The translations under genes were made by a program, and so were the position numbers. Below, in pieces: positions 1 through 64,000 of a stretch of 64,000 bases of DNA; position 1 is the stretch's first letter; each line of letters begins with the position of its first letter. The DNA is taken from positions 682,001 through 746,000 of the forward strand of contig NZ_SSNZ01000001.1 of NCBI RefSeq assembly GCF_004801375.1, in the 5' to 3' direction. The notes under the pieces were generated by a model. The model saw nothing but the letters and a program-made list of their open reading frames with translations. It ran no database searches and was not told the DNA's origin. This DNA comes from Flavobacterium supellecticarium. GTDB lineage: Bacteria > Bacteroidota > Bacteroidia > Flavobacteriales > Flavobacteriaceae.

Positions 1-685
1 CCGTACCACCGGTACCATCATAGGAAGTCGCAAAAGGCGGATTACAAACATCACTTCCCGAAAAATGAAAGGCACTGTAAACCCGTAAGGTATTTAGTGT
101 CCCTAATAATAAGGTATTCGTAAGATCTTCTATTTCGATGCTATTATACGCTACACTCGGCGTAATCGCGATGTAATAATTACCGTTAACATCGTATACA
201 AGCCGGGCGTTTTCGTTTGCAAAACCATTAATCGACGAAGCTGTAAAAACAGGCGTTGCATTACCCGTTTCTTTTGCCCGGACTTCAAAATAATGATTGC
301 CAAGTGCAAGTGTTCCTGTAAGATTTGCCAACGCACCTCCTAATCCACCTCCAAGAAGTGTATTTAAAAGTGTGGCATCGGTTTGAATTCTTACATAAGA
401 TGTGGTTCCTGCCGGGACAGTAGTCGGGAATCCCAGCTCTATCCTACCGGTGTACGAGCCCAAATTAATGGCTATACCACCGTAGGATTCCAGTGTAGCG
501 TAATCGGTTGTACTAACCGATACCGCATTGCCCGGTGCAGCAACATGGCTGTTGTTACCAAGCAGTTGATTGGCATACACATAACTTACCTGTGCATGGG
601 AATCAACGTGAACGAAAAAGAAAAATGCCAAAAAGAGCAGATGGAGCCTTTTAAAACATTTTTTCAAGGTAAAATTCCAATTCAT
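1..685 (-). CDS. Secreted protein, N-terminal part (runs off left edge)
   Basis: An open frame runs on the minus strand from an ATG at 685 to the window edge without a stop (about 228 residues). It begins with a Sec-type signal peptide: basic start (MNWNFTLKKCFKRLHL), a Phe/Leu-rich core and a cut site near SHAQ-VSY. The mature part is rich in Gly, Thr, Asn and Ser and looks like beta-sandwich material from the large exported proteins of Flavobacteria; a cysteine lies near the truncated end (SGSDVCNPPF). The sorting domain that would show T9SS export would lie outside the window. No specific family is recognised. Both short ORFs overlapping this stretch in other frames are shadows. Reading frame and signal peptide are seen; the surface role is inferred. 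Confidence 0.75.
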   Translation of the reverse strand, partial: MNWNFTLKKCFKRLHLLFLAFFFFVHVDSHAQVSYVYANQLLGNNSHVAAPGNAVSVSTTDYATLESYGGIAINLGSYTGRIELGFPTTVPAGTTSYVRIQTDATLLNTLLGGGLGGALANLTGTLALGNHYFEVRAKETGNATPVFTASSINGFANENARLVYDVNGNYYIAITPSVAYNSIEIEDLTNTLLLGTLNTLRVYSAFHFSGSDVCNPPFATSYDGTGGT

Positions 686-1326
686 AAGCAATAGTTTTAA
701 ATTAGGTTGTGCAACTATATAAAGAACTATCTGACAACTCACAGGAGCTGCCGGAAAGTGATTAATCTTTCATTTATACTGTCTTGTTAAGTGTTAAATA
801 GCTACTTATTCAAACAAAATGGCGATTACTTATAATTTTGGGATTTTGGTTTTTTAGTACCGGATCAAAGGATTCTCTTTCTAAAAACATTAAATATGTC
901 ATTTTCCGCTTTAAAATAATCCGGAACAAATGAAATCAACACAGTCAATAAATGTAACTTTTTAACACTATTAAAATAAAATTCTAAAAACATAAATAAC
1001 ATATATTGTGAACTTTTCTTCATTTCCATAAAAGTATTACACATTTTGAGAATACACAAGAAAAAAATAAACTTATATACCCAATACTAAATAAACTCCT
1101 ACATATTTCGGTAAATACCTGTAAAAGAATACTGTATATTTTAAAATTATCGGCTAATTCCTTACAAAAATCACCCAAAAGTCAATAGTTATAATATTCA
1201 CATATTGTGAACATCTTACAAAAAAGATTTAAAAATGCGAAAATTAAACAAAATGAGATATTGTTATATTTTTAAGAATACTACTTCCTCTCACACGAAA
1301 CGAACAATTTTTATTATTTTAGCCCT
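686..1326. other. Long AT-rich intergenic region between divergent genes
   Basis: This 640-base gap separates the minus-strand secreted protein from the plus-strand DUF2520 gene and should hold both promoters. No convincing gene is present; a 64-codon minus frame at 865-1059 is AT-driven and unsupported. A perfect inverted repeat, TTCACA-TAT-TGTGAA, lies at 1197-1211, and its right half (ATATTGTGAAC) recurs at 1003-1013. No perfect TAnnTTTG element was found next to either start codon. Confidence 0.5.
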
Positions 1327-2085
1327 ATGATTAAAGTGTCTATTATTGGTTCGGGCAATGTAGCCCAACATCTGATTACGGCTTTTCTGAAAAGTGAAGC
1401 GATAACACTGGTTCAGGTGTTTGCCCGGAATAGCCAATCGGTATCGCATTTGGTACCGGAAAATCGTATCACTTCCGATAGCTCCAGGCTTAAAGCAGCC
1501 GATGTTTATATAATTGCCGTATCCGATGATGCTATCCCGGAAGTTTCGAAACAACTCAATTTTACCAATAAATTAGTAGTCCATACTTCGGGTAGTTCCG
1601 GAATGGATGTTTTGGATCCAAAAAACAGAAAAGGAGTTTTTTATCCGTTGCAGACTTTTTCAAAAGACAAAGCGGTCAATTTTACCGAAATCCCATTATG
1701 TCTGGAAGCTGAAAGTGAGGATGATTATGCGTTTTTAGAAATCATCGCTACAGCACTTTCGGATAAAGTTTTCCGAATTAATTCTGCACAACGTCAAAGT
1801 TTGCATGTCGCTGCCGTATTTTCGTGTAATTTTGTAAACTATCTCTACCAAATCGGAGACGAAATTTGTCATGAAAACAACATCCCTTTCGAAATCCTTT
1901 TTCCACTGATCCGGGAAACAGCCAATAAGATCAAAGACCTTTCACCAAAAGTGGCACAAACCGGCCCGGCTATCCGTAGGGATCAGAAAACAATCGAAAG
2001 GCATCTGACCTTTTTACAGGATAATCCCGAACGAATTAAATTATACCAACTACTAACAGAATCCATACAGAAAAATAATGTCTAA
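1327..2085 (+). CDS. Rossmann-fold / DUF2520 domain protein
   Basis: A 252-residue protein opening with a nucleotide-binding Rossmann motif (IIGSGNVAQHL, residues 5-15). It is followed by the layout of the Rossmann-like plus DUF2520 family, often labelled F420-dependent NADP oxidoreductase-like: a conserved VHTSGS segment near residue 85, a helical C-terminal half with a HVAAVFSCNF stretch, and a GPAIRRD motif near residue 215. Family knowledge suggests an NAD(P)-dependent oxidoreductase of unknown substrate, related in fold to ketopantoate reductases. It heads a tight + strand run and overlaps kdsC by 8 bases, so the two are probably translationally coupled. Function beyond dinucleotide binding is unknown. 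Confidence 0.85.
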   Translation: MIKVSIIGSGNVAQHLITAFLKSEAITLVQVFARNSQSVSHLVPENRITSDSSRLKAADVYIIAVSDDAIPEVSKQLNFTNKLVVHTSGSSGMDVLDPKNRKGVFYPLQTFSKDKAVNFTEIPLCLEAESEDDYAFLEIIATALSDKVFRINSAQRQSLHVAAVFSCNFVNYLYQIGDEICHENNIPFEILFPLIRETANKIKDLSPKVAQTGPAIRRDQKTIERHLTFLQDNPERIKLYQLLTESIQKNNV

Positions 2086-2605
2086 GAGTTACAAAGAATT
2101 AATGAACGACATCACTACTTTTATTTTTGATGTCGATGGTGTTTTAACCGATGGTACCATACACGTAACCCAAACCGGAGAAATGCTCCGCCATATGAAT
2201 ATCCGCGACGGCTATGCAATGAAAGCTGCCGTTGAAAATGGTTATACCGTTTGTATTATTTCCGGCGGAAGCAACGAAGGAGTACGAATTCGCCTTCGCA
2301 ATCTGGGAATAACCGATATCTATCTGGGTGTACCGGATAAAGTAGAAACCTTTGATGAGTTTACCGATATCTATAAAATCAATCCTGAAAATGTCCTCTA
2401 TATGGGCGACGATATTCCGGATTACCATGTGATGAAATTAGTCGGATTACCAACATGTCCGCAGGATGCCGCACCGGAAATCAAAGAAATCAGTCGTTAT
2501 ATTTCGCATAAAAACGGAGGAAAAGGCGCTGTTCGCGATGTAATCGAACAAGTCATGAAAGTTCAGGGGAAATGGATGGAACATTTTGATGCGCAATACG
2601 ACTAA
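2078..2605 (+). CDS. kdsC: 3-deoxy-D-manno-octulosonate 8-phosphate phosphatase (KdsC-type HAD)
   Basis: A 175-residue HAD-superfamily phosphatase of the small capless KdsC type. Visible motifs: I, FDVDGVLTDG with both catalytic aspartates (about residues 18-27); II, the Ser in ISGGS; III, a Lys in VPDKVETF; IV, MGDDIPD, binding Mg2+. KdsC enzymes hydrolyse KDO 8-phosphate to KDO and phosphate in the cytosol, for the lipopolysaccharide inner core, usually as tetramers. Length fits the family. It overlaps the DUF2520 gene by 8 bases and is followed within 17 bases by a prenyltransferase, so it sits in an operon. Some relatives act on other sugar-acid phosphates, so the substrate rests on family knowledge. 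Confidence 0.88.
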   Translation: MSKSYKELMNDITTFIFDVDGVLTDGTIHVTQTGEMLRHMNIRDGYAMKAAVENGYTVCIISGGSNEGVRIRLRNLGITDIYLGVPDKVETFDEFTDIYKINPENVLYMGDDIPDYHVMKLVGLPTCPQDAAPEIKEISRYISHKNGGKGAVRDVIEQVMKVQGKWMEHFDAQYD

Positions 2606-2622
2606 AATTTAAGTTCTTTTAT

Positions 2623-3549
2623 ATGATGCACTTTTTAAAGTTAATCCGCTATCAAAACCTGCTAATGATCGCGCTGATGCAGTTGTTATTTCATTATGCC
2701 TTTTTAAAACAACAACCCGGACTGGTATTAGCCTTATCCGATTTTCAGTATATCCTGCTGGTAATGGCGACACTTTGCATCGCTGCAGGAGGCTTTGTGA
2801 TCAATAATATTATGGATCAGGACACGGATCGTATTTCCAAACCCGAAAATGTGGTGGTTGGCAAATCTATTTCCGAAAGTATGGCCTATAATATCTATAT
2901 CGGTTGCAATATTGTGGGTGTTACAATCGGATTTTACCTGTCGAACCTGATTGGAAAAGCCGGTTTTTCGGCCTTATTTATCGTAATCGCAGCGACTTTA
3001 TATCTATACGCTACCAGTTTAAAACAAAGCCTGCTTATCGGAAATATTATCGTGGCACTATTACTTTCGGTTAGCGTCATTATAGTCGGAATATTCGATT
3101 TATTCCCGATGATCAACGACACAAACCAGGCGCAATTAAGCATTTTATTCCGAATCCTTTTGGATTATGCCGTATTTGCATTTATGATCAACTTTATACG
3201 GGAAATCGTTAAGGATATCGAAGATATGGATGGCGATTATAATTCCGGCATGAATACCTTACCTATTGCTATCGGAAAAGCACGTGCAACCAAAGTAGCG
3301 TTTGCATTGGCGTTTATCCCTATTGTGAGTTTGCTCTATTATATCAATCAGAATCTAATGGGCTTACAATTTGTTTTGCTGTACCTGTTGGCTTTTGTAA
3401 TAGGTCCACTACTCTATTTCCTGATCAAAATATGGAGCGCCAAAACAAAAATGGAATTCCGCCATCTGAGTATGGTTTTAAAACTGGTTTTATTGTTCGG
3501 AATCCTTTCCATACTTGTGATCACACTAAACATGCACTATCATGGTTAA
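2623..3549 (+). CDS. UbiA-family prenyltransferase (geranylgeranylglycerol-phosphate geranylgeranyltransferase-like)
   Basis: A 308-residue polytopic membrane protein of the UbiA superfamily. Both Asp-rich motifs that bind Mg2+-prenyl diphosphate are seen: NNIMDQDTDR near residues 66-75 and DIEDMDGDYNSG near residues 198-209. About eight or nine hydrophobic helices surround them. Bacteroidota members of this branch are commonly labelled geranylgeranylglycerol-phosphate geranylgeranyltransferase, but their true acceptor is poorly established. It differs from the menaquinone enzyme MenA, encoded separately at 20683-21591. Two consecutive ATGs open the frame; either could be the start. The 3' end overlaps maf by 8 bases. 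Confidence 0.8.
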   Translation: MMHFLKLIRYQNLLMIALMQLLFHYAFLKQQPGLVLALSDFQYILLVMATLCIAAGGFVINNIMDQDTDRISKPENVVVGKSISESMAYNIYIGCNIVGVTIGFYLSNLIGKAGFSALFIVIAATLYLYATSLKQSLLIGNIIVALLLSVSVIIVGIFDLFPMINDTNQAQLSILFRILLDYAVFAFMINFIREIVKDIEDMDGDYNSGMNTLPIAIGKARATKVAFALAFIPIVSLLYYINQNLMGLQFVLLYLLAFVIGPLLYFLIKIWSAKTKMEFRHLSMVLKLVLLFGILSILVITLNMHYHG

Positions 3550-4129
3550 TACACTTTTTAAAAACTACAATATTATCCTGGCGTCCGGTTCTCCCCGACG
3601 CCAGAATTTCTTTAAAGAATTGGATCTGGATTTTGAAATCCGTTTAAAAGAGGTCGAAGAAATCTATCCGGATACGTTAAAAGCCGAGGAAATTACCGAC
3701 TATCTGGCCCAATTAAAAGCAAATGCCTTTACCGGCGAACTGGCCGATAACGATATTCTGGTAACTAGCGATACCATTGTATGGCACGAAGGCAAAGCGT
3801 TAGGAAAACCCAAAGATTATAACGATGCCTTTGAAACACTGCGGTCACTTTCGGGAAAAACCCATGAGGTGATCACCTCTGTTTGTCTTACAAGTACGAC
3901 AAAACGGGTAACCTTTCATGAGTTTACCAAAGTCACTTTTAATCCGTTGCCGGACAATTATATCAAGTATTATCTGGATCATTATTCGCCTTTTGACAAA
4001 GCGGGTTCCTACGGTATACAGGAATGGATCGGACTCGTGGCTATTGCCCGTATCGAAGGTTCGTATAACAATGTTGTAGGGCTTCCTGTAGATAAAGTCT
4101 TTCAACATTTGCTTATCTTTGTAGCATAA
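3542..4129 (+). CDS. maf: Maf-family nucleotide pyrophosphatase
   Basis: A 195-residue Maf protein. Motifs seen: ILASGSPRRQNF near the N terminus (phosphate-binding SxSPRR), SDTIVW with the catalytic Asp in the middle, and DKAGSYGIQEW toward the C terminus. Maf proteins hydrolyse non-canonical or modified nucleoside triphosphates (dTTP/UTP or modified pyrimidines, depending on subgroup) and are linked to septum inhibition in other bacteria. Full length for the family. It overlaps the upstream prenyltransferase by 8 bases and precedes a small MscS-like protein by 12 bases. Which nucleotide it prefers cannot be read from the sequence. Confidence 0.88.
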   Translation: MVNTLFKNYNIILASGSPRRQNFFKELDLDFEIRLKEVEEIYPDTLKAEEITDYLAQLKANAFTGELADNDILVTSDTIVWHEGKALGKPKDYNDAFETLRSLSGKTHEVITSVCLTSTTKRVTFHEFTKVTFNPLPDNYIKYYLDHYSPFDKAGSYGIQEWIGLVAIARIEGSYNNVVGLPVDKVFQHLLIFVA

Positions 4130-4141
4130 AGCCTTTCGATT

Positions 4142-4669
4142 ATGATAAGTAATGAGTACACCGCCCAGATTATCAGTTCAATAATTGCGTTACTGTTTTT
4201 TGCCATTGTCCGCTATCTGGCGACCAAGATTGTAAAGCGTTTCACACTGCTTTCGCATACTATGGAACGCCGCAGCAATTTGGTGATCAAATATATCAGT
4301 ATCCTGATCGGAGCTTTAAGTGTGCTTTCGCTTACCGTAATCTGGGGCGTTAAAGCCGACGATATCCTTTTGGTTATTTCGTCTATGTTTGCCGTGATCG
4401 GTGTAGCCATGTTTGCACAATGGTCGATCCTGAGTAACGTCACGGCTGGAATTATCCTGTTTTTTTCGTTTCCGTTTAAAATCGGCGATATCATTAAAAT
4501 CCATGATAAAGATTTCCCAATCGAAGCCGAAATCGAAGATATTACCACTTTCCATGCGTTACTAAAAACAAAAGATGGCGAGCGAATTACCTATCCGAAT
4601 AATCTTTTACTCCAAAAAGCCATTTCGATTATCACCCATCAATCCGAAGAAAAAGAATTTATGGATTAA
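4142..4669 (+). CDS. Small mechanosensitive-channel (MscS) domain protein
   Basis: A 175-residue inner-membrane protein with three hydrophobic helices (about residues 8-28, 48-68 and 76-108). They run into an MscS-like pore helix and beta domain: WSILSNVTAGIILFF, then FKIGDIIKI and a YPNN segment near residue 154. This is the minimal MscS architecture, lacking the C-terminal alpha/beta cage of E. coli MscS, as is common for the small Bacteroidota members. By family, a channel gating under membrane tension or an ion-conducting relative. It is last in the 1327-4669 run; no strong hairpin follows, and a new promoter starts about 60 bases downstream. Confidence 0.8.
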   Translation: MISNEYTAQIISSIIALLFFAIVRYLATKIVKRFTLLSHTMERRSNLVIKYISILIGALSVLSLTVIWGVKADDILLVISSMFAVIGVAMFAQWSILSNVTAGIILFFSFPFKIGDIIKIHDKDFPIEAEIEDITTFHALLKTKDGERITYPNNLLLQKAISIITHQSEEKEFMD

Positions 4670-4728
4670 TTTTAATAAATTATAAATAACTAAAAATCAG
4701 TTAATTGCGATTTATTTTTATTTTTTTA

Positions 4729-4758
4729 TTGGCTTCATAACACCCTGAATTATTTTTG
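4729..4758 (+). promoter_or_regulatory. Bacteroidota-type promoter (TTG-N19-TATTTTTG)
   Basis: A -33 element TTG (4729-4731), a 19-base spacer and a perfect -7 element TATTTTTG (4751-4758) match the Bacteroidota sigma-ABfr consensus. Transcription would start near 4764, giving a leader of roughly 57 bases before the ATG at 4821. It is the best-formed promoter in the window. Confidence 0.75.
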
Positions 4759-4820
4759 GCACAATACTTGGTTTTAGTTAAACAACCCAAATAAATTGTT
4801 TAATTAAAAATTCGATTATC

Positions 4821-5474
4821 ATGAAAGCTATACAAATATTGGTGTTGGGAATGTTGCTGTCCATGTCAAGTATGAACGCACAGGTTTCCGTAAATGTAAA
4901 CATTGGAACACCTCCCGCCTGGGGTCCTGTAGGATATACCGATATCCGCTATTATTATCTGCCGGATATTGAAATGTATTACGATATAAACACAGCGATG
5001 TTTATCTATTTCAGCAACGGCGGATGGGTGCGCACCGCTTATTTACCAAGACGTTACAGACACTATGATCTGTATGGCGCTTACAAAGTATGCTTACATG
5101 ATTATGGACCAAATCCTTATATCTATTACAAATCACACAAGATAAAATACTATAGAGGCTATCGCGGTCCGGCTCAGGTAACCTATCAGCCAAGACCACG
5201 AGGAGGTGTTGAATACCGTGACGTACGGGTAGTACAACCGGTTGTACGCGATAACGATTATCGCGAACGACGTGAAGAACGACGTTATAACGATTACCGA
5301 ATGGACTACCGAACTGCCGATAACAATCAGGGTAATGGTAAAAGCTTTGAAAGAGCCGAAAACCGTAATAATGGCAGAGGCTACGAAAGAGGCAATGATC
5401 ACGGAAACGGAAAAGGTAACGACCACGGCGGACGTGGCGGTGAAAATGGAAATGGCAGAGGCGGCCGACGCTAA
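4821..5474 (+). CDS. Exported Tyr/Arg-rich protein with Gly/Asn/Arg-rich tail
   Basis: A 217-residue protein with a signal peptide (MKAIQILVLGMLLSMSSMNAQ, cut after AQ). The mature domain has many Tyr residues and Pro/Arg patches (PPAWGPVGYTDIRYYYLPD). From about residue 150 the chain becomes highly charged and low in complexity, with alternating Arg, Asn, Gly, Asp and Glu and repeated NGxGxG/GRGG blocks. Flavobacterial genomes often carry such small secreted proteins of unknown function; the tail looks disordered and could bind polyanions. It has its own promoter (4729-4758) and terminator (5491-5527), so it is monocistronic. No enzymatic motif is visible. Confidence 0.75.
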   Translation: MKAIQILVLGMLLSMSSMNAQVSVNVNIGTPPAWGPVGYTDIRYYYLPDIEMYYDINTAMFIYFSNGGWVRTAYLPRRYRHYDLYGAYKVCLHDYGPNPYIYYKSHKIKYYRGYRGPAQVTYQPRPRGGVEYRDVRVVQPVVRDNDYRERREERRYNDYRMDYRTADNNQGNGKSFERAENRNNGRGYERGNDHGNGKGNDHGGRGGENGNGRGGRR

Positions 5475-5490
5475 TGATCCTTATAAATTC

Positions 5491-5527
5491 AAAGGCAAAG
5501 ACAATTTTAACGTCTTTGCCTTTATTT
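5491..5527 (+). terminator. Intrinsic terminator
   Basis: A perfect 12-bp stem (AAAGGCAAAGAC at 5491-5502 with GTCTTTGCCTTT at 5512-5523), a 9-base loop and a T-rich tail end the transcript of the exported basic protein. Confidence 0.85.
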
Positions 5528-5544
5528 ATAACAGTTAGGTACAC

Positions 5545-5552
5545 TATATTTG
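5545..5552 (+). promoter_or_regulatory. -7 promoter element for the PIG-L gene
   Basis: TATATTTG (5545-5552) is a perfect TAnnTTTG element 23 bases before the ATG at 5576 and just after the previous terminator. No well-spaced TTG -33 box is visible. Confidence 0.6.
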
Positions 5553-5575
5553 GAAAGCCAACCTTAAAATTGATC

Positions 5576-8074
5576 ATGACAAAAAAACTACCCTATTATT
5601 GTATACTATTACTACTATTATTTCAACATTCTTTTGCCCAACAACCTAAAAAACCAACCGCATCTGAAATTTACAACCAGATTGAAAAATTAAATTTTTT
5701 AGGTTCGGCGCTTTATATTGCGGCGCACCCGGACGATGAAAATACCCGGTTGATTTCGTTTCTTGCCAATAATACCAAAGCCCGTACGGGCTATCTTTCG
5801 TTAACCCGCGGTGATGGCGGTCAGAATCTAATTGGAACCGAACTCCGCGAACTTCTCGGTGTTATCCGTACGCAGGAGCTAATTGAAGCCCGAAAAACCG
5901 ATGGTGGTGAACAGTTTTTTTCCCGTGCCAACGATTTTGGTTATTCGAAAGTGCCTACCGAAACGCTTGAAATCTGGGACAAAGAAAAAGTAATGAGCGA
6001 TATGGCCTGGATTATCCGAAACTTCCAGCCGGATATCATTATTAACCGTTTTGATCATCGCTCACCGGGAACCACACACGGACATCATACATCGTCGGCT
6101 ATGCTTTCGCAGGAATTATTTACACTGGCCAACGATCCGAAGTTTGAACCGTCGCAATTACAATTTGTAAAACCATGGCAACCGAAACGTTTGTTTTTTA
6201 ACGTTTCCTGGTGGTTTTTTGGAGGAAGAGATAAATTTGAAAAAGCCGATAAATCTAAATATATCAACCTGAGAACTGGTGTCTACTTCCCTTCTCTTGG
6301 GAAATCCAATCAGGAAATCGCCGCGTTAAGTCGTAGCAAACACCAATCCCAGGGATTTGGTTCGACCGGAGTACGCGGTGAAGATATGGAATACCTGGAA
6401 CTGATTAAAGGCGACGGAATAACCGATCAGCAAAATCTTTTTGAAGGTATCGATACCTCCTGGAAACGGGTTAAAGGCGGTGCGCCAATTGGTGAAACAA
6501 TCGATTTTATTCTAAAATGTTTTGATTTTAAAAATCCCTCCGCATCTGTTTTTGATCTGACAAAAGTATACCGCCAGATCGAACAACTGGAAGACAGTCA
6601 CTGGAAAAAAATAAAGCTGGAAGAAGTTAAAAACATCATTGCCAACTGCGCCGGATTGTATCTTGAAGCCGTTGCTGAAGAACAATCGGTTACACCCGGA
6701 AGCAATCTCAAAGTAAAATGGGAAGCCATTAACCGCAGTCCGGTCGAAATGAAATTACTGGCGTTACAGCTTATTCCTCAAAACGAAACACTGGAACAGA
6801 GTTATCCGTTAAAAAATAATCTTTTCGAAAGCGAAACCATCACGGTAAAAGTACCGAAAGACGTTCCGTATACGTCGCCTTACTGGTTAAACGAAAAAGG
6901 AACTACCGGAATGTATACTGTAAATGATCAGCAAAAAATAGGCTATCCGGACATTATCCGAAACCTGAAAATCACTTTTTCTATTTTGGTCGAAGGCATA
7001 CAAATTCCATTTACCCGCGAAATCATCTATAAATACAATGATCCGGTAAAAGGAGAAGTCTACCGTCCATTGGACGTAGTACCAAAGGTAACGACCGAAA
7101 TCCTGAATAAAGTTCAGTTATTTAAAGACAAGAAAAAACAATCGGTTGCAATAAAAGTAAAAGCCGGCAAAGACGATTGCAGCGGAACGATACAATTGGA
7201 ATTACCTGCCGGTTGGGTAGTGACTCCGGAATATATGCCGTTCCAGCTTCATAAAAAAGGAAGTGAAAAAACCGTGACTTTTGAAGTAACGCCTCCTAAT
7301 TATGCTACGGAAGCCACCGCCAAAGCCATTGCGATGATAGAAGGAGAACGTTTTGATCATCAACAAATCATTATCGATTATCCACATATTGCCTTACAAC
7401 AGGTATTGCTACCGGCTGAAGCAAAATTTACCCGTGCCGATGTGGAAACCAAAGGAAAGAATATCGCTTATATTATGGGTGCCGGCGATCAGGTGCCACA
7501 AAGTTTACAACAAATGGGTTATACCGTTACGTTGTTAAAACCGGAAAAAATCACCAGTAGTCTATTGGAAAAATTTGATGCCGTGGTGGTTGGAATCCGT
7601 GCCTATAATGTTGTGGAAGCGCTACAGTTTAAACAACCGCTTTTATTTGAATATGTGCAGAATGGCGGTACCATGATCGTACAATACAATACCACCGGTA
7701 ATTTGATCACTCAGGATATCGCACCGTATCCGTTGGAAATATCATCCGACCGGGTTACAGAAGAAAACGCGACCGTTACATTTTTGGATCCTAAAAACAA
7801 AGTACTGAATTATCCGAATACCATTACGCAAAACGATTTTAAAGGTTGGGTTCAGGAACAGGGTTTGTATTATCCGGACAAATGGAATAGCGAATTTACG
7901 CCTATCTTACAATCCAACGACAAAGGCGAAACGCCTAAAAAGGGTGCCTTATTGGTTGCCAAATACGGTAAAGGCTATTATATCTACACCGGATTGAGCT
8001 TTTTCCGCGAGTTGCCCGAAGGCGTTTCCGGCGCTTTTCGACTGATGGCCAATTTAATTGCCGTCGGAAAATAG
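5576..8074 (+). CDS. Secreted PIG-L/LmbE-family deacetylase, large form
   Basis: An 832-residue protein. The start at 5576 is chosen because it gives a clean signal peptide (MTKKLPYYCILLLLLFQHSFAQ) right after a promoter; the frame stays open back to 5474 but that would bury the leader. The N-terminal domain (about residues 25-320) is PIG-L/LmbE: AAHPDDE zinc motif near residue 47 and an HGHH segment near residue 170. The middle is beta-rich and the C-terminal 200 residues form an alpha/beta (GATase-like) domain. Family members are Zn-dependent N-acetylglucosaminyl deacetylases; the substrate of these large exported Bacteroidota forms is not established. It is probably periplasmic or extracellular. 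Confidence 0.82.
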   Translation: MTKKLPYYCILLLLLFQHSFAQQPKKPTASEIYNQIEKLNFLGSALYIAAHPDDENTRLISFLANNTKARTGYLSLTRGDGGQNLIGTELRELLGVIRTQELIEARKTDGGEQFFSRANDFGYSKVPTETLEIWDKEKVMSDMAWIIRNFQPDIIINRFDHRSPGTTHGHHTSSAMLSQELFTLANDPKFEPSQLQFVKPWQPKRLFFNVSWWFFGGRDKFEKADKSKYINLRTGVYFPSLGKSNQEIAALSRSKHQSQGFGSTGVRGEDMEYLELIKGDGITDQQNLFEGIDTSWKRVKGGAPIGETIDFILKCFDFKNPSASVFDLTKVYRQIEQLEDSHWKKIKLEEVKNIIANCAGLYLEAVAEEQSVTPGSNLKVKWEAINRSPVEMKLLALQLIPQNETLEQSYPLKNNLFESETITVKVPKDVPYTSPYWLNEKGTTGMYTVNDQQKIGYPDIIRNLKITFSILVEGIQIPFTREIIYKYNDPVKGEVYRPLDVVPKVTTEILNKVQLFKDKKKQSVAIKVKAGKDDCSGTIQLELPAGWVVTPEYMPFQLHKKGSEKTVTFEVTPPNYATEATAKAIAMIEGERFDHQQIIIDYPHIALQQVLLPAEAKFTRADVETKGKNIAYIMGAGDQVPQSLQQMGYTVTLLKPEKITSSLLEKFDAVVVGIRAYNVVEALQFKQPLLFEYVQNGGTMIVQYNTTGNLITQDIAPYPLEISSDRVTEENATVTFLDPKNKVLNYPNTITQNDFKGWVQEQGLYYPDKWNSEFTPILQSNDKGETPKKGALLVAKYGKGYYIYTGLSFFRELPEGVSGAFRLMANLIAVGK

Positions 8075-8106
8075 ATTTTTAAAACGTTACTAATCAAAAA
8101 ACGAAG

Positions 8107-8138
8107 ACCGGTTTTTTGTATTTTCGAAAACCGGTTTT
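8107..8138 (+). terminator. Intrinsic terminator after the PIG-L gene
   Basis: ACCGGTTTT (8107-8115) pairs with AAAACCGGT (8127-8135), loop 8116-8126, then a short T run. A TATTTTCG near-consensus -7 element (8119-8126) lies inside the loop, so the same sequence may carry the promoter of the transporter genes that follow. Confidence 0.7.
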
Positions 8139-8152
8139 AAAAACATAACCCC

Positions 8153-8257
8153 ATGATAGACAAACCCACTTCCTGGAGAAAAAGCTATACGCTGGTATTG
8201 ATCCTAAATGCGTTCTATATACTATTGTTCTATTTTTTAATGCAAATGTACGTTTAA
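8153..8257 (+). CDS. 34-residue single-pass membrane microprotein upstream of SSS transporter
   Basis: An ATG at 8153 opens a 34-codon frame ending in TAA at 8255-8257, three bases before the ATG of the sodium:solute symporter. The product starts with a charged segment (MIDKPTSWRKSYT) and continues as one hydrophobic helix rich in Leu, Phe and Tyr, ending LMQMYV. It looks like a small single-span inner-membrane protein with cytosolic N terminus. The tight coupling to the transporter suggests an accessory subunit, comparable in principle to other small proteins encoded beside SSS transporters; that is inference. It is below usual gene-calling length and would be missed by default. Confidence 0.65.
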   Translation: MIDKPTSWRKSYTLVLILNAFYILLFYFLMQMYV

Positions 8258-8260
8258 GCC

Positions 8261-9955
8261 ATGCAGAGTATCGACTGGATCGTATTATCGGTTACCTTAT
8301 TATTTATTGTGATCTATGGTTCGTTAAAAACCAAAGGGAGCAAAAACGTCGAAGAATTTATTCTCGGCAATAACGAAACCCCCTGGTGGACCGTAGGTTT
8401 GTCGGTTATGGCTACTCAGGCCAGTGCCATCACATTCCTGTCCACTCCGGGTCAGGCGTATCACGACGGAATGGGATTTGTCCAGTTTTATTTCGGACTA
8501 CCTATTGCCATGGTGGTGATTTGTATCACGTTTATTCCGATCTATCATCGTTTAAAAGTGTTTACAGCCTACGAATTTCTGGAACAGCGGTTTGATGTTA
8601 AAACCCGTTCACTGGCGGCATTATTATTCCTTTTTCAAAGAGGATTGGGAACCGGACTTACCATTTATGCTCCGGCGATTATCCTTTCTTCGCTATTGGG
8701 ATGGAATCTGACGCTGATGAATATCATCATCGGATTACTGATCATTATTTATACCTTTTCCGGCGGTACCAAAGCCGTGAATGTGACACAAAAGCAGCAG
8801 ATGTTTGTGATCATGAGCGGAATGTTTATTACATTTTTCCTGATTTTAAGCTATCTGCCGGATGAACTTAGTTTTAGTAATGCCTTAGGTATTGCCGGAG
8901 CCAATGGCAAAATGAATATTGTGGATTTTTCGTTTGATCCGGAAACCCGTTATACGTTTTGGAGTGGTATTACCGGTGGTTTTTTCCTGGCACTCTCCTA
9001 TTTTGGAACCGATCAGTCGCAGGTAGGACGTTATTTAACCGGAAAATCAATCAAAGAAAGTCAGATGGGACTTATTATGAATGGGCTTCTAAAAGTACCA
9101 ATGCAGTTTTTTATATTACTGATCGGTGTTATGGTTTTTGTATTCTTCCAGTTTCATTCGGCTCCTTTGCATTTTAATCCGAACAATATCAAAACGGTCA
9201 AACATTCGCCATATAAAGCGGAGTACCAAAAACTGGAAAAACAACTGGATCAGGTTCAGGAGGAAAAAAAGGAAATCAGTATGCTCTATGTAGGACAATT
9301 ACAACAGGATTTTGACAATCCTATTTTACAGCAAAAAATGGTTTCGCTATCCAGTAAAGAAAAAGACCTGCGCGAAGAGGCCAAAGACCTAATCACAAAA
9401 GCTGATCCGAAAACGGAAACCAACGATAAAGATTATGTTTTTATTCACTTTATTCTGAATTACCTGCCTAAGGGATTAATCGGACTTTTACTGGCGGTGA
9501 TCCTTTCGGCTGCGATGTCTTCGTCGGCTTCCGGACTAAATGCTTTGGCATCGACCACGACCATCGATATTTACAAACGAAATCTGAAAACCGAAAAAGA
9601 CGAAAAGCACTATGTAAATGCTACGCAGTTTTTTATTCTTCTATGGGGGTTGATTGCCATTCTTTTTGCCTGTGTGGGAACCTTGTTTGAAAACCTGATT
9701 CAATTGGTGAATATTGTTGGTTCAATTTTCTACGGAACCGTACTGGGTATTTTCCTTATCGCTTTTTATATCCAATATATTAAAGCCAAAGCGGTATTCT
9801 GGGGCGCCACTTTTAGTCAGTTGCTTATTTTTTATATCTATTATCTGGATGTGGTGAGTTTCTTATGGCTCAATATCATCGGAGCCGTATTAACCATTGT
9901 ATTTGCTTCGTCGATCGAAACCTATTTACGTATGACACAAAAAGAAACCGCATAA
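8261..9955 (+). CDS. Sodium:solute symporter (SSS family)
   Basis: A 564-residue transporter with about 13 hydrophobic helices. SSS landmarks: an early helix followed by ETPWWTVGLSVMATQASAIT (Na+/substrate-site region, residues 40-60), an FSGGTKAV turn near residue 170, and a LSAAMSSSASGLNALAST helix near residue 415. An unusual feature is a charged, coiled-coil-like insertion at about residues 315-375 (KLEKQLDQVQEEKKEISML) between two helices, seen in a Bacteroidota subgroup of SSS proteins. Family role: Na+-driven uptake of sugars, acids or other small solutes; the substrate cannot be told. It follows the 34-residue membrane microprotein by 3 bases and ends at a bidirectional terminator. 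Confidence 0.88.
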   Translation: MQSIDWIVLSVTLLFIVIYGSLKTKGSKNVEEFILGNNETPWWTVGLSVMATQASAITFLSTPGQAYHDGMGFVQFYFGLPIAMVVICITFIPIYHRLKVFTAYEFLEQRFDVKTRSLAALLFLFQRGLGTGLTIYAPAIILSSLLGWNLTLMNIIIGLLIIIYTFSGGTKAVNVTQKQQMFVIMSGMFITFFLILSYLPDELSFSNALGIAGANGKMNIVDFSFDPETRYTFWSGITGGFFLALSYFGTDQSQVGRYLTGKSIKESQMGLIMNGLLKVPMQFFILLIGVMVFVFFQFHSAPLHFNPNNIKTVKHSPYKAEYQKLEKQLDQVQEEKKEISMLYVGQLQQDFDNPILQQKMVSLSSKEKDLREEAKDLITKADPKTETNDKDYVFIHFILNYLPKGLIGLLLAVILSAAMSSSASGLNALASTTTIDIYKRNLKTEKDEKHYVNATQFFILLWGLIAILFACVGTLFENLIQLVNIVGSIFYGTVLGIFLIAFYIQYIKAKAVFWGATFSQLLIFYIYYLDVVSFLWLNIIGAVLTIVFASSIETYLRMTQKETA

Positions 9956-9974
9956 TCCTTTTTTATGGAATACG

Positions 9975-10008
9975 AAAAAGCCGCTCTAAAAACCAGAGCG
10001 GCTTTTTT
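9975..10008. terminator. Bidirectional intrinsic terminator
   Basis: GCCGCTCT (9980-9987) and AGAGCGGC (9995-10002), flanked by A5 and T6, give a strong hairpin usable from both sides. It separates the symporter (+) from the convergent immunity-like gene (-). Confidence 0.88.
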
Positions 10009-10048
10009 ATTGGTTTGCAATTACTTATTACTTAGAATAAGATTCCAA

Positions 10049-11551
10049 TTACGAGCACTGGAATACCTGTGAGATCAGTTGGTGTTTTTCCGAATAAAAC
10101 AGGTACAATGTACCAAACATATTGCTATGATCCAGCTGTGCTACAAATTCCATTTTTTTTCCATCAGGGTCACGTGGCGTTTCATTGCTTTGTACCCAAT
10201 TCGGTTTGCCAAGTCGTAGTTTTCCTTCGGTCTCGTTTTCCTTAATTTTTACTTCCTGTACAACGCGCTCAATGGCGTTTTCGGTTGTAGTATATACAAA
10301 ATTAAACAGCACAGGGTTCGTATAACCTGGGGTCATAACCCTGTCGGAAATTCGTTGCTGTTCAAAATCATCACACCATAAATAGCTTTGTGTTCGTATC
10401 ATCATGATAACCTGTTGTAAGGTATAATGTCCTGAAAGCATAAAATGACCTGTACCAAACCTATTTTCGCTGGTTACCTGTATCTCATTCCCCAGATGTT
10501 CAATGGTATGTTTGTTTCCCCATTGTTCTATGATGACTTTTTTCTCCGTCTTTTCGAGGTAATTTAAAGACCAGTTGTCGTTTTTCTCAGAACAACTAAA
10601 GGTATATTCAATGGTATCGGGCAACTCGTCTTTCCAATTGACTTTGACAGGTATCTCTCTCTGATTTTCGATTTCGCAGGTATATTTAAGTAAGCCCGAA
10701 TTCATATCATAGAAATGATTAAAGGCATGCAGGTGTATTAATTCTCCCTGAGCGGCAAGACGATTTTCTTTTTCCTTACCAATAATATACCGTCCTCCGA
10801 TGGTAACATTCCAGTCGGTTTCACTTTCCTTAAATACGGCCGAAAAAGGTAGTCTTGTGTAAACATATCCTGATTCTTTATCAACTACCGGAAGATGATG
10901 TGGGGCCAATTCCTTGGATGCCGTAAACCCTTTACGGGTCTTTTTGTATACTATTTTTTCGGTTATTGTGATATCGCGTGCCGGTTGGTTCGTGGTAGTC
11001 TTGTCTAAAAAGCCATCGGAATCATAATCGTAGGTAAATATTTCCGAGTCCAGCCATTCCCCGTTGCCCAAAAAATATTGGATCGTCTTGGTAACCGGCA
11101 TCGGCACTCCGTTAATGGTCACATAACTATAGGCAATACGCCTGTTGGGATCAAGTGAAAACGATCCGGAGTGTTGCAACAAACCATCTTTACTATAGCG
11201 GTCTACCCGCTTATAATCCAGCTCTTCGACTTTGTCGGCCGTGGTTTGCAGGTACTCGCGCTTTACATCCGATTTATCATATTCTTCCAGTTTTCGCAGC
11301 TTAAGCGGAGTAAGTAGCTTGTATTTGCCCTCTTCCAGTTTAAAGTCGATACGATCTACATCTACATTCTGGAGCATAAAGGTAAAGGGTAGCCCTTCCC
11401 ATTTTTCATCAACTACTCCGCCGTCCAGTTTTACTATGGGCATTAATTTTTTTTTGAATTCCTTAGCCTCTATAAGACAGTCTTGAAGCTTAGGAAAACC
11501 TTCTATTTTCGATTTCTTTTTGGAGTGAGAAAGGTTAAGTTTTTTTTTCAT
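10049..11551 (-). CDS. Large cytosolic protein with DUF1963-like C-terminal end (immunity-island candidate)
   Basis: A 500-residue soluble protein without signal peptide or membrane helices. The first 200 residues are charged and include Tyr-Asp/Gly repeats (YSKDGLLQHSGSF, YDYDSDGFLD) that recall RHS/YD or MORN-like strands. The last 55 residues (LGKPNWVQSNETP ... LDHSNMFGTLYLFYS ... QCS) resemble the end of DUF1963 (YwqG-like), where a Gly-x-Pro-x-W-x-Q motif precedes a buried sheet and a terminal Cys; this match is by eye. It is last of four adjacent minus-strand genes with spacings of 9, 19 and 35 bases. With the SMI1/KNR4-like neighbour, an immunity or antitoxin role is plausible, unproven. 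Confidence 0.6.
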   Translation of the reverse strand: MKKKLNLSHSKKKSKIEGFPKLQDCLIEAKEFKKKLMPIVKLDGGVVDEKWEGLPFTFMLQNVDVDRIDFKLEEGKYKLLTPLKLRKLEEYDKSDVKREYLQTTADKVEELDYKRVDRYSKDGLLQHSGSFSLDPNRRIAYSYVTINGVPMPVTKTIQYFLGNGEWLDSEIFTYDYDSDGFLDKTTTNQPARDITITEKIVYKKTRKGFTASKELAPHHLPVVDKESGYVYTRLPFSAVFKESETDWNVTIGGRYIIGKEKENRLAAQGELIHLHAFNHFYDMNSGLLKYTCEIENQREIPVKVNWKDELPDTIEYTFSCSEKNDNWSLNYLEKTEKKVIIEQWGNKHTIEHLGNEIQVTSENRFGTGHFMLSGHYTLQQVIMMIRTQSYLWCDDFEQQRISDRVMTPGYTNPVLFNFVYTTTENAIERVVQEVKIKENETEGKLRLGKPNWVQSNETPRDPDGKKMEFVAQLDHSNMFGTLYLFYSEKHQLISQVFQCS

Positions 11552-11560
11552 TTATGTATT

Positions 11561-11920
11561 TTATTCTATTACTAGCCTTACACGTGTAACGCCTTCTTCG
11601 TCGTTATATTCCTGATTGTATACTCTTTTACCAATAATAGCCGCAGTCGCCGCTTTAATGTCTTCCAATTCGCCGCTCAATTCGATTGTAACGTTACGGG
11701 AAGTAGCAAAGTTTTCTTCATCTTCAAAATCAGAAATGTATAAATAAAATTTATCTAATATATCTTCCAACGGATATTGTGAGTCTTCCTCTTCTTCCAG
11801 CTCGTAGCGAAGTCCGAAAAGATGCTCCTCGTCCGGTCCCTGGTAAATGTTGTCAGCTACCATGCTATAATTGGACGTATCGTTGAATTTATCAAAATGG
11901 GCGAATTGTATGTTTTTCAT
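11561..11920 (-). CDS. Small acidic protein of unknown function
   Basis: A 119-residue soluble protein, strongly acidic (a run of Glu/Asp near residues 40-50: YELEEEEDSQYPLEDI), with mixed alpha/beta character and no cysteine, signal peptide or known motif. It lies 9 bases upstream of the DUF1963-like gene and 19 bases downstream of another unknown acidic protein. Small acidic proteins in such strings often prove to be immunity proteins, whose acidity neutralises basic nuclease toxins. That role is inference from context only; I do not recognise the family. Confidence 0.6.
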   Translation of the reverse strand: MKNIQFAHFDKFNDTSNYSMVADNIYQGPDEEHLFGLRYELEEEEDSQYPLEDILDKFYLYISDFEDEENFATSRNVTIELSGELEDIKAATAAIIGKRVYNQEYNDEEGVTRVRLVIE

Positions 11921-11939
11921 ATTGCTTTACCGTTTTATT

Positions 11940-12485
11940 TTATTCTTCCGAAAACATCCAGTTACCGATGGTATCATAATGCGTTTCGTCCCTATTTTGT
12001 GAGGAATAGACCGGGGTACTAAAAGTGTCTCCTGATTTAAAATGTTGCAGGTGTTCCGGTTTAAAAACCTTTATGGCTACTACGCCACCCGGATGGTCGG
12101 ATTCCACATTTGTAAAATCGAGCGTATCATCGCTATTCATGGAAATCGCATTACTCCAGCGGTCGTAATCCCAATCGTCAAACGGAAAATTGTTAAGGCT
12201 TAACAGTTTGATATTGGCTATAAAATCAAGACTGTAGTTGGTGATCCAGCGTTCATCAAGGTAGTTGTCTACGCTTATTTCTTCTGCCAACGGACAGTTC
12301 GCCACCTGATTATAGTCGTCGTCATATTTATATACGTTATCAGGACTGCACAACAAACGCAACGCAAATTCTTCGTCGGCAAAACAGCCAAAACTGTCAT
12401 CTGCTAAAAAAACGGCTACGGTTAGGGTATCTTCTTCAACCGATTGAACTCTTATGTGATAATTGGCACTCATATTTTTTTTCAT
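11940..12485 (-). CDS. Acidic protein of unknown function (immunity-island candidate)
   Basis: A 181-residue acidic, soluble protein, rich in Asp, Tyr and Trp (YKYDDDYNQVANCPLAEE; FPFDDWDYDRWSNAI), with no signal peptide. Two possible starts exist: ATG at 12485 (MKKNMSAN) and ATG at 12473 (MSANYHIRV). The first lies only 3 bases past the base of a strong terminator hairpin (12488-12518). The beginning (YHIRVQSVEEDTLTVAVFLADDSF) looks like a beta-hairpin start. The family is not recognised. Position between an SMI1/KNR4-like protein and two more acidic proteins suggests immunity or an accessory role. Confidence 0.62.
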   Translation of the reverse strand: MKKNMSANYHIRVQSVEEDTLTVAVFLADDSFGCFADEEFALRLLCSPDNVYKYDDDYNQVANCPLAEEISVDNYLDERWITNYSLDFIANIKLLSLNNFPFDDWDYDRWSNAISMNSDDTLDFTNVESDHPGGVVAIKVFKPEHLQHFKSGDTFSTPVYSSQNRDETHYDTIGNWMFSEE

Positions 12486-12487
12486 TA

Positions 12488-12518
12488 AAAATGCTGTCCG
12501 CTAAAAGGACAGCATTTT
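12488..12518 (-). terminator. Hairpin terminator/attenuator within the immunity-like gene string
   Basis: A perfect 12-bp stem (AAAATGCTGTCC, 12488-12499, with GGACAGCATTTT, 12507-12518) and 7-base loop sit between the SMI1/KNR4-like stop and the next ATG. Read on the minus strand it ends in a T5 run, so it should stop or attenuate transcription immediately before the 181-residue gene. Confidence 0.8.
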
Positions 12519-12520
12519 GA

Positions 12521-13408
12521 TTATTTTATTAGTAAACGTAAACGTTCTTTAAGGGGTTCCGGAAGCCCTTCCCTATGCTCTTCCTGAGTATATTCATGCC
12601 CTTTTTTCTTATAACTCAAAGCAATTACCGAATCAATATCGGTGTGCTTACAGTTTTTAAGTACGGTTGCAAGATCACTGTAATCCTGATCTTTAACCAT
12701 TTTTTTTAGTTTCGGATATACCGTTTTCTTATCTGAAAAACGCAATTTTTTGGAACGACATGATACCGAGAAAAACGTAGCTAGTGCATACTCCATATAA
12801 ATAACAAAGTCGCACTCGTGTGGCGTGTCATACGAAGCACTGTGATCGTCGCCAAAAGCAATTGTAGGATTACCGTTTTCAAGTATTATACAGGCGTCAT
12901 GGTAATAATTATACCCGTCTATATAATGCAGTAATCCTCCGTCACTTTGTACCGACTCACCCAGATCGGTTTCCTGTGGTTCGCCATATAAATAAAAACC
13001 TTGTTGGGTGGCCAGACATTCAGCCGAAAGGATCGAAATCCAACCTTCTTTATAATCGTCTTCGTCTTTGGCTATAGGAATTTCTCCGTCGGAATCCTCT
13101 TCGATTTCGGCTTCCGGGAAAATAACCGAATGCCATGAAATATGAAGACCATTACTGCGTTTGTAAAATTCTCGTATAAACGGATTAAAAACAAAAGGTT
13201 CGTCCGGTGCCTGAGCGTCATAATCTTCGCTGTTTTCCAACTGCCTTTCATAGACTTGTGTTTCGGCATCGACCAATTCTTCCTCCGTAGCCCCGGGATA
13301 TTTAATAACGTTAACCTGACTTACCAGATCGTGGTTTCGCAATTCTTCAATGGCTTTGTCCAGTCGGCTAAAATAGCTTTCTGCCCATTCCTGTGCTTTT
13401 TTATTCAT
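12521..13408 (-). CDS. SMI1/KNR4-like (SUKH) protein
   Basis: A 295-residue protein if started at the ATG at 13408 (MNKKAQEWAESYF). The frame extends upstream to a TTG at 13501, three bases after the preceding stop, adding a Lys/Arg-rich 31-residue stretch that looks non-native. SUKH hallmarks: an N-terminal helix followed by IKYPGATEEELVDAE, then FIREFYKRSNGLHISW (the 'NG' core of the fold), ISILSAE, and a late FGDDHSASYDTP segment. SUKH proteins are best known as immunity proteins to contact-dependent or polymorphic toxins, and also act in other roles. No toxin gene is adjacent. Family assignment rests on motif recognition. Confidence 0.7.
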   Translation of the reverse strand: MNKKAQEWAESYFSRLDKAIEELRNHDLVSQVNVIKYPGATEEELVDAETQVYERQLENSEDYDAQAPDEPFVFNPFIREFYKRSNGLHISWHSVIFPEAEIEEDSDGEIPIAKDEDDYKEGWISILSAECLATQQGFYLYGEPQETDLGESVQSDGGLLHYIDGYNYYHDACIILENGNPTIAFGDDHSASYDTPHECDFVIYMEYALATFFSVSCRSKKLRFSDKKTVYPKLKKMVKDQDYSDLATVLKNCKHTDIDSVIALSYKKKGHEYTQEEHREGLPEPLKERLRLLIK

Positions 13409-13504
13409 TTTTTTGTTGGGTCGCTTTTTTGGGGATATCCGTTTTTTAATTAAATTCAAGTAATAGCTAATTCCGCGTCTTTCACCAAAATGTAAAGCCA
13501 AAAC

Positions 13505-13912
13505 TTAGTACTTAAAGAAAAAGAATACTACCGCAGCCCATTCTTTTTTTACCCCTTTTGCATAGCCTAAAGTATTGTGGCTACTGCCTTCTACCGTACC
13601 ATCACTTTTAACATAACCGATGGTACCGTGACTTTTATTTTCTACCGTACCGTCACTTTTTACATATCCTACAGTACCGTGACTTCCGTTTTCGATAGTA
13701 CCATCACTCTTAATATAACCTATAGTACCGTGACTTTTGTTTTCTATAGTTCCGTCATTTTTTATATAACCTATAGTGCCACCGCTACTGTTTTCAATTG
13801 TTCCGTTACTACTAATCTTTGCTATCGTACCGCCACTTCTTGATTCGATAGTTTGCGCCTGTGCAATAGTACCGCATAATGCTAAAGCGGCTATAAATAC
13901 TAATTTTTTCAT
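13505..13912 (-). CDS. Secreted repeat protein of the 5-fold beta-flower type
   Basis: A 135-residue protein; the ATG at 13912 is chosen because it starts a signal peptide (MKKLVFIAALALCGTIAQAQ). The mature part is built of tandem units of about 16 residues with the pattern SxGTIENxSxGTIGYIK: the pair 'DGTIENKSHGTIGYIKS' recurs five to six times with small changes. A hydrophobic C-terminal patch (EWAAVVFFFFKY) closes it. This matches what is annotated in Bacteroidota as a 5-fold beta-flower protein; no activity is known. The stop is only 3 bases from the extended SMI1/KNR4 frame, so it may lead the same transcript. A promoter lies at 13956-13982. Confidence 0.8.
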   Translation of the reverse strand: MKKLVFIAALALCGTIAQAQTIESRSGGTIAKISSNGTIENSSGGTIGYIKNDGTIENKSHGTIGYIKSDGTIENGSHGTVGYVKSDGTVENKSHGTIGYVKSDGTVEGSSHNTLGYAKGVKKEWAAVVFFFFKY

Positions 13913-13955
13913 AATGATATTGTTTAATTTTTGTTGGTTTATTAATAAAAGCTCC

Positions 13956-13982
13956 CAAATATAAAATAAAAAATAATCACAA
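13956..13982 (-). promoter_or_regulatory. Promoter for the beta-flower gene
   Basis: On the minus strand, TTG (13982-13980), 16 bases and a perfect -7 element TATATTTG (13963-13956). The leader to the ATG at 13912 would be about 37 bases. Confidence 0.55.
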
Positions 13983-14195
13983 CGTCGAGAAATTATCAAA
14001 CGTAGCTTTTTAACACAAAAGCGTAGCTAAATTGCATTTATTCGTTTTTTTTCGGAGTAGCTATTTGCTTGTATAGATGCGCTTTTGCTCTCAAAAACAC
14101 ACTATATTACCATTCACTTCCAGACTATTTTGCAAATAACAGAGTCATTTTTTACTTTGAATTTAAAAACGTATAACCTAAATTATTTTAAAACA

Positions 14196-14203
14196 TATTT
14201 TTG
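14196..14203 (+). promoter_or_regulatory. -7 promoter element for the cyclase-family gene
   Basis: TATTTTTG (14196-14203) is a perfect TAnnTTTG element 29 bases before the ATG at 14233. No clear -33 TTG at proper spacing. Confidence 0.5.
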
Positions 14204-14232
14204 CAATATTCATTATAATAGCACTATACAAC

Positions 14233-14997
14233 ATGAAGATTATCGATTTATCCAAGCCTATTCAGTACAATAAAAAAGATCCCTGGTTTATGAAAGTCCG
14301 GATCCAACACAAACCGCATCGAAAGTCGAAACTACTGATTCGCTTTTTAGGTTTACCAAGCCGACTTTTCCCACAGCATTTCTCCGGATGGGCCGATGAT
14401 ACTATTAAATCGATGGGCGTACACGCTACAACCCATATTGATGCCCCCTGGCATTATGCGCCAACCTGCGAAGGGAAACCGGCCAAAACAATTGATCAGA
14501 TTCCATTGGAATGGTGTTATGGAAAAGGCATCGTAATCGATATGAAACACAAAGCCGATTTTGATGCGATTACAACCGAGGATATTCAATCGTTTCTTAC
14601 ACAACATCAGCTTACACTGGAACCCAATATGATCGTGCTGATTAAAACCGGTCGGGATATTTATAACGGAACCGAAAAGTTTCACGAAATCGGAACCGGA
14701 ATGAGTGCCGAAGCCACACGTTGGCTTATCGATCAGGGAATTAAAGTTATGGGAATTGATCAATGGGGCTGGGATTTACCACTACACTATCTGATCAAAC
14801 AAGCCAAAAAGGAAAATAATCGTGATCTATTCTGGGAAGCCCATCTGGTTGGATACGAAAAAGAATATTGCCATATCGAACAGCTGGTCAATCTGGACGC
14901 TTTACCCTATACCGGTTTTGACATTGCCGTTTTCCCGCTTAAAATTGTAGGTGGTTCTGCTGCGCCGGCACGCGTGGTTGCACTTTTCAAGGATTAA
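14233..14997 (+). CDS. Cyclase-family (kynurenine formamidase-like) hydrolase
   Basis: A 254-residue soluble protein of the cyclase family (PF04199 type). The metal-binding signature HATTHIDAPWHYAP lies near residues 58-71, giving the HxxTHxDxPxH pattern. A second conserved stretch (MGIDQWGWDLP) near residue 176 and a C-terminal PLKIVGGSAAPARV segment complete the fold. Family members hydrolyse N-formylkynurenine, isatin or related cyclic amides, or have unknown substrates. This one resembles the branch with an N-terminal DLSKPI strand and a Trp-rich active site, whose substrate is not known. It is transcribed alone and is followed by a palindromic repeat cluster. Confidence 0.82.
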   Translation: MKIIDLSKPIQYNKKDPWFMKVRIQHKPHRKSKLLIRFLGLPSRLFPQHFSGWADDTIKSMGVHATTHIDAPWHYAPTCEGKPAKTIDQIPLEWCYGKGIVIDMKHKADFDAITTEDIQSFLTQHQLTLEPNMIVLIKTGRDIYNGTEKFHEIGTGMSAEATRWLIDQGIKVMGIDQWGWDLPLHYLIKQAKKENNRDLFWEAHLVGYEKEYCHIEQLVNLDALPYTGFDIAVFPLKIVGGSAAPARVVALFKD

Positions 14998-15002
14998 AAT
15001 TC

Positions 15003-15063
15003 AAACCTGACAGGTCTTTGAGACTAATAAAAAACCTGTCAGGTTTTTGGAACCTGACAGGTT
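15003..15063. repeat. Triple CCTGWCAGG palindromic repeat
   Basis: Three copies of AACCTGWCAGGTT lie at 15003-15015, 15032-15046 and 15051-15063, in alternating orientation. Copies 2 and 3 form a 13-bp stem with a 5-base loop; copies 1 and 2 can pair instead. Related elements occur at 38611-38641 and 54640-54686, all between convergent gene ends. Confidence 0.75.
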
Positions 15064-15066
15064 AAA

Positions 15067-15102
15067 AAAAGGGTTGTCGCAAAAAATGCAAACAACCCTT
15101 TT
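15067..15102 (-). terminator. Intrinsic terminator for the T9SS type B gene
   Basis: AAAAGGGTTGT (15067-15077) pairs with ACAACCCTTTT (15092-15102) across a 14-base loop. On the minus strand it ends in a T-rich run just after the stop codon at 15106. Confidence 0.8.
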
Positions 15103-15105
15103 ATA

Positions 15106-18100
15106 TTATCGCTTTAAGCTAAAATGCCCTTTGACTTCCCTTCCATCCGGCAAAACCAATACATACCAGTAATCGGTAGACGGTAAGGGTTCCCGGTTAT
15201 AGATTCCGTCCCATCCACCGGATGCTTTCATTTGGTATACCATCTTTCCATATCGGTCGAAGATAGTTACCATGGCATCTTTATAAGGACTTATTGTCGC
15301 GCCTTTAATACGCCATAAATCGTTATAGCCATCACCATTTGGTGTAAAGAATTTCGGGATTCCCAATACGGCGATACGTTTTTTAACCGTTCCGCAACCG
15401 TGGAAATCTTTTACATATACCGTATGAACACCCGCTTCTACATTCGCGAAAAAATGACTGTCCTGATACGGTCCTTCTTCATCATCCAAAGCATATACGT
15501 AATGATCACTAGTTCCTGTTGCATATACGGCTACAGTATTATTATCGTTATCTGATAAATCATTTACTTCTACAGCAGTGATCACCGCGACATCCGAAGC
15601 AATTACCGTAATCGTACGCGTAGCCGAACATCCGTATACTTTGTCGGTTACTTTTACGGTATAGGTTCCCGCTGTATTTACCGATAAAAGCGGTGTTGTG
15701 GCTCCATTGGACCATAGGAAATCGTAACGGTTTGCATCGGCAATTCCGGCAGATAACAGTATTGACGTATGCGCACATAATATCGGAGCAAAATCATCGG
15801 CAACCGGAGGAAGTGGTCGTACGTTTAATTTTATTTCGTGTAATCCGTTACAATCGTTATTTGTCTCGATACGGGCGTAAATAAACTGAGTGGTAGGAAT
15901 GGTATTCGTAAAAGTGGTATTCAACTCGTTTTGTTCCAGTAAGGCATCCGTAAGTGTGGCATAATACGCTACATCGGTTCCGGGTGCTTCCAGCCCGGTG
16001 TCTGTTAAGGTAAAAGCAGCATAAGCCGTATCCGAACAGGCATTTAGTTCAAAACGTTGTGTTGGTGTGAGCGTTACCTGTAATTCCAGTGTCGTGGTTG
16101 TATAACAACCGGTCGTCGTATCGGTTACACGTACCGTTAGCATTTGCGGATTGGTAGTATTGGTAAAACTAGTTGCTAACGGATTGGTATTGCTGGCTTC
16201 ATCAGTCGCATTGTTAAAGAATGTCGTCACGAGGTTGGCATTACCACTGGTAAGTGTCGCATTGGCTTCCATCAGGTTAAAAGTTGTTAATCCATCCGGG
16301 TTTAATCCGAAATCACATTGTACCAAAATGGCCGGAGTTGCTACCGGTAAGGCATTTACTTTTAAATGCATACTTGCCGTAGTATAACAATTCGGATTGT
16401 TTTTGTTTTCAATACGGATAAAAATCTCCTGGTCATTAGGAGTCGTATTCGTATAATTATCCGGTAACGGATTGGATTTTGTATCGGCTTGTGGCTGGTT
16501 TAAATGAAAACTGATGTTGTAATCTGCAGTATTTTGCGTTCCCAATATACCGGCTACTCGTGTTGGTAAAGTAAACGTTTGGATACCATTGGCCGTAGCA
16601 TCGTCGCATAACACATAATCGGCCGCACTAACAATCTGTGGTTTTGGTGTTACCGTTACATCAAAATCAGTCAACGCATAACAAGCCGCATTGTTTCGGT
16701 TTTGAACGCGCGCGTAAATTGTAAATGTTGCTGTTGTATTCTGGAAAGCCGCCGCATTGACCGCATTGGTATTGGAAGCAGCATCTGTTGCAGACGTAAA
16801 ATAGCGCACTTCAAAAGTAGCCGCGCTTTGTCCGTTTAAGATTGCATTATCCTGTTGTTGCAAATCGATTGTCATTCGCCCGTCGCTATCGGTATCGCAT
16901 AAATGCATGTCCGTTGCCGGAAAAGCATTCGGTACTTCATGTATGATAACATTTTGTGTAGTGGAAGAACTTTCCCCGTTTACCGTAATGGTTAACGTAA
17001 CCTGGTAATTTCCGACAGTAGCATAAACGTGTGTCGGCTCCGTTACACTTGATGTCGGAGAACCATCCCCAAAATCCCAGGTTAAAGTACCTGAATTGGC
17101 CTGATTCAAAAAAGATGGTGGTAATGTAAATGTCGTCGTATCACCCAGACAGGTATTCGCTACCTGAAAACTCGGGTTAAACACCGATGTTATAAAAGGC
17201 GGTAATCCTAAGGTGGCTAAACCATTGGCCAACGTAACGCCATTGGGAACAAAGTCACACTGAAAACCCGATTCTTCCGGATCATTAATAACACCTAAAG
17301 TAGTCGAACTAACATTCGAAAAGTATATTTTTTTATTCGGGCCTAATTGTAAGGCACCTGTACTGCCAATACCTCCGACGACTGTTCCTGAAGCCGGAAT
17401 ATTGCTTTGTTCCAGATCGAACTGCATCAGAACATTTCCATTATCAGTTCGCATAGTGGCATATAATTTTTTCGACTGTGCCGAAAACTCCACACCATAA
17501 GGATTTACCATCGTTTTTACAGCCAATGGATTGGAAACTATACCGGTATTTCGATCGAAGTCATATAAATAAACCGACCCGTTATTCTCTGTTCCTCCGG
17601 TAAGCGATCCGTTTTGGGAATGGGCAATGGCAAGTTTTTCGCCATTTGGTGAAGCTTTCAGATACCCAATTGCATTACGTCGGTAACCCGATGTGGTAAT
17701 GACCGGATCTAAAGTCGATATAACCGGGGTTTGTCCTACACCGGTCGAAGTAATCCGGAAGGCATAAAAACGATTTACAAAATGAGTGATTACCCAATAG
17801 CCTCCGGAACCATCTCTAACAGCTGTAATTTTTTCGGAACATTTGTATTTGATTTCTTCACCGTTTGGATTCGGATCATACGTAATCAGGTGGGTGTTTC
17901 GGGTGGTTACATTTCCAATACTTCCGTTGTTCCCCACTACCGAAAGGTTTACAATGGAGTAATTAAAACCGTTATTAAAACCATCGTCTTCATCCATTGT
18001 TACTGCTGTATTTCGGTTCGGATAGGTCGCTGCATTTTCATGATGTGGTTCATCTACCGTAAAAATATAATAGACATCCGGATTTCCCGGTTTTGGAATA

Positions 18101-18414
18101 ATGATACCCGATTGGGTACTGGATGGATCTCCAAATAAACCCCGGCCGGCAAAATAATCGCCATTAGGCATTTTAACATGATTGCGATCCCAAACCGTAC
18201 GCCCGTCGGTATAAAATAATAAATCGCCACTGGCACTGGAAATCGAGCTGCAACCTTCCGTTGTAAAAATCTGTCCGTTGGGAAGTGAGGTTACATTTCC
18301 GTTAGCGTCAAAATGAAGTCCGGCACCATTGCCAAAAAACCAGTTGTTCGCTTCTCCCTGCCCGTAGATACTGATACTGGACAAAATCAGGAGAATAAAG
18401 TATTTTTTGATCAT
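15106..18414 (-). CDS. T9SS type B cargo protein with PKD domain
   Basis: An 1102-residue exported protein. Order: signal peptide (MIKKYFILLILSSISIYGQ); an N-terminal region of roughly 400 residues resembling beta-propeller-like surface proteins (NNWFFGNGAGLHFD; YYIFTVDE); one PKD domain (WDFGDG ... HVYATVGNYQVTL, about residues 425-495); four related beta modules of about 95 residues, each with a Cys-Asp start and a late Cys-Tyr or Cys-Asn; an Ig-like SNGATTP module; and a C-terminal type B sorting domain (FFTPNGDGYNDLWRI ... FDRYGKMVY ... GWDGIYN). This last is the gliding-motility-associated C-terminal domain recognised by the type IX secretion system. Surface-attached or released; ligand unknown. 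Confidence 0.88.
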   Translation of the reverse strand: MIKKYFILLILSSISIYGQGEANNWFFGNGAGLHFDANGNVTSLPNGQIFTTEGCSSISSASGDLLFYTDGRTVWDRNHVKMPNGDYFAGRGLFGDPSSTQSGIIIPKPGNPDVYYIFTVDEPHHENAATYPNRNTAVTMDEDDGFNNGFNYSIVNLSVVGNNGSIGNVTTRNTHLITYDPNPNGEEIKYKCSEKITAVRDGSGGYWVITHFVNRFYAFRITSTGVGQTPVISTLDPVITTSGYRRNAIGYLKASPNGEKLAIAHSQNGSLTGGTENNGSVYLYDFDRNTGIVSNPLAVKTMVNPYGVEFSAQSKKLYATMRTDNGNVLMQFDLEQSNIPASGTVVGGIGSTGALQLGPNKKIYFSNVSSTTLGVINDPEESGFQCDFVPNGVTLANGLATLGLPPFITSVFNPSFQVANTCLGDTTTFTLPPSFLNQANSGTLTWDFGDGSPTSSVTEPTHVYATVGNYQVTLTITVNGESSSTTQNVIIHEVPNAFPATDMHLCDTDSDGRMTIDLQQQDNAILNGQSAATFEVRYFTSATDAASNTNAVNAAAFQNTTATFTIYARVQNRNNAACYALTDFDVTVTPKPQIVSAADYVLCDDATANGIQTFTLPTRVAGILGTQNTADYNISFHLNQPQADTKSNPLPDNYTNTTPNDQEIFIRIENKNNPNCYTTASMHLKVNALPVATPAILVQCDFGLNPDGLTTFNLMEANATLTSGNANLVTTFFNNATDEASNTNPLATSFTNTTNPQMLTVRVTDTTTGCYTTTTLELQVTLTPTQRFELNACSDTAYAAFTLTDTGLEAPGTDVAYYATLTDALLEQNELNTTFTNTIPTTQFIYARIETNNDCNGLHEIKLNVRPLPPVADDFAPILCAHTSILLSAGIADANRYDFLWSNGATTPLLSVNTAGTYTVKVTDKVYGCSATRTITVIASDVAVITAVEVNDLSDNDNNTVAVYATGTSDHYVYALDDEEGPYQDSHFFANVEAGVHTVYVKDFHGCGTVKKRIAVLGIPKFFTPNGDGYNDLWRIKGATISPYKDAMVTIFDRYGKMVYQMKASGGWDGIYNREPLPSTDYWYVLVLPDGREVKGHFSLKR

Positions 18415-18433
18415 ATATTAAGAAAAAAACAGA

Positions 18434-18441
18434 CAAATATA
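18434..18441 (-). promoter_or_regulatory. -7 promoter element for the T9SS type B gene
   Basis: Minus-strand TATATTTG at 18441-18434, a perfect TAnnTTTG element 19 bases before the ATG at 18414. No clear -33 TTG. Confidence 0.55.
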
Positions 18442-18557
18442 GATAATTAAAAGTCGATAAATCGTTAAATTATCAAAAAGAGCACCTAAATAAATGCAAG
18501 TGTTAAAAAAACACGTTACGCATTAACGGATAAAAAATACCGGGTTTTTCCCCTATT

Positions 18558-18584
18558 TTGGTATTAAGGGATCGGCTACATTTG
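18558..18584 (+). promoter_or_regulatory. Promoter for the 69-residue membrane protein
   Basis: TTG (18558-18560), a 16-base spacer and perfect TACATTTG (18577-18584). It lies 25 bases before the ATG at 18610 and supports that short ORF as a real gene. Confidence 0.55.
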
Positions 18585-18609
18585 CCTCTATATGTAAAAC
18601 AATACTCAA

Positions 18610-18819
18610 ATGAAGGCAAGATCTCTATCTGTTATTTACTTTTTTATGGCGATTTACTCCTTTACACAGTTGTATTTCTATTTCGATGATCTGGATTTTA
18701 CAACTGAGTTGTTCAAATCATTAATTATCCTGCTCACCGTGATCATTGCCATAGTCATGGTGGGTTCTTATATCAGTTTTTATATCACTAAAAAACGACG
18801 CTATATCAATCGCAAATAA
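18610..18819 (+). CDS. Small two-span membrane protein
   Basis: A 69-residue protein with two hydrophobic helices (about residues 7-24 and 36-58), an acidic connector (DDLDFTTELF) and a very basic C terminus (TKKRRYINRK), placing both ends in the cytosol. No family is recognised. Support for reality: a good promoter at 18558-18584 and helix-forming composition. Its TAA stop abuts directly the stop of menC on the opposite strand, with no base between, so the two transcripts must overlap at their 3' ends. Confidence 0.6.
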   Translation: MKARSLSVIYFFMAIYSFTQLYFYFDDLDFTTELFKSLIILLTVIIAIVMVGSYISFYITKKRRYINRK

Positions 18820-19878
18820 TTAAAGCGTCAAGGCCGTAATATTCCAATTGGCACCGGCCTGATATCCCAAATACCCTGCTGCCACTATCAGCGGGCAATC
18901 AAAATTATTGGTATAAAGACTCCCTGTCCCCAGTCCCTGGGGCATTTTATTTTGTAGCGTATAGGTCCATTGCGCTATCGCATTTAAGCCGATATTGCTT
19001 TCCAAAGCCGAGGTAATCCACCAACCGATACGCTCTTTTTCGGCCAGATCAATCCATTCCTGTGTACCGCGGAATCCGCCAATCAGGCTCGGTTTTAAAA
19101 TAATGTAGTGCGGACGAATGGTTTGCAACAGTTTTTCTTTTTCAGTTTTTGTAAAAACACCGATTAGTTCTTCATCCAGGGCAATCGGTAATGGCGTTTC
19201 ACCACACAATTGTGCCATGGCAGCTATATTCCCTTGTCGGATGGGTTGTTCGATACTGTGTAAGCTAAATTCCGAAAGTTTTTCGAGTTTCTCCAAAGCG
19301 TCTTCTTTTTTAAAAGCGCCATTAGCATCCACACGGATTTCAATGGTTTCCGGATCAAAATTACTACGGATAAAAGCCAACAAGTCGATTTCCGCCTGAA
19401 AATCGATGGCTCCGATTTTAAGTTTGATACATCGGAATCCCTGTTCCAGTTTTTCTTCGATTTGCTGTTTCATAAAGGCTTCGTCGCCCATCCATACCAA
19501 ACCGTTAATCGGAATTTTTTTTTCCGAACGGGTAAAATCAGACGGAAACAACACAAACGGATCGGCAGCTTCCAGTGATCGGAAAGCCATTTCCAGTCCG
19601 AATTGAATCGATGGAAATTCCTGTAAACGCTCCCATAGTATGCTTTCGCCTAAATGAATATTTTCGCAGGTCCAACGGAGTTTTTCTTCATAATCTGGTC
19701 GGTCGTCGATACTCAGACTTCGTAAGATTCCACACTCGCCTATTCCGGTTTTACCCCCTTTTTTAAGGATAATAAACCAGGTTTCTTTTTCGGTTAATAT
19801 ACCTCTGGAAGTTCCGGAAGGTCTTTTAAACTCTAAGGTGTATTTTTGATACGTTGCTTGTACTATGGCGTCGGACAT
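18820..19878 (-). CDS. menC: o-Succinylbenzoate synthase (MenC)
   Basis: A 352-residue enolase-superfamily enzyme. Catalytic features: KLKIG (the Lys-x-Lys acid/base pair, about residue 149), RVDANG (metal Asp), SIEQP (metal Glu), ALDEE (metal Asp), and ILKPS (second catalytic Lys, about residue 263). MenC dehydrates SHCHC to o-succinylbenzoate in menaquinone synthesis. The neighbours menA and menB on the same strand support this over dipeptide epimerase or other enolase relatives. It is last in the cluster; a 116-base purine-rich gap separates it from the metal-dependent hydrolase upstream. Its stop touches that of the small + strand gene. Confidence 0.88.
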   Translation of the reverse strand: MSDAIVQATYQKYTLEFKRPSGTSRGILTEKETWFIILKKGGKTGIGECGILRSLSIDDRPDYEEKLRWTCENIHLGESILWERLQEFPSIQFGLEMAFRSLEAADPFVLFPSDFTRSEKKIPINGLVWMGDEAFMKQQIEEKLEQGFRCIKLKIGAIDFQAEIDLLAFIRSNFDPETIEIRVDANGAFKKEDALEKLEKLSEFSLHSIEQPIRQGNIAAMAQLCGETPLPIALDEELIGVFTKTEKEKLLQTIRPHYIILKPSLIGGFRGTQEWIDLAEKERIGWWITSALESNIGLNAIAQWTYTLQNKMPQGLGTGSLYTNNFDCPLIVAAGYLGYQAGANWNITALTL

Positions 19879-19952
19879 AACCGGATGGTTTTAAATTAAA
19901 ATAAGATTTACAGTCGGCAATTGGTTTCCTTCCATAAATCTTATTTGTATCT

Positions 19953-19997
19953 GTTTTCTTTTCTCTTTATTCTTTCGTCTTTCTTCTTTTCTCTTTA
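19953..19997. repeat. Pyrimidine-rich imperfect repeat (TTTTCTCTTTATTCTTT type)
   Basis: A C/T-only stretch on the plus strand made of shuffled TCTTTTCTCTTTA units, between menC and the hydrolase gene. It is closely related to the perfect 14-bp tandem repeat at 21601-21642 in the same cluster. Confidence 0.55.
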
Positions 19998-20672
19998 AAG
20001 ATCAATAGAAGCTCCGATTTCGAGTAGCATCAAATCTTTTCCCCGGTTAAAGAATTTACGGATCGCTTCCTCATGATTAATTTCAATATAACCGAATGTA
20101 TCAAAATGATAGCCCAATACTTTATCACAGGCTACAAAATCGGATGCAATAATCGCATCATCCACATCCATGGTAAAGTTACTTCCGATTGGCAGAATAG
20201 CCAAATCCAGTTTGGTACGCATCGGAATCAGTTTCATATCCATTGTAAGCGCCGTATCACCGGCAATATAGATGTTTTTGTGTTCGCCTTCGATTACAAA
20301 TCCGCCCGGCTGACCGCCATAACTTCCGTCCCCAAAAGAACTGGTATGAATTGCGTTCACATATTTTACCGTTCCGAAATCGAATTTCCAGCTTCCGCCA
20401 TGATTCATCGGGTGATATTGAAACCCTTTGTTTCCATAATGCGAGGCAATTTCGTAGTTCGAAACGATTACAGCATTTGTTCTGGCAGCAATCGCTTCCA
20501 CATCCAACGTATGATCATTATGCGCATGCGTTAGTAAAATATAATCGGCTTTTATCGCATTGATATCAATATGGGCTGCTTTCGGATTTCCGGAAATAAA
20601 CGGATCTACCAAAAGGTGTTTTCCACTTACTTCAATTCCCAAACAAGCATGTCCGTAAAATGTAATTTTCAT
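19995..20672 (-). CDS. UPF0173 metal-dependent hydrolase (MBL fold)
   Basis: A 225-residue metallo-beta-lactamase-fold protein of the UPF0173/YtkL type. Seen: FYGHACLGIE start, LVDPFISGNP, the zinc motif LTHAHNDHT (HxHxDH, about residues 48-56), IAGDTALTMDM, and a late HFDTFGY. It is a cytosolic hydrolase of unknown substrate. It sits 10 bases from the menA start, between menA and menC, which suggests co-transcription with menaquinone genes. Neighbourhood might hint at a thioester or quinone-precursor substrate, but that is speculation. Confidence 0.82.
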   Translation of the reverse strand: MKITFYGHACLGIEVSGKHLLVDPFISGNPKAAHIDINAIKADYILLTHAHNDHTLDVEAIAARTNAVIVSNYEIASHYGNKGFQYHPMNHGGSWKFDFGTVKYVNAIHTSSFGDGSYGGQPGGFVIEGEHKNIYIAGDTALTMDMKLIPMRTKLDLAILPIGSNFTMDVDDAIIASDFVACDKVLGYHFDTFGYIEINHEEAIRKFFNRGKDLMLLEIGASIDL

Positions 20673-20682
20673 AATTTGTCGT

Positions 20683-21591
20683 TTAAAAAGTTAATACTAC
20701 AGATAGTAAAACAGAAAAAAGAAACGTACTTAAAGCTACTTTTTTCAGTTCGGGATCCAATGCTTTCGGATCTTTATTATCGATAACTGTTTTCAGATGT
20801 TTTAAAAGCGGAATATAGGCCACTACAAAAAGGTACTGTTTCCCTTCAAAGTCAGACCAGATAGCAAATACCAATCCCAATAGCATGGCGATTAGCACAA
20901 TCCCGATATGGTAACGTTTAGCATTTTGAGCGCCGATTTTTACGACTAATGTATTTTTTCCGGATTTTATATCGGATTCGCGATCGCGCATATTGTTTAG
21001 ATTCAGTACTGCTACACTTAGTAAACCGACACTTATCGCCGGTAAAAACAACTTCAGATCTAACGATTGGGCATACAGGAAATTAGTTCCGAGTACGCTC
21101 ACCAATCCGAAGAAGATAAACACAAACAGGTCACCCAATCCTCTGTAACCGTAGGCCGATTTCCCAACGGTATATTTAATCGCTGCCGTAATCGCCGCTA
21201 ATCCCAGGACAAAGAAAAATAAGGAAAATCCGAAATTGTCACTGCCAAACGACGCATAAATCAGCGTTATTGCAATAATTAAAGTGGCTACCGATACGAT
21301 AATGATTCCTTTTTTCATCTGTTCAGGTGTGATCGCACCACTTTGTATGGCGCGCTGCGGACCGATCCGATCTTTATTATCCGTTCCTTTTACACCATCG
21401 CCATAATCGTTGGCAAAGTTCGAAAGCACCTGTAGTCCTAAGGTTGTAAGGAATGCCAAACCAAAGATAATCCAATAATTAGGACTATCCGAATAGTGTT
21501 TATAAGCATAAAAACTTCCTACCAATATTCCGGAAATGGATAACGGAAGGGTTCTCAATCGTGCGGCTTCAAGCCAGATTTTGGCACTCAT
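20683..21591 (-). CDS. menA: 1,4-Dihydroxy-2-naphthoate polyprenyltransferase (MenA)
   Basis: A 302-residue polytopic membrane enzyme of the UbiA superfamily. The two prenyl-diphosphate motifs are NFANDYGDGVKGTD (about residues 62-75) and NNMRDRESDIKSGKNTL (about residue 200). The combination DYGDGVKGTDNKDRIGP is typical of MenA rather than UbiA. It attaches the polyprenyl tail to DHNA to make demethylmenaquinone in the inner membrane. It lies between the PH-domain genes and the UPF0173 hydrolase, all on the minus strand. A triplicated 14-bp repeat sits between its ATG and the upstream gene's stop. Confidence 0.9.
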   Translation of the reverse strand: MSAKIWLEAARLRTLPLSISGILVGSFYAYKHYSDSPNYWIIFGLAFLTTLGLQVLSNFANDYGDGVKGTDNKDRIGPQRAIQSGAITPEQMKKGIIIVSVATLIIAITLIYASFGSDNFGFSLFFFVLGLAAITAAIKYTVGKSAYGYRGLGDLFVFIFFGLVSVLGTNFLYAQSLDLKLFLPAISVGLLSVAVLNLNNMRDRESDIKSGKNTLVVKIGAQNAKRYHIGIVLIAMLLGLVFAIWSDFEGKQYLFVVAYIPLLKHLKTVIDNKDPKALDPELKKVALSTFLFSVLLSVVLTF

Positions 21592-21600
21592 AGTATTTTC

Positions 21601-21642
21601 TTTATTCTTTTCTCTTTATTCTTTTCTCTTTATTCTTTTCTC
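21601..21642. repeat. Three perfect tandem copies of a 14-bp unit
   Basis: TTTATTCTTTTCTC occurs at 21601-21614, 21615-21628 and 21629-21642. On the coding (minus) strand this is an A/G-only tract (GAGAAAAGAATAAA) directly upstream of menA, where it includes possible ribosome-binding purines. Confidence 0.85.
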
Positions 21643-21647
21643 TTCTG

Positions 21648-23132
21648 CTACATCCAACCTTTCGGCGTGGTTTCCACCTGATAAAGCCATACATTTACCA
21701 GTTCCTTTATTTTTGAAAAATCCCCTAAATGGAAGGAAATCGTTCCGCCGGCCGTATACAAAGTAATACTCCCGATATCGGCATTTTTATGCCAGAATAA
21801 CTGACTCGTACGGATGGCTTGTATTTTATGCGGCTCGATAATCTGGTGTTCGATGTCCCAGACGCCTTTTCTACAGATGATAAATTCGTCGGTCACAAAC
21901 AAACGGTTGTTTCGAAAACCAAAATACAACAACAAACCGGTGAAAACTATATATAACGGTACAAAAATAAGGTATTCCGCTATAGGTAACACCGTATAGG
22001 TATACAATAAAAACAAAATAACAAGCGGAACAAACAGGTAGAGGATAATACCTACCAGTAATCGTCTGATATTCGGTACTAAAGCAACGCCCTGTTCCGG
22101 AATTTTATGAAACAGCAATGCCATAATACGATCGCGTTCGGCTTCGGAACAGCCCGGAATGGTAATTGCCTGTTTGTCGTTTTCCTCCTGATCGGCATTC
22201 CCGGAAGCCTGTCGTATTTTCAGGGTAAGCGTATCCATTTTCTTTTGCAGATAATTCCGACTGGTGGAAACGATCTGTACTTTTTCCGGGCGGATGATCG
22301 TATTTTTAGTATTCAATAATCCATACGACAATAACAACGACTGATGTTGCCGGGTTATTTTAAAATCGAAATATTTGATAATCGTTCGTCCGAGGTTTAA
22401 AAGCAATAATATTCCCAAAAGAATAAGGATAAAAATCGTAATCGAATACATCGCGAGTCCTTTATCGATATAGGTATCGAATTTTTCACCATCGATTTCA
22501 TTCGCGCGCATATAACTTTGAACATTTTCATAAATGGTTCCGAAAAAAGCGATTAGCAGCGCAAAACTGCGGAGGTAATTCGAAGTAATTCCAATCTTAA
22601 ACAAACTGGAAAAACTGATTTTGATAAAAGGTTTGGTTTGCTCCGTATCGATGGTTTCGGATTCGTTATTTTTTTCGCCTTCCAGCAAACGCATTTTTAA
22701 AGCCTGCGCCAATTGATGCGAAACGGCACGAACTACGGCTTCTTTTTTCTGAGTTCCGGCAGTATCGACATCCAGCGCATAAACGCCTATCAGTTTCTGT
22801 ATAAACGATTGGTTGATTGTGACCTGCTGGATTTTTTGCAGTTTGATCGCAATCCGCGTTTTGTTCAATACACCTTTATGAATAATAAACTCTTCATTCT
22901 TATCGTCTATATAAAACGTAAAATTCCGATATTGCAAATAGGCTACAATGGCGACAAACACAAATAGTCCGACAATTCCCGAAACAACCAGTGCTTTATT
23001 GAGTTCGTTAAATTTAAAAAGCCAAATCACCAAAATCGGCCATAGTCCGCGTACGATACGCTGAAAGGTATCCGTAAACATAACCAGAATTCCGACCAGT
23101 GATTGACGTTGTGGTTCATTAAAGTTCATCAT
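21648..23132 (-). CDS. PH domain membrane protein (YdbT-like, bPH2)
   Basis: A 494-residue membrane protein with three cytosolic bacterial PH (bPH2) repeats, each preceded by paired transmembrane helices. Marks of the repeats: FYIDDKNEEFIIHKGVLNK (about residue 72), a middle copy around SYGLLNTKNTIIRPEKVQIV (about residue 270), and FVTDEFIICRKG ... HKIQAIRTSQ near the C terminus. This matches Bacillus YdbT, which works with YdbS in membrane-stress or bacteriocin tolerance. Its start overlaps the end of the YdbS-like gene by 14 bases, so the two are coupled. The link with menaquinone genes is a common Flavobacteria arrangement without known meaning. Confidence 0.82.
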   Translation of the reverse strand: MMNFNEPQRQSLVGILVMFTDTFQRIVRGLWPILVIWLFKFNELNKALVVSGIVGLFVFVAIVAYLQYRNFTFYIDDKNEEFIIHKGVLNKTRIAIKLQKIQQVTINQSFIQKLIGVYALDVDTAGTQKKEAVVRAVSHQLAQALKMRLLEGEKNNESETIDTEQTKPFIKISFSSLFKIGITSNYLRSFALLIAFFGTIYENVQSYMRANEIDGEKFDTYIDKGLAMYSITIFILILLGILLLLNLGRTIIKYFDFKITRQHQSLLLSYGLLNTKNTIIRPEKVQIVSTSRNYLQKKMDTLTLKIRQASGNADQEENDKQAITIPGCSEAERDRIMALLFHKIPEQGVALVPNIRRLLVGIILYLFVPLVILFLLYTYTVLPIAEYLIFVPLYIVFTGLLLYFGFRNNRLFVTDEFIICRKGVWDIEHQIIEPHKIQAIRTSQLFWHKNADIGSITLYTAGGTISFHLGDFSKIKELVNVWLYQVETTPKGWM

Positions 23133-23700
23133 CCGTAAGTTTTACCGGTGGAACCTCGTTATTTTCGGATGCAATCGACGGTATTTCTTCGATTAATTTG
23201 ACCATGATCAATTGTTTGATCCGATCGGCCTGTTCTCTTCGAAGTCCGGCAATACGAATATCGCTTCCACTACCTCCTGCTGTAAAGATTTCGATTGTGG
23301 CAAGATCCAGTTTCCGGGAAACCGGTCCTTCGTGTAACGCCACGTGTTGCACCCGATTATACGGGATCACAGTTATGGTCGTGGCAATTACACCGCTTTT
23401 AAACAAGACATCATGTTGGCGAAAGGCAAATCCTTTTTTGCGAAAAGAAACCAAGGCAATTACCAGCGTCATTATAATAACAATTACAATCGCCAAAACA
23501 CCTATTAATAATACGGTTCCAAAAACCATATCCGGGTTGATCAGCAGAAACGCACCCAAAATTCCGATCAGGATCAAGGCAAAAACTGCGGTATTAAAAA
23601 AGATCACTTTTTTATAGTCGGCCTGTAGTGGTTCAAAGTCAACCGCTTCAAATCGCGGTAACTGACGGGTGTCAATACTAGTATTGGTAAACGATTCCAT
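23119..23700 (-). CDS. PH domain membrane protein (YdbS-like, bPH2)
   Basis: A 193-residue protein from the ATG at 23700 (MESFTNTSIDTRQL). The frame also offers a TTG at 23781, but the ATG gives the usual N terminus of the family, an amphipathic segment with LPRFEAVDFEPLQ before two transmembrane helices (about residues 35-80). A single bPH2 domain follows (FRQHDVLFKSGVIATTITVIPYNRVQHV). YdbS-like proteins pair with YdbT-like ones, encoded next with a 14-base overlap. The gap to the menB stop is 160 bases, enough for a separate promoter. Confidence 0.78.
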   Translation of the reverse strand: MESFTNTSIDTRQLPRFEAVDFEPLQADYKKVIFFNTAVFALILIGILGAFLLINPDMVFGTVLLIGVLAIVIVIIMTLVIALVSFRKKGFAFRQHDVLFKSGVIATTITVIPYNRVQHVALHEGPVSRKLDLATIEIFTAGGSGSDIRIAGLRREQADRIKQLIMVKLIEEIPSIASENNEVPPVKLTDDEL

Positions 23701-23859
23701 AGTAGCTGTGTTTCGGTCGGTATCTATTTCTATAGTTTCAAAAATAGGAATTTGTTCCGAACGATTTTTATAGTGTTCCAATTATTATTACATAAAAAAG
23801 TAGGAGAAACCCCTACTCTTTTACGGCATCCGAATGCCAATTGTATTATAGGTTATCCA

Positions 23860-24699
23860 TTACGGAATCCATTTCTTTTCGAAGTTTGGTTTGCGTTTTT
23901 CCAAAAAGGCATTTCTTCCTTCTACCGCTTCATCGGTCATATAGGCCAAACGCGTCGCCTCACCGGCAAACACCTGTTGTCCTACCATTCCGTCGTCGGT
24001 TAGGTTCATTGCAAATTTCAACATCTTGATAGACGTTGGCGATTTTGCCAGAATTTCCTGTGCCCATTCATAAGCAGTATCTTCCAATTCCGCATGCGGA
24101 ATTACGGCATTTACCATTCCCATTTCAAAAGCTTCCTGAGCCGAATAATTACGACCTAAAAAGAAAATTTCTCTTGCTTTTTTCTGTCCGACCATTTTCG
24201 CCAGGTACGCCGATCCGTATCCACCGTCAAAACTGGTTACATCGGCATCGGTTTGTTTAAAAATAGCGTGTTCTTTACTCGCCAGTGTCAGATCGCAAAC
24301 CACGTGTAAACTATGTCCGCCACCTACAGCCCATCCCGGTACTACGGCAATAACCGCTTTTGGCATAAAACGGATCAATCGTTGTACTTCCAGAATGTTT
24401 AAACGGTGCATGCCATCTTCTCCAACATAGCCCTGGTGTCCTCTTGCTTTTTGATCACCACCACTACAAAATGAATAAACACCGTCTTTAGACGAAGGTC
24501 CTTCGGCCGATAATAATACGACACCAATGGACGTATCTTCCTGTGCATCGTAGAAAGCCTGGTATAATTCACTTGTTGTTTTCGGACGGAAGGCATTGCG
24601 TACATCCGGACGATTAAACGCGATACGGGCTACCCCATTGCATTTCTTATAGGTTATGTCTTCGAATTCCCGAACAGTCTGCCAGTTTATCGTACTCAT
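23860..24699 (-). CDS. menB: 1,4-Dihydroxy-2-naphthoyl-CoA synthase (MenB)
   Basis: A 279-residue crotonase-fold enzyme. Family marks: IAFNRPDVRNAFRP, FCSGGDQKARG, VPGWAVGGGHSLHVVCDLT with the oxyanion-hole glycines, FDGGYGSAYLAKMVGQKKA, and a C-terminal RLAYMTDEAVEGRNAFLEKR. These are diagnostic for MenB against other enoyl-CoA hydratases. It converts o-succinylbenzoyl-CoA to DHNA-CoA. First gene of the minus-strand menaquinone cluster (menB, PH, PH, menA, hydrolase, menC). It diverges from the C1 peptidase gene across a 70-base region that must carry both promoters; a TATTTTTA near-match to the -7 element lies in the menB leader. Confidence 0.92.
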   Translation of the reverse strand: MSTINWQTVREFEDITYKKCNGVARIAFNRPDVRNAFRPKTTSELYQAFYDAQEDTSIGVVLLSAEGPSSKDGVYSFCSGGDQKARGHQGYVGEDGMHRLNILEVQRLIRFMPKAVIAVVPGWAVGGGHSLHVVCDLTLASKEHAIFKQTDADVTSFDGGYGSAYLAKMVGQKKAREIFFLGRNYSAQEAFEMGMVNAVIPHAELEDTAYEWAQEILAKSPTSIKMLKFAMNLTDDGMVGQQVFAGEATRLAYMTDEAVEGRNAFLEKRKPNFEKKWIP

Positions 24700-24769
24700 A
24701 TTTTTAAATTTTAGCGTAAAAATAAACCATTTTTTGCATTATCTTGCACTTCCAAAAAATTATAATACA

Positions 24770-25888
24770 ATGAAAAAGATTTTTGTTTCAGCAGCCTTAC
24801 TGGGTTTAATTTTTTCAGCTCAGGCTCAAAAATATGAGTTTCAAACCGTTACCGACCTAGAAGCCTTACCGGTAATCAGTCAGGGTAACACCGGAACCTG
24901 CTGGAGTTTTTCTACTTCTTCTTTCCTGGAATCGGAAGTGATTCGTTTAACCGGAAAGAAAATCGATTTATCCGAAATGTATCAGGTACGCAACACCTAT
25001 CCTAAAAAAGCGGACAACTATATTATGCGTCAGGGTAAAGCACAATTTGGCGAAGGTGGATTGGCACATGATGTGATCAATAGTGTAGCCGATTACGGTT
25101 TGGTTCCGAATAGCGTTTTTACAGGACTTAACGGAACATCCGAAACCTTTAACCACGCCGAAATGGTAGCCGTAATGGAAAGTATGCTAAAAGCCTATGC
25201 CGAAAATCCGGGAAAAAAATTATCGCCAAACTGGAAAAAAGCCATCGAAGCGATGCTGGATATCTATATCGGTAAAAACGTAACGGAGTTTACCTACGAA
25301 GGGAAAAAATATACCCCGAAAAGCTTTCAGGCGATGACCAAAATCAACCCGAAAGACTATGTAACGATTACTTCGTTTACGCATACGCCCAATTACGGGA
25401 CGTTTATCCTGAATGTTCCGGATAACTTTTCGAACGGTAGTTTTTACAACCTTCCATTGGAAGAATATATCGCAAATATCGATAATGCACTGGCCAATGG
25501 TTTTACCGTGGAACTGGATTGTGACGTGAGCGAACCTACTTTCTCCGGAAAATATGGTGTGGCTGTGATTCCAAATGATGAGGCCGATACGAAAACTATT
25601 TTAACCGAAATCAAACCGGAAAAAGCGATTACACCGGAATACCGTCAGGCGGAATTTGAAAATTTAGCAACTCAGGATGATCACCTGATGCATATTGTTG
25701 GAAAAGTAAAAGACCAAAAAGGAAACGTATATTATAAAGTAAAAAACTCATGGGGTACCGATCCGAATCGTGTTGCCAACGGTGGTTATGTTTATATGAG
25801 CGTTCCGTATATGAAACTAAAATCGATTTCAGTTTTGGTTCATAAAGATGCCTTACAAAAAGATACCCGTAAAAAATTGGGATTGTAA
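24770..25888 (+). CDS. Secreted C1-family cysteine peptidase (bleomycin hydrolase / aminopeptidase C type)
   Basis: A 372-residue protein from the ATG at 24770, which starts a signal peptide (MKKIFVSAALLGLIFSAQAQ); the longer frame back to 24656 runs into the menB gene. The papain-fold catalytic set is visible: Cys in GNTGTCWSFS (about residue 48), His in DDHLMHIVG (about residue 310), Asn in VKNSWG (about residue 330). The VISQGNTGTCW context and insertion pattern resemble aminopeptidase C/bleomycin hydrolase, but those are cytosolic while this one is exported, as in many Bacteroidota homologues. Monocistronic, with a terminator at 25913-25947. Confidence 0.88.
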   Translation: MKKIFVSAALLGLIFSAQAQKYEFQTVTDLEALPVISQGNTGTCWSFSTSSFLESEVIRLTGKKIDLSEMYQVRNTYPKKADNYIMRQGKAQFGEGGLAHDVINSVADYGLVPNSVFTGLNGTSETFNHAEMVAVMESMLKAYAENPGKKLSPNWKKAIEAMLDIYIGKNVTEFTYEGKKYTPKSFQAMTKINPKDYVTITSFTHTPNYGTFILNVPDNFSNGSFYNLPLEEYIANIDNALANGFTVELDCDVSEPTFSGKYGVAVIPNDEADTKTILTEIKPEKAITPEYRQAEFENLATQDDHLMHIVGKVKDQKGNVYYKVKNSWGTDPNRVANGGYVYMSVPYMKLKSISVLVHKDALQKDTRKKLGL

Positions 25889-25912
25889 ATAATACATCAA
25901 AAAAGGACTACA

Positions 25913-25947
25913 AAAGGACTGTTTTTAAAGTAGACAGTCCTTTTTTT
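25913..25947 (+). terminator. Intrinsic terminator after the C1 peptidase
   Basis: AAAGGACTGT (25913-25922) pairs with ACAGTCCTTT (25934-25943), 11-base loop, T7 run. Confidence 0.88.
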
Positions 25948-26027
25948 ATGGCTTTCAGAATCTGTTTTAGCAAAAAATTTTAACAGAAATAATTCCCCAA
26001 TGCATTTTATAAATACTGTGTGTTATT

Positions 26028-26035
26028 TATATTTG
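26028..26035 (+). promoter_or_regulatory. -7 promoter element for the serine-hydrolase lipoprotein
   Basis: TATATTTG (26028-26035), a perfect TAnnTTTG element 33 bases before the ATG at 26069. Confidence 0.55.
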
Positions 26036-26068
26036 CCTTTTACTAAATTTTACCCCGGAACGCATTAA

Positions 26069-27259
26069 ATGAAACTGAAACAATATATACCCCTATTTTC
26101 CATATTATTATTAGTCGCCTGCAATAAAAAAGATAATTCCCGAGATTCTGACAATAACCCTAACGATACTGCCTTATTAGCCGGTGATTTTTCGATTAAA
26201 TTACCCAAGGTTTCCACTCGTTTTATTTCGGATAACAAAGCTTTTGTTGAGCGCTTTTACAACAAACACTATAACGCCAGCGATTATAGCGGTGGTTTTT
26301 TGGTGGCCAAAAACGGTCAGATTATTTACGAAAATTATAGTGGCTATGCTTATAAGGAAAAAGGTGCTAAAATAACCGAAGACACACCGATCCATATTGC
26401 TTCGGTGAGTAAAATGATCACGGCTGTAACTGTAATGAAACTGGCCGAAGAAGGAAAAATCAAGTTTGACCTTCCTGTTAAAAATTATCTTCCTGAGTTT
26501 CCATATGAAAAAACCACGGTACGGATGTTGTTAAACCACCGTAGCGGATTGCGAAACTACGCCTACTTTACCGCTGATAAAGGCGTTTGGGACAAGAAAA
26601 AAACCTTAACCAATCAGGATGTGCTAACTATACTGGCGACTAAAAACGTAGGCTTGGAATCCCAGCCGGGTACCCGTTTCGGCTATTGTAATACAAACTA
26701 TGCTTTACTAGCGTTGATCATTGAAAAAGTAACCGGAAAAAAGTATCCGACAGTCATGAAGGAAATGATCTTTGAACCGCTGGGAATGACCCATACGTTC
26801 GTTTTTGACGATCTGAAAAAGAAAGACGAAGTAAGTCAGTCGTATAAAGGAAATTACCTTCGTTTAGCTTTTGAATTTCTGGATCAGGTATATGGCGATA
26901 AAAATATTTATTCCACACCGCGGGATCTTTTAAAATTTGATATCGCGACCTATAACGACGATTTTTTAAGTCAGGAGATGAAAGCCGAAATGTTTAAAGG
27001 CTATAGCTACGAACGCAAAGGAACCCGAAACTACGGATTAGGTGTGCGTATGCTGGAATTCGAAACCGGTCAGAAGTACTTTTTCCATAACGGTTGGTGG
27101 CATGGAAACACATCATCACTGGTAACCCTGCGTAAAGACACGGTTTCCATCATTGCCCTTTCCAATAAATACACCCATAAGACATATCAGACCAAAAAGC
27201 TGGCACCTCATTTTGGCGATTACCCGTTTAAATTCAGTAAAGAAGAAAGTGACGAATAA
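26069..27259 (+). CDS. Serine hydrolase lipoprotein (beta-lactamase/DD-peptidase family)
   Basis: A 396-residue lipoprotein: signal with lipobox LLLVAC, so cysteine about residue 18 would carry the lipid, followed by a charged linker (NKKDNSRDSDNNPND). The class C beta-lactamase-like fold shows SxxK in ASVSKMITAVT (about residue 113), a Tyr-x-Asn motif in GYCNTNYALLA (about residue 210), and a His-x-Gly motif in FHNGWWHGNTS (about residue 345) in place of KTG. Such proteins are esterases, D-aminopeptidases or penicillin-binding-like enzymes; the substrate is unknown. The lipobox and linker suggest anchoring in the outer membrane. Confidence 0.85.
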   Translation: MKLKQYIPLFSILLLVACNKKDNSRDSDNNPNDTALLAGDFSIKLPKVSTRFISDNKAFVERFYNKHYNASDYSGGFLVAKNGQIIYENYSGYAYKEKGAKITEDTPIHIASVSKMITAVTVMKLAEEGKIKFDLPVKNYLPEFPYEKTTVRMLLNHRSGLRNYAYFTADKGVWDKKKTLTNQDVLTILATKNVGLESQPGTRFGYCNTNYALLALIIEKVTGKKYPTVMKEMIFEPLGMTHTFVFDDLKKKDEVSQSYKGNYLRLAFEFLDQVYGDKNIYSTPRDLLKFDIATYNDDFLSQEMKAEMFKGYSYERKGTRNYGLGVRMLEFETGQKYFFHNGWWHGNTSSLVTLRKDTVSIIALSNKYTHKTYQTKKLAPHFGDYPFKFSKEESDE

Positions 27260-27261
27260 TA

Positions 27262-27290
27262 AAAAACTCCGGTGCTATATCGGAGTTTTT
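27262..27290. terminator. Bidirectional intrinsic terminator
   Basis: AAAAACTCCG (27262-27271) pairs with CGGAGTTTTT (27281-27290), 9-base loop. It lies between convergent genes, and its right arm ends at the base before the ygiD-like stop codon. Confidence 0.85.
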
Positions 27291-28172
27291 TTATACGCCA
27301 ATTTTAACCGACGTCATCGTTAACGAACCGCCAACCGCCTTATCGTTAAAAAACGTGGTCGGATCGTTACTATCCTGTAATCCCAGCGTATACAACAACG
27401 GATAATAATGATCCGGTGTTGGAATAGCTAGTTTTGCAGCTTTATTCAGGTTTTCATAAGCAATCAAAGCTTTATGGTCACCATCGGCTATTTTAGCTTT
27501 AAAAAGCGTGTTCATTTCCACCGCCCAATCGTAACCATATTCCGGTTCGGCCAGTTTGTCCCAGGCCACCATTCGCAGGTTGTGTACCATGTTACCGCTT
27601 CCAATGATCAAAACACCTTTTTTACGGAGACTCGCCAATTGCTTCGCCAGTTCATAATGATATTGTGGTGGTTTGTTATAATCGATACTCAATTGCAAAA
27701 CGGGAATATCTGCATTGGGATACATATGGCGTACCACCGTCCAGGTTCCGTGATCCAATCCCCAATCGTGATCCAATCCGACATCGGTCGTCGTTACCAG
27801 TCCGGCGGTAGCTTTGGCCAATTCCGGACTACCGGGAGCCGGATATTGTACATCGAACAACGCCTGTGGAAATCCTCCGAAATCGTGAATCGTTTTGGGA
27901 TGGTTCATCGCTGTAATATGCGTTCCCCGAGTAAGCCAGTGTGCCGAAATAACCAAAACCGCTTTGGGTTTTGGAATATCTTTTCCCATTTTGGCCCAGG
28001 TTTGCGAAAATTCGTTGTCTTCAATACCATTCATCGGCGAGCCATGTCCGATAAACAAAACCGGAAGTTTTATATCTTCTTCCTTTAAATCTTGTGTCCA
28101 GTTATAAAACGGATATAATGTTGCCATACCTGCTCCTCCTATTATAGTTTTAATAAAATCCAGTCTTTTCAT
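27291..28172 (-). CDS. ygiD: 4,5-DOPA extradiol dioxygenase-like protein (YgiD family)
   Basis: A 293-residue member of the LigB-like extradiol dioxygenase family. Seen: LFIGHGSPMNGI (metal His), SAHWLTRGTHIT (second His), LDHDWGLDHGTWTVVRHMYP, and SGNMVHNLR; together these fit the YgiD/DODA branch that binds Zn or Fe. E. coli YgiD cleaves DOPA in vitro; physiological role unclear. A hydrophobic N-terminal segment (IIGGAGMATLYPF) precedes the domain and may be a leader from an exported form; only one Arg is present (MKRLDF), so a classical twin-Arg signal is not met. Expression is probably controlled at the 20-bp palindrome 28182-28201. Confidence 0.85.
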   Translation of the reverse strand: MKRLDFIKTIIGGAGMATLYPFYNWTQDLKEEDIKLPVLFIGHGSPMNGIEDNEFSQTWAKMGKDIPKPKAVLVISAHWLTRGTHITAMNHPKTIHDFGGFPQALFDVQYPAPGSPELAKATAGLVTTTDVGLDHDWGLDHGTWTVVRHMYPNADIPVLQLSIDYNKPPQYHYELAKQLASLRKKGVLIIGSGNMVHNLRMVAWDKLAEPEYGYDWAVEMNTLFKAKIADGDHKALIAYENLNKAAKLAIPTPDHYYPLLYTLGLQDSNDPTTFFNDKAVGGSLTMTSVKIGV

Positions 28173-28181
28173 TACTATACA

Positions 28182-28202
28182 ATATTTGTATATACAAATA
28201 TA
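28182..28202 (-). promoter_or_regulatory. 20-bp perfect palindrome overlapping the ygiD -7 element
   Basis: ATATTTGTAT followed by ATACAAATAT (28182-28201) is a perfect palindrome. The minus-strand -7 element TATATTTG (28202-28195) lies inside it, 22 bases from the ATG. A dimeric regulator binding here would block RNA polymerase. No regulator gene is adjacent. Confidence 0.6.
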
Positions 28203-28395
28203 TATCTTATCTCATTCATACCGCTTATTTTTTTGATTTTTAACATTTTACCTTTAAAATCTTAAAATTAACAATTATAAAATAAAAAACATATTACTAT
28301 ATACTTAAACTATTCACTCTTTTTACCCCAAAAAAATAAAGAAACTCATTTTTACCTGTTAATTATTTTTAAAAAAGACATAAACTACAAAAAAA

Positions 28396-28418
28396 TTATT
28401 TAGCATTAGTCTAAATAA
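28396..28418 (+). promoter_or_regulatory. 23-bp palindromic operator before the TonB operon (Fur-like geometry)
   Basis: TTATTTAG-CATTAGT-CTAAATAA is a perfect 8-7-8 inverted repeat. It covers the place of the -33 box, 11 bases before the -7 element at 28430, so a bound protein would repress. A core of 19 bp with A/T-rich arms is the geometry of Fur-family sites; the identity of the regulator is inference. Confidence 0.65.
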
Positions 28419-28429
28419 AATAATGATGG

Positions 28430-28437
28430 TATTTTTG
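28430..28437 (+). promoter_or_regulatory. -7 promoter element for the TonB receptor operon
   Basis: TATTTTTG (28430-28437) is a perfect TAnnTTTG element 24 bases before the GTG start at 28462. Confidence 0.6.
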
Positions 28438-28461
28438 TGCCATTAAAAAAACCAAAATAAA

Positions 28462-31191
28462 GTGAGGTTATTATACGTCATTATACTACTCGCCTTCCAA
28501 ACTGTAGTGGCACAAAAACACATTAACGGACAGGTTTTCGATCGTGATACCAAAGAACCGTTACCAAGTGTATTTGTTGTGAATCCCGAAACCAATGATT
28601 GGGCAATTACCGACGAAACGGGCACATTCCAGTTGCGTATGCCCAATACTAAAGAAGTAAGTATTACCTTTAGATTATTAGGAAAACAGGAAACAACCTT
28701 AAACTATAAAAAAGAAAATCTAAATACAAAGATTGTTGTTTTCCTTCAAAAACAGGATTTACGTCTGGATGAAGTGGTCGTTACGGCTCGTAAAGGAAAA
28801 AAATTCTCCGAAATTACCATTGGCCGAGAGGTTATCGAACAGGTACAGGCCTTCTCACTTAATGAAGTACTGGAGCAATTACCCGGACAAGCCATTACCA
28901 ATTTTACCTTAAACGAATTCAAACCGATCGCTTTCCGTACGGTACGCCCTTCTACCGCTGCTAATACCGGTTTTGGAAATAAATCATTCGGAACGGCTAT
29001 AGTTGTCGACGGTATTCCAATTTCGAATAACGAAAATATGCAGTCCTATGGCGGAAATTACGGCCCGCCTTTCTCCCCTAACTTTTTAGGTTTTGGCGAT
29101 CCGTCGTCGTCGTCCGGATTTAACGGTTATTTTTCGAATGCCAATTTTGGTGCCGATTTACGGGAAATTCCGGTGGATAATATCGAAAAAGTAGAAGTCG
29201 TACAAGGAGTTCCATCGGCCAAATATGGCGATCTGACATCCGGTTTGATCAAAATCGAACAAAAAGCCGGTAAATCTCCGTATCGCGTCTATACTTCCTT
29301 ACGCGACGGAACAACCGAATATGGCTTTGCCAAAGGTTTTAAAGTGAACGATAAAATCGGTTTTGTAAACCTTACGGTTAATTATTTAAAATCGAATGCC
29401 GAACCGCGTGTTTCCTATACCGAATACGAACGGATTACTACAAATTTAATGTGGAGCTGGACGAGTAAAAGTAAAAACATCCGCAACTCTTTTTCGGTGG
29501 ATTATGGTTTTAATAACGATAATGTGAATTACGAAGAAGAAGATACCGATAATAAAATTGTAAAAAACAAAAAGAAAGACCTTTCCGTTTCCAATCGTTT
29601 TAAATGGAAATTCAGCGAAAACAGTTTTTTCGATAATCTGGATATCAACGCGAATTTCAGATATAGTGATCAACTTACATATGAATCCAAGTTTGTGAAT
29701 ATTGGTGGTAGTATTGTCGGAACCAGTACCGAAGAAGGTGTTTATTCCGGAACTTATACCCTACCGAGCTATACATCCGTTAAAGCGGTAGAAGGTATTC
29801 CGATTTCCTCTTTTGCGTCGGCCGATTTATACAAAACATTTAACACCGGCGATTGGTCGCATTCGTTATTATTCGGTACCTCTTTCCGAACCAGCGATAA
29901 CAAAGGACGCGGGCGTTTGGGCAGTCCGGAAACGATGATCAGTGCTTTTGCCTCAACAAACGGTGGTTCCGGTCAGGGATTCCGACCGTATAATTATGGC
30001 GAAAACATCCGTGCCGAATACCAGTTTTCGCTATACGCCGAAGACAATATCACCCGAAACTGGGAAAACAGCACTTTTTATATGAATACCGGTGTGCGTT
30101 TGGATAATCAATTTGGTTTTACAACACTGGCACCGCGTATTAACAGTTATTATCAAAACGATAATTTTAAGATTCGCGGTGGTTTCGGAATTACTTCCAA
30201 AGCACCTTCATTAAACCAGATTTATACTGGTCCGCGTTACTATGATGCCGTTTTGGGCGATTATCGTTACCCGGGTTATTACAACCTTGGAATCGTACAG
30301 ACTTTTATTGATTATGCCAATAATAAAGATCTGAAACCAACCAAAAGTATACGTACCGAATTGGGATTTGATTACAAACTACCTTTCGGAAACCTTAATT
30401 TAACCGGTTTTTACAACAAAATGTACGATGGAATTACCAATGAAGGTATCCCAAGTGTACGCGATATGGCCATACTTGACATACAGTTTAACGGTACACA
30501 AACACCAACCTATCAGGTAACAGGTTATACGCCTTTCTATTATTTACAAAGTCGTTTGGTCAACAAATTCGAATCGAAAGACCGGGGATTAGAGTTTTTT
30601 ATGAGTTTTGAAAAAACACCATTTAAAAATATCACCTTCGATATTCAGGGAAGTTATACTGAAACAGTTAATACCGATACCCGCGATTCTTTCGAGCGTA
30701 TCGCCAGTACGACACCAAGACCGGAAAAGATGGCCGTTTTAAAACCGTATGACGAAAATTCTAAAAGCTTCCGATTGGGCGCGAATATCAATTACCACCT
30801 TCCAAAAGTGGGATTGGTAATTGCTGTTCGAAGCGAACATTTTATCATTGATAATACCAATTATAGAAGCGGTAACCGTTTATATGCCTATATCGACGAA
30901 AACTTAAACAAAATAATTATCCCGGAAGCCGAAAGAGATACGCATCCGTTATTACCGTTATTAGCGCAAAACAATGCATTAATCGACCGGTCGTTACAAA
31001 AAGTATTTCACAATTTTCACTTACGTGTTTCCAAAGATTTTAAAAACGGATTCCGTTTTTCATTCTATTCCAATAATTTCCTGGATCTAAAGCAAACGGA
31101 AACATTGATCGACAACGGCGTACCGACCCGACGTCCAAAAGCAGGAATGGTACAACTATCCTTCGGAACCAAAATCGAATATCAATTTTAA
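28462..31191 (+). CDS. TonB-dependent outer-membrane receptor
   Basis: A 909-residue receptor beginning with GTG and a signal peptide (MRLLYVIILLAFQTVVAQ). After it come a carboxypeptidase-regulatory-like beta domain (INGQVFDRDTKEPLPSVFV, residues 20-95), a plug domain (LDEVVVTARKGKKF to VEVVQGVPSAKYGDLTSGLI, about residues 100-270), and a 22-strand-type barrel ending in a C-terminal aromatic (IEYQF). It moves a bulky or scarce ligand across the outer membrane using TonB energy. It heads a four-gene operon with a lipoprotein (DUF4876), another barrel (DUF6850) and a di-haem peroxidase. That set and the palindromic operator suggest metal or haem supply; the ligand is not known. Confidence 0.88.
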   Translation: MRLLYVIILLAFQTVVAQKHINGQVFDRDTKEPLPSVFVVNPETNDWAITDETGTFQLRMPNTKEVSITFRLLGKQETTLNYKKENLNTKIVVFLQKQDLRLDEVVVTARKGKKFSEITIGREVIEQVQAFSLNEVLEQLPGQAITNFTLNEFKPIAFRTVRPSTAANTGFGNKSFGTAIVVDGIPISNNENMQSYGGNYGPPFSPNFLGFGDPSSSSGFNGYFSNANFGADLREIPVDNIEKVEVVQGVPSAKYGDLTSGLIKIEQKAGKSPYRVYTSLRDGTTEYGFAKGFKVNDKIGFVNLTVNYLKSNAEPRVSYTEYERITTNLMWSWTSKSKNIRNSFSVDYGFNNDNVNYEEEDTDNKIVKNKKKDLSVSNRFKWKFSENSFFDNLDINANFRYSDQLTYESKFVNIGGSIVGTSTEEGVYSGTYTLPSYTSVKAVEGIPISSFASADLYKTFNTGDWSHSLLFGTSFRTSDNKGRGRLGSPETMISAFASTNGGSGQGFRPYNYGENIRAEYQFSLYAEDNITRNWENSTFYMNTGVRLDNQFGFTTLAPRINSYYQNDNFKIRGGFGITSKAPSLNQIYTGPRYYDAVLGDYRYPGYYNLGIVQTFIDYANNKDLKPTKSIRTELGFDYKLPFGNLNLTGFYNKMYDGITNEGIPSVRDMAILDIQFNGTQTPTYQVTGYTPFYYLQSRLVNKFESKDRGLEFFMSFEKTPFKNITFDIQGSYTETVNTDTRDSFERIASTTPRPEKMAVLKPYDENSKSFRLGANINYHLPKVGLVIAVRSEHFIIDNTNYRSGNRLYAYIDENLNKIIIPEAERDTHPLLPLLAQNNALIDRSLQKVFHNFHLRVSKDFKNGFRFSFYSNNFLDLKQTETLIDNGVPTRRPKAGMVQLSFGTKIEYQF

Positions 31192-31215
31192 TAATTAATT
31201 TATAATCCCCCTTAC

Positions 31216-32565
31216 ATGAAAAAACTTCTTGTATTACTCAGTGCAGCATTAGCCTTCACATCCTGTTCGGATGATGATTTCGGTAATGCTAATAACGGAC
31301 TACAACCGGTAAACTTTTCGGTAAATCTTAAATACGACCCTATCACGTTTAACGGACAATCGGTTAACGGTGGTTCTGTAATTTTAACCAACACCAATAC
31401 CGGCGATACCTATACTATCGAATCCGGAACCAACGGTATTGCAAATTTCCCTGCAGTAATCCCAGGAACCTATAATATTACAGCTACTAAGACGCTAACC
31501 AGTACTGAATTTAACACACAATTCGGATATACACCGGAAACACAAACCGTATTATTTAACGGTGCGCAGGAACAAGTGATCATCAATGCTAATGTAAACG
31601 CTACGGAATTGAAACTAAAAACGGTTCGTATTGGAGACTTAGTAATCAAACAAATTTCTTATGCCGGTTCGCATGCGCAACAAGGAGCGGTTTTCAGAGA
31701 TCAGTTTATTGAAATCTATAACAACTCGAACGAGACGATCTATGCGGATGGTTTATGTATCGGACAGCTTTACGGAAAAACATCAACTACAACGGCTGCT
31801 TATACTTTAGCTAGCGGTCAGTTTGACTGGAGCAAATCGATTGGTATGACGGCTGGTTCATCGGCGAATACTGATTATGTATATGCTGATTATGTGATCC
31901 GTATTCCGGGTTCGGGAACAACCTACCCGATTTTACCAGGTGAAAGTATCGTAATTGCACAAACCGGAATCAACCACAAATCGCCTTTAGTAGACAACAG
32001 TGGTGAACCGCTTACCGTACAAAATCCGGAACTAACTGTAGATTTAAGTACGGCTGATTTTGAAGTATATTTAGGTGACTATAGATTAGCACTTGGAGAA
32101 GACGTATACCGTTTTGACATTCAGAACCCGGCAGTAACCGATATGGAAATTGCCTATTGGGGAAGACCAGGTTACAGCAGCCCGAACAAAGATTTTCTTA
32201 TGGATAACTTAGGCCGTGACAGCTTTGTAATTTTCCGTGGTGACGATTTAAACAGCTACCAGAATTTCCCGGATCCGTCTATTGCTTCGATTACAAATAC
32301 GACAAAATTCTTTGTTCAGATTCCGAACAATAAAATCATCGATGGGGTAGAATTACAACACTACAACCCAAGTAGCCAACGTCCAAAAATGCTACAATCC
32401 CAAATCGATGCTTCATCTGTTAACTGTGACGCTGCTTATAACTCGCAAGCGGTTTACCGTAAAGTAAAATCGATCGTAAACGGACGTAAGATCTTAGAAG
32501 ACACCAACAACTCTTCTAACGATTTCATAAAACAAAAAGCAAATCCAAGAGGTTTTGCAAACTAG
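31216..32565 (+). CDS. DUF4876 family lipoprotein
   Basis: A 449-residue lipoprotein: signal with lipobox FTSC (Cys about residue 17) followed by SDDDFGNA, a surface-export-like acidic signal as used in Bacteroidota. An Ig-like/carboxypeptidase-regulatory-like segment (residues 30-125; GTYNITATKTL) precedes a lamin-tail-like region (QFIEIYNNSNETIYADGLCIGQLYG, about residues 155-260) and a C-terminal domain ending KANPRGFAN. It matches what is called DUF4876, regularly encoded beside this TonB receptor type. It is probably a surface partner that captures the ligand; this is inference. A terminator hairpin overlaps its stop codon. Confidence 0.8.
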   Translation: MKKLLVLLSAALAFTSCSDDDFGNANNGLQPVNFSVNLKYDPITFNGQSVNGGSVILTNTNTGDTYTIESGTNGIANFPAVIPGTYNITATKTLTSTEFNTQFGYTPETQTVLFNGAQEQVIINANVNATELKLKTVRIGDLVIKQISYAGSHAQQGAVFRDQFIEIYNNSNETIYADGLCIGQLYGKTSTTTAAYTLASGQFDWSKSIGMTAGSSANTDYVYADYVIRIPGSGTTYPILPGESIVIAQTGINHKSPLVDNSGEPLTVQNPELTVDLSTADFEVYLGDYRLALGEDVYRFDIQNPAVTDMEIAYWGRPGYSSPNKDFLMDNLGRDSFVIFRGDDLNSYQNFPDPSIASITNTTKFFVQIPNNKIIDGVELQHYNPSSQRPKMLQSQIDASSVNCDAAYNSQAVYRKVKSIVNGRKILEDTNNSSNDFIKQKANPRGFAN

Positions 32566-32586
32566 TCTGATACAACAGACTTTTTT
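32564..32586 (+). terminator. Intra-operon terminator/attenuator
   Basis: AGTCTG (32564-32569) pairs with CAGACT (32576-32581), 6-base loop, then a T6 run. It overlaps the TAG stop of the DUF4876 gene and should lower expression of the two genes downstream. Confidence 0.65.
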
Positions 32587-32624
32587 ATAAACGTTTCTTA
32601 TTTTTTAAGAACAAGCTTTACAAT

Positions 32625-34187
32625 ATGACTTCAAAAAAAGTACTATTCTATTTTATTCTGTTAGTGAGTTGTGCCGTTCAGGCGCAGCTCACTGATAGTT
32701 TATCGGTACCTCAAAATGTATTCTACAACGACATCCGCCAGCAATTCTGGAAAAACCCGTTGTTTTATACGACACAACATTTGAATGACTTTACGTTGAC
32801 ACAAATCGAATTCAGTCAGAAAAACCTGAATTTAAAACGTGTTCAGACGGCCGACAAAACAACGCAGTACCGTTTCTCCACTCAGGGAATATATAATGTA
32901 AAACCCCGACTACGTTTATTTGGTGGTTTTACATTCGATAAATCGTCTGAAAAAGGACTGGGTTATAACTTTTCGTCCCAACGAACGGAAAATCAAAACG
33001 TATTGTCGCCCAATTATTTCTTTGCGCCCCGAAAAGGAAACTGGGACAATCAGGAATACAATCTTGATGGTGGTTTTGCCTATCAGTTTGACAATCACAT
33101 CCTGTTAGGCGGAAAAGCATTTTATAAAAACGGTAAAAACTACCGTACCAACGATCCGCGACCGGAAATCGAACTGAGTAACTATGGTGGTGAGATTCAA
33201 ACCGGATACCATTTCCGTAACCACAGCCTGATCGTATTTGCCGGAATGTCCAAAAAAACGGAAACCGATAACATTACGTATGTAAACGATGCCGCAAATG
33301 CCCCCGCCTATCCGGAAACCTTTACCCGTTTTTCATCCGGTTATGGCCGTATTATCTTTAACTCGTCATACAACCGTTATATTTTTAATACGATCGATAA
33401 AAACTTTGGCTTTGGCTATCAATACCAAAACAACCGAAACAGCTGGAATGCTTCCTATCGTTATAATAAATCGCTGGAAAGCTTTTACGGCAAAAATGCA
33501 CGCGGTTATGTGTATATTGATGACGAACTAAAGCAGTTTATGTACCGTCTGGTTTCCCATACCACCGACCTGAATTATTTCTATGACGGTGTGGAAAAAG
33601 ACTATAAACTTCGGTTTGGCTACGAAAAGCAAAAAGGAGATAACTTTTCGGTTGTGGAAAACGGACAGAATTACCGTATGAATCTGGATATTTTCTCGTT
33701 TAACAGCGGTGTGATCAAAAAAGATAAAAACCGTGTCGTTTACAGCTTTGAATTCGGAGCCAACTATATGCGTCATAAATACGTCGATTTATTGGGAAGT
33801 ACCGACAAACGATTGAATACACTGGAACTTTCGGCTGCTTTTAACAAAGACCTCTTGTCGAAAGAGAAAAATACACTAAATCTGGCTTTAGGTGTACAAC
33901 ACTATCAGGCGTTGGGTGAAAGTCTGCTTTTTATTCCGATTTCCACATCGAACCTGTCGTTTGCCAATAATGTGATCCAACCGGATCAGGCGTATGATGC
34001 CACTTCAAAATTACGTTCCAATATTATGCTGCAATACCAATACAGCCTTTCTAAAACTAAAAAGTTACGTATTTTTGCAAACTATAATACTCTTGTTGCA
34101 ATAGGTGATCAATACAAAACCTATACAACGGATTACAATACCACAGCGAGTACCTATTTTAACGGTGGGATCTCGATAATTTATTAA
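32625..34187 (+). CDS. DUF6850-family outer-membrane beta-barrel protein
   Basis: A 520-residue protein with a signal peptide (MTSKKVLFYFILLVSCAVQAQ). The rest is an alternating hydrophobic/polar strand pattern with frequent aromatic ends (YRFSTQGIYNVKPRLRLFGG; NYNTLVAIGDQY), closing at a C-terminal strand ISIIY. This is a beta-barrel outer-membrane protein; placement beside TonB receptor and DUF4876 genes fits the DUF6850 family. It probably forms part of the same uptake or surface complex. It is followed by the peroxidase gene after 2 bases. Confidence 0.78.
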   Translation: MTSKKVLFYFILLVSCAVQAQLTDSLSVPQNVFYNDIRQQFWKNPLFYTTQHLNDFTLTQIEFSQKNLNLKRVQTADKTTQYRFSTQGIYNVKPRLRLFGGFTFDKSSEKGLGYNFSSQRTENQNVLSPNYFFAPRKGNWDNQEYNLDGGFAYQFDNHILLGGKAFYKNGKNYRTNDPRPEIELSNYGGEIQTGYHFRNHSLIVFAGMSKKTETDNITYVNDAANAPAYPETFTRFSSGYGRIIFNSSYNRYIFNTIDKNFGFGYQYQNNRNSWNASYRYNKSLESFYGKNARGYVYIDDELKQFMYRLVSHTTDLNYFYDGVEKDYKLRFGYEKQKGDNFSVVENGQNYRMNLDIFSFNSGVIKKDKNRVVYSFEFGANYMRHKYVDLLGSTDKRLNTLELSAAFNKDLLSKEKNTLNLALGVQHYQALGESLLFIPISTSNLSFANNVIQPDQAYDATSKLRSNIMLQYQYSLSKTKKLRIFANYNTLVAIGDQYKTYTTDYNTTASTYFNGGISIIY

Positions 34188-34189
34188 GT

Positions 34190-35335
34190 ATGAAAAAGAT
34201 TATTGGATTTACAGTCCTTAGTTTTTTATTCGTCGGACTGGTTTCTCTAAAAAGCAATAAAGACGATGAAAAGTATTATTCGATAGCCGATCTGAAAAAA
34301 ATATACAGCAGCGGCGATGTGAGCACATGGCCAAAGCCAACTGTCGATAGTAGCGTTGTAGATTTTCAGGATTTAGGTGTATTGCCTAAGGTGAAGTTTC
34401 CAGCCGAAAATCCGTATTCCGAAGCCAAAAGAGACCTTGGAAAAATATTGTTCTTTGATCCGAGATTGTCCAAATCCGGTCAGATTTCGTGTGCTTCCTG
34501 TCATGATCCCGAATTAGGATGGGGCGACGGAAAACGAGTATCCCACGGACACGACCGTACGCCGGGAACCCGAAACTCCAAACCGATCATCAACGTAGCC
34601 TACTCCACTATCTTTTTTTGGGACGGACGTGCGGCCAGTTTGGAAGATCAGGCGCGTTTCCCGATTGTCGATACCAAGGAAATGAACAACCACATGGATA
34701 TTGCGGTTAAAACGATCAAAAAAATAAAAGGGTATCAGCCGCTTTTCCAAAAGGCTTTCGGCGATGAAAAGGTAACCGAAGAGAAAATTTTTAAAGCCAT
34801 TGCCACTTTCGAACGCACCGTTGTGAGTCGTAAGAGTCGTTTTGATAAATTTATCGAAGGCGATTCAACACAATTATCCGATAAGGAAGTAGCCGGTTTA
34901 CACCTGTTCCGTACCAAGGCCCGATGCATTAACTGTCATAATTCGGTTTTATTTTCTGATAATCAGTTTCACAATGCCGGTTTAACGTACTACGGTCGTA
35001 AATACGAAGATTTAGGACGTTATAACATTACCAAAAATGCCGACGATGTGGGTAAATTCCGAACGCCTTCCCTACGTGAAGTTGGAAAAACCGGACCGTA
35101 TATGCACAATGGTCTTTTCCCGGAACTACGCGGTGTTTTAAATCTGTATAATGCCGGTATGCCCAATTTAAAACCAAAAGGCGAACAGGTAAACGACAAA
35201 CTGTTTCCGAAAACCTCACCTTTACTGAAAAAACTGGAACTAAATAAAGAAGAACTCGATGCTTTGGAAGCGTTTCTTCAGAGCATCACTTCTGTGATCT
35301 ACCGGGAACCTGCACCGGAAAAACTGCCGGGATAA
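34190..35335 (+). CDS. Di-haem cytochrome c peroxidase (CcpA/MauG family)
   Basis: A 381-residue exported protein with an N-terminal hydrophobic leader (IIGFTVLSFLFVGLVSL). Two CxxCH haem sites are seen: CASCHDPELGWGDG (about residue 101) and CINCHNSVLF (about residue 245). Other family marks are LGKILFFDPRLSKSGQ before haem 1 and RTPSLREVGKTGPYMHNG near the C terminus. Family members reduce H2O2 with electrons from cytochromes or, in MauG-like forms, oxidise proteins or cofactors. In this operon it could act on the imported compound or protect it from peroxide; that is inference. The 166-base gap after it has only a weak 6-bp hairpin. Confidence 0.88.
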   Translation: MKKIIGFTVLSFLFVGLVSLKSNKDDEKYYSIADLKKIYSSGDVSTWPKPTVDSSVVDFQDLGVLPKVKFPAENPYSEAKRDLGKILFFDPRLSKSGQISCASCHDPELGWGDGKRVSHGHDRTPGTRNSKPIINVAYSTIFFWDGRAASLEDQARFPIVDTKEMNNHMDIAVKTIKKIKGYQPLFQKAFGDEKVTEEKIFKAIATFERTVVSRKSRFDKFIEGDSTQLSDKEVAGLHLFRTKARCINCHNSVLFSDNQFHNAGLTYYGRKYEDLGRYNITKNADDVGKFRTPSLREVGKTGPYMHNGLFPELRGVLNLYNAGMPNLKPKGEQVNDKLFPKTSPLLKKLELNKEELDALEAFLQSITSVIYREPAPEKLPG

Positions 35336-35501
35336 AAAAGGAGCACTTAAGACTTAACCACTTTTGATAATGGTTATTTAAAAAAATAAGAATTAGATTA
35401 ATTAATAAAAATTTGAATGTAAAAATAGTTTTAATAAATACAATTTATTTCGTATAATCCGATAAATAATAGTATAATAACCAGCCTATAACATTACTCA
35501 A

Positions 35502-36511
35502 CTAGAACATCGGCAAATACATGGCCACCAATACGCCCACAAAAACGATAATAAGCGGTTCGAGTACGATCGACATTACTTTCGATTGCAGAATGACTTC
35601 CTGATTGTATTGTTCGTTTAATTGTTTAAAGACATATTCGGTCTGATTGGTCTCTTCTGCCACTTTAACCAGTGAAATAATCCGACTGTCGAACATTCGG
35701 TTTCCTTTTAGACTGATACTTAAACTATGTCCCAGAAGAATATTTTTTTCTACATTTTCCAATGCCTCTTTTAGCGGTACAAAACCGATCATTATTTTCA
35801 CCATCTGAATACTATTCAGAATCGGAACCTTCGAAGCGGTTAATAACGCAACCGCCTGCGTAAACTGTGCCAAATAAACCTTACTGATAAAAGGTCCTAA
35901 AAACGGGATTCGCAACGCTAAATAATGGATTGCTTTTGTATAATTTTCATTTTTCCGAAGCAGTCTTCCAGCAAATAAAGCCGATAGCATTAATAGGACA
36001 AAAAGAAAACCATAGGATTTTACAAGATCGGATAAACGGATGATCATTTTAGTTAAAAAAGGTATTTGCTTAAAGATATCCTGAAACATCGGTACCACAT
36101 AACTCAACATAAAAAATACAACGAGGATGGCCGTAAAAAACACCCAGTTCCCGGCAAACCTGTGCAATCGTTCCGGTTTCCTTCCCTATTTTCAAGGAAT
36201 AGAATACATACTCGGAAAAGTTTTTCGAAGTATTTATCGCTTCCGAAAACGGTTTTCAGTTAACCACATCGGTTATTTCCCGATCATTTCTTTATCCGCC
36301 GGTTTTTTAAGTGATTCAATAATCAGCGTAAGCCCTTCTTTTAGGGTAATTCCGGCTTTTAACAACACGGCCAGCTCCTGATAAAAAGCCTGTTTCTTTT
36401 TGGTCGTAAAACCGCCGCCAAAAAGCACAATCTTTTTTTTAAGAGCGCCTGTAAGTCGCTTTGTCCTTTATCTACCGTTTTCTGTTGTCTATTTTCTAAC
36501 TTAAAAGCCAT
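35502..36511 (-). pseudogene. GspF-like type II/IV assembly protein, degraded
   Basis: The remains of an inner-membrane platform protein (GspF/PilC family). The last 221 codons (35502-36167) are open: PMFQDIFKQIPFLTK, then the second F domain (LAQFTQAVALLTASKVPIL). The N-terminal half is broken. The ATG at 36511 (MAFKLENRQQ) leads into an 8-A tract near 36434 where the frame shifts by one. The next segment (FGGGFTTKKKQAFYQELAVL, first F domain) stops at TAA 36275-36273. A third frame continues (GEITDVVN, TGA, KPFSEAINTSKNFSEY ... QVCRELGVFY). Near 36140 about 20 codons are missing before TAILVVFFMLSYVVP. At least three frame breaks and one nonsense codon make this non-functional unless the assembly is wrong. 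Confidence 0.8.
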
Positions 36512-36971
36512 TGGTGTTGATAAAAAAAGTTACATCGTTTCTTTTGGAAACAAAAACATTATGATTCGGTAAATTCGTTTCACCCGATAATGAAATGGCA
36601 TCAACCGATCCGCCGCTGACCTCTCTCCCTTGAAAAAACAATTTTTGCAACAACAATTTCGGTTGTATCGTATCGGTATTTCTTAACAGGGATTCTCGAA
36701 AGAAATAACGGGCTGTATCGGTTTCAGATACCATAAAAAGTAGTTGTTCCGCCGATTGGTATTCGATATGCGGATGTTTGGAAAAATCCTGCCATAACTT
36801 TTGTTCAAAAAATGCCAACGCAACCTGATTGTCCAAATGTTTCTAAAAGCCAATGATCTCTTTTTGTACCAATCGCAAGATGCTAAATGCTAATCCGACC
36901 ACAATGGCAGTAAGTACCATTACAATAAGTAATTCGGCTAAGGTAAAAGAATAGAGTTTCTTATTCAACAT
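36501..36971 (-). pseudogene. Prepilin-type pseudopilin with in-frame TAG
   Basis: ATG at 36971 opens MLNKKLYSFTLAELLIVMVL, a classical prepilin N terminus (processing before Phe, Glu at +5) and hydrophobic helix. Codon 43 is TAG (36845-36843), after which the same frame continues without shift as KHLDNQVALAFFEQKLWQDF and on to a normal TAA at 36501. A single C-to-T change (CAG to TAG) would explain it. The downstream part is a minor-pseudopilin-like beta domain. It overlaps the GspF-like start by 11 bases and the upstream pseudopilin stop by 11 bases, as in an intact pilus operon. Confidence 0.78.
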
Positions 36972-37292
36972 GACAGCTTTTTCGGGTTATTACTTTACTG
37001 TTGGTCGTATTTACCACATTAATCCGGTACCATTTGTCCTTTTTGGCTTCGGGTTCGATACTAATAGTCCACGATTGCCATTCTTCCCGATAGGGCATTC
37101 GCAACATATTATTCTGAAACAGGCATTCCACTTCATTCGGTTTATTTTCAATCGGATTTGTATTTTTAGAAAACGTATTTAACAACAAGTTATTTAAAAT
37201 AAGACTGGCGATCATAAAAACAATTACAATCAGTGCCGTAGCAACCAATACTTCTACTAATGTAGCCGATCTTATTTTTTTAGTACAACCAT
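36961..37292 (-). pseudogene. Pseudopilin with poly-A frameshift
   Basis: ATG at 37292 gives MVVLKK then a stop, because a run of seven A (37275-37281 on the plus strand as T7) is one base short. With eight, the frame reads MVVLKKIRSATLVEVLVATA, a prepilin helix, and continues through IASLILNNLLLNTF to a TAA at 36961. The open part alone is 95 codons from a TTG. The missing base is inferred from the fit of both sides. The ATG lies next to the upstream stop at 37294, as expected for a compact operon. Confidence 0.75.
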
Positions 37293-37293
37293 T

Positions 37294-38477
37294 TCACCAC
37301 AATTTTGTCCTGATCTTCCAAAAGCATTCCACCGTAAAATCTGGTATATTTTGATTTTCAACAACACCGTTAAACAAATGATTCAAATAAATCGACCCAC
37401 CCTGATTGGTGAGAAAATATCGGGTATATACCGATCCCGAAACAGTACCTTTTAATTCCAGATTTCCGTCGCAAAATACCTGTCCTGCGATTTTGGCCGA
37501 GGTTTCCACTACAATTTGCGGATAAAAATCGGTTAGCACTTTTTCAAGTAAACATCCGACCACTCCTTTTACCTGCGCATTTTCATCAATAAAAAGCTGC
37601 TTATCGTGTAAATATTGCTGCGTATTGTTTTTTAACGGATCCTTTACTAATAACAAAGCCGACGGATAGGCCAAGACACAATTCTTATTCACTTTAATCC
37701 GTTCCGAAGCAATAACCTAAAACGTACCGATAGTTCCTTCTTCAATTTCAACAATTGGGGCAATCAGGATAATGTCTTTTAATGCCGAAGTATTTTTTAC
37801 TACAATCAGCGAATCCGACCGAACGATAAAATTTCCGGTAAGCCTAACATCCGCCAGTAGTTGCGGATCGGCCGAACGAATTACTTTCGTTTTTTCTCTA
37901 AACGAGCAAACTGAATGCTTCTGATTTAGAAGTCCTGTATTTTCGTCATTTTTATTTTTCGAAAGTATCGCAGTAAGCATTTTTAATGCATCGCGGTAAC
38001 TTGAATATAATTTTGGTAATTCGCCCTTACTGCGTCCGATGCTTCCTGCTACCAATTGTTTTCCGTAAAAACTGTTTCCGGCAATATAACCGGGTCGTAT
38101 TCCTTGTTCCGGTAAAACCGCTTTTCCTGTTATCTTTGTATTTCCAATGACAATCAACGGCGTATTTTCATCACTCAAATAAAGCGTTGGCGATTCGACA
38201 CGGTCGAGTTTTGTTGCCAATAATCCGACTTTATCAAATCGTTTTTTCCGATGTGCCGTAACCACATAAGCTTTTTCGAAAACGCCCCAGAGAGAAGTGA
38301 TAGCCCGAACCGATTGACCTTCAGCTTCCGATGGAATCGTCAGCGTATCCTGTCCCGGTTTCACATCGGACGTCAACAAATAATCAAAACCGCCATCGGC
38401 TATTCTTACATTGGCTACTGCCGCTTCCGACTGTTGTTTGAGGTAAACAAAGGTATAGGCATATAAAATGAGTCCGG
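37294..38477 (-). pseudogene. Membrane-anchored pilus-locus protein, truncated and interrupted
   Basis: One frame covers the region. It begins without a start codon just inside 38477 as AGLILYAYTFVYLKQQSEAA, a single transmembrane anchor, so the N terminus is lost. It runs through a beta-rich domain (LSDENTPLIVIGNTKITGKA) until TAG at 37719-37717, then continues in the same frame as VIASERIKVNKNCVLAYPSA to a TGA at 37294. A CAG-to-TAG change fits. The content (NTKITGKAVLP, GNLELKGTVSG) resembles bactofilin-like, polymer-forming beta repeats. A protein of this type commonly accompanies flavobacterial pseudopilins; function unknown. Upstream it joins a fragment of an opposite-strand gene. Confidence 0.72.
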
Positions 38478-38480
38478 CCT

Positions 38481-38591
38481 ATCGATAAATTGGTTGAGCT
38501 TCACGAAGAGAAGATTGCGCTATACGAGCGTATGCTAAAAGAAAAAGACGAAATGATGGCGCGCTTGGAAAAGCTAATTGAAAGTAAATAA
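38481..38591 (+). pseudogene. 3' fragment of a plus-strand regulator-like gene
   Basis: From the junction at about 38480 the plus strand reads IDKLVELHEEKIALYERMLK then EKDEMMARLEKLIESK and TAA (38589-38591). This heptad-patterned, charged helix is typical of the C-terminal coiled coil of Bacteroidota XRE-type helix-turn-helix regulators. No start codon or N-terminal domain precedes it; instead the pilus-like pseudogene begins on the other strand. It is best explained as the scar of a deletion that removed the 5' parts of both genes. The family is a guess from a short piece; its coding nature is clearer. Confidence 0.55.
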
Positions 38592-38610
38592 ACCATAATC
38601 GAATTATAAA

Positions 38611-38641
38611 CACCTGACAGGTTTTCGAAACCTGTCAGGTG
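38611..38641. repeat. CCTGACAGG palindrome (14-bp stem)
   Basis: CACCTGACAGGTTT, loop TCG, AAACCTGTCAGGTG: a perfect 14-bp stem with a 3-base loop between the gene fragment (+) and osmC (-). Same family as 15003-15063 and 54640-54686. It may serve as terminator for osmC. Confidence 0.8.
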
Positions 38642-38648
38642 TTGTTTA

Positions 38649-39065
38649 TTATACCAATGCTGCTACTAAAATGATTTCGGCTTTTAACAATTGTGAAATT
38701 GGACAGTTTTCTTTGGCATCCAAAGCAGCTTTTTGGAACGCTTCTTCCGAAATTTCCGGTACGCTGGCTTTAACGTCCAATTGTACCTGAGTGATTTTAC
38801 CATCTTCGAAAACTACTTTGGCATTCGTATCGATGTTATCGGCTGTAAATCCGGCTTCATTTAATACGAAACTTAACTTCATTGAAAAACAACCGGCATG
38901 CGCCGCACCAATCAGTTCTTCGGGATTGGTTCCCACACCATCTTCAAAACGGGTTTTAAACGACAAATTGGCCTTGTTTAATGTTGTACTTTGCGTGGAT
39001 ACGGAACCTTTTCCTTCCATACCGCTACCTTTCCAGTTCGCACTGGCTCTTCTGATTAATTTCAT
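38649..39065 (-). CDS. OsmC-family peroxiredoxin
   Basis: A 138-residue OsmC-type thiol peroxidase. The two catalytic cysteines are in AAHAGCFSMKLSF (about residue 58) and ENCPISQLL (about residue 122). The N terminus MKLIRRASANWKGSGMEGKG is characteristic of the OsmC subfamily, as opposed to Ohr. These enzymes reduce organic hydroperoxides in the cytosol. On the minus strand a TAACTTTA near-match to the -7 element (39095-39088) lies 23 bases before the ATG. It stands alone next to the decayed pilus-like region, and is itself full length. Confidence 0.9.
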   Translation of the reverse strand: MKLIRRASANWKGSGMEGKGSVSTQSTTLNKANLSFKTRFEDGVGTNPEELIGAAHAGCFSMKLSFVLNEAGFTADNIDTNAKVVFEDGKITQVQLDVKASVPEISEEAFQKAALDAKENCPISQLLKAEIILVAALV

Positions 39066-39450
39066 AGTTGTTGTTTTTTAGCTCCTATAAAGTTAACGAT
39101 TTCATATAAACAAAAGGTTAAATCTCGGTAGCAAGTCATTTATCCTTTTTGATAAATCGCTGGAATCGGATATTTCAGCACTATAATTCCGACTTTTATT
39201 CTCCTTCTGTCGATACAACCACGCCAATTGCATCTTATATTATAGTAACCTTATTTAATGATTATTCTTTCATTATATACACATTAAAAAATGCATTTCG
39301 TCGGTAAAATATGACACTTTATCGATATGTTTGTTTTTTTAATGGTATAAAATTTTAGAATCAAGAAAAAAGTATAATTTTATAAGAAACCCCCCAACAA
39401 TTTACCGGAATAGTACAATATGTAATTATTATTGTTAAAAATCAAGTGCT
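39066..39450. other. AT-rich intergenic region
   Basis: A 385-base gap between divergent genes osmC and the bestrophin-like gene. Apart from the osmC leader I see no gene, hairpin or clear TAnnTTTG element for the plus-strand gene. It is next to the decayed locus and may contain eroded sequence. Confidence 0.4.
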
Positions 39451-40272
39451 ATGTATACAAAAAGAAACAAAACAATTAGCAAAAAGTTTATATTTTGGCC
39501 TAAAAATATTGGTTACGTATTAATTTTCTGGGCTGTCATTCAAACACTTTCATACCAGTATCTTGACTTAAAATGGATCACATTACAGTGGATCCCCGTT
39601 GCGATTATCGGTTTGTTATCACTTATTGTTTTTAGTCTGAAAAACATACGAATCCAAAAACACCGTTCCGAAACCGATATGCTTTGGAATACGATTATTC
39701 GTACAAGTACTACATGGGCCTCTTTTTTGCAAAACAGCTTTGCAATAAAAGCAGAAATCTATCAGGAATTAAAAAACAGACATCAGGCATGGCTGCTTGT
39801 ACTTCAGAATCAGCTGAACTCACAGCAAGAAAACGAAATCCTTAGCCTAAAAACCGAATTGGAGCCCTTGATTTCACAAAATGAAATCGACTATATCTGC
39901 AATCAAAAAAACAGTGCCAAACAGCTCATGGCTTTACAATCGCATCGGGTAAAAGAATTATTCGATCAAGGTATTATCGACAACAACCAGCATTTGACCT
40001 TATTGGGACATCTGGCCGATTATTACGAACTGCAATTACGTTGTGAAAAAAAGAATCAGCATTCGGACAACTCCCTATTGGCGACAATCAGCCTAATACT
40101 GATACAATTATTTATTATACTACTGCCCTTTGGACTGATCAATGCGTTTCAAAAAATAAAAAGCGACTATGTATTGCTCACAATTCCGTTGTGCTTACTC
40201 CTTTCGGTCTTCTTTATTTTTACCGAACAACAGGCACAAAAAAATCAGAAAGTTACTCCGGTCTCTTTTTAG
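39451..40272 (+). CDS. Bestrophin-like membrane protein
   Basis: A 273-residue membrane protein. The first 110 residues follow the bestrophin pattern: FIFWPKNIGYVLIFW helix, QWIPVAIIGLLSLIVFSLKN helix, then ETDMLWNTIIRTSTTWASF in place of the usual 'YdRwwEar' stretch. A middle soluble helical region (QELKNRHQAWLLVLQNQL) and two C-terminal helices (residues 210-262) complete it. Bacterial bestrophins are pentameric ion channels. Several residues normally conserved (FrnnxaYdR) are changed here, so it is a divergent member and the conducted ion is unknown. Confidence 0.6.
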   Translation: MYTKRNKTISKKFIFWPKNIGYVLIFWAVIQTLSYQYLDLKWITLQWIPVAIIGLLSLIVFSLKNIRIQKHRSETDMLWNTIIRTSTTWASFLQNSFAIKAEIYQELKNRHQAWLLVLQNQLNSQQENEILSLKTELEPLISQNEIDYICNQKNSAKQLMALQSHRVKELFDQGIIDNNQHLTLLGHLADYYELQLRCEKKNQHSDNSLLATISLILIQLFIILLPFGLINAFQKIKSDYVLLTIPLCLLLSVFFIFTEQQAQKNQKVTPVSF

Positions 40273-40388
40273 CCCATTATAAAACAAGCAGAAGCACCAT
40301 AAAGGTGCTTTTTTTAATACCGCTACTTTTTAAAAAAGTTAATTTTTTGCCAAATACTAAATCGCTACATAAAAAGCAGTACTTTTAC

Positions 40389-40410
40389 CGACTGATTAGT
40401 CGATCTAAAT
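40389..40410 (+). promoter_or_regulatory. TetR operator 1
   Basis: CGACT-GATT-AGTCG (40389-40402) is a perfect 5-4-5 inverted repeat ending 9 bases before the regulator's ATG. The block TGATTAGTCGATCTAAA is nearly repeated at 40997-41013. A TACTTTTA -7-like element (40380-40387) lies just before it. Confidence 0.65.
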
Positions 40411-40411
40411 T

Positions 40412-40972
40412 ATGGACAAACAAAAAGAAATCCTTACCACTGCTTTAAAACTATTTGTAGACTACGGTTTCCATGGAACAGCAACCAGTAAGATTGCCAA
40501 AGAAGCCGGTGTAGCCAACGGTACTTTATTCCATTATTATAAGACTAAAGAAGATTTGATCATCGCACTTTATATCGATATTAAGTTACGGGTAGCCCAA
40601 CATATTGAAAGCTATCGTGACGAGCATACCGAATATAAAGAACACTTTAAAAAACAATTTATCGGTCTGATGTTATGGTCATTGGAAAACGATTATGAGT
40701 TCCGTTTTATTCAGCAATTTTACTTTTCGCCTTATGCTTCGCTAATGGATTATGAAGAAATTCAGAAGTTATCCAAAAAAGGATGTGAAGAACTGGAAGA
40801 AGCTATGGAACAAAATCATATCAAAAAACAACCGATCGATTACCTTATTGCGATCGTGAACAATTACGTTTTCGGAATACAACAGTATTTACGACAATCG
40901 AAACTAACTCCAGAAGAGAAAAAAGAAGTGATCTATAACTCCTACGAAACCCTTTGGATTATGATTCACTAA
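40412..40972 (+). CDS. TetR/AcrR-family regulator
   Basis: A 186-residue TetR-type repressor. The N-terminal helix-turn-helix is clear: ALKLFVDYGFHGTATSKIAK, then EAGVANGTLFHYYKTKEDLI (residues 11-52). The remaining all-helical domain would bind an effector and dimerise. A matching operator lies immediately upstream of its own gene and another upstream of the MBL-fold gene 57 bases downstream, so it probably represses both. The effector is unknown; the target suggests a lipid-like or lipophilic signal, which is speculative. Confidence 0.88.
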   Translation: MDKQKEILTTALKLFVDYGFHGTATSKIAKEAGVANGTLFHYYKTKEDLIIALYIDIKLRVAQHIESYRDEHTEYKEHFKKQFIGLMLWSLENDYEFRFIQQFYFSPYASLMDYEEIQKLSKKGCEELEEAMEQNHIKKQPIDYLIAIVNNYVFGIQQYLRQSKLTPEEKKEVIYNSYETLWIMIH

Positions 40973-40993
40973 TTCTTTTTTTTAAATACTGTA

Positions 40994-41013
40994 GAGTGAT
41001 TAGTCAATCTAAA
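40994..41013 (+). promoter_or_regulatory. TetR operator 2
   Basis: AGAGTGATTAGTCAATCTAAA region: TGATTAGTC and ATCTAAA are shared with operator 1, and GATT-AGTC-AATC forms a small inverted repeat. It lies 15 bases before the ATG of the MBL-fold gene. Confidence 0.55.
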
Positions 41014-41028
41014 CTATTTTAAAAAAAC

Positions 41029-42141
41029 ATGCTTTTACGAAAAATTATGATACCCCTTTGCATCTTAATCCTATCCCTTACTCTTGGCGTTTATTTGTTT
41101 TTACAACAACCCAAATTTGGAAAACTTCCATCGGGCGAACGATTGGAACGCATAAAAAAATCACCAAACTTCCATGACGGACAGTTTCAGAATAGCAGTG
41201 AAACACCCGATCTAACCGAAGGTGCCAGCTATTTTTCGGTTTTAAAGGAATTTATATTTAAAGAAAACACCCGGGTAAAACCAAGCTCGGAATTACCGGC
41301 CGTAAAAACCGACCTGCATAAAATCGCTCGAAATGAGGATGTCTTTATCTGGTTTGGACATTCCTCTTATTTCCTGCAAACCAATGGTATTAAATTCCTG
41401 ATCGATCCGGTTTTTAGCGGAGCCGCCTCTCCTATCCGGATGACGACCAAAAGTTTTGGTGGTAGCGATCGTTATACCACAGCCGATATTCCGGAAATCG
41501 ACTATCTGATCATCACGCATGATCACTGGGATCACCTTGATTATGAAACGGTAAAAAATCTGAAAAGCAAGGTTAAAACCGTAATCTGTGGATTGGGCGT
41601 AGGCGAACATCTGGAATATTGGGGTTATGACAAATCCCGTATTATCGAAAAAGACTGGCATGAAACTATTGAGTTGATCAATAATACAAAATTACATACC
41701 ACACCGGCACGTCATTTTTCCGGCAGAGGATTGTCCCGAAACAAATCGCTATGGTTGTCGTTTGTACTGGAAACACCCGATAAAAGAATTTTTATCGGTG
41801 GCGATGGCGGATATGATCATCATTTCAAGGCAATCGGAGATAAATTCGGCTCATTTGATTTGGCCATTATTGAATGCGGACAATATGATAAAAACTGGAA
41901 ATACATTCATTTAATGCCCGAAGAAGTCCTGCAGGTCGCACAGGATTTGAATACCGAAAAGCTGATTCCGGTTCACTGGAGTAAATTTTCGCTGGCCAAT
42001 CACAACTGGGACGAACCCATTTCCCGTCTGGAAACCTTAAACGACAACCCGGCTTTACGTCTTTGTACTCCTATGATTGGAGAAAAGATGAATCTCGATG
42101 CCAATACAACCTTCACCCAATGGTGGAAAAATGTAAATTAA
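41029..42141 (+). CDS. MBL-fold metallo-hydrolase (NAPE-PLD/UlaG-like)
   Basis: A 370-residue protein with an N-terminal hydrophobic anchor (MIPLCILILSLTLGVYLFL), then an MBL domain. Zinc motif THDHWDHLD (about residues 163-171), upstream FIWFGHSSYFLQTNG and LIDPVF, later FIGGDGGYDHHF and PVHWSKFSL. This arrangement matches the lipoprotein-like NAPE-PLD/RomA branch of MBL-fold hydrolases, which cleave phosphodiester bonds of lipids or related compounds. It is anchored to the membrane with the domain likely in the periplasm. TetR control and the 4-base spacing to a small following gene suggest one operon. Confidence 0.83.
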   Translation: MLLRKIMIPLCILILSLTLGVYLFLQQPKFGKLPSGERLERIKKSPNFHDGQFQNSSETPDLTEGASYFSVLKEFIFKENTRVKPSSELPAVKTDLHKIARNEDVFIWFGHSSYFLQTNGIKFLIDPVFSGAASPIRMTTKSFGGSDRYTTADIPEIDYLIITHDHWDHLDYETVKNLKSKVKTVICGLGVGEHLEYWGYDKSRIIEKDWHETIELINNTKLHTTPARHFSGRGLSRNKSLWLSFVLETPDKRIFIGGDGGYDHHFKAIGDKFGSFDLAIIECGQYDKNWKYIHLMPEEVLQVAQDLNTEKLIPVHWSKFSLANHNWDEPISRLETLNDNPALRLCTPMIGEKMNLDANTTFTQWWKNVN

Positions 42142-42145
42142 TCCG

Positions 42146-42361
42146 ATGCTAACTATGTTATATATCTTTAAAACAAGCGTCCAAAGTCAAAAAGACGCCA
42201 GAGCCATCAGTCGTATTTTCGAAGCAAACAGTAACATTATCCATTTTAATTTTGATCTGGAAGATTGCGATAAGATCCTTCGCGTAAAAAGTGAAAGCCT
42301 AAAAGCTCCGGAAATCATCGCATTGGTTTCCCATTTAAAACATTCCTATGAAGAGCTTTAG
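42146..42361 (+). CDS. Small ferredoxin-like-fold protein (HMA-like, no metal cysteines)
   Basis: A 71-residue protein; a second ATG at 42155 (MLYIFKTSV) may be the true start. The alternation strand-helix-strand (LYIFKTSVQSQKDARAISRI, NIIHFNFDLEDCDKILRVKS, helix SLKAPEIIALVSHL) fits a half ferredoxin-like fold resembling heavy-metal-associated domains, but the CxxC motif is absent. Small proteins of this type are common in Flavobacterium and lack a known role. It starts 4 bases after the MBL-fold gene, so it probably shares its transcript. Confidence 0.7.
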   Translation: MLTMLYIFKTSVQSQKDARAISRIFEANSNIIHFNFDLEDCDKILRVKSESLKAPEIIALVSHLKHSYEEL

Positions 42362-42454
42362 CATTAAATAAACAATAAATATTTTGTTTTATTTATCAAT
42401 TTTTATTCATAAATATCAATTTTTATTATTTTTATCGCACCAATATGCCCTATA

Positions 42455-43450
42455 ATGAGCCACGATAAAATACGCGATCACATTGACTGTTTAAATTGCG
42501 GAAAAATTGTTACCGAAAAATACTGCCCAAACTGCGGTCAGGATAACACCGAATCCCGAAAGTCATTTCACTATCTGTTTACGCATTTTGTAGAAGATTT
42601 TACGCATTATGACAATGCCTTTTGGAAAACCATGAAATATTTGTTGTTTCGTCCTTCGCGCCTTACCCGTGAATATTTGGCCGGTAAACGAAAACACTAT
42701 GTGGCTCCTGTAAAGCTGTATATTTTTATCAGTTTTATAACTTTTTTCCTACCTGGAGTACTTCCGGAAATTGATCACGATAACGAAACCCAACGTGAGG
42801 TACGTAAGGCAGAAGCCCACAAATATGATTACAACTACGAAGAAGCCGATTCGATTCTAAAAGCAAGCACAGGTAGAAAAATCCCAACCATAGGCAACTA
42901 TAGTTCGGTAAAAGAATACGATTCGATACAAAAGACGCTTCCGGCAGCCAAAAAAGGTTCCGGAATAATGGGAAAATTTGAAAAAAGGGTAGCCGAAATA
43001 AACGAAAAATATACTACAAAAGAAATCATCGAAAAATTCAAGGAATCATTTATTCATAACCTTCCAAAAGTACTTTTCCTCTATCTGCCGTTATTTGCTT
43101 TTTCGCTATGGCTTTTTCACAATAAAAAGAAATGGTACTATTTTGAGCACGGTATTTTTACGCTCCATTATTTTTCATTCCTGCTACTCAACACCATGCT
43201 GTTTCTAACAGTGAGCTGGTTGCTGAAACTAATGGGTGATAATGGCTTTTTAACATTTTTAGAGTTTATACTAACCTGTATTTATCTGGGTTGGGGCTTT
43301 ACCTACTTTTTTAAAGCACACCGTTTTTTTTACGGCGAGAAACGTTATATCTCAAATCTAAAGAGTTTGGTTCTGTTTTTTGTCAATTCGTTCCTTATAA
43401 CGGTTGTACTGCTACTGTTTATCATTTATACCCTATTATACCTTCATTAA
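42455..43450 (+). CDS. DUF3667 membrane protein with zinc ribbon
   Basis: A 331-residue protein. An N-terminal zinc ribbon has two pairs, CLNCG (residue 12) and CPNCGQD (residue 25). The DUF3667 core follows: HYLFTHFVEDFTHYDNAFWK, LLFRPSRLTREYLAGKRKHY, then a first membrane helix (LYIFISFITFFLPGV). A charged cytosolic insert (residues 110-200) separates it from four more helices at the C terminus (about residues 205-330). Function of the family is unknown. It is monocistronic, ended by the 43466-43506 hairpin. Confidence 0.85.
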   Translation: MSHDKIRDHIDCLNCGKIVTEKYCPNCGQDNTESRKSFHYLFTHFVEDFTHYDNAFWKTMKYLLFRPSRLTREYLAGKRKHYVAPVKLYIFISFITFFLPGVLPEIDHDNETQREVRKAEAHKYDYNYEEADSILKASTGRKIPTIGNYSSVKEYDSIQKTLPAAKKGSGIMGKFEKRVAEINEKYTTKEIIEKFKESFIHNLPKVLFLYLPLFAFSLWLFHNKKKWYYFEHGIFTLHYFSFLLLNTMLFLTVSWLLKLMGDNGFLTFLEFILTCIYLGWGFTYFFKAHRFFYGEKRYISNLKSLVLFFVNSFLITVVLLLFIIYTLLYLH

Positions 43451-43465
43451 TTTGAATTTATTCTA

Positions 43466-43506
43466 AAAAGTACGACGTTTCATTTTAATGAAATAGTCGT
43501 ACTTTT
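43466..43506 (+). terminator. Extended hairpin terminator overlapping the pepT promoter
   Basis: AAAAGTACGAC (43466-43476) pairs with GTCGTACTTTT (43496-43506); an inner stem TTTCATT/AATGAAA (43478-43484 with 43487-43493) extends it to 18 bp in total. The T4 of the right arm is part of the -7 element used by pepT. Confidence 0.8.
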
Positions 43507-43507
43507 G
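43500..43507 (+). promoter_or_regulatory. -7 promoter element for pepT
   Basis: TACTTTTG (43500-43507), a perfect TAnnTTTG element embedded in the end of the preceding terminator, 20 bases before the ATG at 43528. Confidence 0.6.
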
Positions 43508-43527
43508 TGTATCTTAAATATTTTAAA

Positions 43528-44769
43528 ATGCAACATATTATTGATCGTTTTATCAGTTATGTAACTGTTGACACCGAATCTGATCCGAATTCCGATACCA
43601 CTCCAAGTACAGCCAAACAATGGGATTTGGCCAATCAATTAGTTGAAGAGTTAAAAGCCATTGGTATGGAAGAGGTAACCATCGACGCCAATGCGTATAT
43701 CATGGCTACCCTACCGAGTAATGTGGAACACGACGTACCGACTATCGGTTTTATTTCGCATTTTGATACCACTCCCGATTTTACCGGAGCGAATATCAAA
43801 CCACAGATCGTAGAAAACTACGACGGAAAAGACATTATCTTAAACAAAGAGCAAAACATTGTATTATCACCAGGTTACTTTAAAGATTTGTTGCAATACA
43901 AAGGACAAACGCTTATCACTACCGATGGAACGACGCTTTTAGGAGCCGACGATAAAGCCGGAATCACCGAGATTGTAACCGCTATGGAATACCTGATCAA
44001 TAATCCGGAAATTAAACACGGAAAGATTCGTATTGGCTTTACACCGGATGAAGAAATTGGTCGTGGCGCGCATAAATTTGACGTTGAAAAATTTGCTGCC
44101 GATTGGGCGTATACGATGGACGGAAGTCAGATTGGCGAACTGGAATATGAGAACTTTAATGCTGCCGGAGCCAAACTTACTTTTAGCGGAAAAAGCGTTC
44201 ACCCGGGTTATGCCAAAGGGAAAATGATCAACTCAATGTTACTGGCAAACAAATTCATTTCCAAGTTACCAAAACACGAAACGCCACAGGAAACCAAAGG
44301 CTACGAAGGCTTTTTCCACGTAACCGGGATTAACGGTAGCATTGAGGAAACCAAAGTAGAATTGATTATCCGTGATCACGACCGTAAAAAATTCGAAAAA
44401 CGCAAAAAGACCGTTGAAAAAATCGCGGCCAAGATCAATAAAAAATTCGCAAAACAATTCGGCGGACCGATTGTTAGCTGTGAGATCAAAGACAGTTACT
44501 ATAACATGCGTGAAAAAGTGGAACCGGTCATCCACATTGTAGAAGTAGCCGAAAAAGCGATGAAGGAATTGGGGATCAAACCGATCATCAAACCGATTCG
44601 CGGGGGAACCGATGGTTGTCAGTTATCCTATATGGGCCTACCATGTCCGAATATCTTTGCCGGTGGTCATAATTTCCACGGAAAATACGAATATGTACCG
44701 GTAGAAAGCATGCAAAAAGCGATAGAAGTTATCGTAAAAATAGCCGAATTAACGGCCGCAAAAAAATAA
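43528..44769 (+). CDS. pepT: Peptidase T (tripeptide aminopeptidase)
   Basis: A 413-residue M20 metallopeptidase. The ATG at 43528 ([12 protein letters not shown]) fits the family; the GTG at 43507 overlaps the promoter and is rejected. Motifs: [10 protein letters not shown] (zinc His and Asp, about residue 79), [11 protein letters not shown] (bridging Asp), [13 protein letters not shown] (catalytic Glu), DGSQIG, and [13 protein letters not shown] (last zinc His). PepT removes the N-terminal residue from tripeptides in the cytosol. Length and motif set are full. A DUF1801/YdeI gene follows after 6 bases. Confidence 0.92.
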
Positions 44770-44775
44770 ATCCGA

Positions 44776-45351
44776 ATGGATGAAAAACACAAATGGGACA
44801 AAGTAAACCAATGGGAAGAAGAATTGGATTATTTAAAAACAATCCTACTTCAAACCGAGTTGGTTGAAACCACCAAATGGGGTGGCCCGACCTATACCTG
44901 TAACGGCAAAAACGTACTGGGAATCGGCGGGTTTAAATCTTATGTTGGCATTTGGTTTTTCAACGGAATCCTCCTAAAAGATCCGCATAAAGTTTTGGTT
45001 AACGCCCAGGAAGGCGTTACCAAGGCTTTACGCCAATGGCGCTTCCAATCGAAAGCCGATATGGACGAAAAACTGATTTTACAGTATGTCCAGGAAGCCA
45101 TTGCAAATGAAAAAGCCGGTATCCATTTTAAGCCGGAAAAAAAAGAAGCATTACAATCGGAATACCTACAACAACAATTGGCACAGGATACGAATCTACA
45201 AAATGCTTTTTCTCAATTTACCCCTTATAAACAAAAAGAATTCATCGAATATATTGCTACTGCCAAGCAGGAAAAGACCAAATTAAGTCGGTTTGAGAAG
45301 ATCAAGCCTATGATTTTAGCAGGTATAGGACTAAATGATAAATATCGTTAA
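44776..45351 (+). CDS. DUF1801/YdeI-family protein
   Basis: A 191-residue protein with an N-terminal DUF1801 domain (ETTKWGGPTYTCNGKNVLGI, then FKSYVGIWFFNGILLKDP; residues 25-110) and a C-terminal YdeI/OmpD-associated helical tail (QFTPYKQKEFIEYIATAKQ). The latter is a repeat known from the Bacteriocin-protection YdeI family. Bacillus and E. coli relatives are linked to resistance against cationic peptides; direct evidence for this branch is lacking. It lies 6 bases after pepT and probably shares its transcript. Confidence 0.82.
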   Translation: MDEKHKWDKVNQWEEELDYLKTILLQTELVETTKWGGPTYTCNGKNVLGIGGFKSYVGIWFFNGILLKDPHKVLVNAQEGVTKALRQWRFQSKADMDEKLILQYVQEAIANEKAGIHFKPEKKEALQSEYLQQQLAQDTNLQNAFSQFTPYKQKEFIEYIATAKQEKTKLSRFEKIKPMILAGIGLNDKYR

Positions 45352-45504
45352 GATATCTTAAATTAACCTAAAAGATTTAATATAAACATACTAACCATTT
45401 TATTTGTTTAACAAAAAAGCAAAATATTATTAATTTTATTATAATAATACAATTGTCTTACAAAAACACGTAATTTTACCTAATATCAATCCTGTGCGTT
45501 TGCC

Positions 45505-45512
45505 TAGTTTTG
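45505..45512 (+). promoter_or_regulatory. -7 promoter element for the tail-collar gene
   Basis: TAGTTTTG (45505-45512), a perfect TAnnTTTG element 28 bases before the ATG at 45541. A -33 TTG at regular spacing is not evident. Confidence 0.55.
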
Positions 45513-45540
45513 TATAAACTTAACCACAAAATTTATATTT

Positions 45541-46131
45541 ATGGAACAAATTATCGGACAAATCCAGGCATTTGCTTTTGGTTTTGCACCTGCGCAATGG
45601 GCATTCTGTGATGGACAAATCATGTCAATCGCACAAAACACCGCTTTATTTTCATTAATCGGGACAACTTATGGAGGGAACGGACAAACTACATTTGCCT
45701 TACCTGATTTAAGAGGGCGTTCTATCGTTCACCCGGGAACCGGACCAGGTTTAACAAACATCCAATGGGGTCAATCTGGAGGAGCAGAATCAATTACTTT
45801 AACAACCTCTAACATTCCACCTCACGTACACCAATTAGTGCCGGGAACAGGAGCCGGACAGGTAAATGTTCAAACGGTTATTCATACTAACCCTGGAAAT
45901 CCAACCAACGAATCCGACAACGGAGGCAACAGTTTTGGTACAGGTGGAGCTGCGCCAAACACCTATAGCGAGCCGCCATTTAGTGGTGCAGATAAAGTAG
46001 GAAACATCACTACATCTATTAGCGGAACTACAGGTATTGCCGGAAGTGGTTTACCGTTTTCGATTCGTAGTCCTTATTTAGGAATCTATACCAGCATCGC
46101 ATTATACGGTATTTTCCCTTCTCGTAATTAA
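45541..46131 (+). CDS. Phage tail-collar domain protein (microcystin-dependent-protein type)
   Basis: A 196-residue protein with a tail-collar domain: GQIQAFAFGFAPAQWAFCDG, then LFSLIGTTYGGNGQTTFALPDLRGR (residues 5-60). Next come the GAESITLTTSNIPPHVH motif (about residues 80-97), a Gly/Asn-rich loop, and a C-terminal trimerising strand set (PYLGIYTSIALYGIFPS). No signal peptide is seen. Such MdpB-like proteins occur in Bacteroidota outside prophages, often in small groups, and may be fibres of injection or surface structures. No other phage gene lies nearby. It precedes a solute-binding-fold gene, separated by a terminator hairpin. Confidence 0.87.
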   Translation: MEQIIGQIQAFAFGFAPAQWAFCDGQIMSIAQNTALFSLIGTTYGGNGQTTFALPDLRGRSIVHPGTGPGLTNIQWGQSGGAESITLTTSNIPPHVHQLVPGTGAGQVNVQTVIHTNPGNPTNESDNGGNSFGTGGAAPNTYSEPPFSGADKVGNITTSISGTTGIAGSGLPFSIRSPYLGIYTSIALYGIFPSRN

Positions 46132-46153
46132 CGAAAAGTAAACAGTTAATTTC

Positions 46154-46190
46154 TAGGAGAGGAAGAATACGTTCATCCTCTCCTATTATT
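46154..46190 (+). terminator. Hairpin terminator/attenuator after the tail-collar gene
   Basis: TAGGAGAGGA (46154-46163) pairs with TCCTCTCCTA (46176-46185), 12-base loop, then TTATTTTT. It lies 12 bases before the ATG of the next gene. Confidence 0.82.
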
Positions 46191-46197
46191 TTTATAC

Positions 46198-47340
46198 ATG
46201 AGTATACCAACAAAAATAGGAATCCTGATCCCGCAGTCCAAACAGTATAAAACCTTGGATCGGGATTTTATTCGTGGTATCAAGCTGAACAACCTAAACG
46301 TTCAATATTATGTTGAAAGTATCGGAATCGGCGCCAACGAACAATTGATCATTGATAAAATCCAGAAGCTTTATTTCCAGGAAGGCATCAACATTATTAT
46401 CGGTTTCTTCGGACATCACAATATGCAACGCGTATATGAATATGCCTCCGATAACGACATACTGTTACTGGCTTCCGATATTGGCGCTACGGTACCCTAT
46501 GCAATGAAAAAGCAAAAAGGTATCTGCATTAACTCGTACGGTCTGACCGAATCCTGTTATCTGCTAGGACAACACTTTTCGGACAAACAATACGACAAAA
46601 TTGCCAGTGCCACTTCGTATTACGATTCGGGTTACGGAATGTTGTCAGCAATGGAAAATGCTTTAAGCAAAAGTGATATTACCATTTCCGGACATTATAT
46701 CACACCTTTTTATCCGCGTGAAAATGAAGCGGAATGTATGCAACTTACCTTGGAACATTATAATCCGGAAGTTGTTTTTGCCTTTTACAGCGGTTTATAT
46801 GCCGAAGAAAATGCTTCTTTTATCAATCATAACAAAGTTTCCCGGAAATACACCTTTTACACTACTCCATTCGCCATAAACGAAACCATCGTAAACGAAT
46901 ACCAGAACAACAACCTGCCACTCTATGTAGTGGCTTCGTGGTTTGAAAACTTTGCCCGTACTTCCGATTGTACTTTTCACGAACAGTTTAAAGCACAATA
47001 TGACGAACCGGCAAGTGTATTTGCGATGTTAGGTTATGAAAACGGAGCCGTATTGGCTAAACTTCTTGAAACAGTTGATCAAACAGATACCCGTACCCTT
47101 TTACAGTATATCAACACGATACAAGTAGAAGGTCCACGAGGCATGATTCAATTCCATCCGGAAACGAATCGTACAAGATTTGATCATTACATATACAAAT
47201 TGGAACGTCACTCCGACGATCAGGTATTTTTCGACCGTGTAGAGACACTTGTAAACGAAGGACACTTTATCGAAGAAGTAACGCAACAAGAGATGCCCCC
47301 AAAAATCGGTGGATGGCAAAATGCCTATTTATGTCATTAA
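46198..47340 (+). CDS. Type 1 periplasmic-binding-fold protein without signal peptide
   Basis: A 380-residue protein with the two-lobe type 1 solute-binding fold as in Leu/amide-binding proteins: TKIGILIPQSKQYKTLDRDF at the start, IIIGFFGHHNMQRVYEYA (about residue 65), ATSYYDSGYGMLSAMENAL (about residue 140), PEVVFAFYSG, and AMLGYENGAVLAKLLETV near the end. It starts directly on the first strand (MSIPTKIGIL), so no signal peptide or lipobox is present; no permease or ATPase gene is adjacent. It is likely a cytosolic ligand sensor, like AmiC, or leaves the cell by another route. It sits between the tail-collar gene and the giant adhesin, 25 bases from the latter. Confidence 0.78.
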   Translation: MSIPTKIGILIPQSKQYKTLDRDFIRGIKLNNLNVQYYVESIGIGANEQLIIDKIQKLYFQEGINIIIGFFGHHNMQRVYEYASDNDILLLASDIGATVPYAMKKQKGICINSYGLTESCYLLGQHFSDKQYDKIASATSYYDSGYGMLSAMENALSKSDITISGHYITPFYPRENEAECMQLTLEHYNPEVVFAFYSGLYAEENASFINHNKVSRKYTFYTTPFAINETIVNEYQNNNLPLYVVASWFENFARTSDCTFHEQFKAQYDEPASVFAMLGYENGAVLAKLLETVDQTDTRTLLQYINTIQVEGPRGMIQFHPETNRTRFDHYIYKLERHSDDQVFFDRVETLVNEGHFIEEVTQQEMPPKIGGWQNAYLCH

Positions 47341-47365
47341 AATTTAACCTCAATTATTTATTCAC

Positions 47366-50300
47366 ATGAAGCAGAGATTACTCGCAACCCTCGTATTCCT
47401 CTGTACATTTTTTGTACAGCAGAGTACCAAAGCGCAAACCCTCGGCCCTGGAGACATCGCCTTTATTGGCTATGATTTCGGGACAGTCGATGGATTTTCA
47501 TTTATTGCGCTCAAACCCCTTCCTGCCGGAGAAACGATTTACTTTTCCGAACAGGGCTGGACAGCAACAGGCTGGGCCACAAGTACGGAAACCCACTTAC
47601 GATGGGTTATCCCTTCTACGGTGCCTTGCGGAACGATTATTTCGATAATCGAAACTGGGCCAGATTCTTTTACCGTAACCGGTACTTCCGGGGTAACTAT
47701 CGCTCTAAATTCGAACTTTAACCTATCGGCTGGTGACCAGATTTTGGCTTACCAAAGTACTAGCGGTGTAGCGCCAGCAAACCCTATCTTTATTGCTGGT
47801 GTTCACGGTGACTACAACAGTACGAACTACGACCCGGTTACAACCTGGAATGCTTCAAACGTAGCCGGTACAGCCGAAAGTATTGTTCCTACAGGACTTA
47901 CCAACGGTGTAAACTGTATTTCGCTTTTCCCGGCTCCGGGTCCTGAAGTTGCTAACAGCAAATATACAGGAACCTTAACCGGAACAGCTGCGGCATTAAG
48001 AGCCAGTATCAATACGGCTTCCAATTGGTCAAATAATGGTACTGCTTCACTTGGTATCACACCATCTGGTTATGCTGCGCCAAACGTTAACTGTACGGTT
48101 GTGGTAAACCCAACGGTAACCACAACTGCAGCAACCAATGTAGGGGCTGTAAAAGCTACTCTAGGAGGTAACGTAACTGCCGACGGTGGTGCAACAGTTA
48201 CTGAAAGAGGAATTGTATGGGCTACATCGGCCAATCCAACGACATCAGACAACAAAGTTACTATTGGAAGCGGAACCGGAACCTTTAGTTCGGTTATTTC
48301 GTCGTTGCCATCTGCGACGACCATCCATTTCAGAGCGTATGCTATTAACTCGTCTGGAACGGCTTATGGAAGCGACTTAACGTTCACAACAAATGCGACT
48401 TTATCCGCAACTTCATCATTCACTACTGTTTCTTGTAACGGTGGTGGTAACGGTACTGCTACAGTAGTAGCTTCCGGTGGTGTAACACCATATACCTATT
48501 CATGGGCTCCTTCAGGAGGTACAAATGCTACTGCTACTGGTTTAGCTGTTGGCGTTTACACTTGTACGATTACTGATAACGAAGGAACTGTTATTACTCG
48601 TAGTGTAACAATCACACAGCCAACAGCGATGTCGGCAGTGACTTCAAAAACCAATGTTAGCTGTAATGGTGGTGGTAATGGTACCGCTACAATAGTTACT
48701 TCAGGAGGTACGCCACCTTATACCTATTCATGGGCTCCATCGGGAGGTACAGCTGCAACAGCAACCGGTTTATCGGTAGGAAACTATACAGTTACCGTTA
48801 CCGATGCTAATGCATGTACGATCACTCGTGGTTTCACGATTACACAACCATCAGCTATGGCGGTTACCACTTCAAGAACTGATCTTACCTGTAACGGAGG
48901 TTCAAACGGTATCGCTAGTGTTAACGTAACCGGAGGTGTTCCTCCTTATACGTATTCATGGGCTCCATCAGGAGGTACTGCTTCTATGGCCACAGGTTTA
49001 GCTGCTGGTACATACACTTGTACCATCACCGATTCAAATTCATGTACGGCAACAAGAAACTTTACAATCAGCCAGCCAACGGCATTAGTAGTTACTGCAT
49101 CTTCACAAACGAATGTTGCCTGTAACGGAGGATCAAACGGTTCGGTTACTGTAGCTGTGTCCGGAGGTGTTCCTGGTTATACCTATTCATGGGCTCCATC
49201 TGGTGGAACAGCTGCAACAGCTACTGGTTTAGCAGCAGGTACCTATACCTGTACCGTAACCGATGCAAATGCTTGTACGAAAACTCAAACTTTTACTATT
49301 ACACAACCGGCTACTTTTACTGCTACCAGTTCCTTTACTTCCGTTTCCTGTAATGGGGGTTCTAACGGAACTGCAACAGTAGTTCCTTCAGGAGGAACCG
49401 GACCGTATACGTATTCATGGGCTCCATCAGGGGGAACAGCGGCAACAGCTACCGGTTTAGCTGTAGGGGTTTATACTTGTACCATTACGGATGCGAATGC
49501 ATGTAGTATTACAAGATCAGTTACCATCACACAACCGACAGCTCTAACTTCTACAGCATCTACTACAAGTGTTGCTTGTAACGGTGGATCAAATGGTGTT
49601 GCTACGATTAACGTTTCTGGAGGAACTGCTCCTTATACCTATTCATGGGCTCCATCTGGTGGAACAGCAGCAACAGCTTCTGGTTTAGCGGTAGGAGTTT
49701 ATACCGTTACGGTTACCGATGCGAATGCGTGTACTTTAACAAGATCATTCACAATCACGCAACCAACGGCTTTAACGGCTACTACTTCTTCTACAAATGT
49801 TGCTTGTAATGGTGGTACTAACGGTACTGCAACGGTTAACGTTTCAGGTGGTACTCCGGGATATACCTATTCCTGGGCGCCTTCAGGAGGGACCGCTGCA
49901 ACAGCTTCTGGTTTAGCTGCAGGTACTTATACCTGTACCATTACGGATGCGAATGCATGTAGTATTACAAGAACATTTACAATCACACAACCGGCTGCTT
50001 TAACAGCTTCTGGTTCAACCACAGCTGTTTCTTGTAATGGCGGTGCCAACGGTACAGCTACTGTAACGCCTTCAGGTGGTACAGGACCTTATACTTACTC
50101 ATGGGCTCCATCAGGAGGTACAGCAGCTACCGCTACTGGTTTAGCTGTGGGTGTATATACCTGTACGATTACTGATGCTAATGCTTGTACTACTACAAGA
50201 TCCGTTACCATCACTCAGCCTATTGCTTTAACCGCTTCAGGTTCTGCCACAGCTGTTTCTTGTAACGGTGGTTCGAACGGTACAGCTACTGTAGTAGCTG

Positions 50301-53300
50301 CAGGTGGTGTTGGACCTTATACCTATTCATGGGCTCCTACAGGAGGTACAGCAGCTACCGCTACTGGTTTAGCTGTGGGTGTATATACCTGTACGATTAC
50401 AGATGCTAATGCTTGTACCACTACAAGATCAGTTACCATCACACAACCAACTGCTATGGCTATTACCACTTCCAGAACAGATCTTGCTTGTAACGGAGGT
50501 TCTAATGGTATCGCTAGCGTTAACGTAACTGGAGGTACTGCTCCATATACCTATTCATGGGCTCCGTCTGGAGGTACAGCTGCAACAGCTACCGGTTTAG
50601 CAGCAGGTACTTATACTTGTACAATCACCGATAACAATGGTTGTACAGCAACAAGAAACTTTACAATCAACCAGCCAACGGCATTAGCTGTTACTATATC
50701 TTCACAAACAAATGTTGCTTGTAACGGAGGAACTAATGGTTCGGCTACTGTTAGCGTAACAGGAGGTGTTCCTGGTTATACCTATTCATGGGCTCCATCA
50801 GGAGGTACAGCTGCAACAGCTACTGGTTTAGCCGCAGGTACTTACACATGTACTGTAACCGATGCTAACGCTTGTACTAAAACACAAACAGTTACCATCG
50901 TAGCGCCAAATGCAATAACTGCCACTACTTCATCTACCAACGTTTCTTGTAACGGTGGATCGAACGGAACAGCTACTGTTGTTGCTGCAGGTGGTGTTGG
51001 ACCTTATACCTATTCATGGGCTCCTACAGGAGGTACAGCAGCTACCGCTACTGGTTTAGCTGTGGGTGTATATACAGTTACGATTACTGATGCGAACGCT
51101 TGTTCTATCACTAGATCGGTTACTATTACACAACCGACTGCTTTAGTTGCTTCGGCTTCTTCGCAAACGAATATTGCTTGTAACGGAAGTTCAACTGGAT
51201 CAGCTACTGTAGCTGTAACGGGTGGAACAGCTCCTTATACTTATTCATGGGCTCCTTCTGGAGGTACTGCTGCTACCGCTACTGGTTTAGTTGCTGGTAC
51301 GTATACTGTGACGGTTACTGATGCTAACGCATGTACAGCGACTCGTTCATTCACAATTACACAACCGACTGCTTTAACTGCTACTTCTTCTTTCACATCT
51401 GTTTCTTGTAACGGTGGATCGAATGGTACTGCTTCTGTTACTGCCTCTGGTGGAACAGGACCTTACACGTATGCTTGGGCTCCTTTAGGAGGTACAGCTG
51501 CTACTGCTACTGGTTTAGCTGTGGGTGTATATACAGTTACGATTACTGATGCGAACGCTTGTTCTATCACTAGATCGGTTACTATTACACAACCGACTGC
51601 TTTAGTTGCTTCGGCTTCTTCGCAAACGAATATTGCTTGTAACGGAAGTTCAACTGGATCAGCTACTGTAGCTGTAGCGGGTGGAACAGCTCCTTATACT
51701 TATTCATGGGCTCCTTCTGGAGGTACTGCTGCTACCGCTACTGGTTTAGTTGCTGGTACGTATACTGTGACGGTTACTGATGCTAACGCATGTACAGCGA
51801 CTCGTTCATTCACAATTACACAACCGACTGCTTTAACTGCTACTTCTTCTTTCACATCTGTTTCTTGTAACGGTGGATCGAATGGTACTGCTTCTGTTAC
51901 TGCCTCTGGTGGAACAGGACCTTACACATATGCTTGGGCTCCTTCAGGAGGTACAGCTGCTACTGCTACTGGTTTAGTTGCTGGTACTTACACTGTAACC
52001 ATTACAGATGCTAATACTTGTTCTATAACAAGATCAATCACGATTTCTCAGCCTAGTGCTTTAGTAGCTACAGCTTCGGCTCAAACTAACGTAGCTTGTA
52101 ACGGTGGAACTAACGGTTCGGCTACTGTTGCCGTAACAGGTGGTGTTGGACCATATACATATGCTTGGGCTCCTACAGGAGGTACTGCTGCTACTGCTAC
52201 TGGTTTAGCTGCGGGTACTTATACTGTAACGGTTACCGATGCAAACGCATGTTCTACTACACGTTCATTCACAATTACACAACCAACTGCTTTAGTAGCT
52301 ACAGCTTCGACTCAAACTAACGTAGCTTGTAACGGTGGAACTAACGGTTCGGCTACTGTTGCTGTAACAGGTGGTGTTGGACCATATACATATGCTTGGG
52401 CTCCTACAGGAGGTACTGCTGCTACTGCTACTGGTTTAGCTGCGGGTACTTATACTGTAACGGTTACCGATGCTAACGCATGTTCTACTACACGTTCATT
52501 CACAATTACACAACCAACTGCTTTAGTAGCTACAGCTTCGACTCAAACTAACGTAGCTTGTAACGGTGGTGCTAACGGTTCGGCTACTGTTGCTGTAACA
52601 GGTGGTGTTGGACCATATACATATGCTTGGGCTCCTACAGGAGGTACTGCTGCTACTGCTACAGGATTAGCTGCGGGTACTTATACTGTAACGGTTACCG
52701 ATGCTAACGCATGTTCTACTACACGTTCATTCACAATTACACAACCAACTGCTTTAGTAGCTACAGCTTCGGCTCAAACTAACGTAGCTTGTAACGGTGG
52801 TGCTAACGGTTCGGCTACTGTTGCCGTAACGGGTGGTACTGGTGCTTATACTTACGTTTGGGCTCCAACTGGTGGAACTGCTGCAACAGCTACAGGATTA
52901 GCCGCAGGAACTTATACAGTTACGGTTACCGATGCAAATGCATGTTCTACAACGCAGTCATTTACAATTACACAACCAACTGCTTTAGTAGCTACAGCTT
53001 CGGCTCAAACTAACGTTTCTTGTAACGGGGGTACTAACGGTTCGGCTACTGTTGCCGTAACGGGTGGTACTGGTGCTTATACTTACGTTTGGGCTCCAAC
53101 TGGTGGAACTGCTGCAACAGCTACAGGATTAGCCGCAGGAACTTATACAGTTACGGTTACCGATGCAAATGCATGTTCTACAACGCAGTCATTTACAATT
53201 ACACAACCAACTGCTTTAGTAGCTACAGCTTCGGCTCAAACTAACGTTGCTTGTAACGGTGGTGCTAACGGTTCGGCTACTGTTGCCGTAACGGGTGGTA

Positions 53301-54538
53301 CTGGTGCTTATACTTACGTTTGGGCTCCAACTGGTGGAACTGCTGCAACAGCTACAGGATTAGCCGCAGGAACTTATACAGTTACGGTTACCGATGCAAA
53401 TGCATGTTCTACAACGCAGTCATTTACAATTACACAACCAACTGCTTTAGTAGCTACAGCTTCGGCTCAAACTAACGTTGCTTGTAACGGGGGTACTAAC
53501 GGTTCGGCTACTGTTGCCGTAACGGGTGGTACTGGTGCTTATACTTACGTTTGGGCTCCAACTGGTGGAACTGCTGCAACAGCTACAGGATTAGCCGCAG
53601 GAACTTATACAGTTACGGTTACCGATGCAAATGCATGTTCTACAACGCAGTCATTTACAATTACGGAACCAGGTGCTACTACCGTAACGGCTCAACCTAC
53701 CAACAGTACAATCACTGCTGGTGGAAATGCTACGTTTACAGTAACAGCTACAAATGCAACTTCTTATCAGTGGCAAATGAGTACTAATGGTACAACTTGG
53801 AATAACATTAGTAATGGTGGTACTAACCCTGTTGTTTCTGGTGCTACAACCAATACATTAACATTAACAGGAGTACCAGCTTCTTACAACGGACACCAGT
53901 TCCGAGCTGTTGTTGCTAACGGTACTTGTGCTTCTGTAAATTCAAACGCAGGAACATTAACTGTAAACAACTTGGCTATCCTTGCTGTTAACGATGACTT
54001 CTCTGCGAATCCGGTAGTAAATGCTACAGGTGGTGTTGCCGGAGATGTTACCGCAAATGACCTTTTAGGTGGTGCGCCAGTTAACGACAATGACATTACA
54101 ATTACTTTAGTCAACAATGGTGGATTAACCGGAGTGACTATCGGTGCAAACGGAAATGTAAATGTACCTGCAGCTTCAGCTCAGGGAACATATACATTAA
54201 CATATTCAATCTGTGAGGTTGCTAACAGTACAAACTGTAGTACAGCTACTGCAATTGTTGTTGTTGCTCCTCCAATGGGTATTGCTGATTTCAACTCGGC
54301 TTCTGTGAGTATCTTCCCTAACCCGGCAGTTACAACAGTAACCATTAAAATGATGAATAACTACTCTAATGCAAGTGTGACTGTGTTCGATATGAACGGA
54401 CGTCAGGTGATTCGCCAAAACTTACATAATGAGGAAAGCAGCATCAATGTTGATCAACTTGAAGCAGGAGTATATATCTTTAACATCGTAACCGATCAAG
54501 GTAAAACGACGAAGAGAGTAATCAAAACGAATAAATAA
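47366..54538 (+). CDS. Giant SprB-repeat adhesin with T9SS type A sorting domain
   Basis: A 2390-residue surface protein. Order: signal peptide (MKQRLLATLVFLCTFFVQQSTKAQ); a lamin-tail/beta-sandwich-like N-terminal domain (GDIAFIGYDFGTVDGFSFIA, residues 25-240); a fibronectin-like module (ATLGGNVTADGGATVTERGI, about 250-340); 23 SprB repeats of 76-77 residues (about 353-2102), each with CNGG, PYTYSWAP, GLAAGTYTVTVTDANAC and FTITQPTAL; an Ig-like module (WQMSTNGTTWNNI); a further beta module; and the type A sorting domain (SVSIFPNPAVTTVTIKM ... LEAGVYIFNI). SprB itself is the mobile adhesin of flavobacterial gliding. A gliding or attachment role is inferred; the repeats are the direct evidence. 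Confidence 0.9.
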   Translation: MKQRLLATLVFLCTFFVQQSTKAQTLGPGDIAFIGYDFGTVDGFSFIALKPLPAGETIYFSEQGWTATGWATSTETHLRWVIPSTVPCGTIISIIETGPDSFTVTGTSGVTIALNSNFNLSAGDQILAYQSTSGVAPANPIFIAGVHGDYNSTNYDPVTTWNASNVAGTAESIVPTGLTNGVNCISLFPAPGPEVANSKYTGTLTGTAAALRASINTASNWSNNGTASLGITPSGYAAPNVNCTVVVNPTVTTTAATNVGAVKATLGGNVTADGGATVTERGIVWATSANPTTSDNKVTIGSGTGTFSSVISSLPSATTIHFRAYAINSSGTAYGSDLTFTTNATLSATSSFTTVSCNGGGNGTATVVASGGVTPYTYSWAPSGGTNATATGLAVGVYTCTITDNEGTVITRSVTITQPTAMSAVTSKTNVSCNGGGNGTATIVTSGGTPPYTYSWAPSGGTAATATGLSVGNYTVTVTDANACTITRGFTITQPSAMAVTTSRTDLTCNGGSNGIASVNVTGGVPPYTYSWAPSGGTASMATGLAAGTYTCTITDSNSCTATRNFTISQPTALVVTASSQTNVACNGGSNGSVTVAVSGGVPGYTYSWAPSGGTAATATGLAAGTYTCTVTDANACTKTQTFTITQPATFTATSSFTSVSCNGGSNGTATVVPSGGTGPYTYSWAPSGGTAATATGLAVGVYTCTITDANACSITRSVTITQPTALTSTASTTSVACNGGSNGVATINVSGGTAPYTYSWAPSGGTAATASGLAVGVYTVTVTDANACTLTRSFTITQPTALTATTSSTNVACNGGTNGTATVNVSGGTPGYTYSWAPSGGTAATASGLAAGTYTCTITDANACSITRTFTITQPAALTASGSTTAVSCNGGANGTATVTPSGGTGPYTYSWAPSGGTAATATGLAVGVYTCTITDANACTTTRSVTITQPIALTASGSATAVSCNGGSNGTATVVAAGGVGPYTYSWAPTGGTAATATGLAVGVYTCTITDANACTTTRSVTITQPTAMAITTSRTDLACNGGSNGIASVNVTGGTAPYTYSWAPSGGTAATATGLAAGTYTCTITDNNGCTATRNFTINQPTALAVTISSQTNVACNGGTNGSATVSVTGGVPGYTYSWAPSGGTAATATGLAAGTYTCTVTDANACTKTQTVTIVAPNAITATTSSTNVSCNGGSNGTATVVAAGGVGPYTYSWAPTGGTAATATGLAVGVYTVTITDANACSITRSVTITQPTALVASASSQTNIACNGSSTGSATVAVTGGTAPYTYSWAPSGGTAATATGLVAGTYTVTVTDANACTATRSFTITQPTALTATSSFTSVSCNGGSNGTASVTASGGTGPYTYAWAPLGGTAATATGLAVGVYTVTITDANACSITRSVTITQPTALVASASSQTNIACNGSSTGSATVAVAGGTAPYTYSWAPSGGTAATATGLVAGTYTVTVTDANACTATRSFTITQPTALTATSSFTSVSCNGGSNGTASVTASGGTGPYTYAWAPSGGTAATATGLVAGTYTVTITDANTCSITRSITISQPSALVATASAQTNVACNGGTNGSATVAVTGGVGPYTYAWAPTGGTAATATGLAAGTYTVTVTDANACSTTRSFTITQPTALVATASTQTNVACNGGTNGSATVAVTGGVGPYTYAWAPTGGTAATATGLAAGTYTVTVTDANACSTTRSFTITQPTALVATASTQTNVACNGGANGSATVAVTGGVGPYTYAWAPTGGTAATATGLAAGTYTVTVTDANACSTTRSFTITQPTALVATASAQTNVACNGGANGSATVAVTGGTGAYTYVWAPTGGTAATATGLAAGTYTVTVTDANACSTTQSFTITQPTALVATASAQTNVSCNGGTNGSATVAVTGGTGAYTYVWAPTGGTAATATGLAAGTYTVTVTDANACSTTQSFTITQPTALVATASAQTNVACNGGANGSATVAVTGGTGAYTYVWAPTGGTAATATGLAAGTYTVTVTDANACSTTQSFTITQPTALVATASAQTNVACNGGTNGSATVAVTGGTGAYTYVWAPTGGTAATATGLAAGTYTVTVTDANACSTTQSFTITEPGATTVTAQPTNSTITAGGNATFTVTATNATSYQWQMSTNGTTWNNISNGGTNPVVSGATTNTLTLTGVPASYNGHQFRAVVANGTCASVNSNAGTLTVNNLAILAVNDDFSANPVVNATGGVAGDVTANDLLGGAPVNDNDITITLVNNGGLTGVTIGANGNVNVPAASAQGTYTLTYSICEVANSTNCSTATAIVVVAPPMGIADFNSASVSIFPNPAVTTVTIKMMNNYSNASVTVFDMNGRQVIRQNLHNEESSINVDQLEAGVYIFNIVTDQGKTTKRVIKTNK
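48422..53670 (+). repeat. 23 tandem SprB repeats (228-231 bp each)
   Basis: Counting the Cys-Asn-Gly cores gives 23 units. Units 1-12 differ visibly at DNA level. Units 17-23 (from 52085) are exactly 231 bp apart and nearly identical, with units 20-23 differing at a handful of positions. Two Cys per unit (CNGG and NAC) are almost always kept, the exception being unit 1, which reads NEGT instead of NAC. Confidence 0.9.
51055..51972 (+). repeat. 459-bp two-unit direct duplication in the adhesin
   Basis: A pair of units (459 bp, one 231-bp and one 228-bp unit) is repeated directly: the phrase TGTGGGTGTATATACAG starts at 51061 and again at 51520. Only a few point differences are visible (ACG to GCG, CTTTAGG to CTTCAGG, CACGTATG to CACATATG), showing a recent dimer-length duplication. 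Confidence 0.85.
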
Positions 54539-54560
54539 TCCTGATTCGATTTTATAAAAG

Positions 54561-54590
54561 AACATCCGCCAAATGGCGGATGTTTTTGTT
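54561..54590 (+). terminator. Intrinsic terminator after the adhesin
   Basis: AACATCCGCC (54561-54570) pairs with GGCGGATGTT (54575-54584), loop AAAT, T-rich tail. Confidence 0.88.
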
Positions 54591-54639
54591 TTTGGAGGTT
54601 GTGTACACGATCTCTACACTCAAAATAAACGTTTATTTC

Positions 54640-54686
54640 AAACCGGACAGGTTTCTATACATAACGCTTATAAACCTGTCCGGTTT
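54640..54686. repeat. CCGGACAGG palindrome (15-bp stem)
   Basis: AAACCGGACAGGTTT (54640-54654) pairs with AAACCTGTCCGGTTT (54672-54686) across a 17-base loop. It is a variant of the CCTGACAGG family and again sits between convergent gene ends. Confidence 0.78.
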
Positions 54687-54750
54687 TACTAAAATATAAA
54701 GGGGCTGAATCACTTTAGAGTCCACCTTTTTTTGTTTCATTTTGAAAGCC

Positions 54751-56202
54751 TTAGAATATTTTAAACAACATTCGGATACTGAATACAATAACTAAAAATG
54801 CTACGGCCAATATGGCTGTTTTTTGTGGTAATTTCCCGGCCAGTCGTGCCGCTAATGGTGCCGCAATGGAACCACCAAAAATCAGTCCGACTACAATATA
54901 CCAATGACTGACGCCCAATGAGGCAAAAAACGTAGCCGAAGCCGCCAGTGTCACAAAAAATTCGGCTAAACTCACTGTTCCGACCACATAACTGGATTTT
55001 CGACCTTTGGCCAATAAGGTCGAGGTAACAATTGGTCCCCATCCACCGCCGCCAAAGGCATCGAAAAGACCTCCTGAAAATCCGAGTAAACCGGTATTTT
55101 TTATTTTTTTCCGAACGATTTTTTTCCGTAAAGCGATCAACACCAAACGTATCCCGATGATCATGGTATAGGTAGCCAAAACAGCATACGTAATCGTTTC
55201 GTATTTATTTCCGAGGTAAATCAACAGCAAGGCACCGCTAATGGCGCCAACTACACCCGGAATGGCCAACCATAGTAATAATTTTTTGTTCACATTTCCG
55301 AATTTGTAGTGCGAAAAACCACTGATTCCGCTGGAAAACATCTCCGCGGTATGGATACTTCCGCTAATTGCCGGTAACTTAATTCCGAACAACATCATAC
55401 TCGTCGCACAGGTCACCCCATATCCCAAACCAACAGCACCATCGACCAATTGGGCAAAAAAGCCAACCAGTACCATTCCGTAAAAGGCCGGTGGAATTTC
55501 TCTGATATAGCCATTTAATTCGGCAACCGAAATGATCGACGACAAACCATAACCAAAAAACACAGCCAGGAAAACCACGGTAATTTCAAACGTCAGTTCC
55601 TTGTATTTTTTCCCCTCTCTTTTGTCCGTTTCCTTTACCAGTGCTTCCGTTGCTTTGTTTAAGGAAGTCAGCTTGGCCTGAATATCGCCTTTATGTTGTT
55701 CGCGAAAAGCATTAAGATTTTCAATACTATCGCTGATCGTATCCGGAATAGCCTCTTCCAGATGCTCGCGTAAACGACGCGCCAATACCGGTGATTTTCC
55801 GTTGGTTGAAATTGCAATTTTAAGATAGCCTTTATTGACAATCGAACCAAGATAAAAATCACATAAGTCCGGCTGATCGGCCGCATTGACCCATATTCCT
55901 TTATCATTGGCTTTTTGTTTGATATCCCGGTTTAAAGCGGTATTATCGGTGGCAATAATCAGAAAATCGGTGGTATCCAGATCGTTTTCCTCAAAAGACC
56001 GCTCCCGAACAATCAATTGCGGGTGTTTTTGCTGTAACTGACGTAAACCGGAGTTGATCTTTTGTGCCACGACCGTTAAAGTGGTCAACGGATTTTGCCG
56101 CAATAAGGTTTCGGCTTTTTCCAATCCCACATTTCCGCCGCCAACAATCAGAAACCGATACGAGTCACTTTTTAAGAATATTGGAAACAAATTATTTTTC
56201 AT
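54751..56202 (-). CDS. Siroheme synthase N-terminal domain fused to TSUP (TauE/SafE) permease
   Basis: A 483-residue fusion. Residues 1-165: precorrin-2 dehydrogenase/sirohydrochlorin ferrochelatase domain as in CysG-N/Met8p (FLIVGGGNVGLEKAETLL, then KIAISTNGKSPVLARRLRE). Residues 165-205 form a charged helix. Residues 205-483 are a TSUP permease with about eight helices and two copies of its Gly-rich signature (GAVGLGYGVTCATSMM and GGLFDAFGGGGWGPIVTS). The first part would make sirohydrochlorin/sirohaem for sulfite reductase, with cobA at 60271; the second may carry sulfate, sulfite or another sulfur anion. It is last in the sulfate-assimilation operon. Both halves look intact; no frameshift is needed. 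Confidence 0.88.
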   Translation of the reverse strand: MKNNLFPIFLKSDSYRFLIVGGGNVGLEKAETLLRQNPLTTLTVVAQKINSGLRQLQQKHPQLIVRERSFEENDLDTTDFLIIATDNTALNRDIKQKANDKGIWVNAADQPDLCDFYLGSIVNKGYLKIAISTNGKSPVLARRLREHLEEAIPDTISDSIENLNAFREQHKGDIQAKLTSLNKATEALVKETDKREGKKYKELTFEITVVFLAVFFGYGLSSIISVAELNGYIREIPPAFYGMVLVGFFAQLVDGAVGLGYGVTCATSMMLFGIKLPAISGSIHTAEMFSSGISGFSHYKFGNVNKKLLLWLAIPGVVGAISGALLLIYLGNKYETITYAVLATYTMIIGIRLVLIALRKKIVRKKIKNTGLLGFSGGLFDAFGGGGWGPIVTSTLLAKGRKSSYVVGTVSLAEFFVTLAASATFFASLGVSHWYIVVGLIFGGSIAAPLAARLAGKLPQKTAILAVAFLVIVFSIRMLFKIF

Positions 56203-57001
56203 GCTTTTTAGTTTTTAATGATAGCGTATGGAATACCGAAAAACGGATGATATCCCGGTCGTAATAGTCCGTTCCGGAAGCGCGTTGCTGGTACCAGTTG
56301 AGATAACCCGCTTCTACAGCAAAATCCGGATTGATCCGATAATTAAGTCCCGCATACATTCTGTTTTGATCAAAAGTGTTTTTTACAATTTTACTTCCCG
56401 AATTAAGCATTATTTCGTCTTTTAATCGTAGGGTTAACCGTTCTTCCCGGGTGTCTTGCTGTCGCCATAATGGAATATCCAATCCCAATTGGTATCGAAA
56501 ACGGAAATTCGAAAAACGATAGCCACCGGTTAGTTCGTCATTCGTAAAATCGTGCATAAAACGCGCTTCCATTTTATAGCGATGCGAGATCGTCATAAAC
56601 GCTAATTTCTGCTTATTGTCAAAACCGATATCCGGACGCAATTCGGGAACAATCAGGTTACTTTCAGATTCCGGATCCTGTGGACTTTGTAAAAAATAGG
56701 TCATCCCTGCCGAAACATTCCAGTTTTCGATTAATTTCCGCTGAATCGTACTGCGAAATACCAATTGGTGTTGTGCACCGGGATTAAAAAAACGCCGCTC
56801 CTGAACTTCACTCAGCAACGTCCAGTTTTCGTTAAACCGGATCGTATTATGATAAGCAAACCACACTAATTGTTGGTTGGTTACTTTTTTCTGAGCCACG
56901 AGCAACAGGGGAAATAACAGGGTTAAAAAGAGTATTCGTATCCTGTTTTTTTTAATTGACGGAAAAGTATTTCCGAAATGTAAAATCCCCAAATGTCTCA
57001 T
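56192..57001 (-). CDS. DUF2490 outer-membrane-like protein
   Basis: A 269-residue protein if started at the ATG at 57001, which overlaps the end of cysI by 50 bases; the leader proper begins later (KKNRIRILFLTLLFPLLLVAQ), so the true start is uncertain. The mature part shows DUF2490 features: QQLVWFAYHNTIRFNENWTL, ERRFFNPGAQHQLVFRST, LRLKDEIMLNSG, and alternating strands ending in FSVFHTLSLKTK. It is probably a small beta-barrel of the outer membrane. It lies between cysI and the TSUP fusion, so may take part in sulfur-compound traffic; that is inference. Confidence 0.78.
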   Translation of the reverse strand: MRHLGILHFGNTFPSIKKNRIRILFLTLLFPLLLVAQKKVTNQQLVWFAYHNTIRFNENWTLLSEVQERRFFNPGAQHQLVFRSTIQRKLIENWNVSAGMTYFLQSPQDPESESNLIVPELRPDIGFDNKQKLAFMTISHRYKMEARFMHDFTNDELTGGYRFSNFRFRYQLGLDIPLWRQQDTREERLTLRLKDEIMLNSGSKIVKNTFDQNRMYAGLNYRINPDFAVEAGYLNWYQQRASGTDYYDRDIIRFSVFHTLSLKTKKHEK

Positions 57002-58613
57002 CGTGTAAACGTTCTTTAGTATACTGATCAAAAAGTATATCGAGTTCTGTTAGTATTTCGTTTTCGTTTAATTGTTTTTTATAAATCTGATTCAGGCGAT
57101 TCCCCAAACGGTCGCCACCCAACATCAGATTATACTGACCCGGTCCGGTACCAACCAATCCGATTTCCGCCAGATACGGTCGCCCACAGCCGTTCGGACA
57201 ACCCGTCATCCGGATACTGATTTCGTCCTGATCCAGTTCGTATTTTTTTAGAAACGGTTCGATTTTCGTAACCAGTTCCGGCAAATACCGTTGTGCTTCG
57301 GCCAACGCAAGCGGACACGTAGGCAATGCGACACAAGCCATCGAACTTTTCCGCATCGCACTATCGCGTTCCTCTATCTGATATTTGGCAAGTAATGCTT
57401 CTACCCTGTTTTTAGCCGCTTCGTCAATATTTCCCAAAATCAGGTTTTGATTACAGGTAAACCGGAAATCAGACAAGTGTAATTGTGCCAGTTCCAGAAG
57501 GAATTGCTTCTGATAGGGTTTAATCACTCCATGTTCGATAAATAAGGTATAAAACCATTTATTCTCATGGTTTTGTTGCCATCCGTAGCGATCATTTCGT
57601 TCGGTAAAAGTATAGGATTCTTCCGTTAATAATTCGAAACCAATCCGTTTTTCCAGTTCTTTTTTAAACGCATCCACGCCAAGTTTGTCTACAGTATATT
57701 TTAAGCGGGACAACTTGCGGTCGCTGCGGTTTCCATAATCCCGCTGAATCGTCAGAATCTCATATACCGCTTTAAGTGTTTTTTCTTCGGTATCGGTAAA
57801 ACCAATAATAGTAGCCAGTCGCGAATACGTATTCGGATTTCCGTGTGTGGTTGCCAATCCACCGCCAATCGCGATATTAAATCCTTTTAATTGTCCGTCT
57901 TTGATAATGGCAATCAGTCCGATATCATTAGCAAATACATCCACATCGTTCGTTGGCGGAATCGCGATTGCAATTTTAAACTTTCTCGGCAGGTAACGGT
58001 CTTCATATAATGGATCGGCTTCCGAGGATCGTTCGTATGCTTTTTCACCATCGATCCACACTTCATAATACGATTGCGTTTTAGGCAATAACAAGGTTGA
58101 AATCGTATCAGCATAATCGTAAATCTGCTGGTATAAGGGCGAAACCTGCGGATGTGAACTACAAATTACATTACGGTTAACGTCGCCACAAGCGGCAATC
58201 GAATCGAGCTTTGCCAGTAGAAAACCTTGTATGGTAGGTTGTAACTGGTGTTTTAATAAACCGTGTAACTGTAAGGTCTGACGGGTTGTGATTTTAAGGA
58301 TTCCGGTACCGTATTCTTCGGAAATCGCATGTGTTGCCAACCATTGATCGGCCGAAATAACACCACCCGGAATGCGTAAACGGATCATAAACGAATACAG
58401 TTTATCCAGTTTTTTTTCGGCTCTTTCTGCTCTTCTGTCACGGTCGTCCTGCACATACATTCCGTGGAATTTGACCAGGGCTTCATCATCGGGACGTACA
58501 TTTCCGGTATGGTTATCCGTCAAACTCTCTTTTAAAGTCCCGCGAAGTCCGTCACTATTCACTTTAATCGTTTCAATCGGGGATAATTTATCGTTACTCA
58601 TAGTATCGTTCAA
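56952..58613 (-). CDS. cysI: Sulfite reductase hemoprotein subunit (CysI-type)
   Basis: A 553-residue nitrite/sulfite reductase. Two ferredoxin-like half domains (MIRLRIPGGVISADQW, ILKITTRQTLQLHGL) and the 4Fe4S/sirohaem site are seen, with cysteines in ACVALPTCPLA (about residue 428 on) and GCPNGCGRPY (about residue 472). It reduces sulfite to sulfide with six electrons, using sirohaem. The neighbouring cysJ flavoprotein 12 bases upstream and sirohaem genes support NADPH-dependent assimilatory sulfite reductase. A nitrite reductase is less likely in this setting. Full length. Confidence 0.9.
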   Translation of the reverse strand: MNDTMSNDKLSPIETIKVNSDGLRGTLKESLTDNHTGNVRPDDEALVKFHGMYVQDDRDRRAERAEKKLDKLYSFMIRLRIPGGVISADQWLATHAISEEYGTGILKITTRQTLQLHGLLKHQLQPTIQGFLLAKLDSIAACGDVNRNVICSSHPQVSPLYQQIYDYADTISTLLLPKTQSYYEVWIDGEKAYERSSEADPLYEDRYLPRKFKIAIAIPPTNDVDVFANDIGLIAIIKDGQLKGFNIAIGGGLATTHGNPNTYSRLATIIGFTDTEEKTLKAVYEILTIQRDYGNRSDRKLSRLKYTVDKLGVDAFKKELEKRIGFELLTEESYTFTERNDRYGWQQNHENKWFYTLFIEHGVIKPYQKQFLLELAQLHLSDFRFTCNQNLILGNIDEAAKNRVEALLAKYQIEERDSAMRKSSMACVALPTCPLALAEAQRYLPELVTKIEPFLKKYELDQDEISIRMTGCPNGCGRPYLAEIGLVGTGPGQYNLMLGGDRLGNRLNQIYKKQLNENEILTELDILFDQYTKERLHDETFGDFTFRKYFSVN

Positions 58614-58625
58614 TTTAATATTTGC

Positions 58626-60281
58626 TTAGTAGACGTCTTTTAGATAACGTCCTTGTGACTCAAGGTTTTCCAAAATTGTCTTTGCCTCGGCACTACTGAT
58701 GTTTTTTTCAGAAGCGATAATCTCCAGCAAGGTATTTTCGACATCGGTACTCATCGGTTCTTTTTGACCGCAGATATAGAGATAGGCACCATTATCCAGC
58801 CATTCACTCACTGCTTTTGCCTTTTGTTTTAAGCGGTCCTGTACATAAATTTTATGTTTCTGATCTCTTGAAAAAGCCGTATCCAGTCGTGTTAGCACTC
58901 CGGTTGCGAGCCATTCCTGTATTTCGGTCTGATAATAGAAATCGGAAACAAAATGCTGTTCACCAAAAAACAACCAGTTTTTTCCTTCGGCTCCGGTAGC
59001 ATCGCGGTGCGCCAGAAAACTACGGAACGGAGCGATTCCGGTTCCGGGGCCAATCATAATGATATCTTTATCCGGATCGGGCAATCGGAAATTCGGATTT
59101 TTATGAATGTAAAACGGAAGACTTCCCTCCTTTGGAAAATCCGCTAAAAACTGCGAACACAACCCGGATTTTGGAATACCGTCTACTGTAAACACATTGC
59201 GATTAACCGTTATATGGATTTCTCCGTCGTGTGCTTCGGCAGCCGATGCAATCGAATACAAACGTGGCGCGATAGGTAATAATAATGTGATAACCGCATC
59301 GAAAGTGACTTTTGCATCGATCGGATATTTTTGTAGAATATCCAGTAAATCGGCTTTTGTTTCGGTAATTGACACACCCAATAGGTTCGAAAGTGCCTCC
59401 AATGATTTTTTCGAAAGTCCTCTGATATTTTTGGTTTTCAGTTCATCACTACGGGAAGCGGCTTGTAACAATGTTGCAATTTCCAATGTTTCCGTAGTTG
59501 TGTTTTCCGGATAAAAACCGATCGCATCACCCGGTTCGTATACCACCGGTTCGTCTGTTTCGATTTCAATATGATGGGTTTCTTTATTCGAACCGCGATC
59601 GTTTAAAACGACCTTATGCCGTACAATACCAGTATACGTTTTCTTGTGCGTTACCGGAGCAACAATCGATGAAGTTATATCTGTTTTTCCAATTGTTGCT
59701 TGTTGTAGACTTTCCAATATTTCAGCAAACCATTTTTCGGCAACCGGAGTAAAATCCACATCGGCTTTTTGAAATGGCACTGCGCGTTGTGCGCCAAGTC
59801 GTGCGAGTTGCTCGTCTATAGCTTCACCCGCTTTACAAAACAAGGGATAAGACGAATCCCCCAATCCCAAAACTGCAAAACGGGTTTTCGAAAGATTGGC
59901 ACTACTATTACTGATATTGTCAAAAAATTTAACCGCATTTTGTGGCGGATCACCTTCGCCCTGCGTACTCATTATTACAATCAGAAAGTCTTCTTTTTCC
60001 AGTTTTTCCACCGGGTACTGGAATGCATCGATCACTTTCGACTGGATTTTATTTTTTTTTAAAACCGTTTGTAACTGCGTCGCCAGTTTTTTGGAATTCC
60101 CTGTTTCAGTACCGTAAATAATGGTTGGTTTTACCGAAACTGGCACTATCGTTTCTTTTGATTCCCTGGTTTCGTTTTGCGCCAGAAGTCCGGCCAGATA
60201 CCCATTGGTCCAGATAATTTCTTCACGGGAATACTGTCGTACCAGATCTTTTAGTATCTCAAATTTATTTTCAGCTAGCAT
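58626..60281 (-). CDS. cysJ: Sulfite reductase flavoprotein subunit (CysJ-type)
   Basis: A 551-residue diflavin reductase. Flavodoxin domain with IIYGTETGNSKKLA (FMN phosphate loop, about residue 54) and STQGEGDPPQNA; FAD/ferredoxin-reductase domain with PRLYSIASAA (FAD) and GLCSQFLADF; NADPH site with MIGPGTGIAPFRSFL and the late YICGQKEPMSTDVE. Typical C terminus (SQGRYLKDVY, FAD-stacking aromatic). It passes electrons from NADPH to CysI. Its start overlaps the cobA stop by 11 bases, showing coupling. Confidence 0.92.
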   Translation of the reverse strand: MLAENKFEILKDLVRQYSREEIIWTNGYLAGLLAQNETRESKETIVPVSVKPTIIYGTETGNSKKLATQLQTVLKKNKIQSKVIDAFQYPVEKLEKEDFLIVIMSTQGEGDPPQNAVKFFDNISNSSANLSKTRFAVLGLGDSSYPLFCKAGEAIDEQLARLGAQRAVPFQKADVDFTPVAEKWFAEILESLQQATIGKTDITSSIVAPVTHKKTYTGIVRHKVVLNDRGSNKETHHIEIETDEPVVYEPGDAIGFYPENTTTETLEIATLLQAASRSDELKTKNIRGLSKKSLEALSNLLGVSITETKADLLDILQKYPIDAKVTFDAVITLLLPIAPRLYSIASAAEAHDGEIHITVNRNVFTVDGIPKSGLCSQFLADFPKEGSLPFYIHKNPNFRLPDPDKDIIMIGPGTGIAPFRSFLAHRDATGAEGKNWLFFGEQHFVSDFYYQTEIQEWLATGVLTRLDTAFSRDQKHKIYVQDRLKQKAKAVSEWLDNGAYLYICGQKEPMSTDVENTLLEIIASEKNISSAEAKTILENLESQGRYLKDVY

Positions 60282-61086
60282 GTTGGAAGTTTATAATATG
60301 ATTATCGAAATACGACGTGTTTTTAGATTGTTCCCGGAACCAGGCAAACTGTTCGTGGAGGTTTACTACTTTCCCGACCAGTAATAAGGTCGGTACATAA
60401 CCAAACTCGGGAAATTCCTTGGTTTTTAATTCTGCAAACGAAAACACTCTGGTTTTTTGATACGGTGTTGTCGCTTGTTGAATCACGGCCAGTCCTTTAG
60501 TTTGATCAACATTGTTAGCTAACAGATAACCGGCCAATTGTTGTAATCGTTGGCCACTCATATAGAAAACAAGGGTATCGTCTGTCGTTCCCCAATCGGC
60601 CCATTGCTCCGGAGTGACCGATGCCAGATCGAATAAGGTCAGGAAACGTACGCCACGCGCCATTCCTCTGGCGGTTAACGGAATACCGGTATAGGCAGCC
60701 GCGCCAAAAGCCGCCGAGATTCCGGGTACAATTTCATACGGAATCGCATTGGCTTTAAGCACTTCCAATTCGTCCAGTATATTCGAAAACAACGATGCAT
60801 CGCCACCCTTAAGTCGAACGACCAGCTTCCCCTGTATTGCAAATTCTACCATTAACGTATTGATATCGCTTTGCGGCGTATGGATTCCTTTCGAACATTG
60901 TTTTCCAACATAAATAATGATGGCATCCTTACGCGCATTATCGGCAATTAGTTGTGGCGCAACCAGACGATCAGTCAGGATTACATCTGCCGTTTGCAGA
61001 TACCGGATCGCTTTTACACTTATTAAATCGGGATCACCCGGACCGGCTCCGGCTAAAATGACTTTCCCTTTATTTTCTATACTCAT
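60271..61086 (-). CDS. cobA: Uroporphyrinogen-III C-methyltransferase
   Basis: A 271-residue SAM-dependent SUMT enzyme. Motifs: VILAGAGPGDPDLISVKAIR near the N terminus (residues 9-28), VRLKGGDASLF (about residue 93), EIVPGISAAFGAAAYTGIPL, and MSGQRL. It adds two methyl groups to uroporphyrinogen III to make precorrin-2, the substrate of the N-terminal domain of the TSUP fusion at 54751. Together they supply sirohaem for CysI. It overlaps cysJ by 11 bases. Confidence 0.9.
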   Translation of the reverse strand: MSIENKGKVILAGAGPGDPDLISVKAIRYLQTADVILTDRLVAPQLIADNARKDAIIIYVGKQCSKGIHTPQSDINTLMVEFAIQGKLVVRLKGGDASLFSNILDELEVLKANAIPYEIVPGISAAFGAAAYTGIPLTARGMARGVRFLTLFDLASVTPEQWADWGTTDDTLVFYMSGQRLQQLAGYLLANNVDQTKGLAVIQQATTPYQKTRVFSFAELKTKEFPEFGYVPTLLLVGKVVNLHEQFAWFREQSKNTSYFDNHIINFQHAS

Positions 61087-61119
61087 TGTTTTTTTTAGTT
61101 TTCTTAGTTTATTTCGGGA

Positions 61120-62031
61120 TTAATACAGCCCTTCGATCGAAAGATACCGTTCGCCTGTATCATAATTAAAGGTGACAATTGTAGCTCCATCCGGGATTTG
61201 CGGGATTTTTCGGGCTACAGCCGCCAATGACGCTCCGGTTGAAATTCCAACCAAAATTCCTTCTTCTTTTGCTACCATACGGGCATAATCAAAAGCTTCG
61301 TCTTTGCCAACCTGTATAATTTCGTCCAGTAATTCCGGTTGTAAAACCGAAGGCACAAATCCGGCTCCGATTCCCTGTAACGGGTGTGGTCCCGGTTCGC
61401 CACCACTTAATACGGGCGATAATTCCGGTTCGACAGCGATTACTTTTAGTTTTGGAAATCTGGCTTTTAAAACTTTAGCAACACCGGTAATATGTCCGCC
61501 CGTACCGACTCCAGTAATCAGGTAATCGATACCTTCCGGAAAGTCCTGAAGTAATTCCTGTGCCGTTGTTTTTTCGTGAATGGCTACGTTAGCCGGGTTA
61601 TCAAACTGTTGTGGCGACCAGGCATTCGGGATTTGCGTTACCAGTTCATTGGCTTTTTCGATCGCACCTTTCATTCCTTTTTCCCGTGGTGTCAATTCAA
61701 ATTCGGCACCATAGATTTCCATTAATTTCCGACGTTCAACACTCATCGATTCCGGCATGACCAGAATAACCCGATAGCCTTTAACGGCACCAACCAAAGC
61801 CAGTCCGATACCGGTATTTCCTGAAGTTGGTTCGATAATAACACTACCCGGTTTTAAGATTCCTTTTTGTTCCGCATCTTCGATCATCGCCAGCGCGATA
61901 CGGTCTTTAATACTGTTTCCCGGATTGTTTTTTTCGAGTTTGATCCATACTTTTTTGGAGTCTCCGAAAAGCTTCTGAAGTCGGACAACCGGTGTATTTC
62001 CTATTGTTTCTAAAATGGTATTTGCTTTCAT
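61120..62031 (-). CDS. cysK: Cysteine synthase (O-acetylserine sulfhydrylase)
   Basis: A 303-residue PLP enzyme. PLP lysine in GNSIKDRIA (about residue 42), phosphate loop/substrate loop PTSGNTGIG (about residue 69), [16 protein letters not shown] (PLP-phosphate Gly loop, about residue 175), and GISTGAS (about residue 262). It forms cysteine from O-acetylserine and sulfide. Gene order with cysE just upstream (22 bases) supports a joint pathway. CysK and CysM types cannot be told apart with certainty; the motif set favours the CysK type. Confidence 0.9.
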
Positions 62032-62052
62032 GATTCTATTTTTTTAGTTGTT

Positions 62053-62865
62053 TTATATGACAAAATTGATGGGCTCCGGAAAGGGAGCTTTGTTTTTAAT
62101 GACGATCTCACTTTTGTGATACACCAGTGATTTTTTGGGAACCGATTGCGTGATCCATACATTTCCGCCGATAACCGCATCATCGTCAATATGCGTTTCG
62201 CCTCCCAAAATGGTTGCATTGGCATAAATGATCACATTGTTACCAATTGTGGGATGTCTTTTTTCTTCGGCTTTATCTTTACTCACGTTTAAAGCGCCCA
62301 AGGTCACACCCTGGTAAATTTTAACATCGTTACCAATAACAGTCGTTTCTCCAATGACCACACCTGTTCCGTGATCGATAAAAAAACGAGCTCCGATTTT
62401 TGCGCCCGGATGGATGTCGATACCTGTTTTTCCGTGTACATATTCCGAAACCAACCTTGGAATCACCGGTACGTTACTTTTCCAGAGCAAATGTGCCAGA
62501 CGGTAAACTGCGATGGCAAAAAAACCGGGATATGCCGCGAGTACTTCATTTCTGGATTTTGCCGCCGGATCGAAATTAAAAATGGTTTCCAAATCGGCTT
62601 CCAGTAAGTCGTGTACGATTTCTAGCGATCCAAAAAAGGTATTCGTTACGGTTTGGGCTTGTTCATCTGTCAGTACATATTTTACTATTTCGGTCAATTC
62701 TGATTGTAATTCCGTTTCTTTTTCCAAAAAGACGGTATAATTGTCCAATTCGGCATCGATCGAAAAAAGCCAGTTAAACAGCTTTTCAATCCATATTCCG
62801 GTTTTTACCTTATCGGGAATCCGTTCGTGGTTTCCCTTATTTTTTCGGTATAGTGGATGTTCCAT
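62053..62865 (-). CDS. cysE: Serine O-acetyltransferase
   Basis: A 270-residue enzyme with an N-terminal helical domain (residues 1-150) and a left-handed beta-helix of hexapeptide repeats ([53 protein letters not shown]). Catalytic His and Asp lie in the IDIHPGA and FIDHGTG stretches. It acetylates serine from acetyl-CoA to give O-acetylserine for CysK. The C terminus ([10 protein letters not shown]) ends in Ile, as in the CysE tails that dock in CysK. It starts 4 bases after the stop of cysN. Confidence 0.9.
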
Positions 62866-62869
62866 TACG

Positions 62870-64000
62870 TTAAAGTAAAAACATTAAAGCACCGACTGTA
62901 TTAAACGTTGTTTCATCGATCAGAATCGCATTTCCGTTTCGGGAATTTTCCGCAAAAGGATCAAAAAACAACGGCTGACTGGAACGTAGAGCAATCTGAC
63001 CAATGTCATTAATTCCAAGTTCATGCGTCTGATCGAATTGCCATTGGTTGACATCCCATTTCCGGTCGACCGCCTGAATTTTTACACGTACCGTTTTAAA
63101 ACGATGTTGCAACAGATAGGTTTTTCCGATTTGTAATGGTGCCGTATCCAACCAGCAAATCCAGGCTTTTAATTCATTTGACGTAAGTGGTAACGCATTG
63201 GCTTGTACAATCGTATCACCTCTGCTGATATCGATATTATCAGCCAGATGAAGGACCACATTGTCACCAGCCGTAGCCTGCTTGACCACTTCCTGGTGTC
63301 TTTCAATTTTTATAATTTTTGTTTCAATTCCCGAAGGTAAAATCACCACCGAATCGCCTGTGGTGTAACTTCCGCTTAGGATTTGCCCGGCGTATCCACG
63401 GTAATCGTGATTTTCCTCATCTTTAGGCCGAATCACCCATTGTACCTGAAAACGGGCTACGAGATTTTCTTTTGTCGGAATCGCAATATGTTCCAGCGTA
63501 CTTAATAACGCATCGCCTTCAAACCAGGGCGTGTTTTCCGATTTTGTTACGATATTATCACCCAACAGCGCGCTAACCGGGATATAGGCAATTTCATCAT
63601 AGGTGAGTTCCGAACGAATCGCTTCAAAGTCGGCTTTAATCGTATTAAAAACCGCTTCGGAATAGTCCACTAAATCAATTTTATTGATCGCGATAATAGC
63701 CTTTTTGATACCCATTAACGCCCCCACACTCGCATGACGTTTGGTTTGCGTGGTAATTCCTTTGCGCGCATCCACCAGAACAATGATCAAATCGGAATTT
63801 GACGCTCCGGTAATCATATTCCGGGTATATTGTTCATGCCCCGGCGCATCGGCAATAATGAATTTCCGTCTCGAAGTGGCAAAATATTTATAGGCCACAT
63901 CGATCGTAATTCCCTGTTCCCGCTCAGCCCGAAGTCCGTCGGTGATTAATGCTAAATCGATCGCAACATTTTCCTGTTTGGTTTGTTTTTGCAAAACACC
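62870..64000 (-). CDS. cysN: Sulfate adenylyltransferase subunit 1 (CysN), N terminus outside window
   Basis: At least 376 residues are present; the frame is open to the right edge with no start codon needed (…[17 protein letters not shown]). GTPase motifs: [11 protein letters not shown] (switch I, G2), [12 protein letters not shown] (G3), AINKIDLV (G4); the P-loop lies outside the window. A beta-barrel domain II and C-terminal domain follow. With CysD (presumably upstream, outside) it drives APS formation from sulfate and ATP by GTP hydrolysis. It is the first window gene of the sulfate-assimilation operon. The end [11 protein letters not shown] gives no sign of a fused APS kinase. Confidence 0.92.

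Follow-up and report, generated by a model that had tools for sequence, protein, structure and literature searches.

Fur boxes have been described for the order Flavobacteriales in Riemerella anatipestifer. According to the accessible parts of the literature, the box of this organism is ATTTAGAATTATTCTAAAT, which is, like the site analyzed here, a 19-bp inverted repeat of the form ATTTAG-N7-CTAAAT, and Fur was used in gel shifts on four promoters with predicted boxes (PMC5609570). As in our locus, these boxes are located less than 100 bp from the start codon, and TonB receptor genes are among the targets (PMC5609570). Later publications on R. anatipestifer describe rhuB as iron- and Fur-dependent, with the box ATTTAGAATTATCCTAAAT and a gel shift, while the transcript of rhuH was increased in a fur mutant, in a box mutant and at low iron (PMC10986502, PMC11967795). 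For TonB loci with DUF4876 genes, responses to iron shortage have been reported for PG1019-22 of Porphyromonas gingivalis (20.8-214.5-fold) and for BT3625-33 of Bacteroides thetaiotaomicron (36.7-128-fold), the response of BT1933-39 being only 3.5-7.4-fold (PMC10434189). PG1019-22, BT1938-39 and BT3631-33 resemble the operon analyzed here by the combination of a TonB receptor with a DUF4876 protein; unlike in our operon, a di-haem enzyme is absent from their description in the parts of the paper available, and the term 'fur box' has 0 occurrences in its main text (PMC10434189).

In this study, we analyzed a palindrome in a 64-kb stretch of DNA of Flavobacterium supellecticarium, referred to below as the window. 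Comparison with published boxes, orthologous loci and the remaining genome indicates that this palindrome is very probably a Fur operator mediating iron-dependent repression of an outer-membrane uptake operon of four genes. All features of the locus are compiled in Table 1.

Table 1. Predicted features of the operon and its control region, with box-like sites of Sphingobacterium loci for comparison
Feature	Position	Strand	Basis or remark
Fur box (predicted), perfect 8-N7-8 palindrome TTATTTAG-CATTAGT-CTAAATAA	28396..28418	.	Sequence, ortholog and matrix comparison
19-bp core ATTTAGCATTAGTCTAAAT	28398-28416		17/19 positions equal to published box
-7 promoter element TATTTTTG	28430..28437	+	Fits TAnnTTTG; transcription start expected at ~28440
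TonB-dependent receptor, CarboxypepD_reg_2 extension, GTG start at 28462	28462..31191	+	Family search
DUF4876 protein, probable lipoprotein (Cys17)	31216..32565	+	Cys17 in 68/70 readable loci
DUF6850 protein, predicted outer-membrane beta-barrel	32625..34187	+	Family search, model
Di-haem enzyme (CCP_MauG), two CXXCH motifs, Tyr320	34190..35335	+	Pfam, structure-sequence alignments
Box-like sites in Sphingobacterium loci	L066:5245, L067:5250, L076:5263, L087:5108; L075 and L077: 38 bp before 5301		

A preliminary description of the window had reported a perfect 23-bp palindrome placed over the -33 position of a promoter with a perfect -7 element, and these details hold. The palindrome TTATTTAGCATTAGTCTAAATAA was recovered with exactly the sequence and coordinates given there, both 8-bp arms being perfect and the spacer being 7 bp long. 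The element TATTTTTG matches TAnnTTTG, which we take to be the -7 consensus, and the centre of the palindrome at 28407 is located 23 nt 5′ of this element, i.e. at about -33 if transcription begins near 28440. By inspection of the promoter region, no TTG -33 element was seen around the palindrome. The 19-bp core starts 64 bp upstream of the GTG, and 13 bp separate its end from the -7 element, which places the site less than 100 bp from the start codon and at the predicted promoter. In 27 of 34 hand-picked regions, a set that includes the window and has no chance control, TAnnTTTG was present in the 105 bp upstream, extended by a few bases. A sigma-70 promoter scan was uninformative, with 21 sites vs 22.3 in shuffled sequences, and was rejected as evidence.

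The 19-bp core ATTTAGCATTAGTCTAAAT is equal to the published R. anatipestifer box at 17 of 19 positions and differs from the consensus at two spacer letters (C at position 7 and G at position 12). For a quantitative comparison, a symmetric Fur matrix was built from all 11 sites in the table of PMC5609570, with weak sites kept and none taken from the genome under study. With 18.7 bits, the palindrome had the highest score in the window, followed by a runner-up with 12.4 bits; in 30 simulated windows the best score was 17.8 bits and none reached 18.7 bits. A match to the Fur matrix by chance is unlikely. A further candidate box (10.7 bits) was observed at position 43450, its first base being also the final base of a 331-aa ORF; the 420-aa ORF that follows was read as a putative peptidase.

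Family searches confirmed the gene content that had been assigned to the operon behind the palindrome, namely TonB receptor, DUF4876, DUF6850 and di-haem enzyme. The model of the DUF4876 protein (pLDDT 85) had BT_1938 (4q1z) as closest solved structure (E 8.8e-24; TM-score 0.50), and for the model of the DUF6850 protein (pLDDT 90) Foldseek returned TonB receptors and FadL with query TM-scores of 0.24-0.40. On the basis of these models, TonB receptor, DUF4876 protein and the predicted DUF6850 barrel would fit a function in outer-membrane uptake.

To find orthologous operons, a DUF4876 search was used, which matched 109 loci, of which 80 were kept. By tblastn, DUF4876 was detected in all 80 of these, the receptor in all but one (79), the di-haem enzyme in 78 and DUF6850 in 57, in the same gene order; the count for DUF6850 is largely a limit of tblastn, because all 38 third-position proteins sampled (window included) match the DUF6850 family. 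Six loci lacking upstream DNA or the receptor start (L017, L025, L029, L041, L047, L082) were left out, and in the remaining 74 loci the 120 bp before the receptor were scored, with 375 upstream regions of other genes of the same loci as controls. Scores of at least 13 bits were obtained for 46 of the 74 orthologous upstream regions vs 7 of the 375 controls, and scores of at least 14 bits for 38/74 vs 4/375, counts which overstate independence since some of the 74 loci are closely related to one another. Among the controls that reached 13 bits, one site, located 41 bp upstream of the L066 sigma gene, is probably a true box. The preliminary description had proposed to look for the palindrome before orthologous operons, and the outcome was positive for these 46, with 28 of the 74 upstream regions scoring below 13 bits and 14 of these below 3 bits.

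The sites before the orthologous receptors varied in strength and position. Ten of the 46 positive upstream regions carry a weak site of the Flavobacterium johnsoniae type (13.1-14.1 bits); across the whole F. johnsoniae group this site, ATTTTTATTTATTCTAATT and similar, scored 8.2-14.1 bits and was located just 3′ of TAnnTTTG in three of the four upstream regions displayed. The best match of the DUF4876 search (L016) has a half-degenerate site, with one half kept, at the equivalent position (7.9 bits); the receptor upstream region of L063 scored 8.0 bits. Five Pedobacter loci (L061, L073, L085, L090, L092) have a pair of boxes at about -78 and -18, roughly 60 bp from each other, and an exact TAnnTTTG was not found in their upstream regions. 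In six Sphingobacterium loci the receptor upstream region scored no higher than about 0, and in these loci a site of 10.7-19.9 bits starts 38-41 bp before an upstream gene of sigma-factor size; L066 is the sole Sphingobacterium locus in which ECF sigma and FecR were confirmed by Pfam. In the other eight of the 14 loci below 3 bits, by name mostly Chitinophagales (L059, L062, L069, L071, L072, L074, L080, L093), no site was found near the operon, the sigma gene upstream having been scored separately in L093 only; L059, L072 and L074 contain a 12.8-13.7-bit site elsewhere in the locus. Judging by these sequences, a single Fur box type may be in use from Flavobacteriia through Pedobacter, with the site shifted to the sigma-factor-sized gene in Sphingobacterium.

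Within the genus, a search with receptor residues 1-300 (E 1e-40) found the receptor in 5 of 121 genomes, the own genome included. Among the four other loci, one is cut at a contig end and three have a site of the F. johnsoniae type with 8.2, 9.2 and 14.1 bits, and due to these weaker sites the same-genus loci added little as extra support. Such a patchy occurrence in the genus of a receptor whose operon occurs throughout the phylum suggests loss or transfer.

The genome contains one Fur-family gene (E 3.3e-27), and the best solved relatives of the encoded protein are Fur proteins. For the search of further sites, the consensus ATTTAGANTNANTCTAAAT was used, which was picked after the exact palindrome search, the published box and the ortholog sites were known. 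Allowing at most two mismatches, 14 sites were found in the genome vs 3 for the reversed control, while matching at three mismatches was not used, as 64 sites vs 56 in the reversed control are no real excess. One of the 14 sites is the palindrome of the window. Others are located at the divergent gene pair of a TonB plug protein and DUF6607, between HemA (glutamyl-tRNA reductase) and a divergent AraC-type regulator that is closer to the site, and at feoAB, where a 77-aa ORF, read as putative FeoA, is followed by FeoB. Two more, one before DUF4856 and one between Porin_O_P and HTTM genes, are each 1.4-1.6 kb away from an imelysin gene, so that both imelysin loci of the genome have a consensus site. 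The preliminary description had proposed to look for the palindrome at iron genes, and at feoAB, the two imelysin loci, TonB/DUF6607 and hemA the outcome was positive. The tie to iron is less clear for sites at genes of an ankyrin protein, an outer-membrane barrel family protein, a cytochrome c and a 118-aa cysteine-rich protein; in the available part of the R. anatipestifer literature, the neighbours given for the iron-induced receptor B739_0173 include an 'Ankyrin' gene. No tie to iron is evident for sites at NuoA and at GEVED and FG-GAP surface proteins, and the last of the 14 sites is within a gene. The 118-aa cysteine-rich protein (L099:1116-1472), which has no Pfam family, adjoins a good Fur box-like site of 18.7 bits and is a candidate iron protein.

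Taken together, the identity of 17/19 positions with the published box, the first rank in the matrix scan and the recurrence at iron genes and before orthologous operons support the earlier view that the palindrome is a Fur-type site. In the proposed model, Fur loaded with ferrous iron as co-repressor would occupy the 19-bp box over the -33 region when iron is plentiful, and the dimer bound there would exclude RNA polymerase from the promoter, i.e. repression would occur by occlusion. When iron is scarce, Fur would be released and the genes of the TonB receptor, the DUF4876 and DUF6850 proteins and the di-haem enzyme would be expressed, presumably as one transcript. If the operon is under Fur control, its cargo therefore points to iron, and the operon product would take up an iron source, either a ferric complex or haem.

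Other explanations of the palindrome were weighed against this model. The window contains five perfect 8-N7-8 palindromes, as many as the maximum of 30 first-order Markov simulations (mean 1.6), and bare 8-N7-8 palindromy is unremarkable here; because of these five palindromes, palindrome counts alone were dropped as evidence. The perfect palindromes at 15037-15059 and 38615-38637 have CAGGTTTT...AACCTG in common and could represent terminators or copies of an intergenic repeat. A search of the window at up to three mismatches likewise leaves room for chance, with the palindrome as sole match and a mean of 1.6 in shuffled sequences; the whole genome has no second exact copy of the 16 specified bases. 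It is nevertheless highly improbable that the palindrome is a functionless AT-rich chance sequence, as it agrees with an independently published box, has a top matrix score in the window that no simulated window reached, and has similar counterparts ahead of most of the orthologous operons scored.

A site of this metalloregulator-like form might also belong to a regulator other than Fur. The foremost candidate would be the DtxR/MntR-family protein, with manganese or iron as its metal; its gene, the only one of this family in the genome, shares a contig with the feo site and is separated from it by about 5 kb. This assignment appears improbable, since the accessible R. anatipestifer literature reports binding of purified Fur to the same motif and derepression of genes in fur mutants of this member of the Flavobacteriales, and since in our genome the motif is found also at feoAB, two imelysin loci, a TonB receptor gene and hemA. 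The arrangement in Sphingobacterium, with box-like sites in front of the sigma-factor-sized gene, recalls Escherichia coli, where Fur stands over fecIR, and would allow Fur to act solely via an ECF sigma/FecR pair, leaving the box at the structural operon vestigial. In the window, however, the next gene upstream is a divergent LigB-family gene, no sigma/FecR pair was found beside the operon, and the box is at the operon's own expected promoter, making this alternative extremely improbable.

The di-haem enzyme encoded by the fourth gene was compared with MauG, which serves amine oxidation, and MbnH, which serves copper uptake and makes kynurenine in MbnP. Over the whole protein, scores were 3.8e-52 for 1iqc, 2.5e-39 for 6e1c ('Di-heme enzyme'), which we take to be MbnH, and about 1e-22 for MauG (3l4m and others). 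The overall sequence is closest to classical cytochrome c peroxidases and not to MauG or MbnH, for which reason the enzyme was not classed as a MauG/MbnH member. The C-terminal third (residues 277-381) alone aligned nearly at full length with 6e1c (1.2e-11) and MauG (1.5e-9), whereas with classical peroxidases only its first half was aligned. Tyr320 aligns with MauG chain residue 294, where alignment confidence is low, and with a Tyr of 6e1c; in having this Tyr the enzyme is like both proteins, while the cytochrome c peroxidases 3hq8 and 4aal have a Met. In MauG, Tyr294 is a haem ligand and takes the place of Met as axial ligand of the high-potential haem. A Tyr is found at the Tyr320 position in all 77 readable loci of the 80, and because of this conservation a protein-modifying role is thinkable.

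Following the model of oxidative maturation given by MbnH acting on MbnP in copper uptake, the enzyme could oxidise an envelope-exposed partner (DUF4876, barrel or receptor) and thereby build a metal-binding site, so that Fur-controlled iron uptake would depend on maturation; drawn by analogy, this proposal is tentative and in our view rather unlikely. A protein-modifying role is opposed by the overall likeness to peroxidases and by Trp205 of DUF4876, which is also present in BT_1938. Trp205 is invariant in 80/80 loci, but was discarded as a target of the di-haem enzyme, since the BT_1938 alignment also has a Trp and no di-haem enzyme is named for the BT_1938 locus in the available part of PMC10434189; judged from these alignments, Trp205 does not seem to track the presence of the enzyme.

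By this analysis, a widely kept, uncharacterised Bacteroidota operon of TonB receptor, DUF4876, DUF6850 and di-haem enzyme is placed under predicted Fur control, and the MauG-type Tyr in the linked enzyme raises the question of oxidative maturation in iron uptake. Literature searches on MbnH/MbnP, on MauG with TonB and on the Fur box in Flavobacterium gave no account of the four-gene operon among the matches listed, and the assignment of the operon to Fur as well as the MauG-type Tyr of its enzyme may be new. With respect to the described enzymes, the locus differs in the candidate partner protein, as DUF4876 belongs to another family than the partners of MauG and MbnH. With respect to the operator, the flavobacterial variant that its sequence was suggested to define is not a new one, as this box type is already published for R. 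anatipestifer (PMC5609570, PMC10986502, PMC11967795). The predicted operator is thus not a new kind of switch, but an ordinary and well-supported further example of the published box type.
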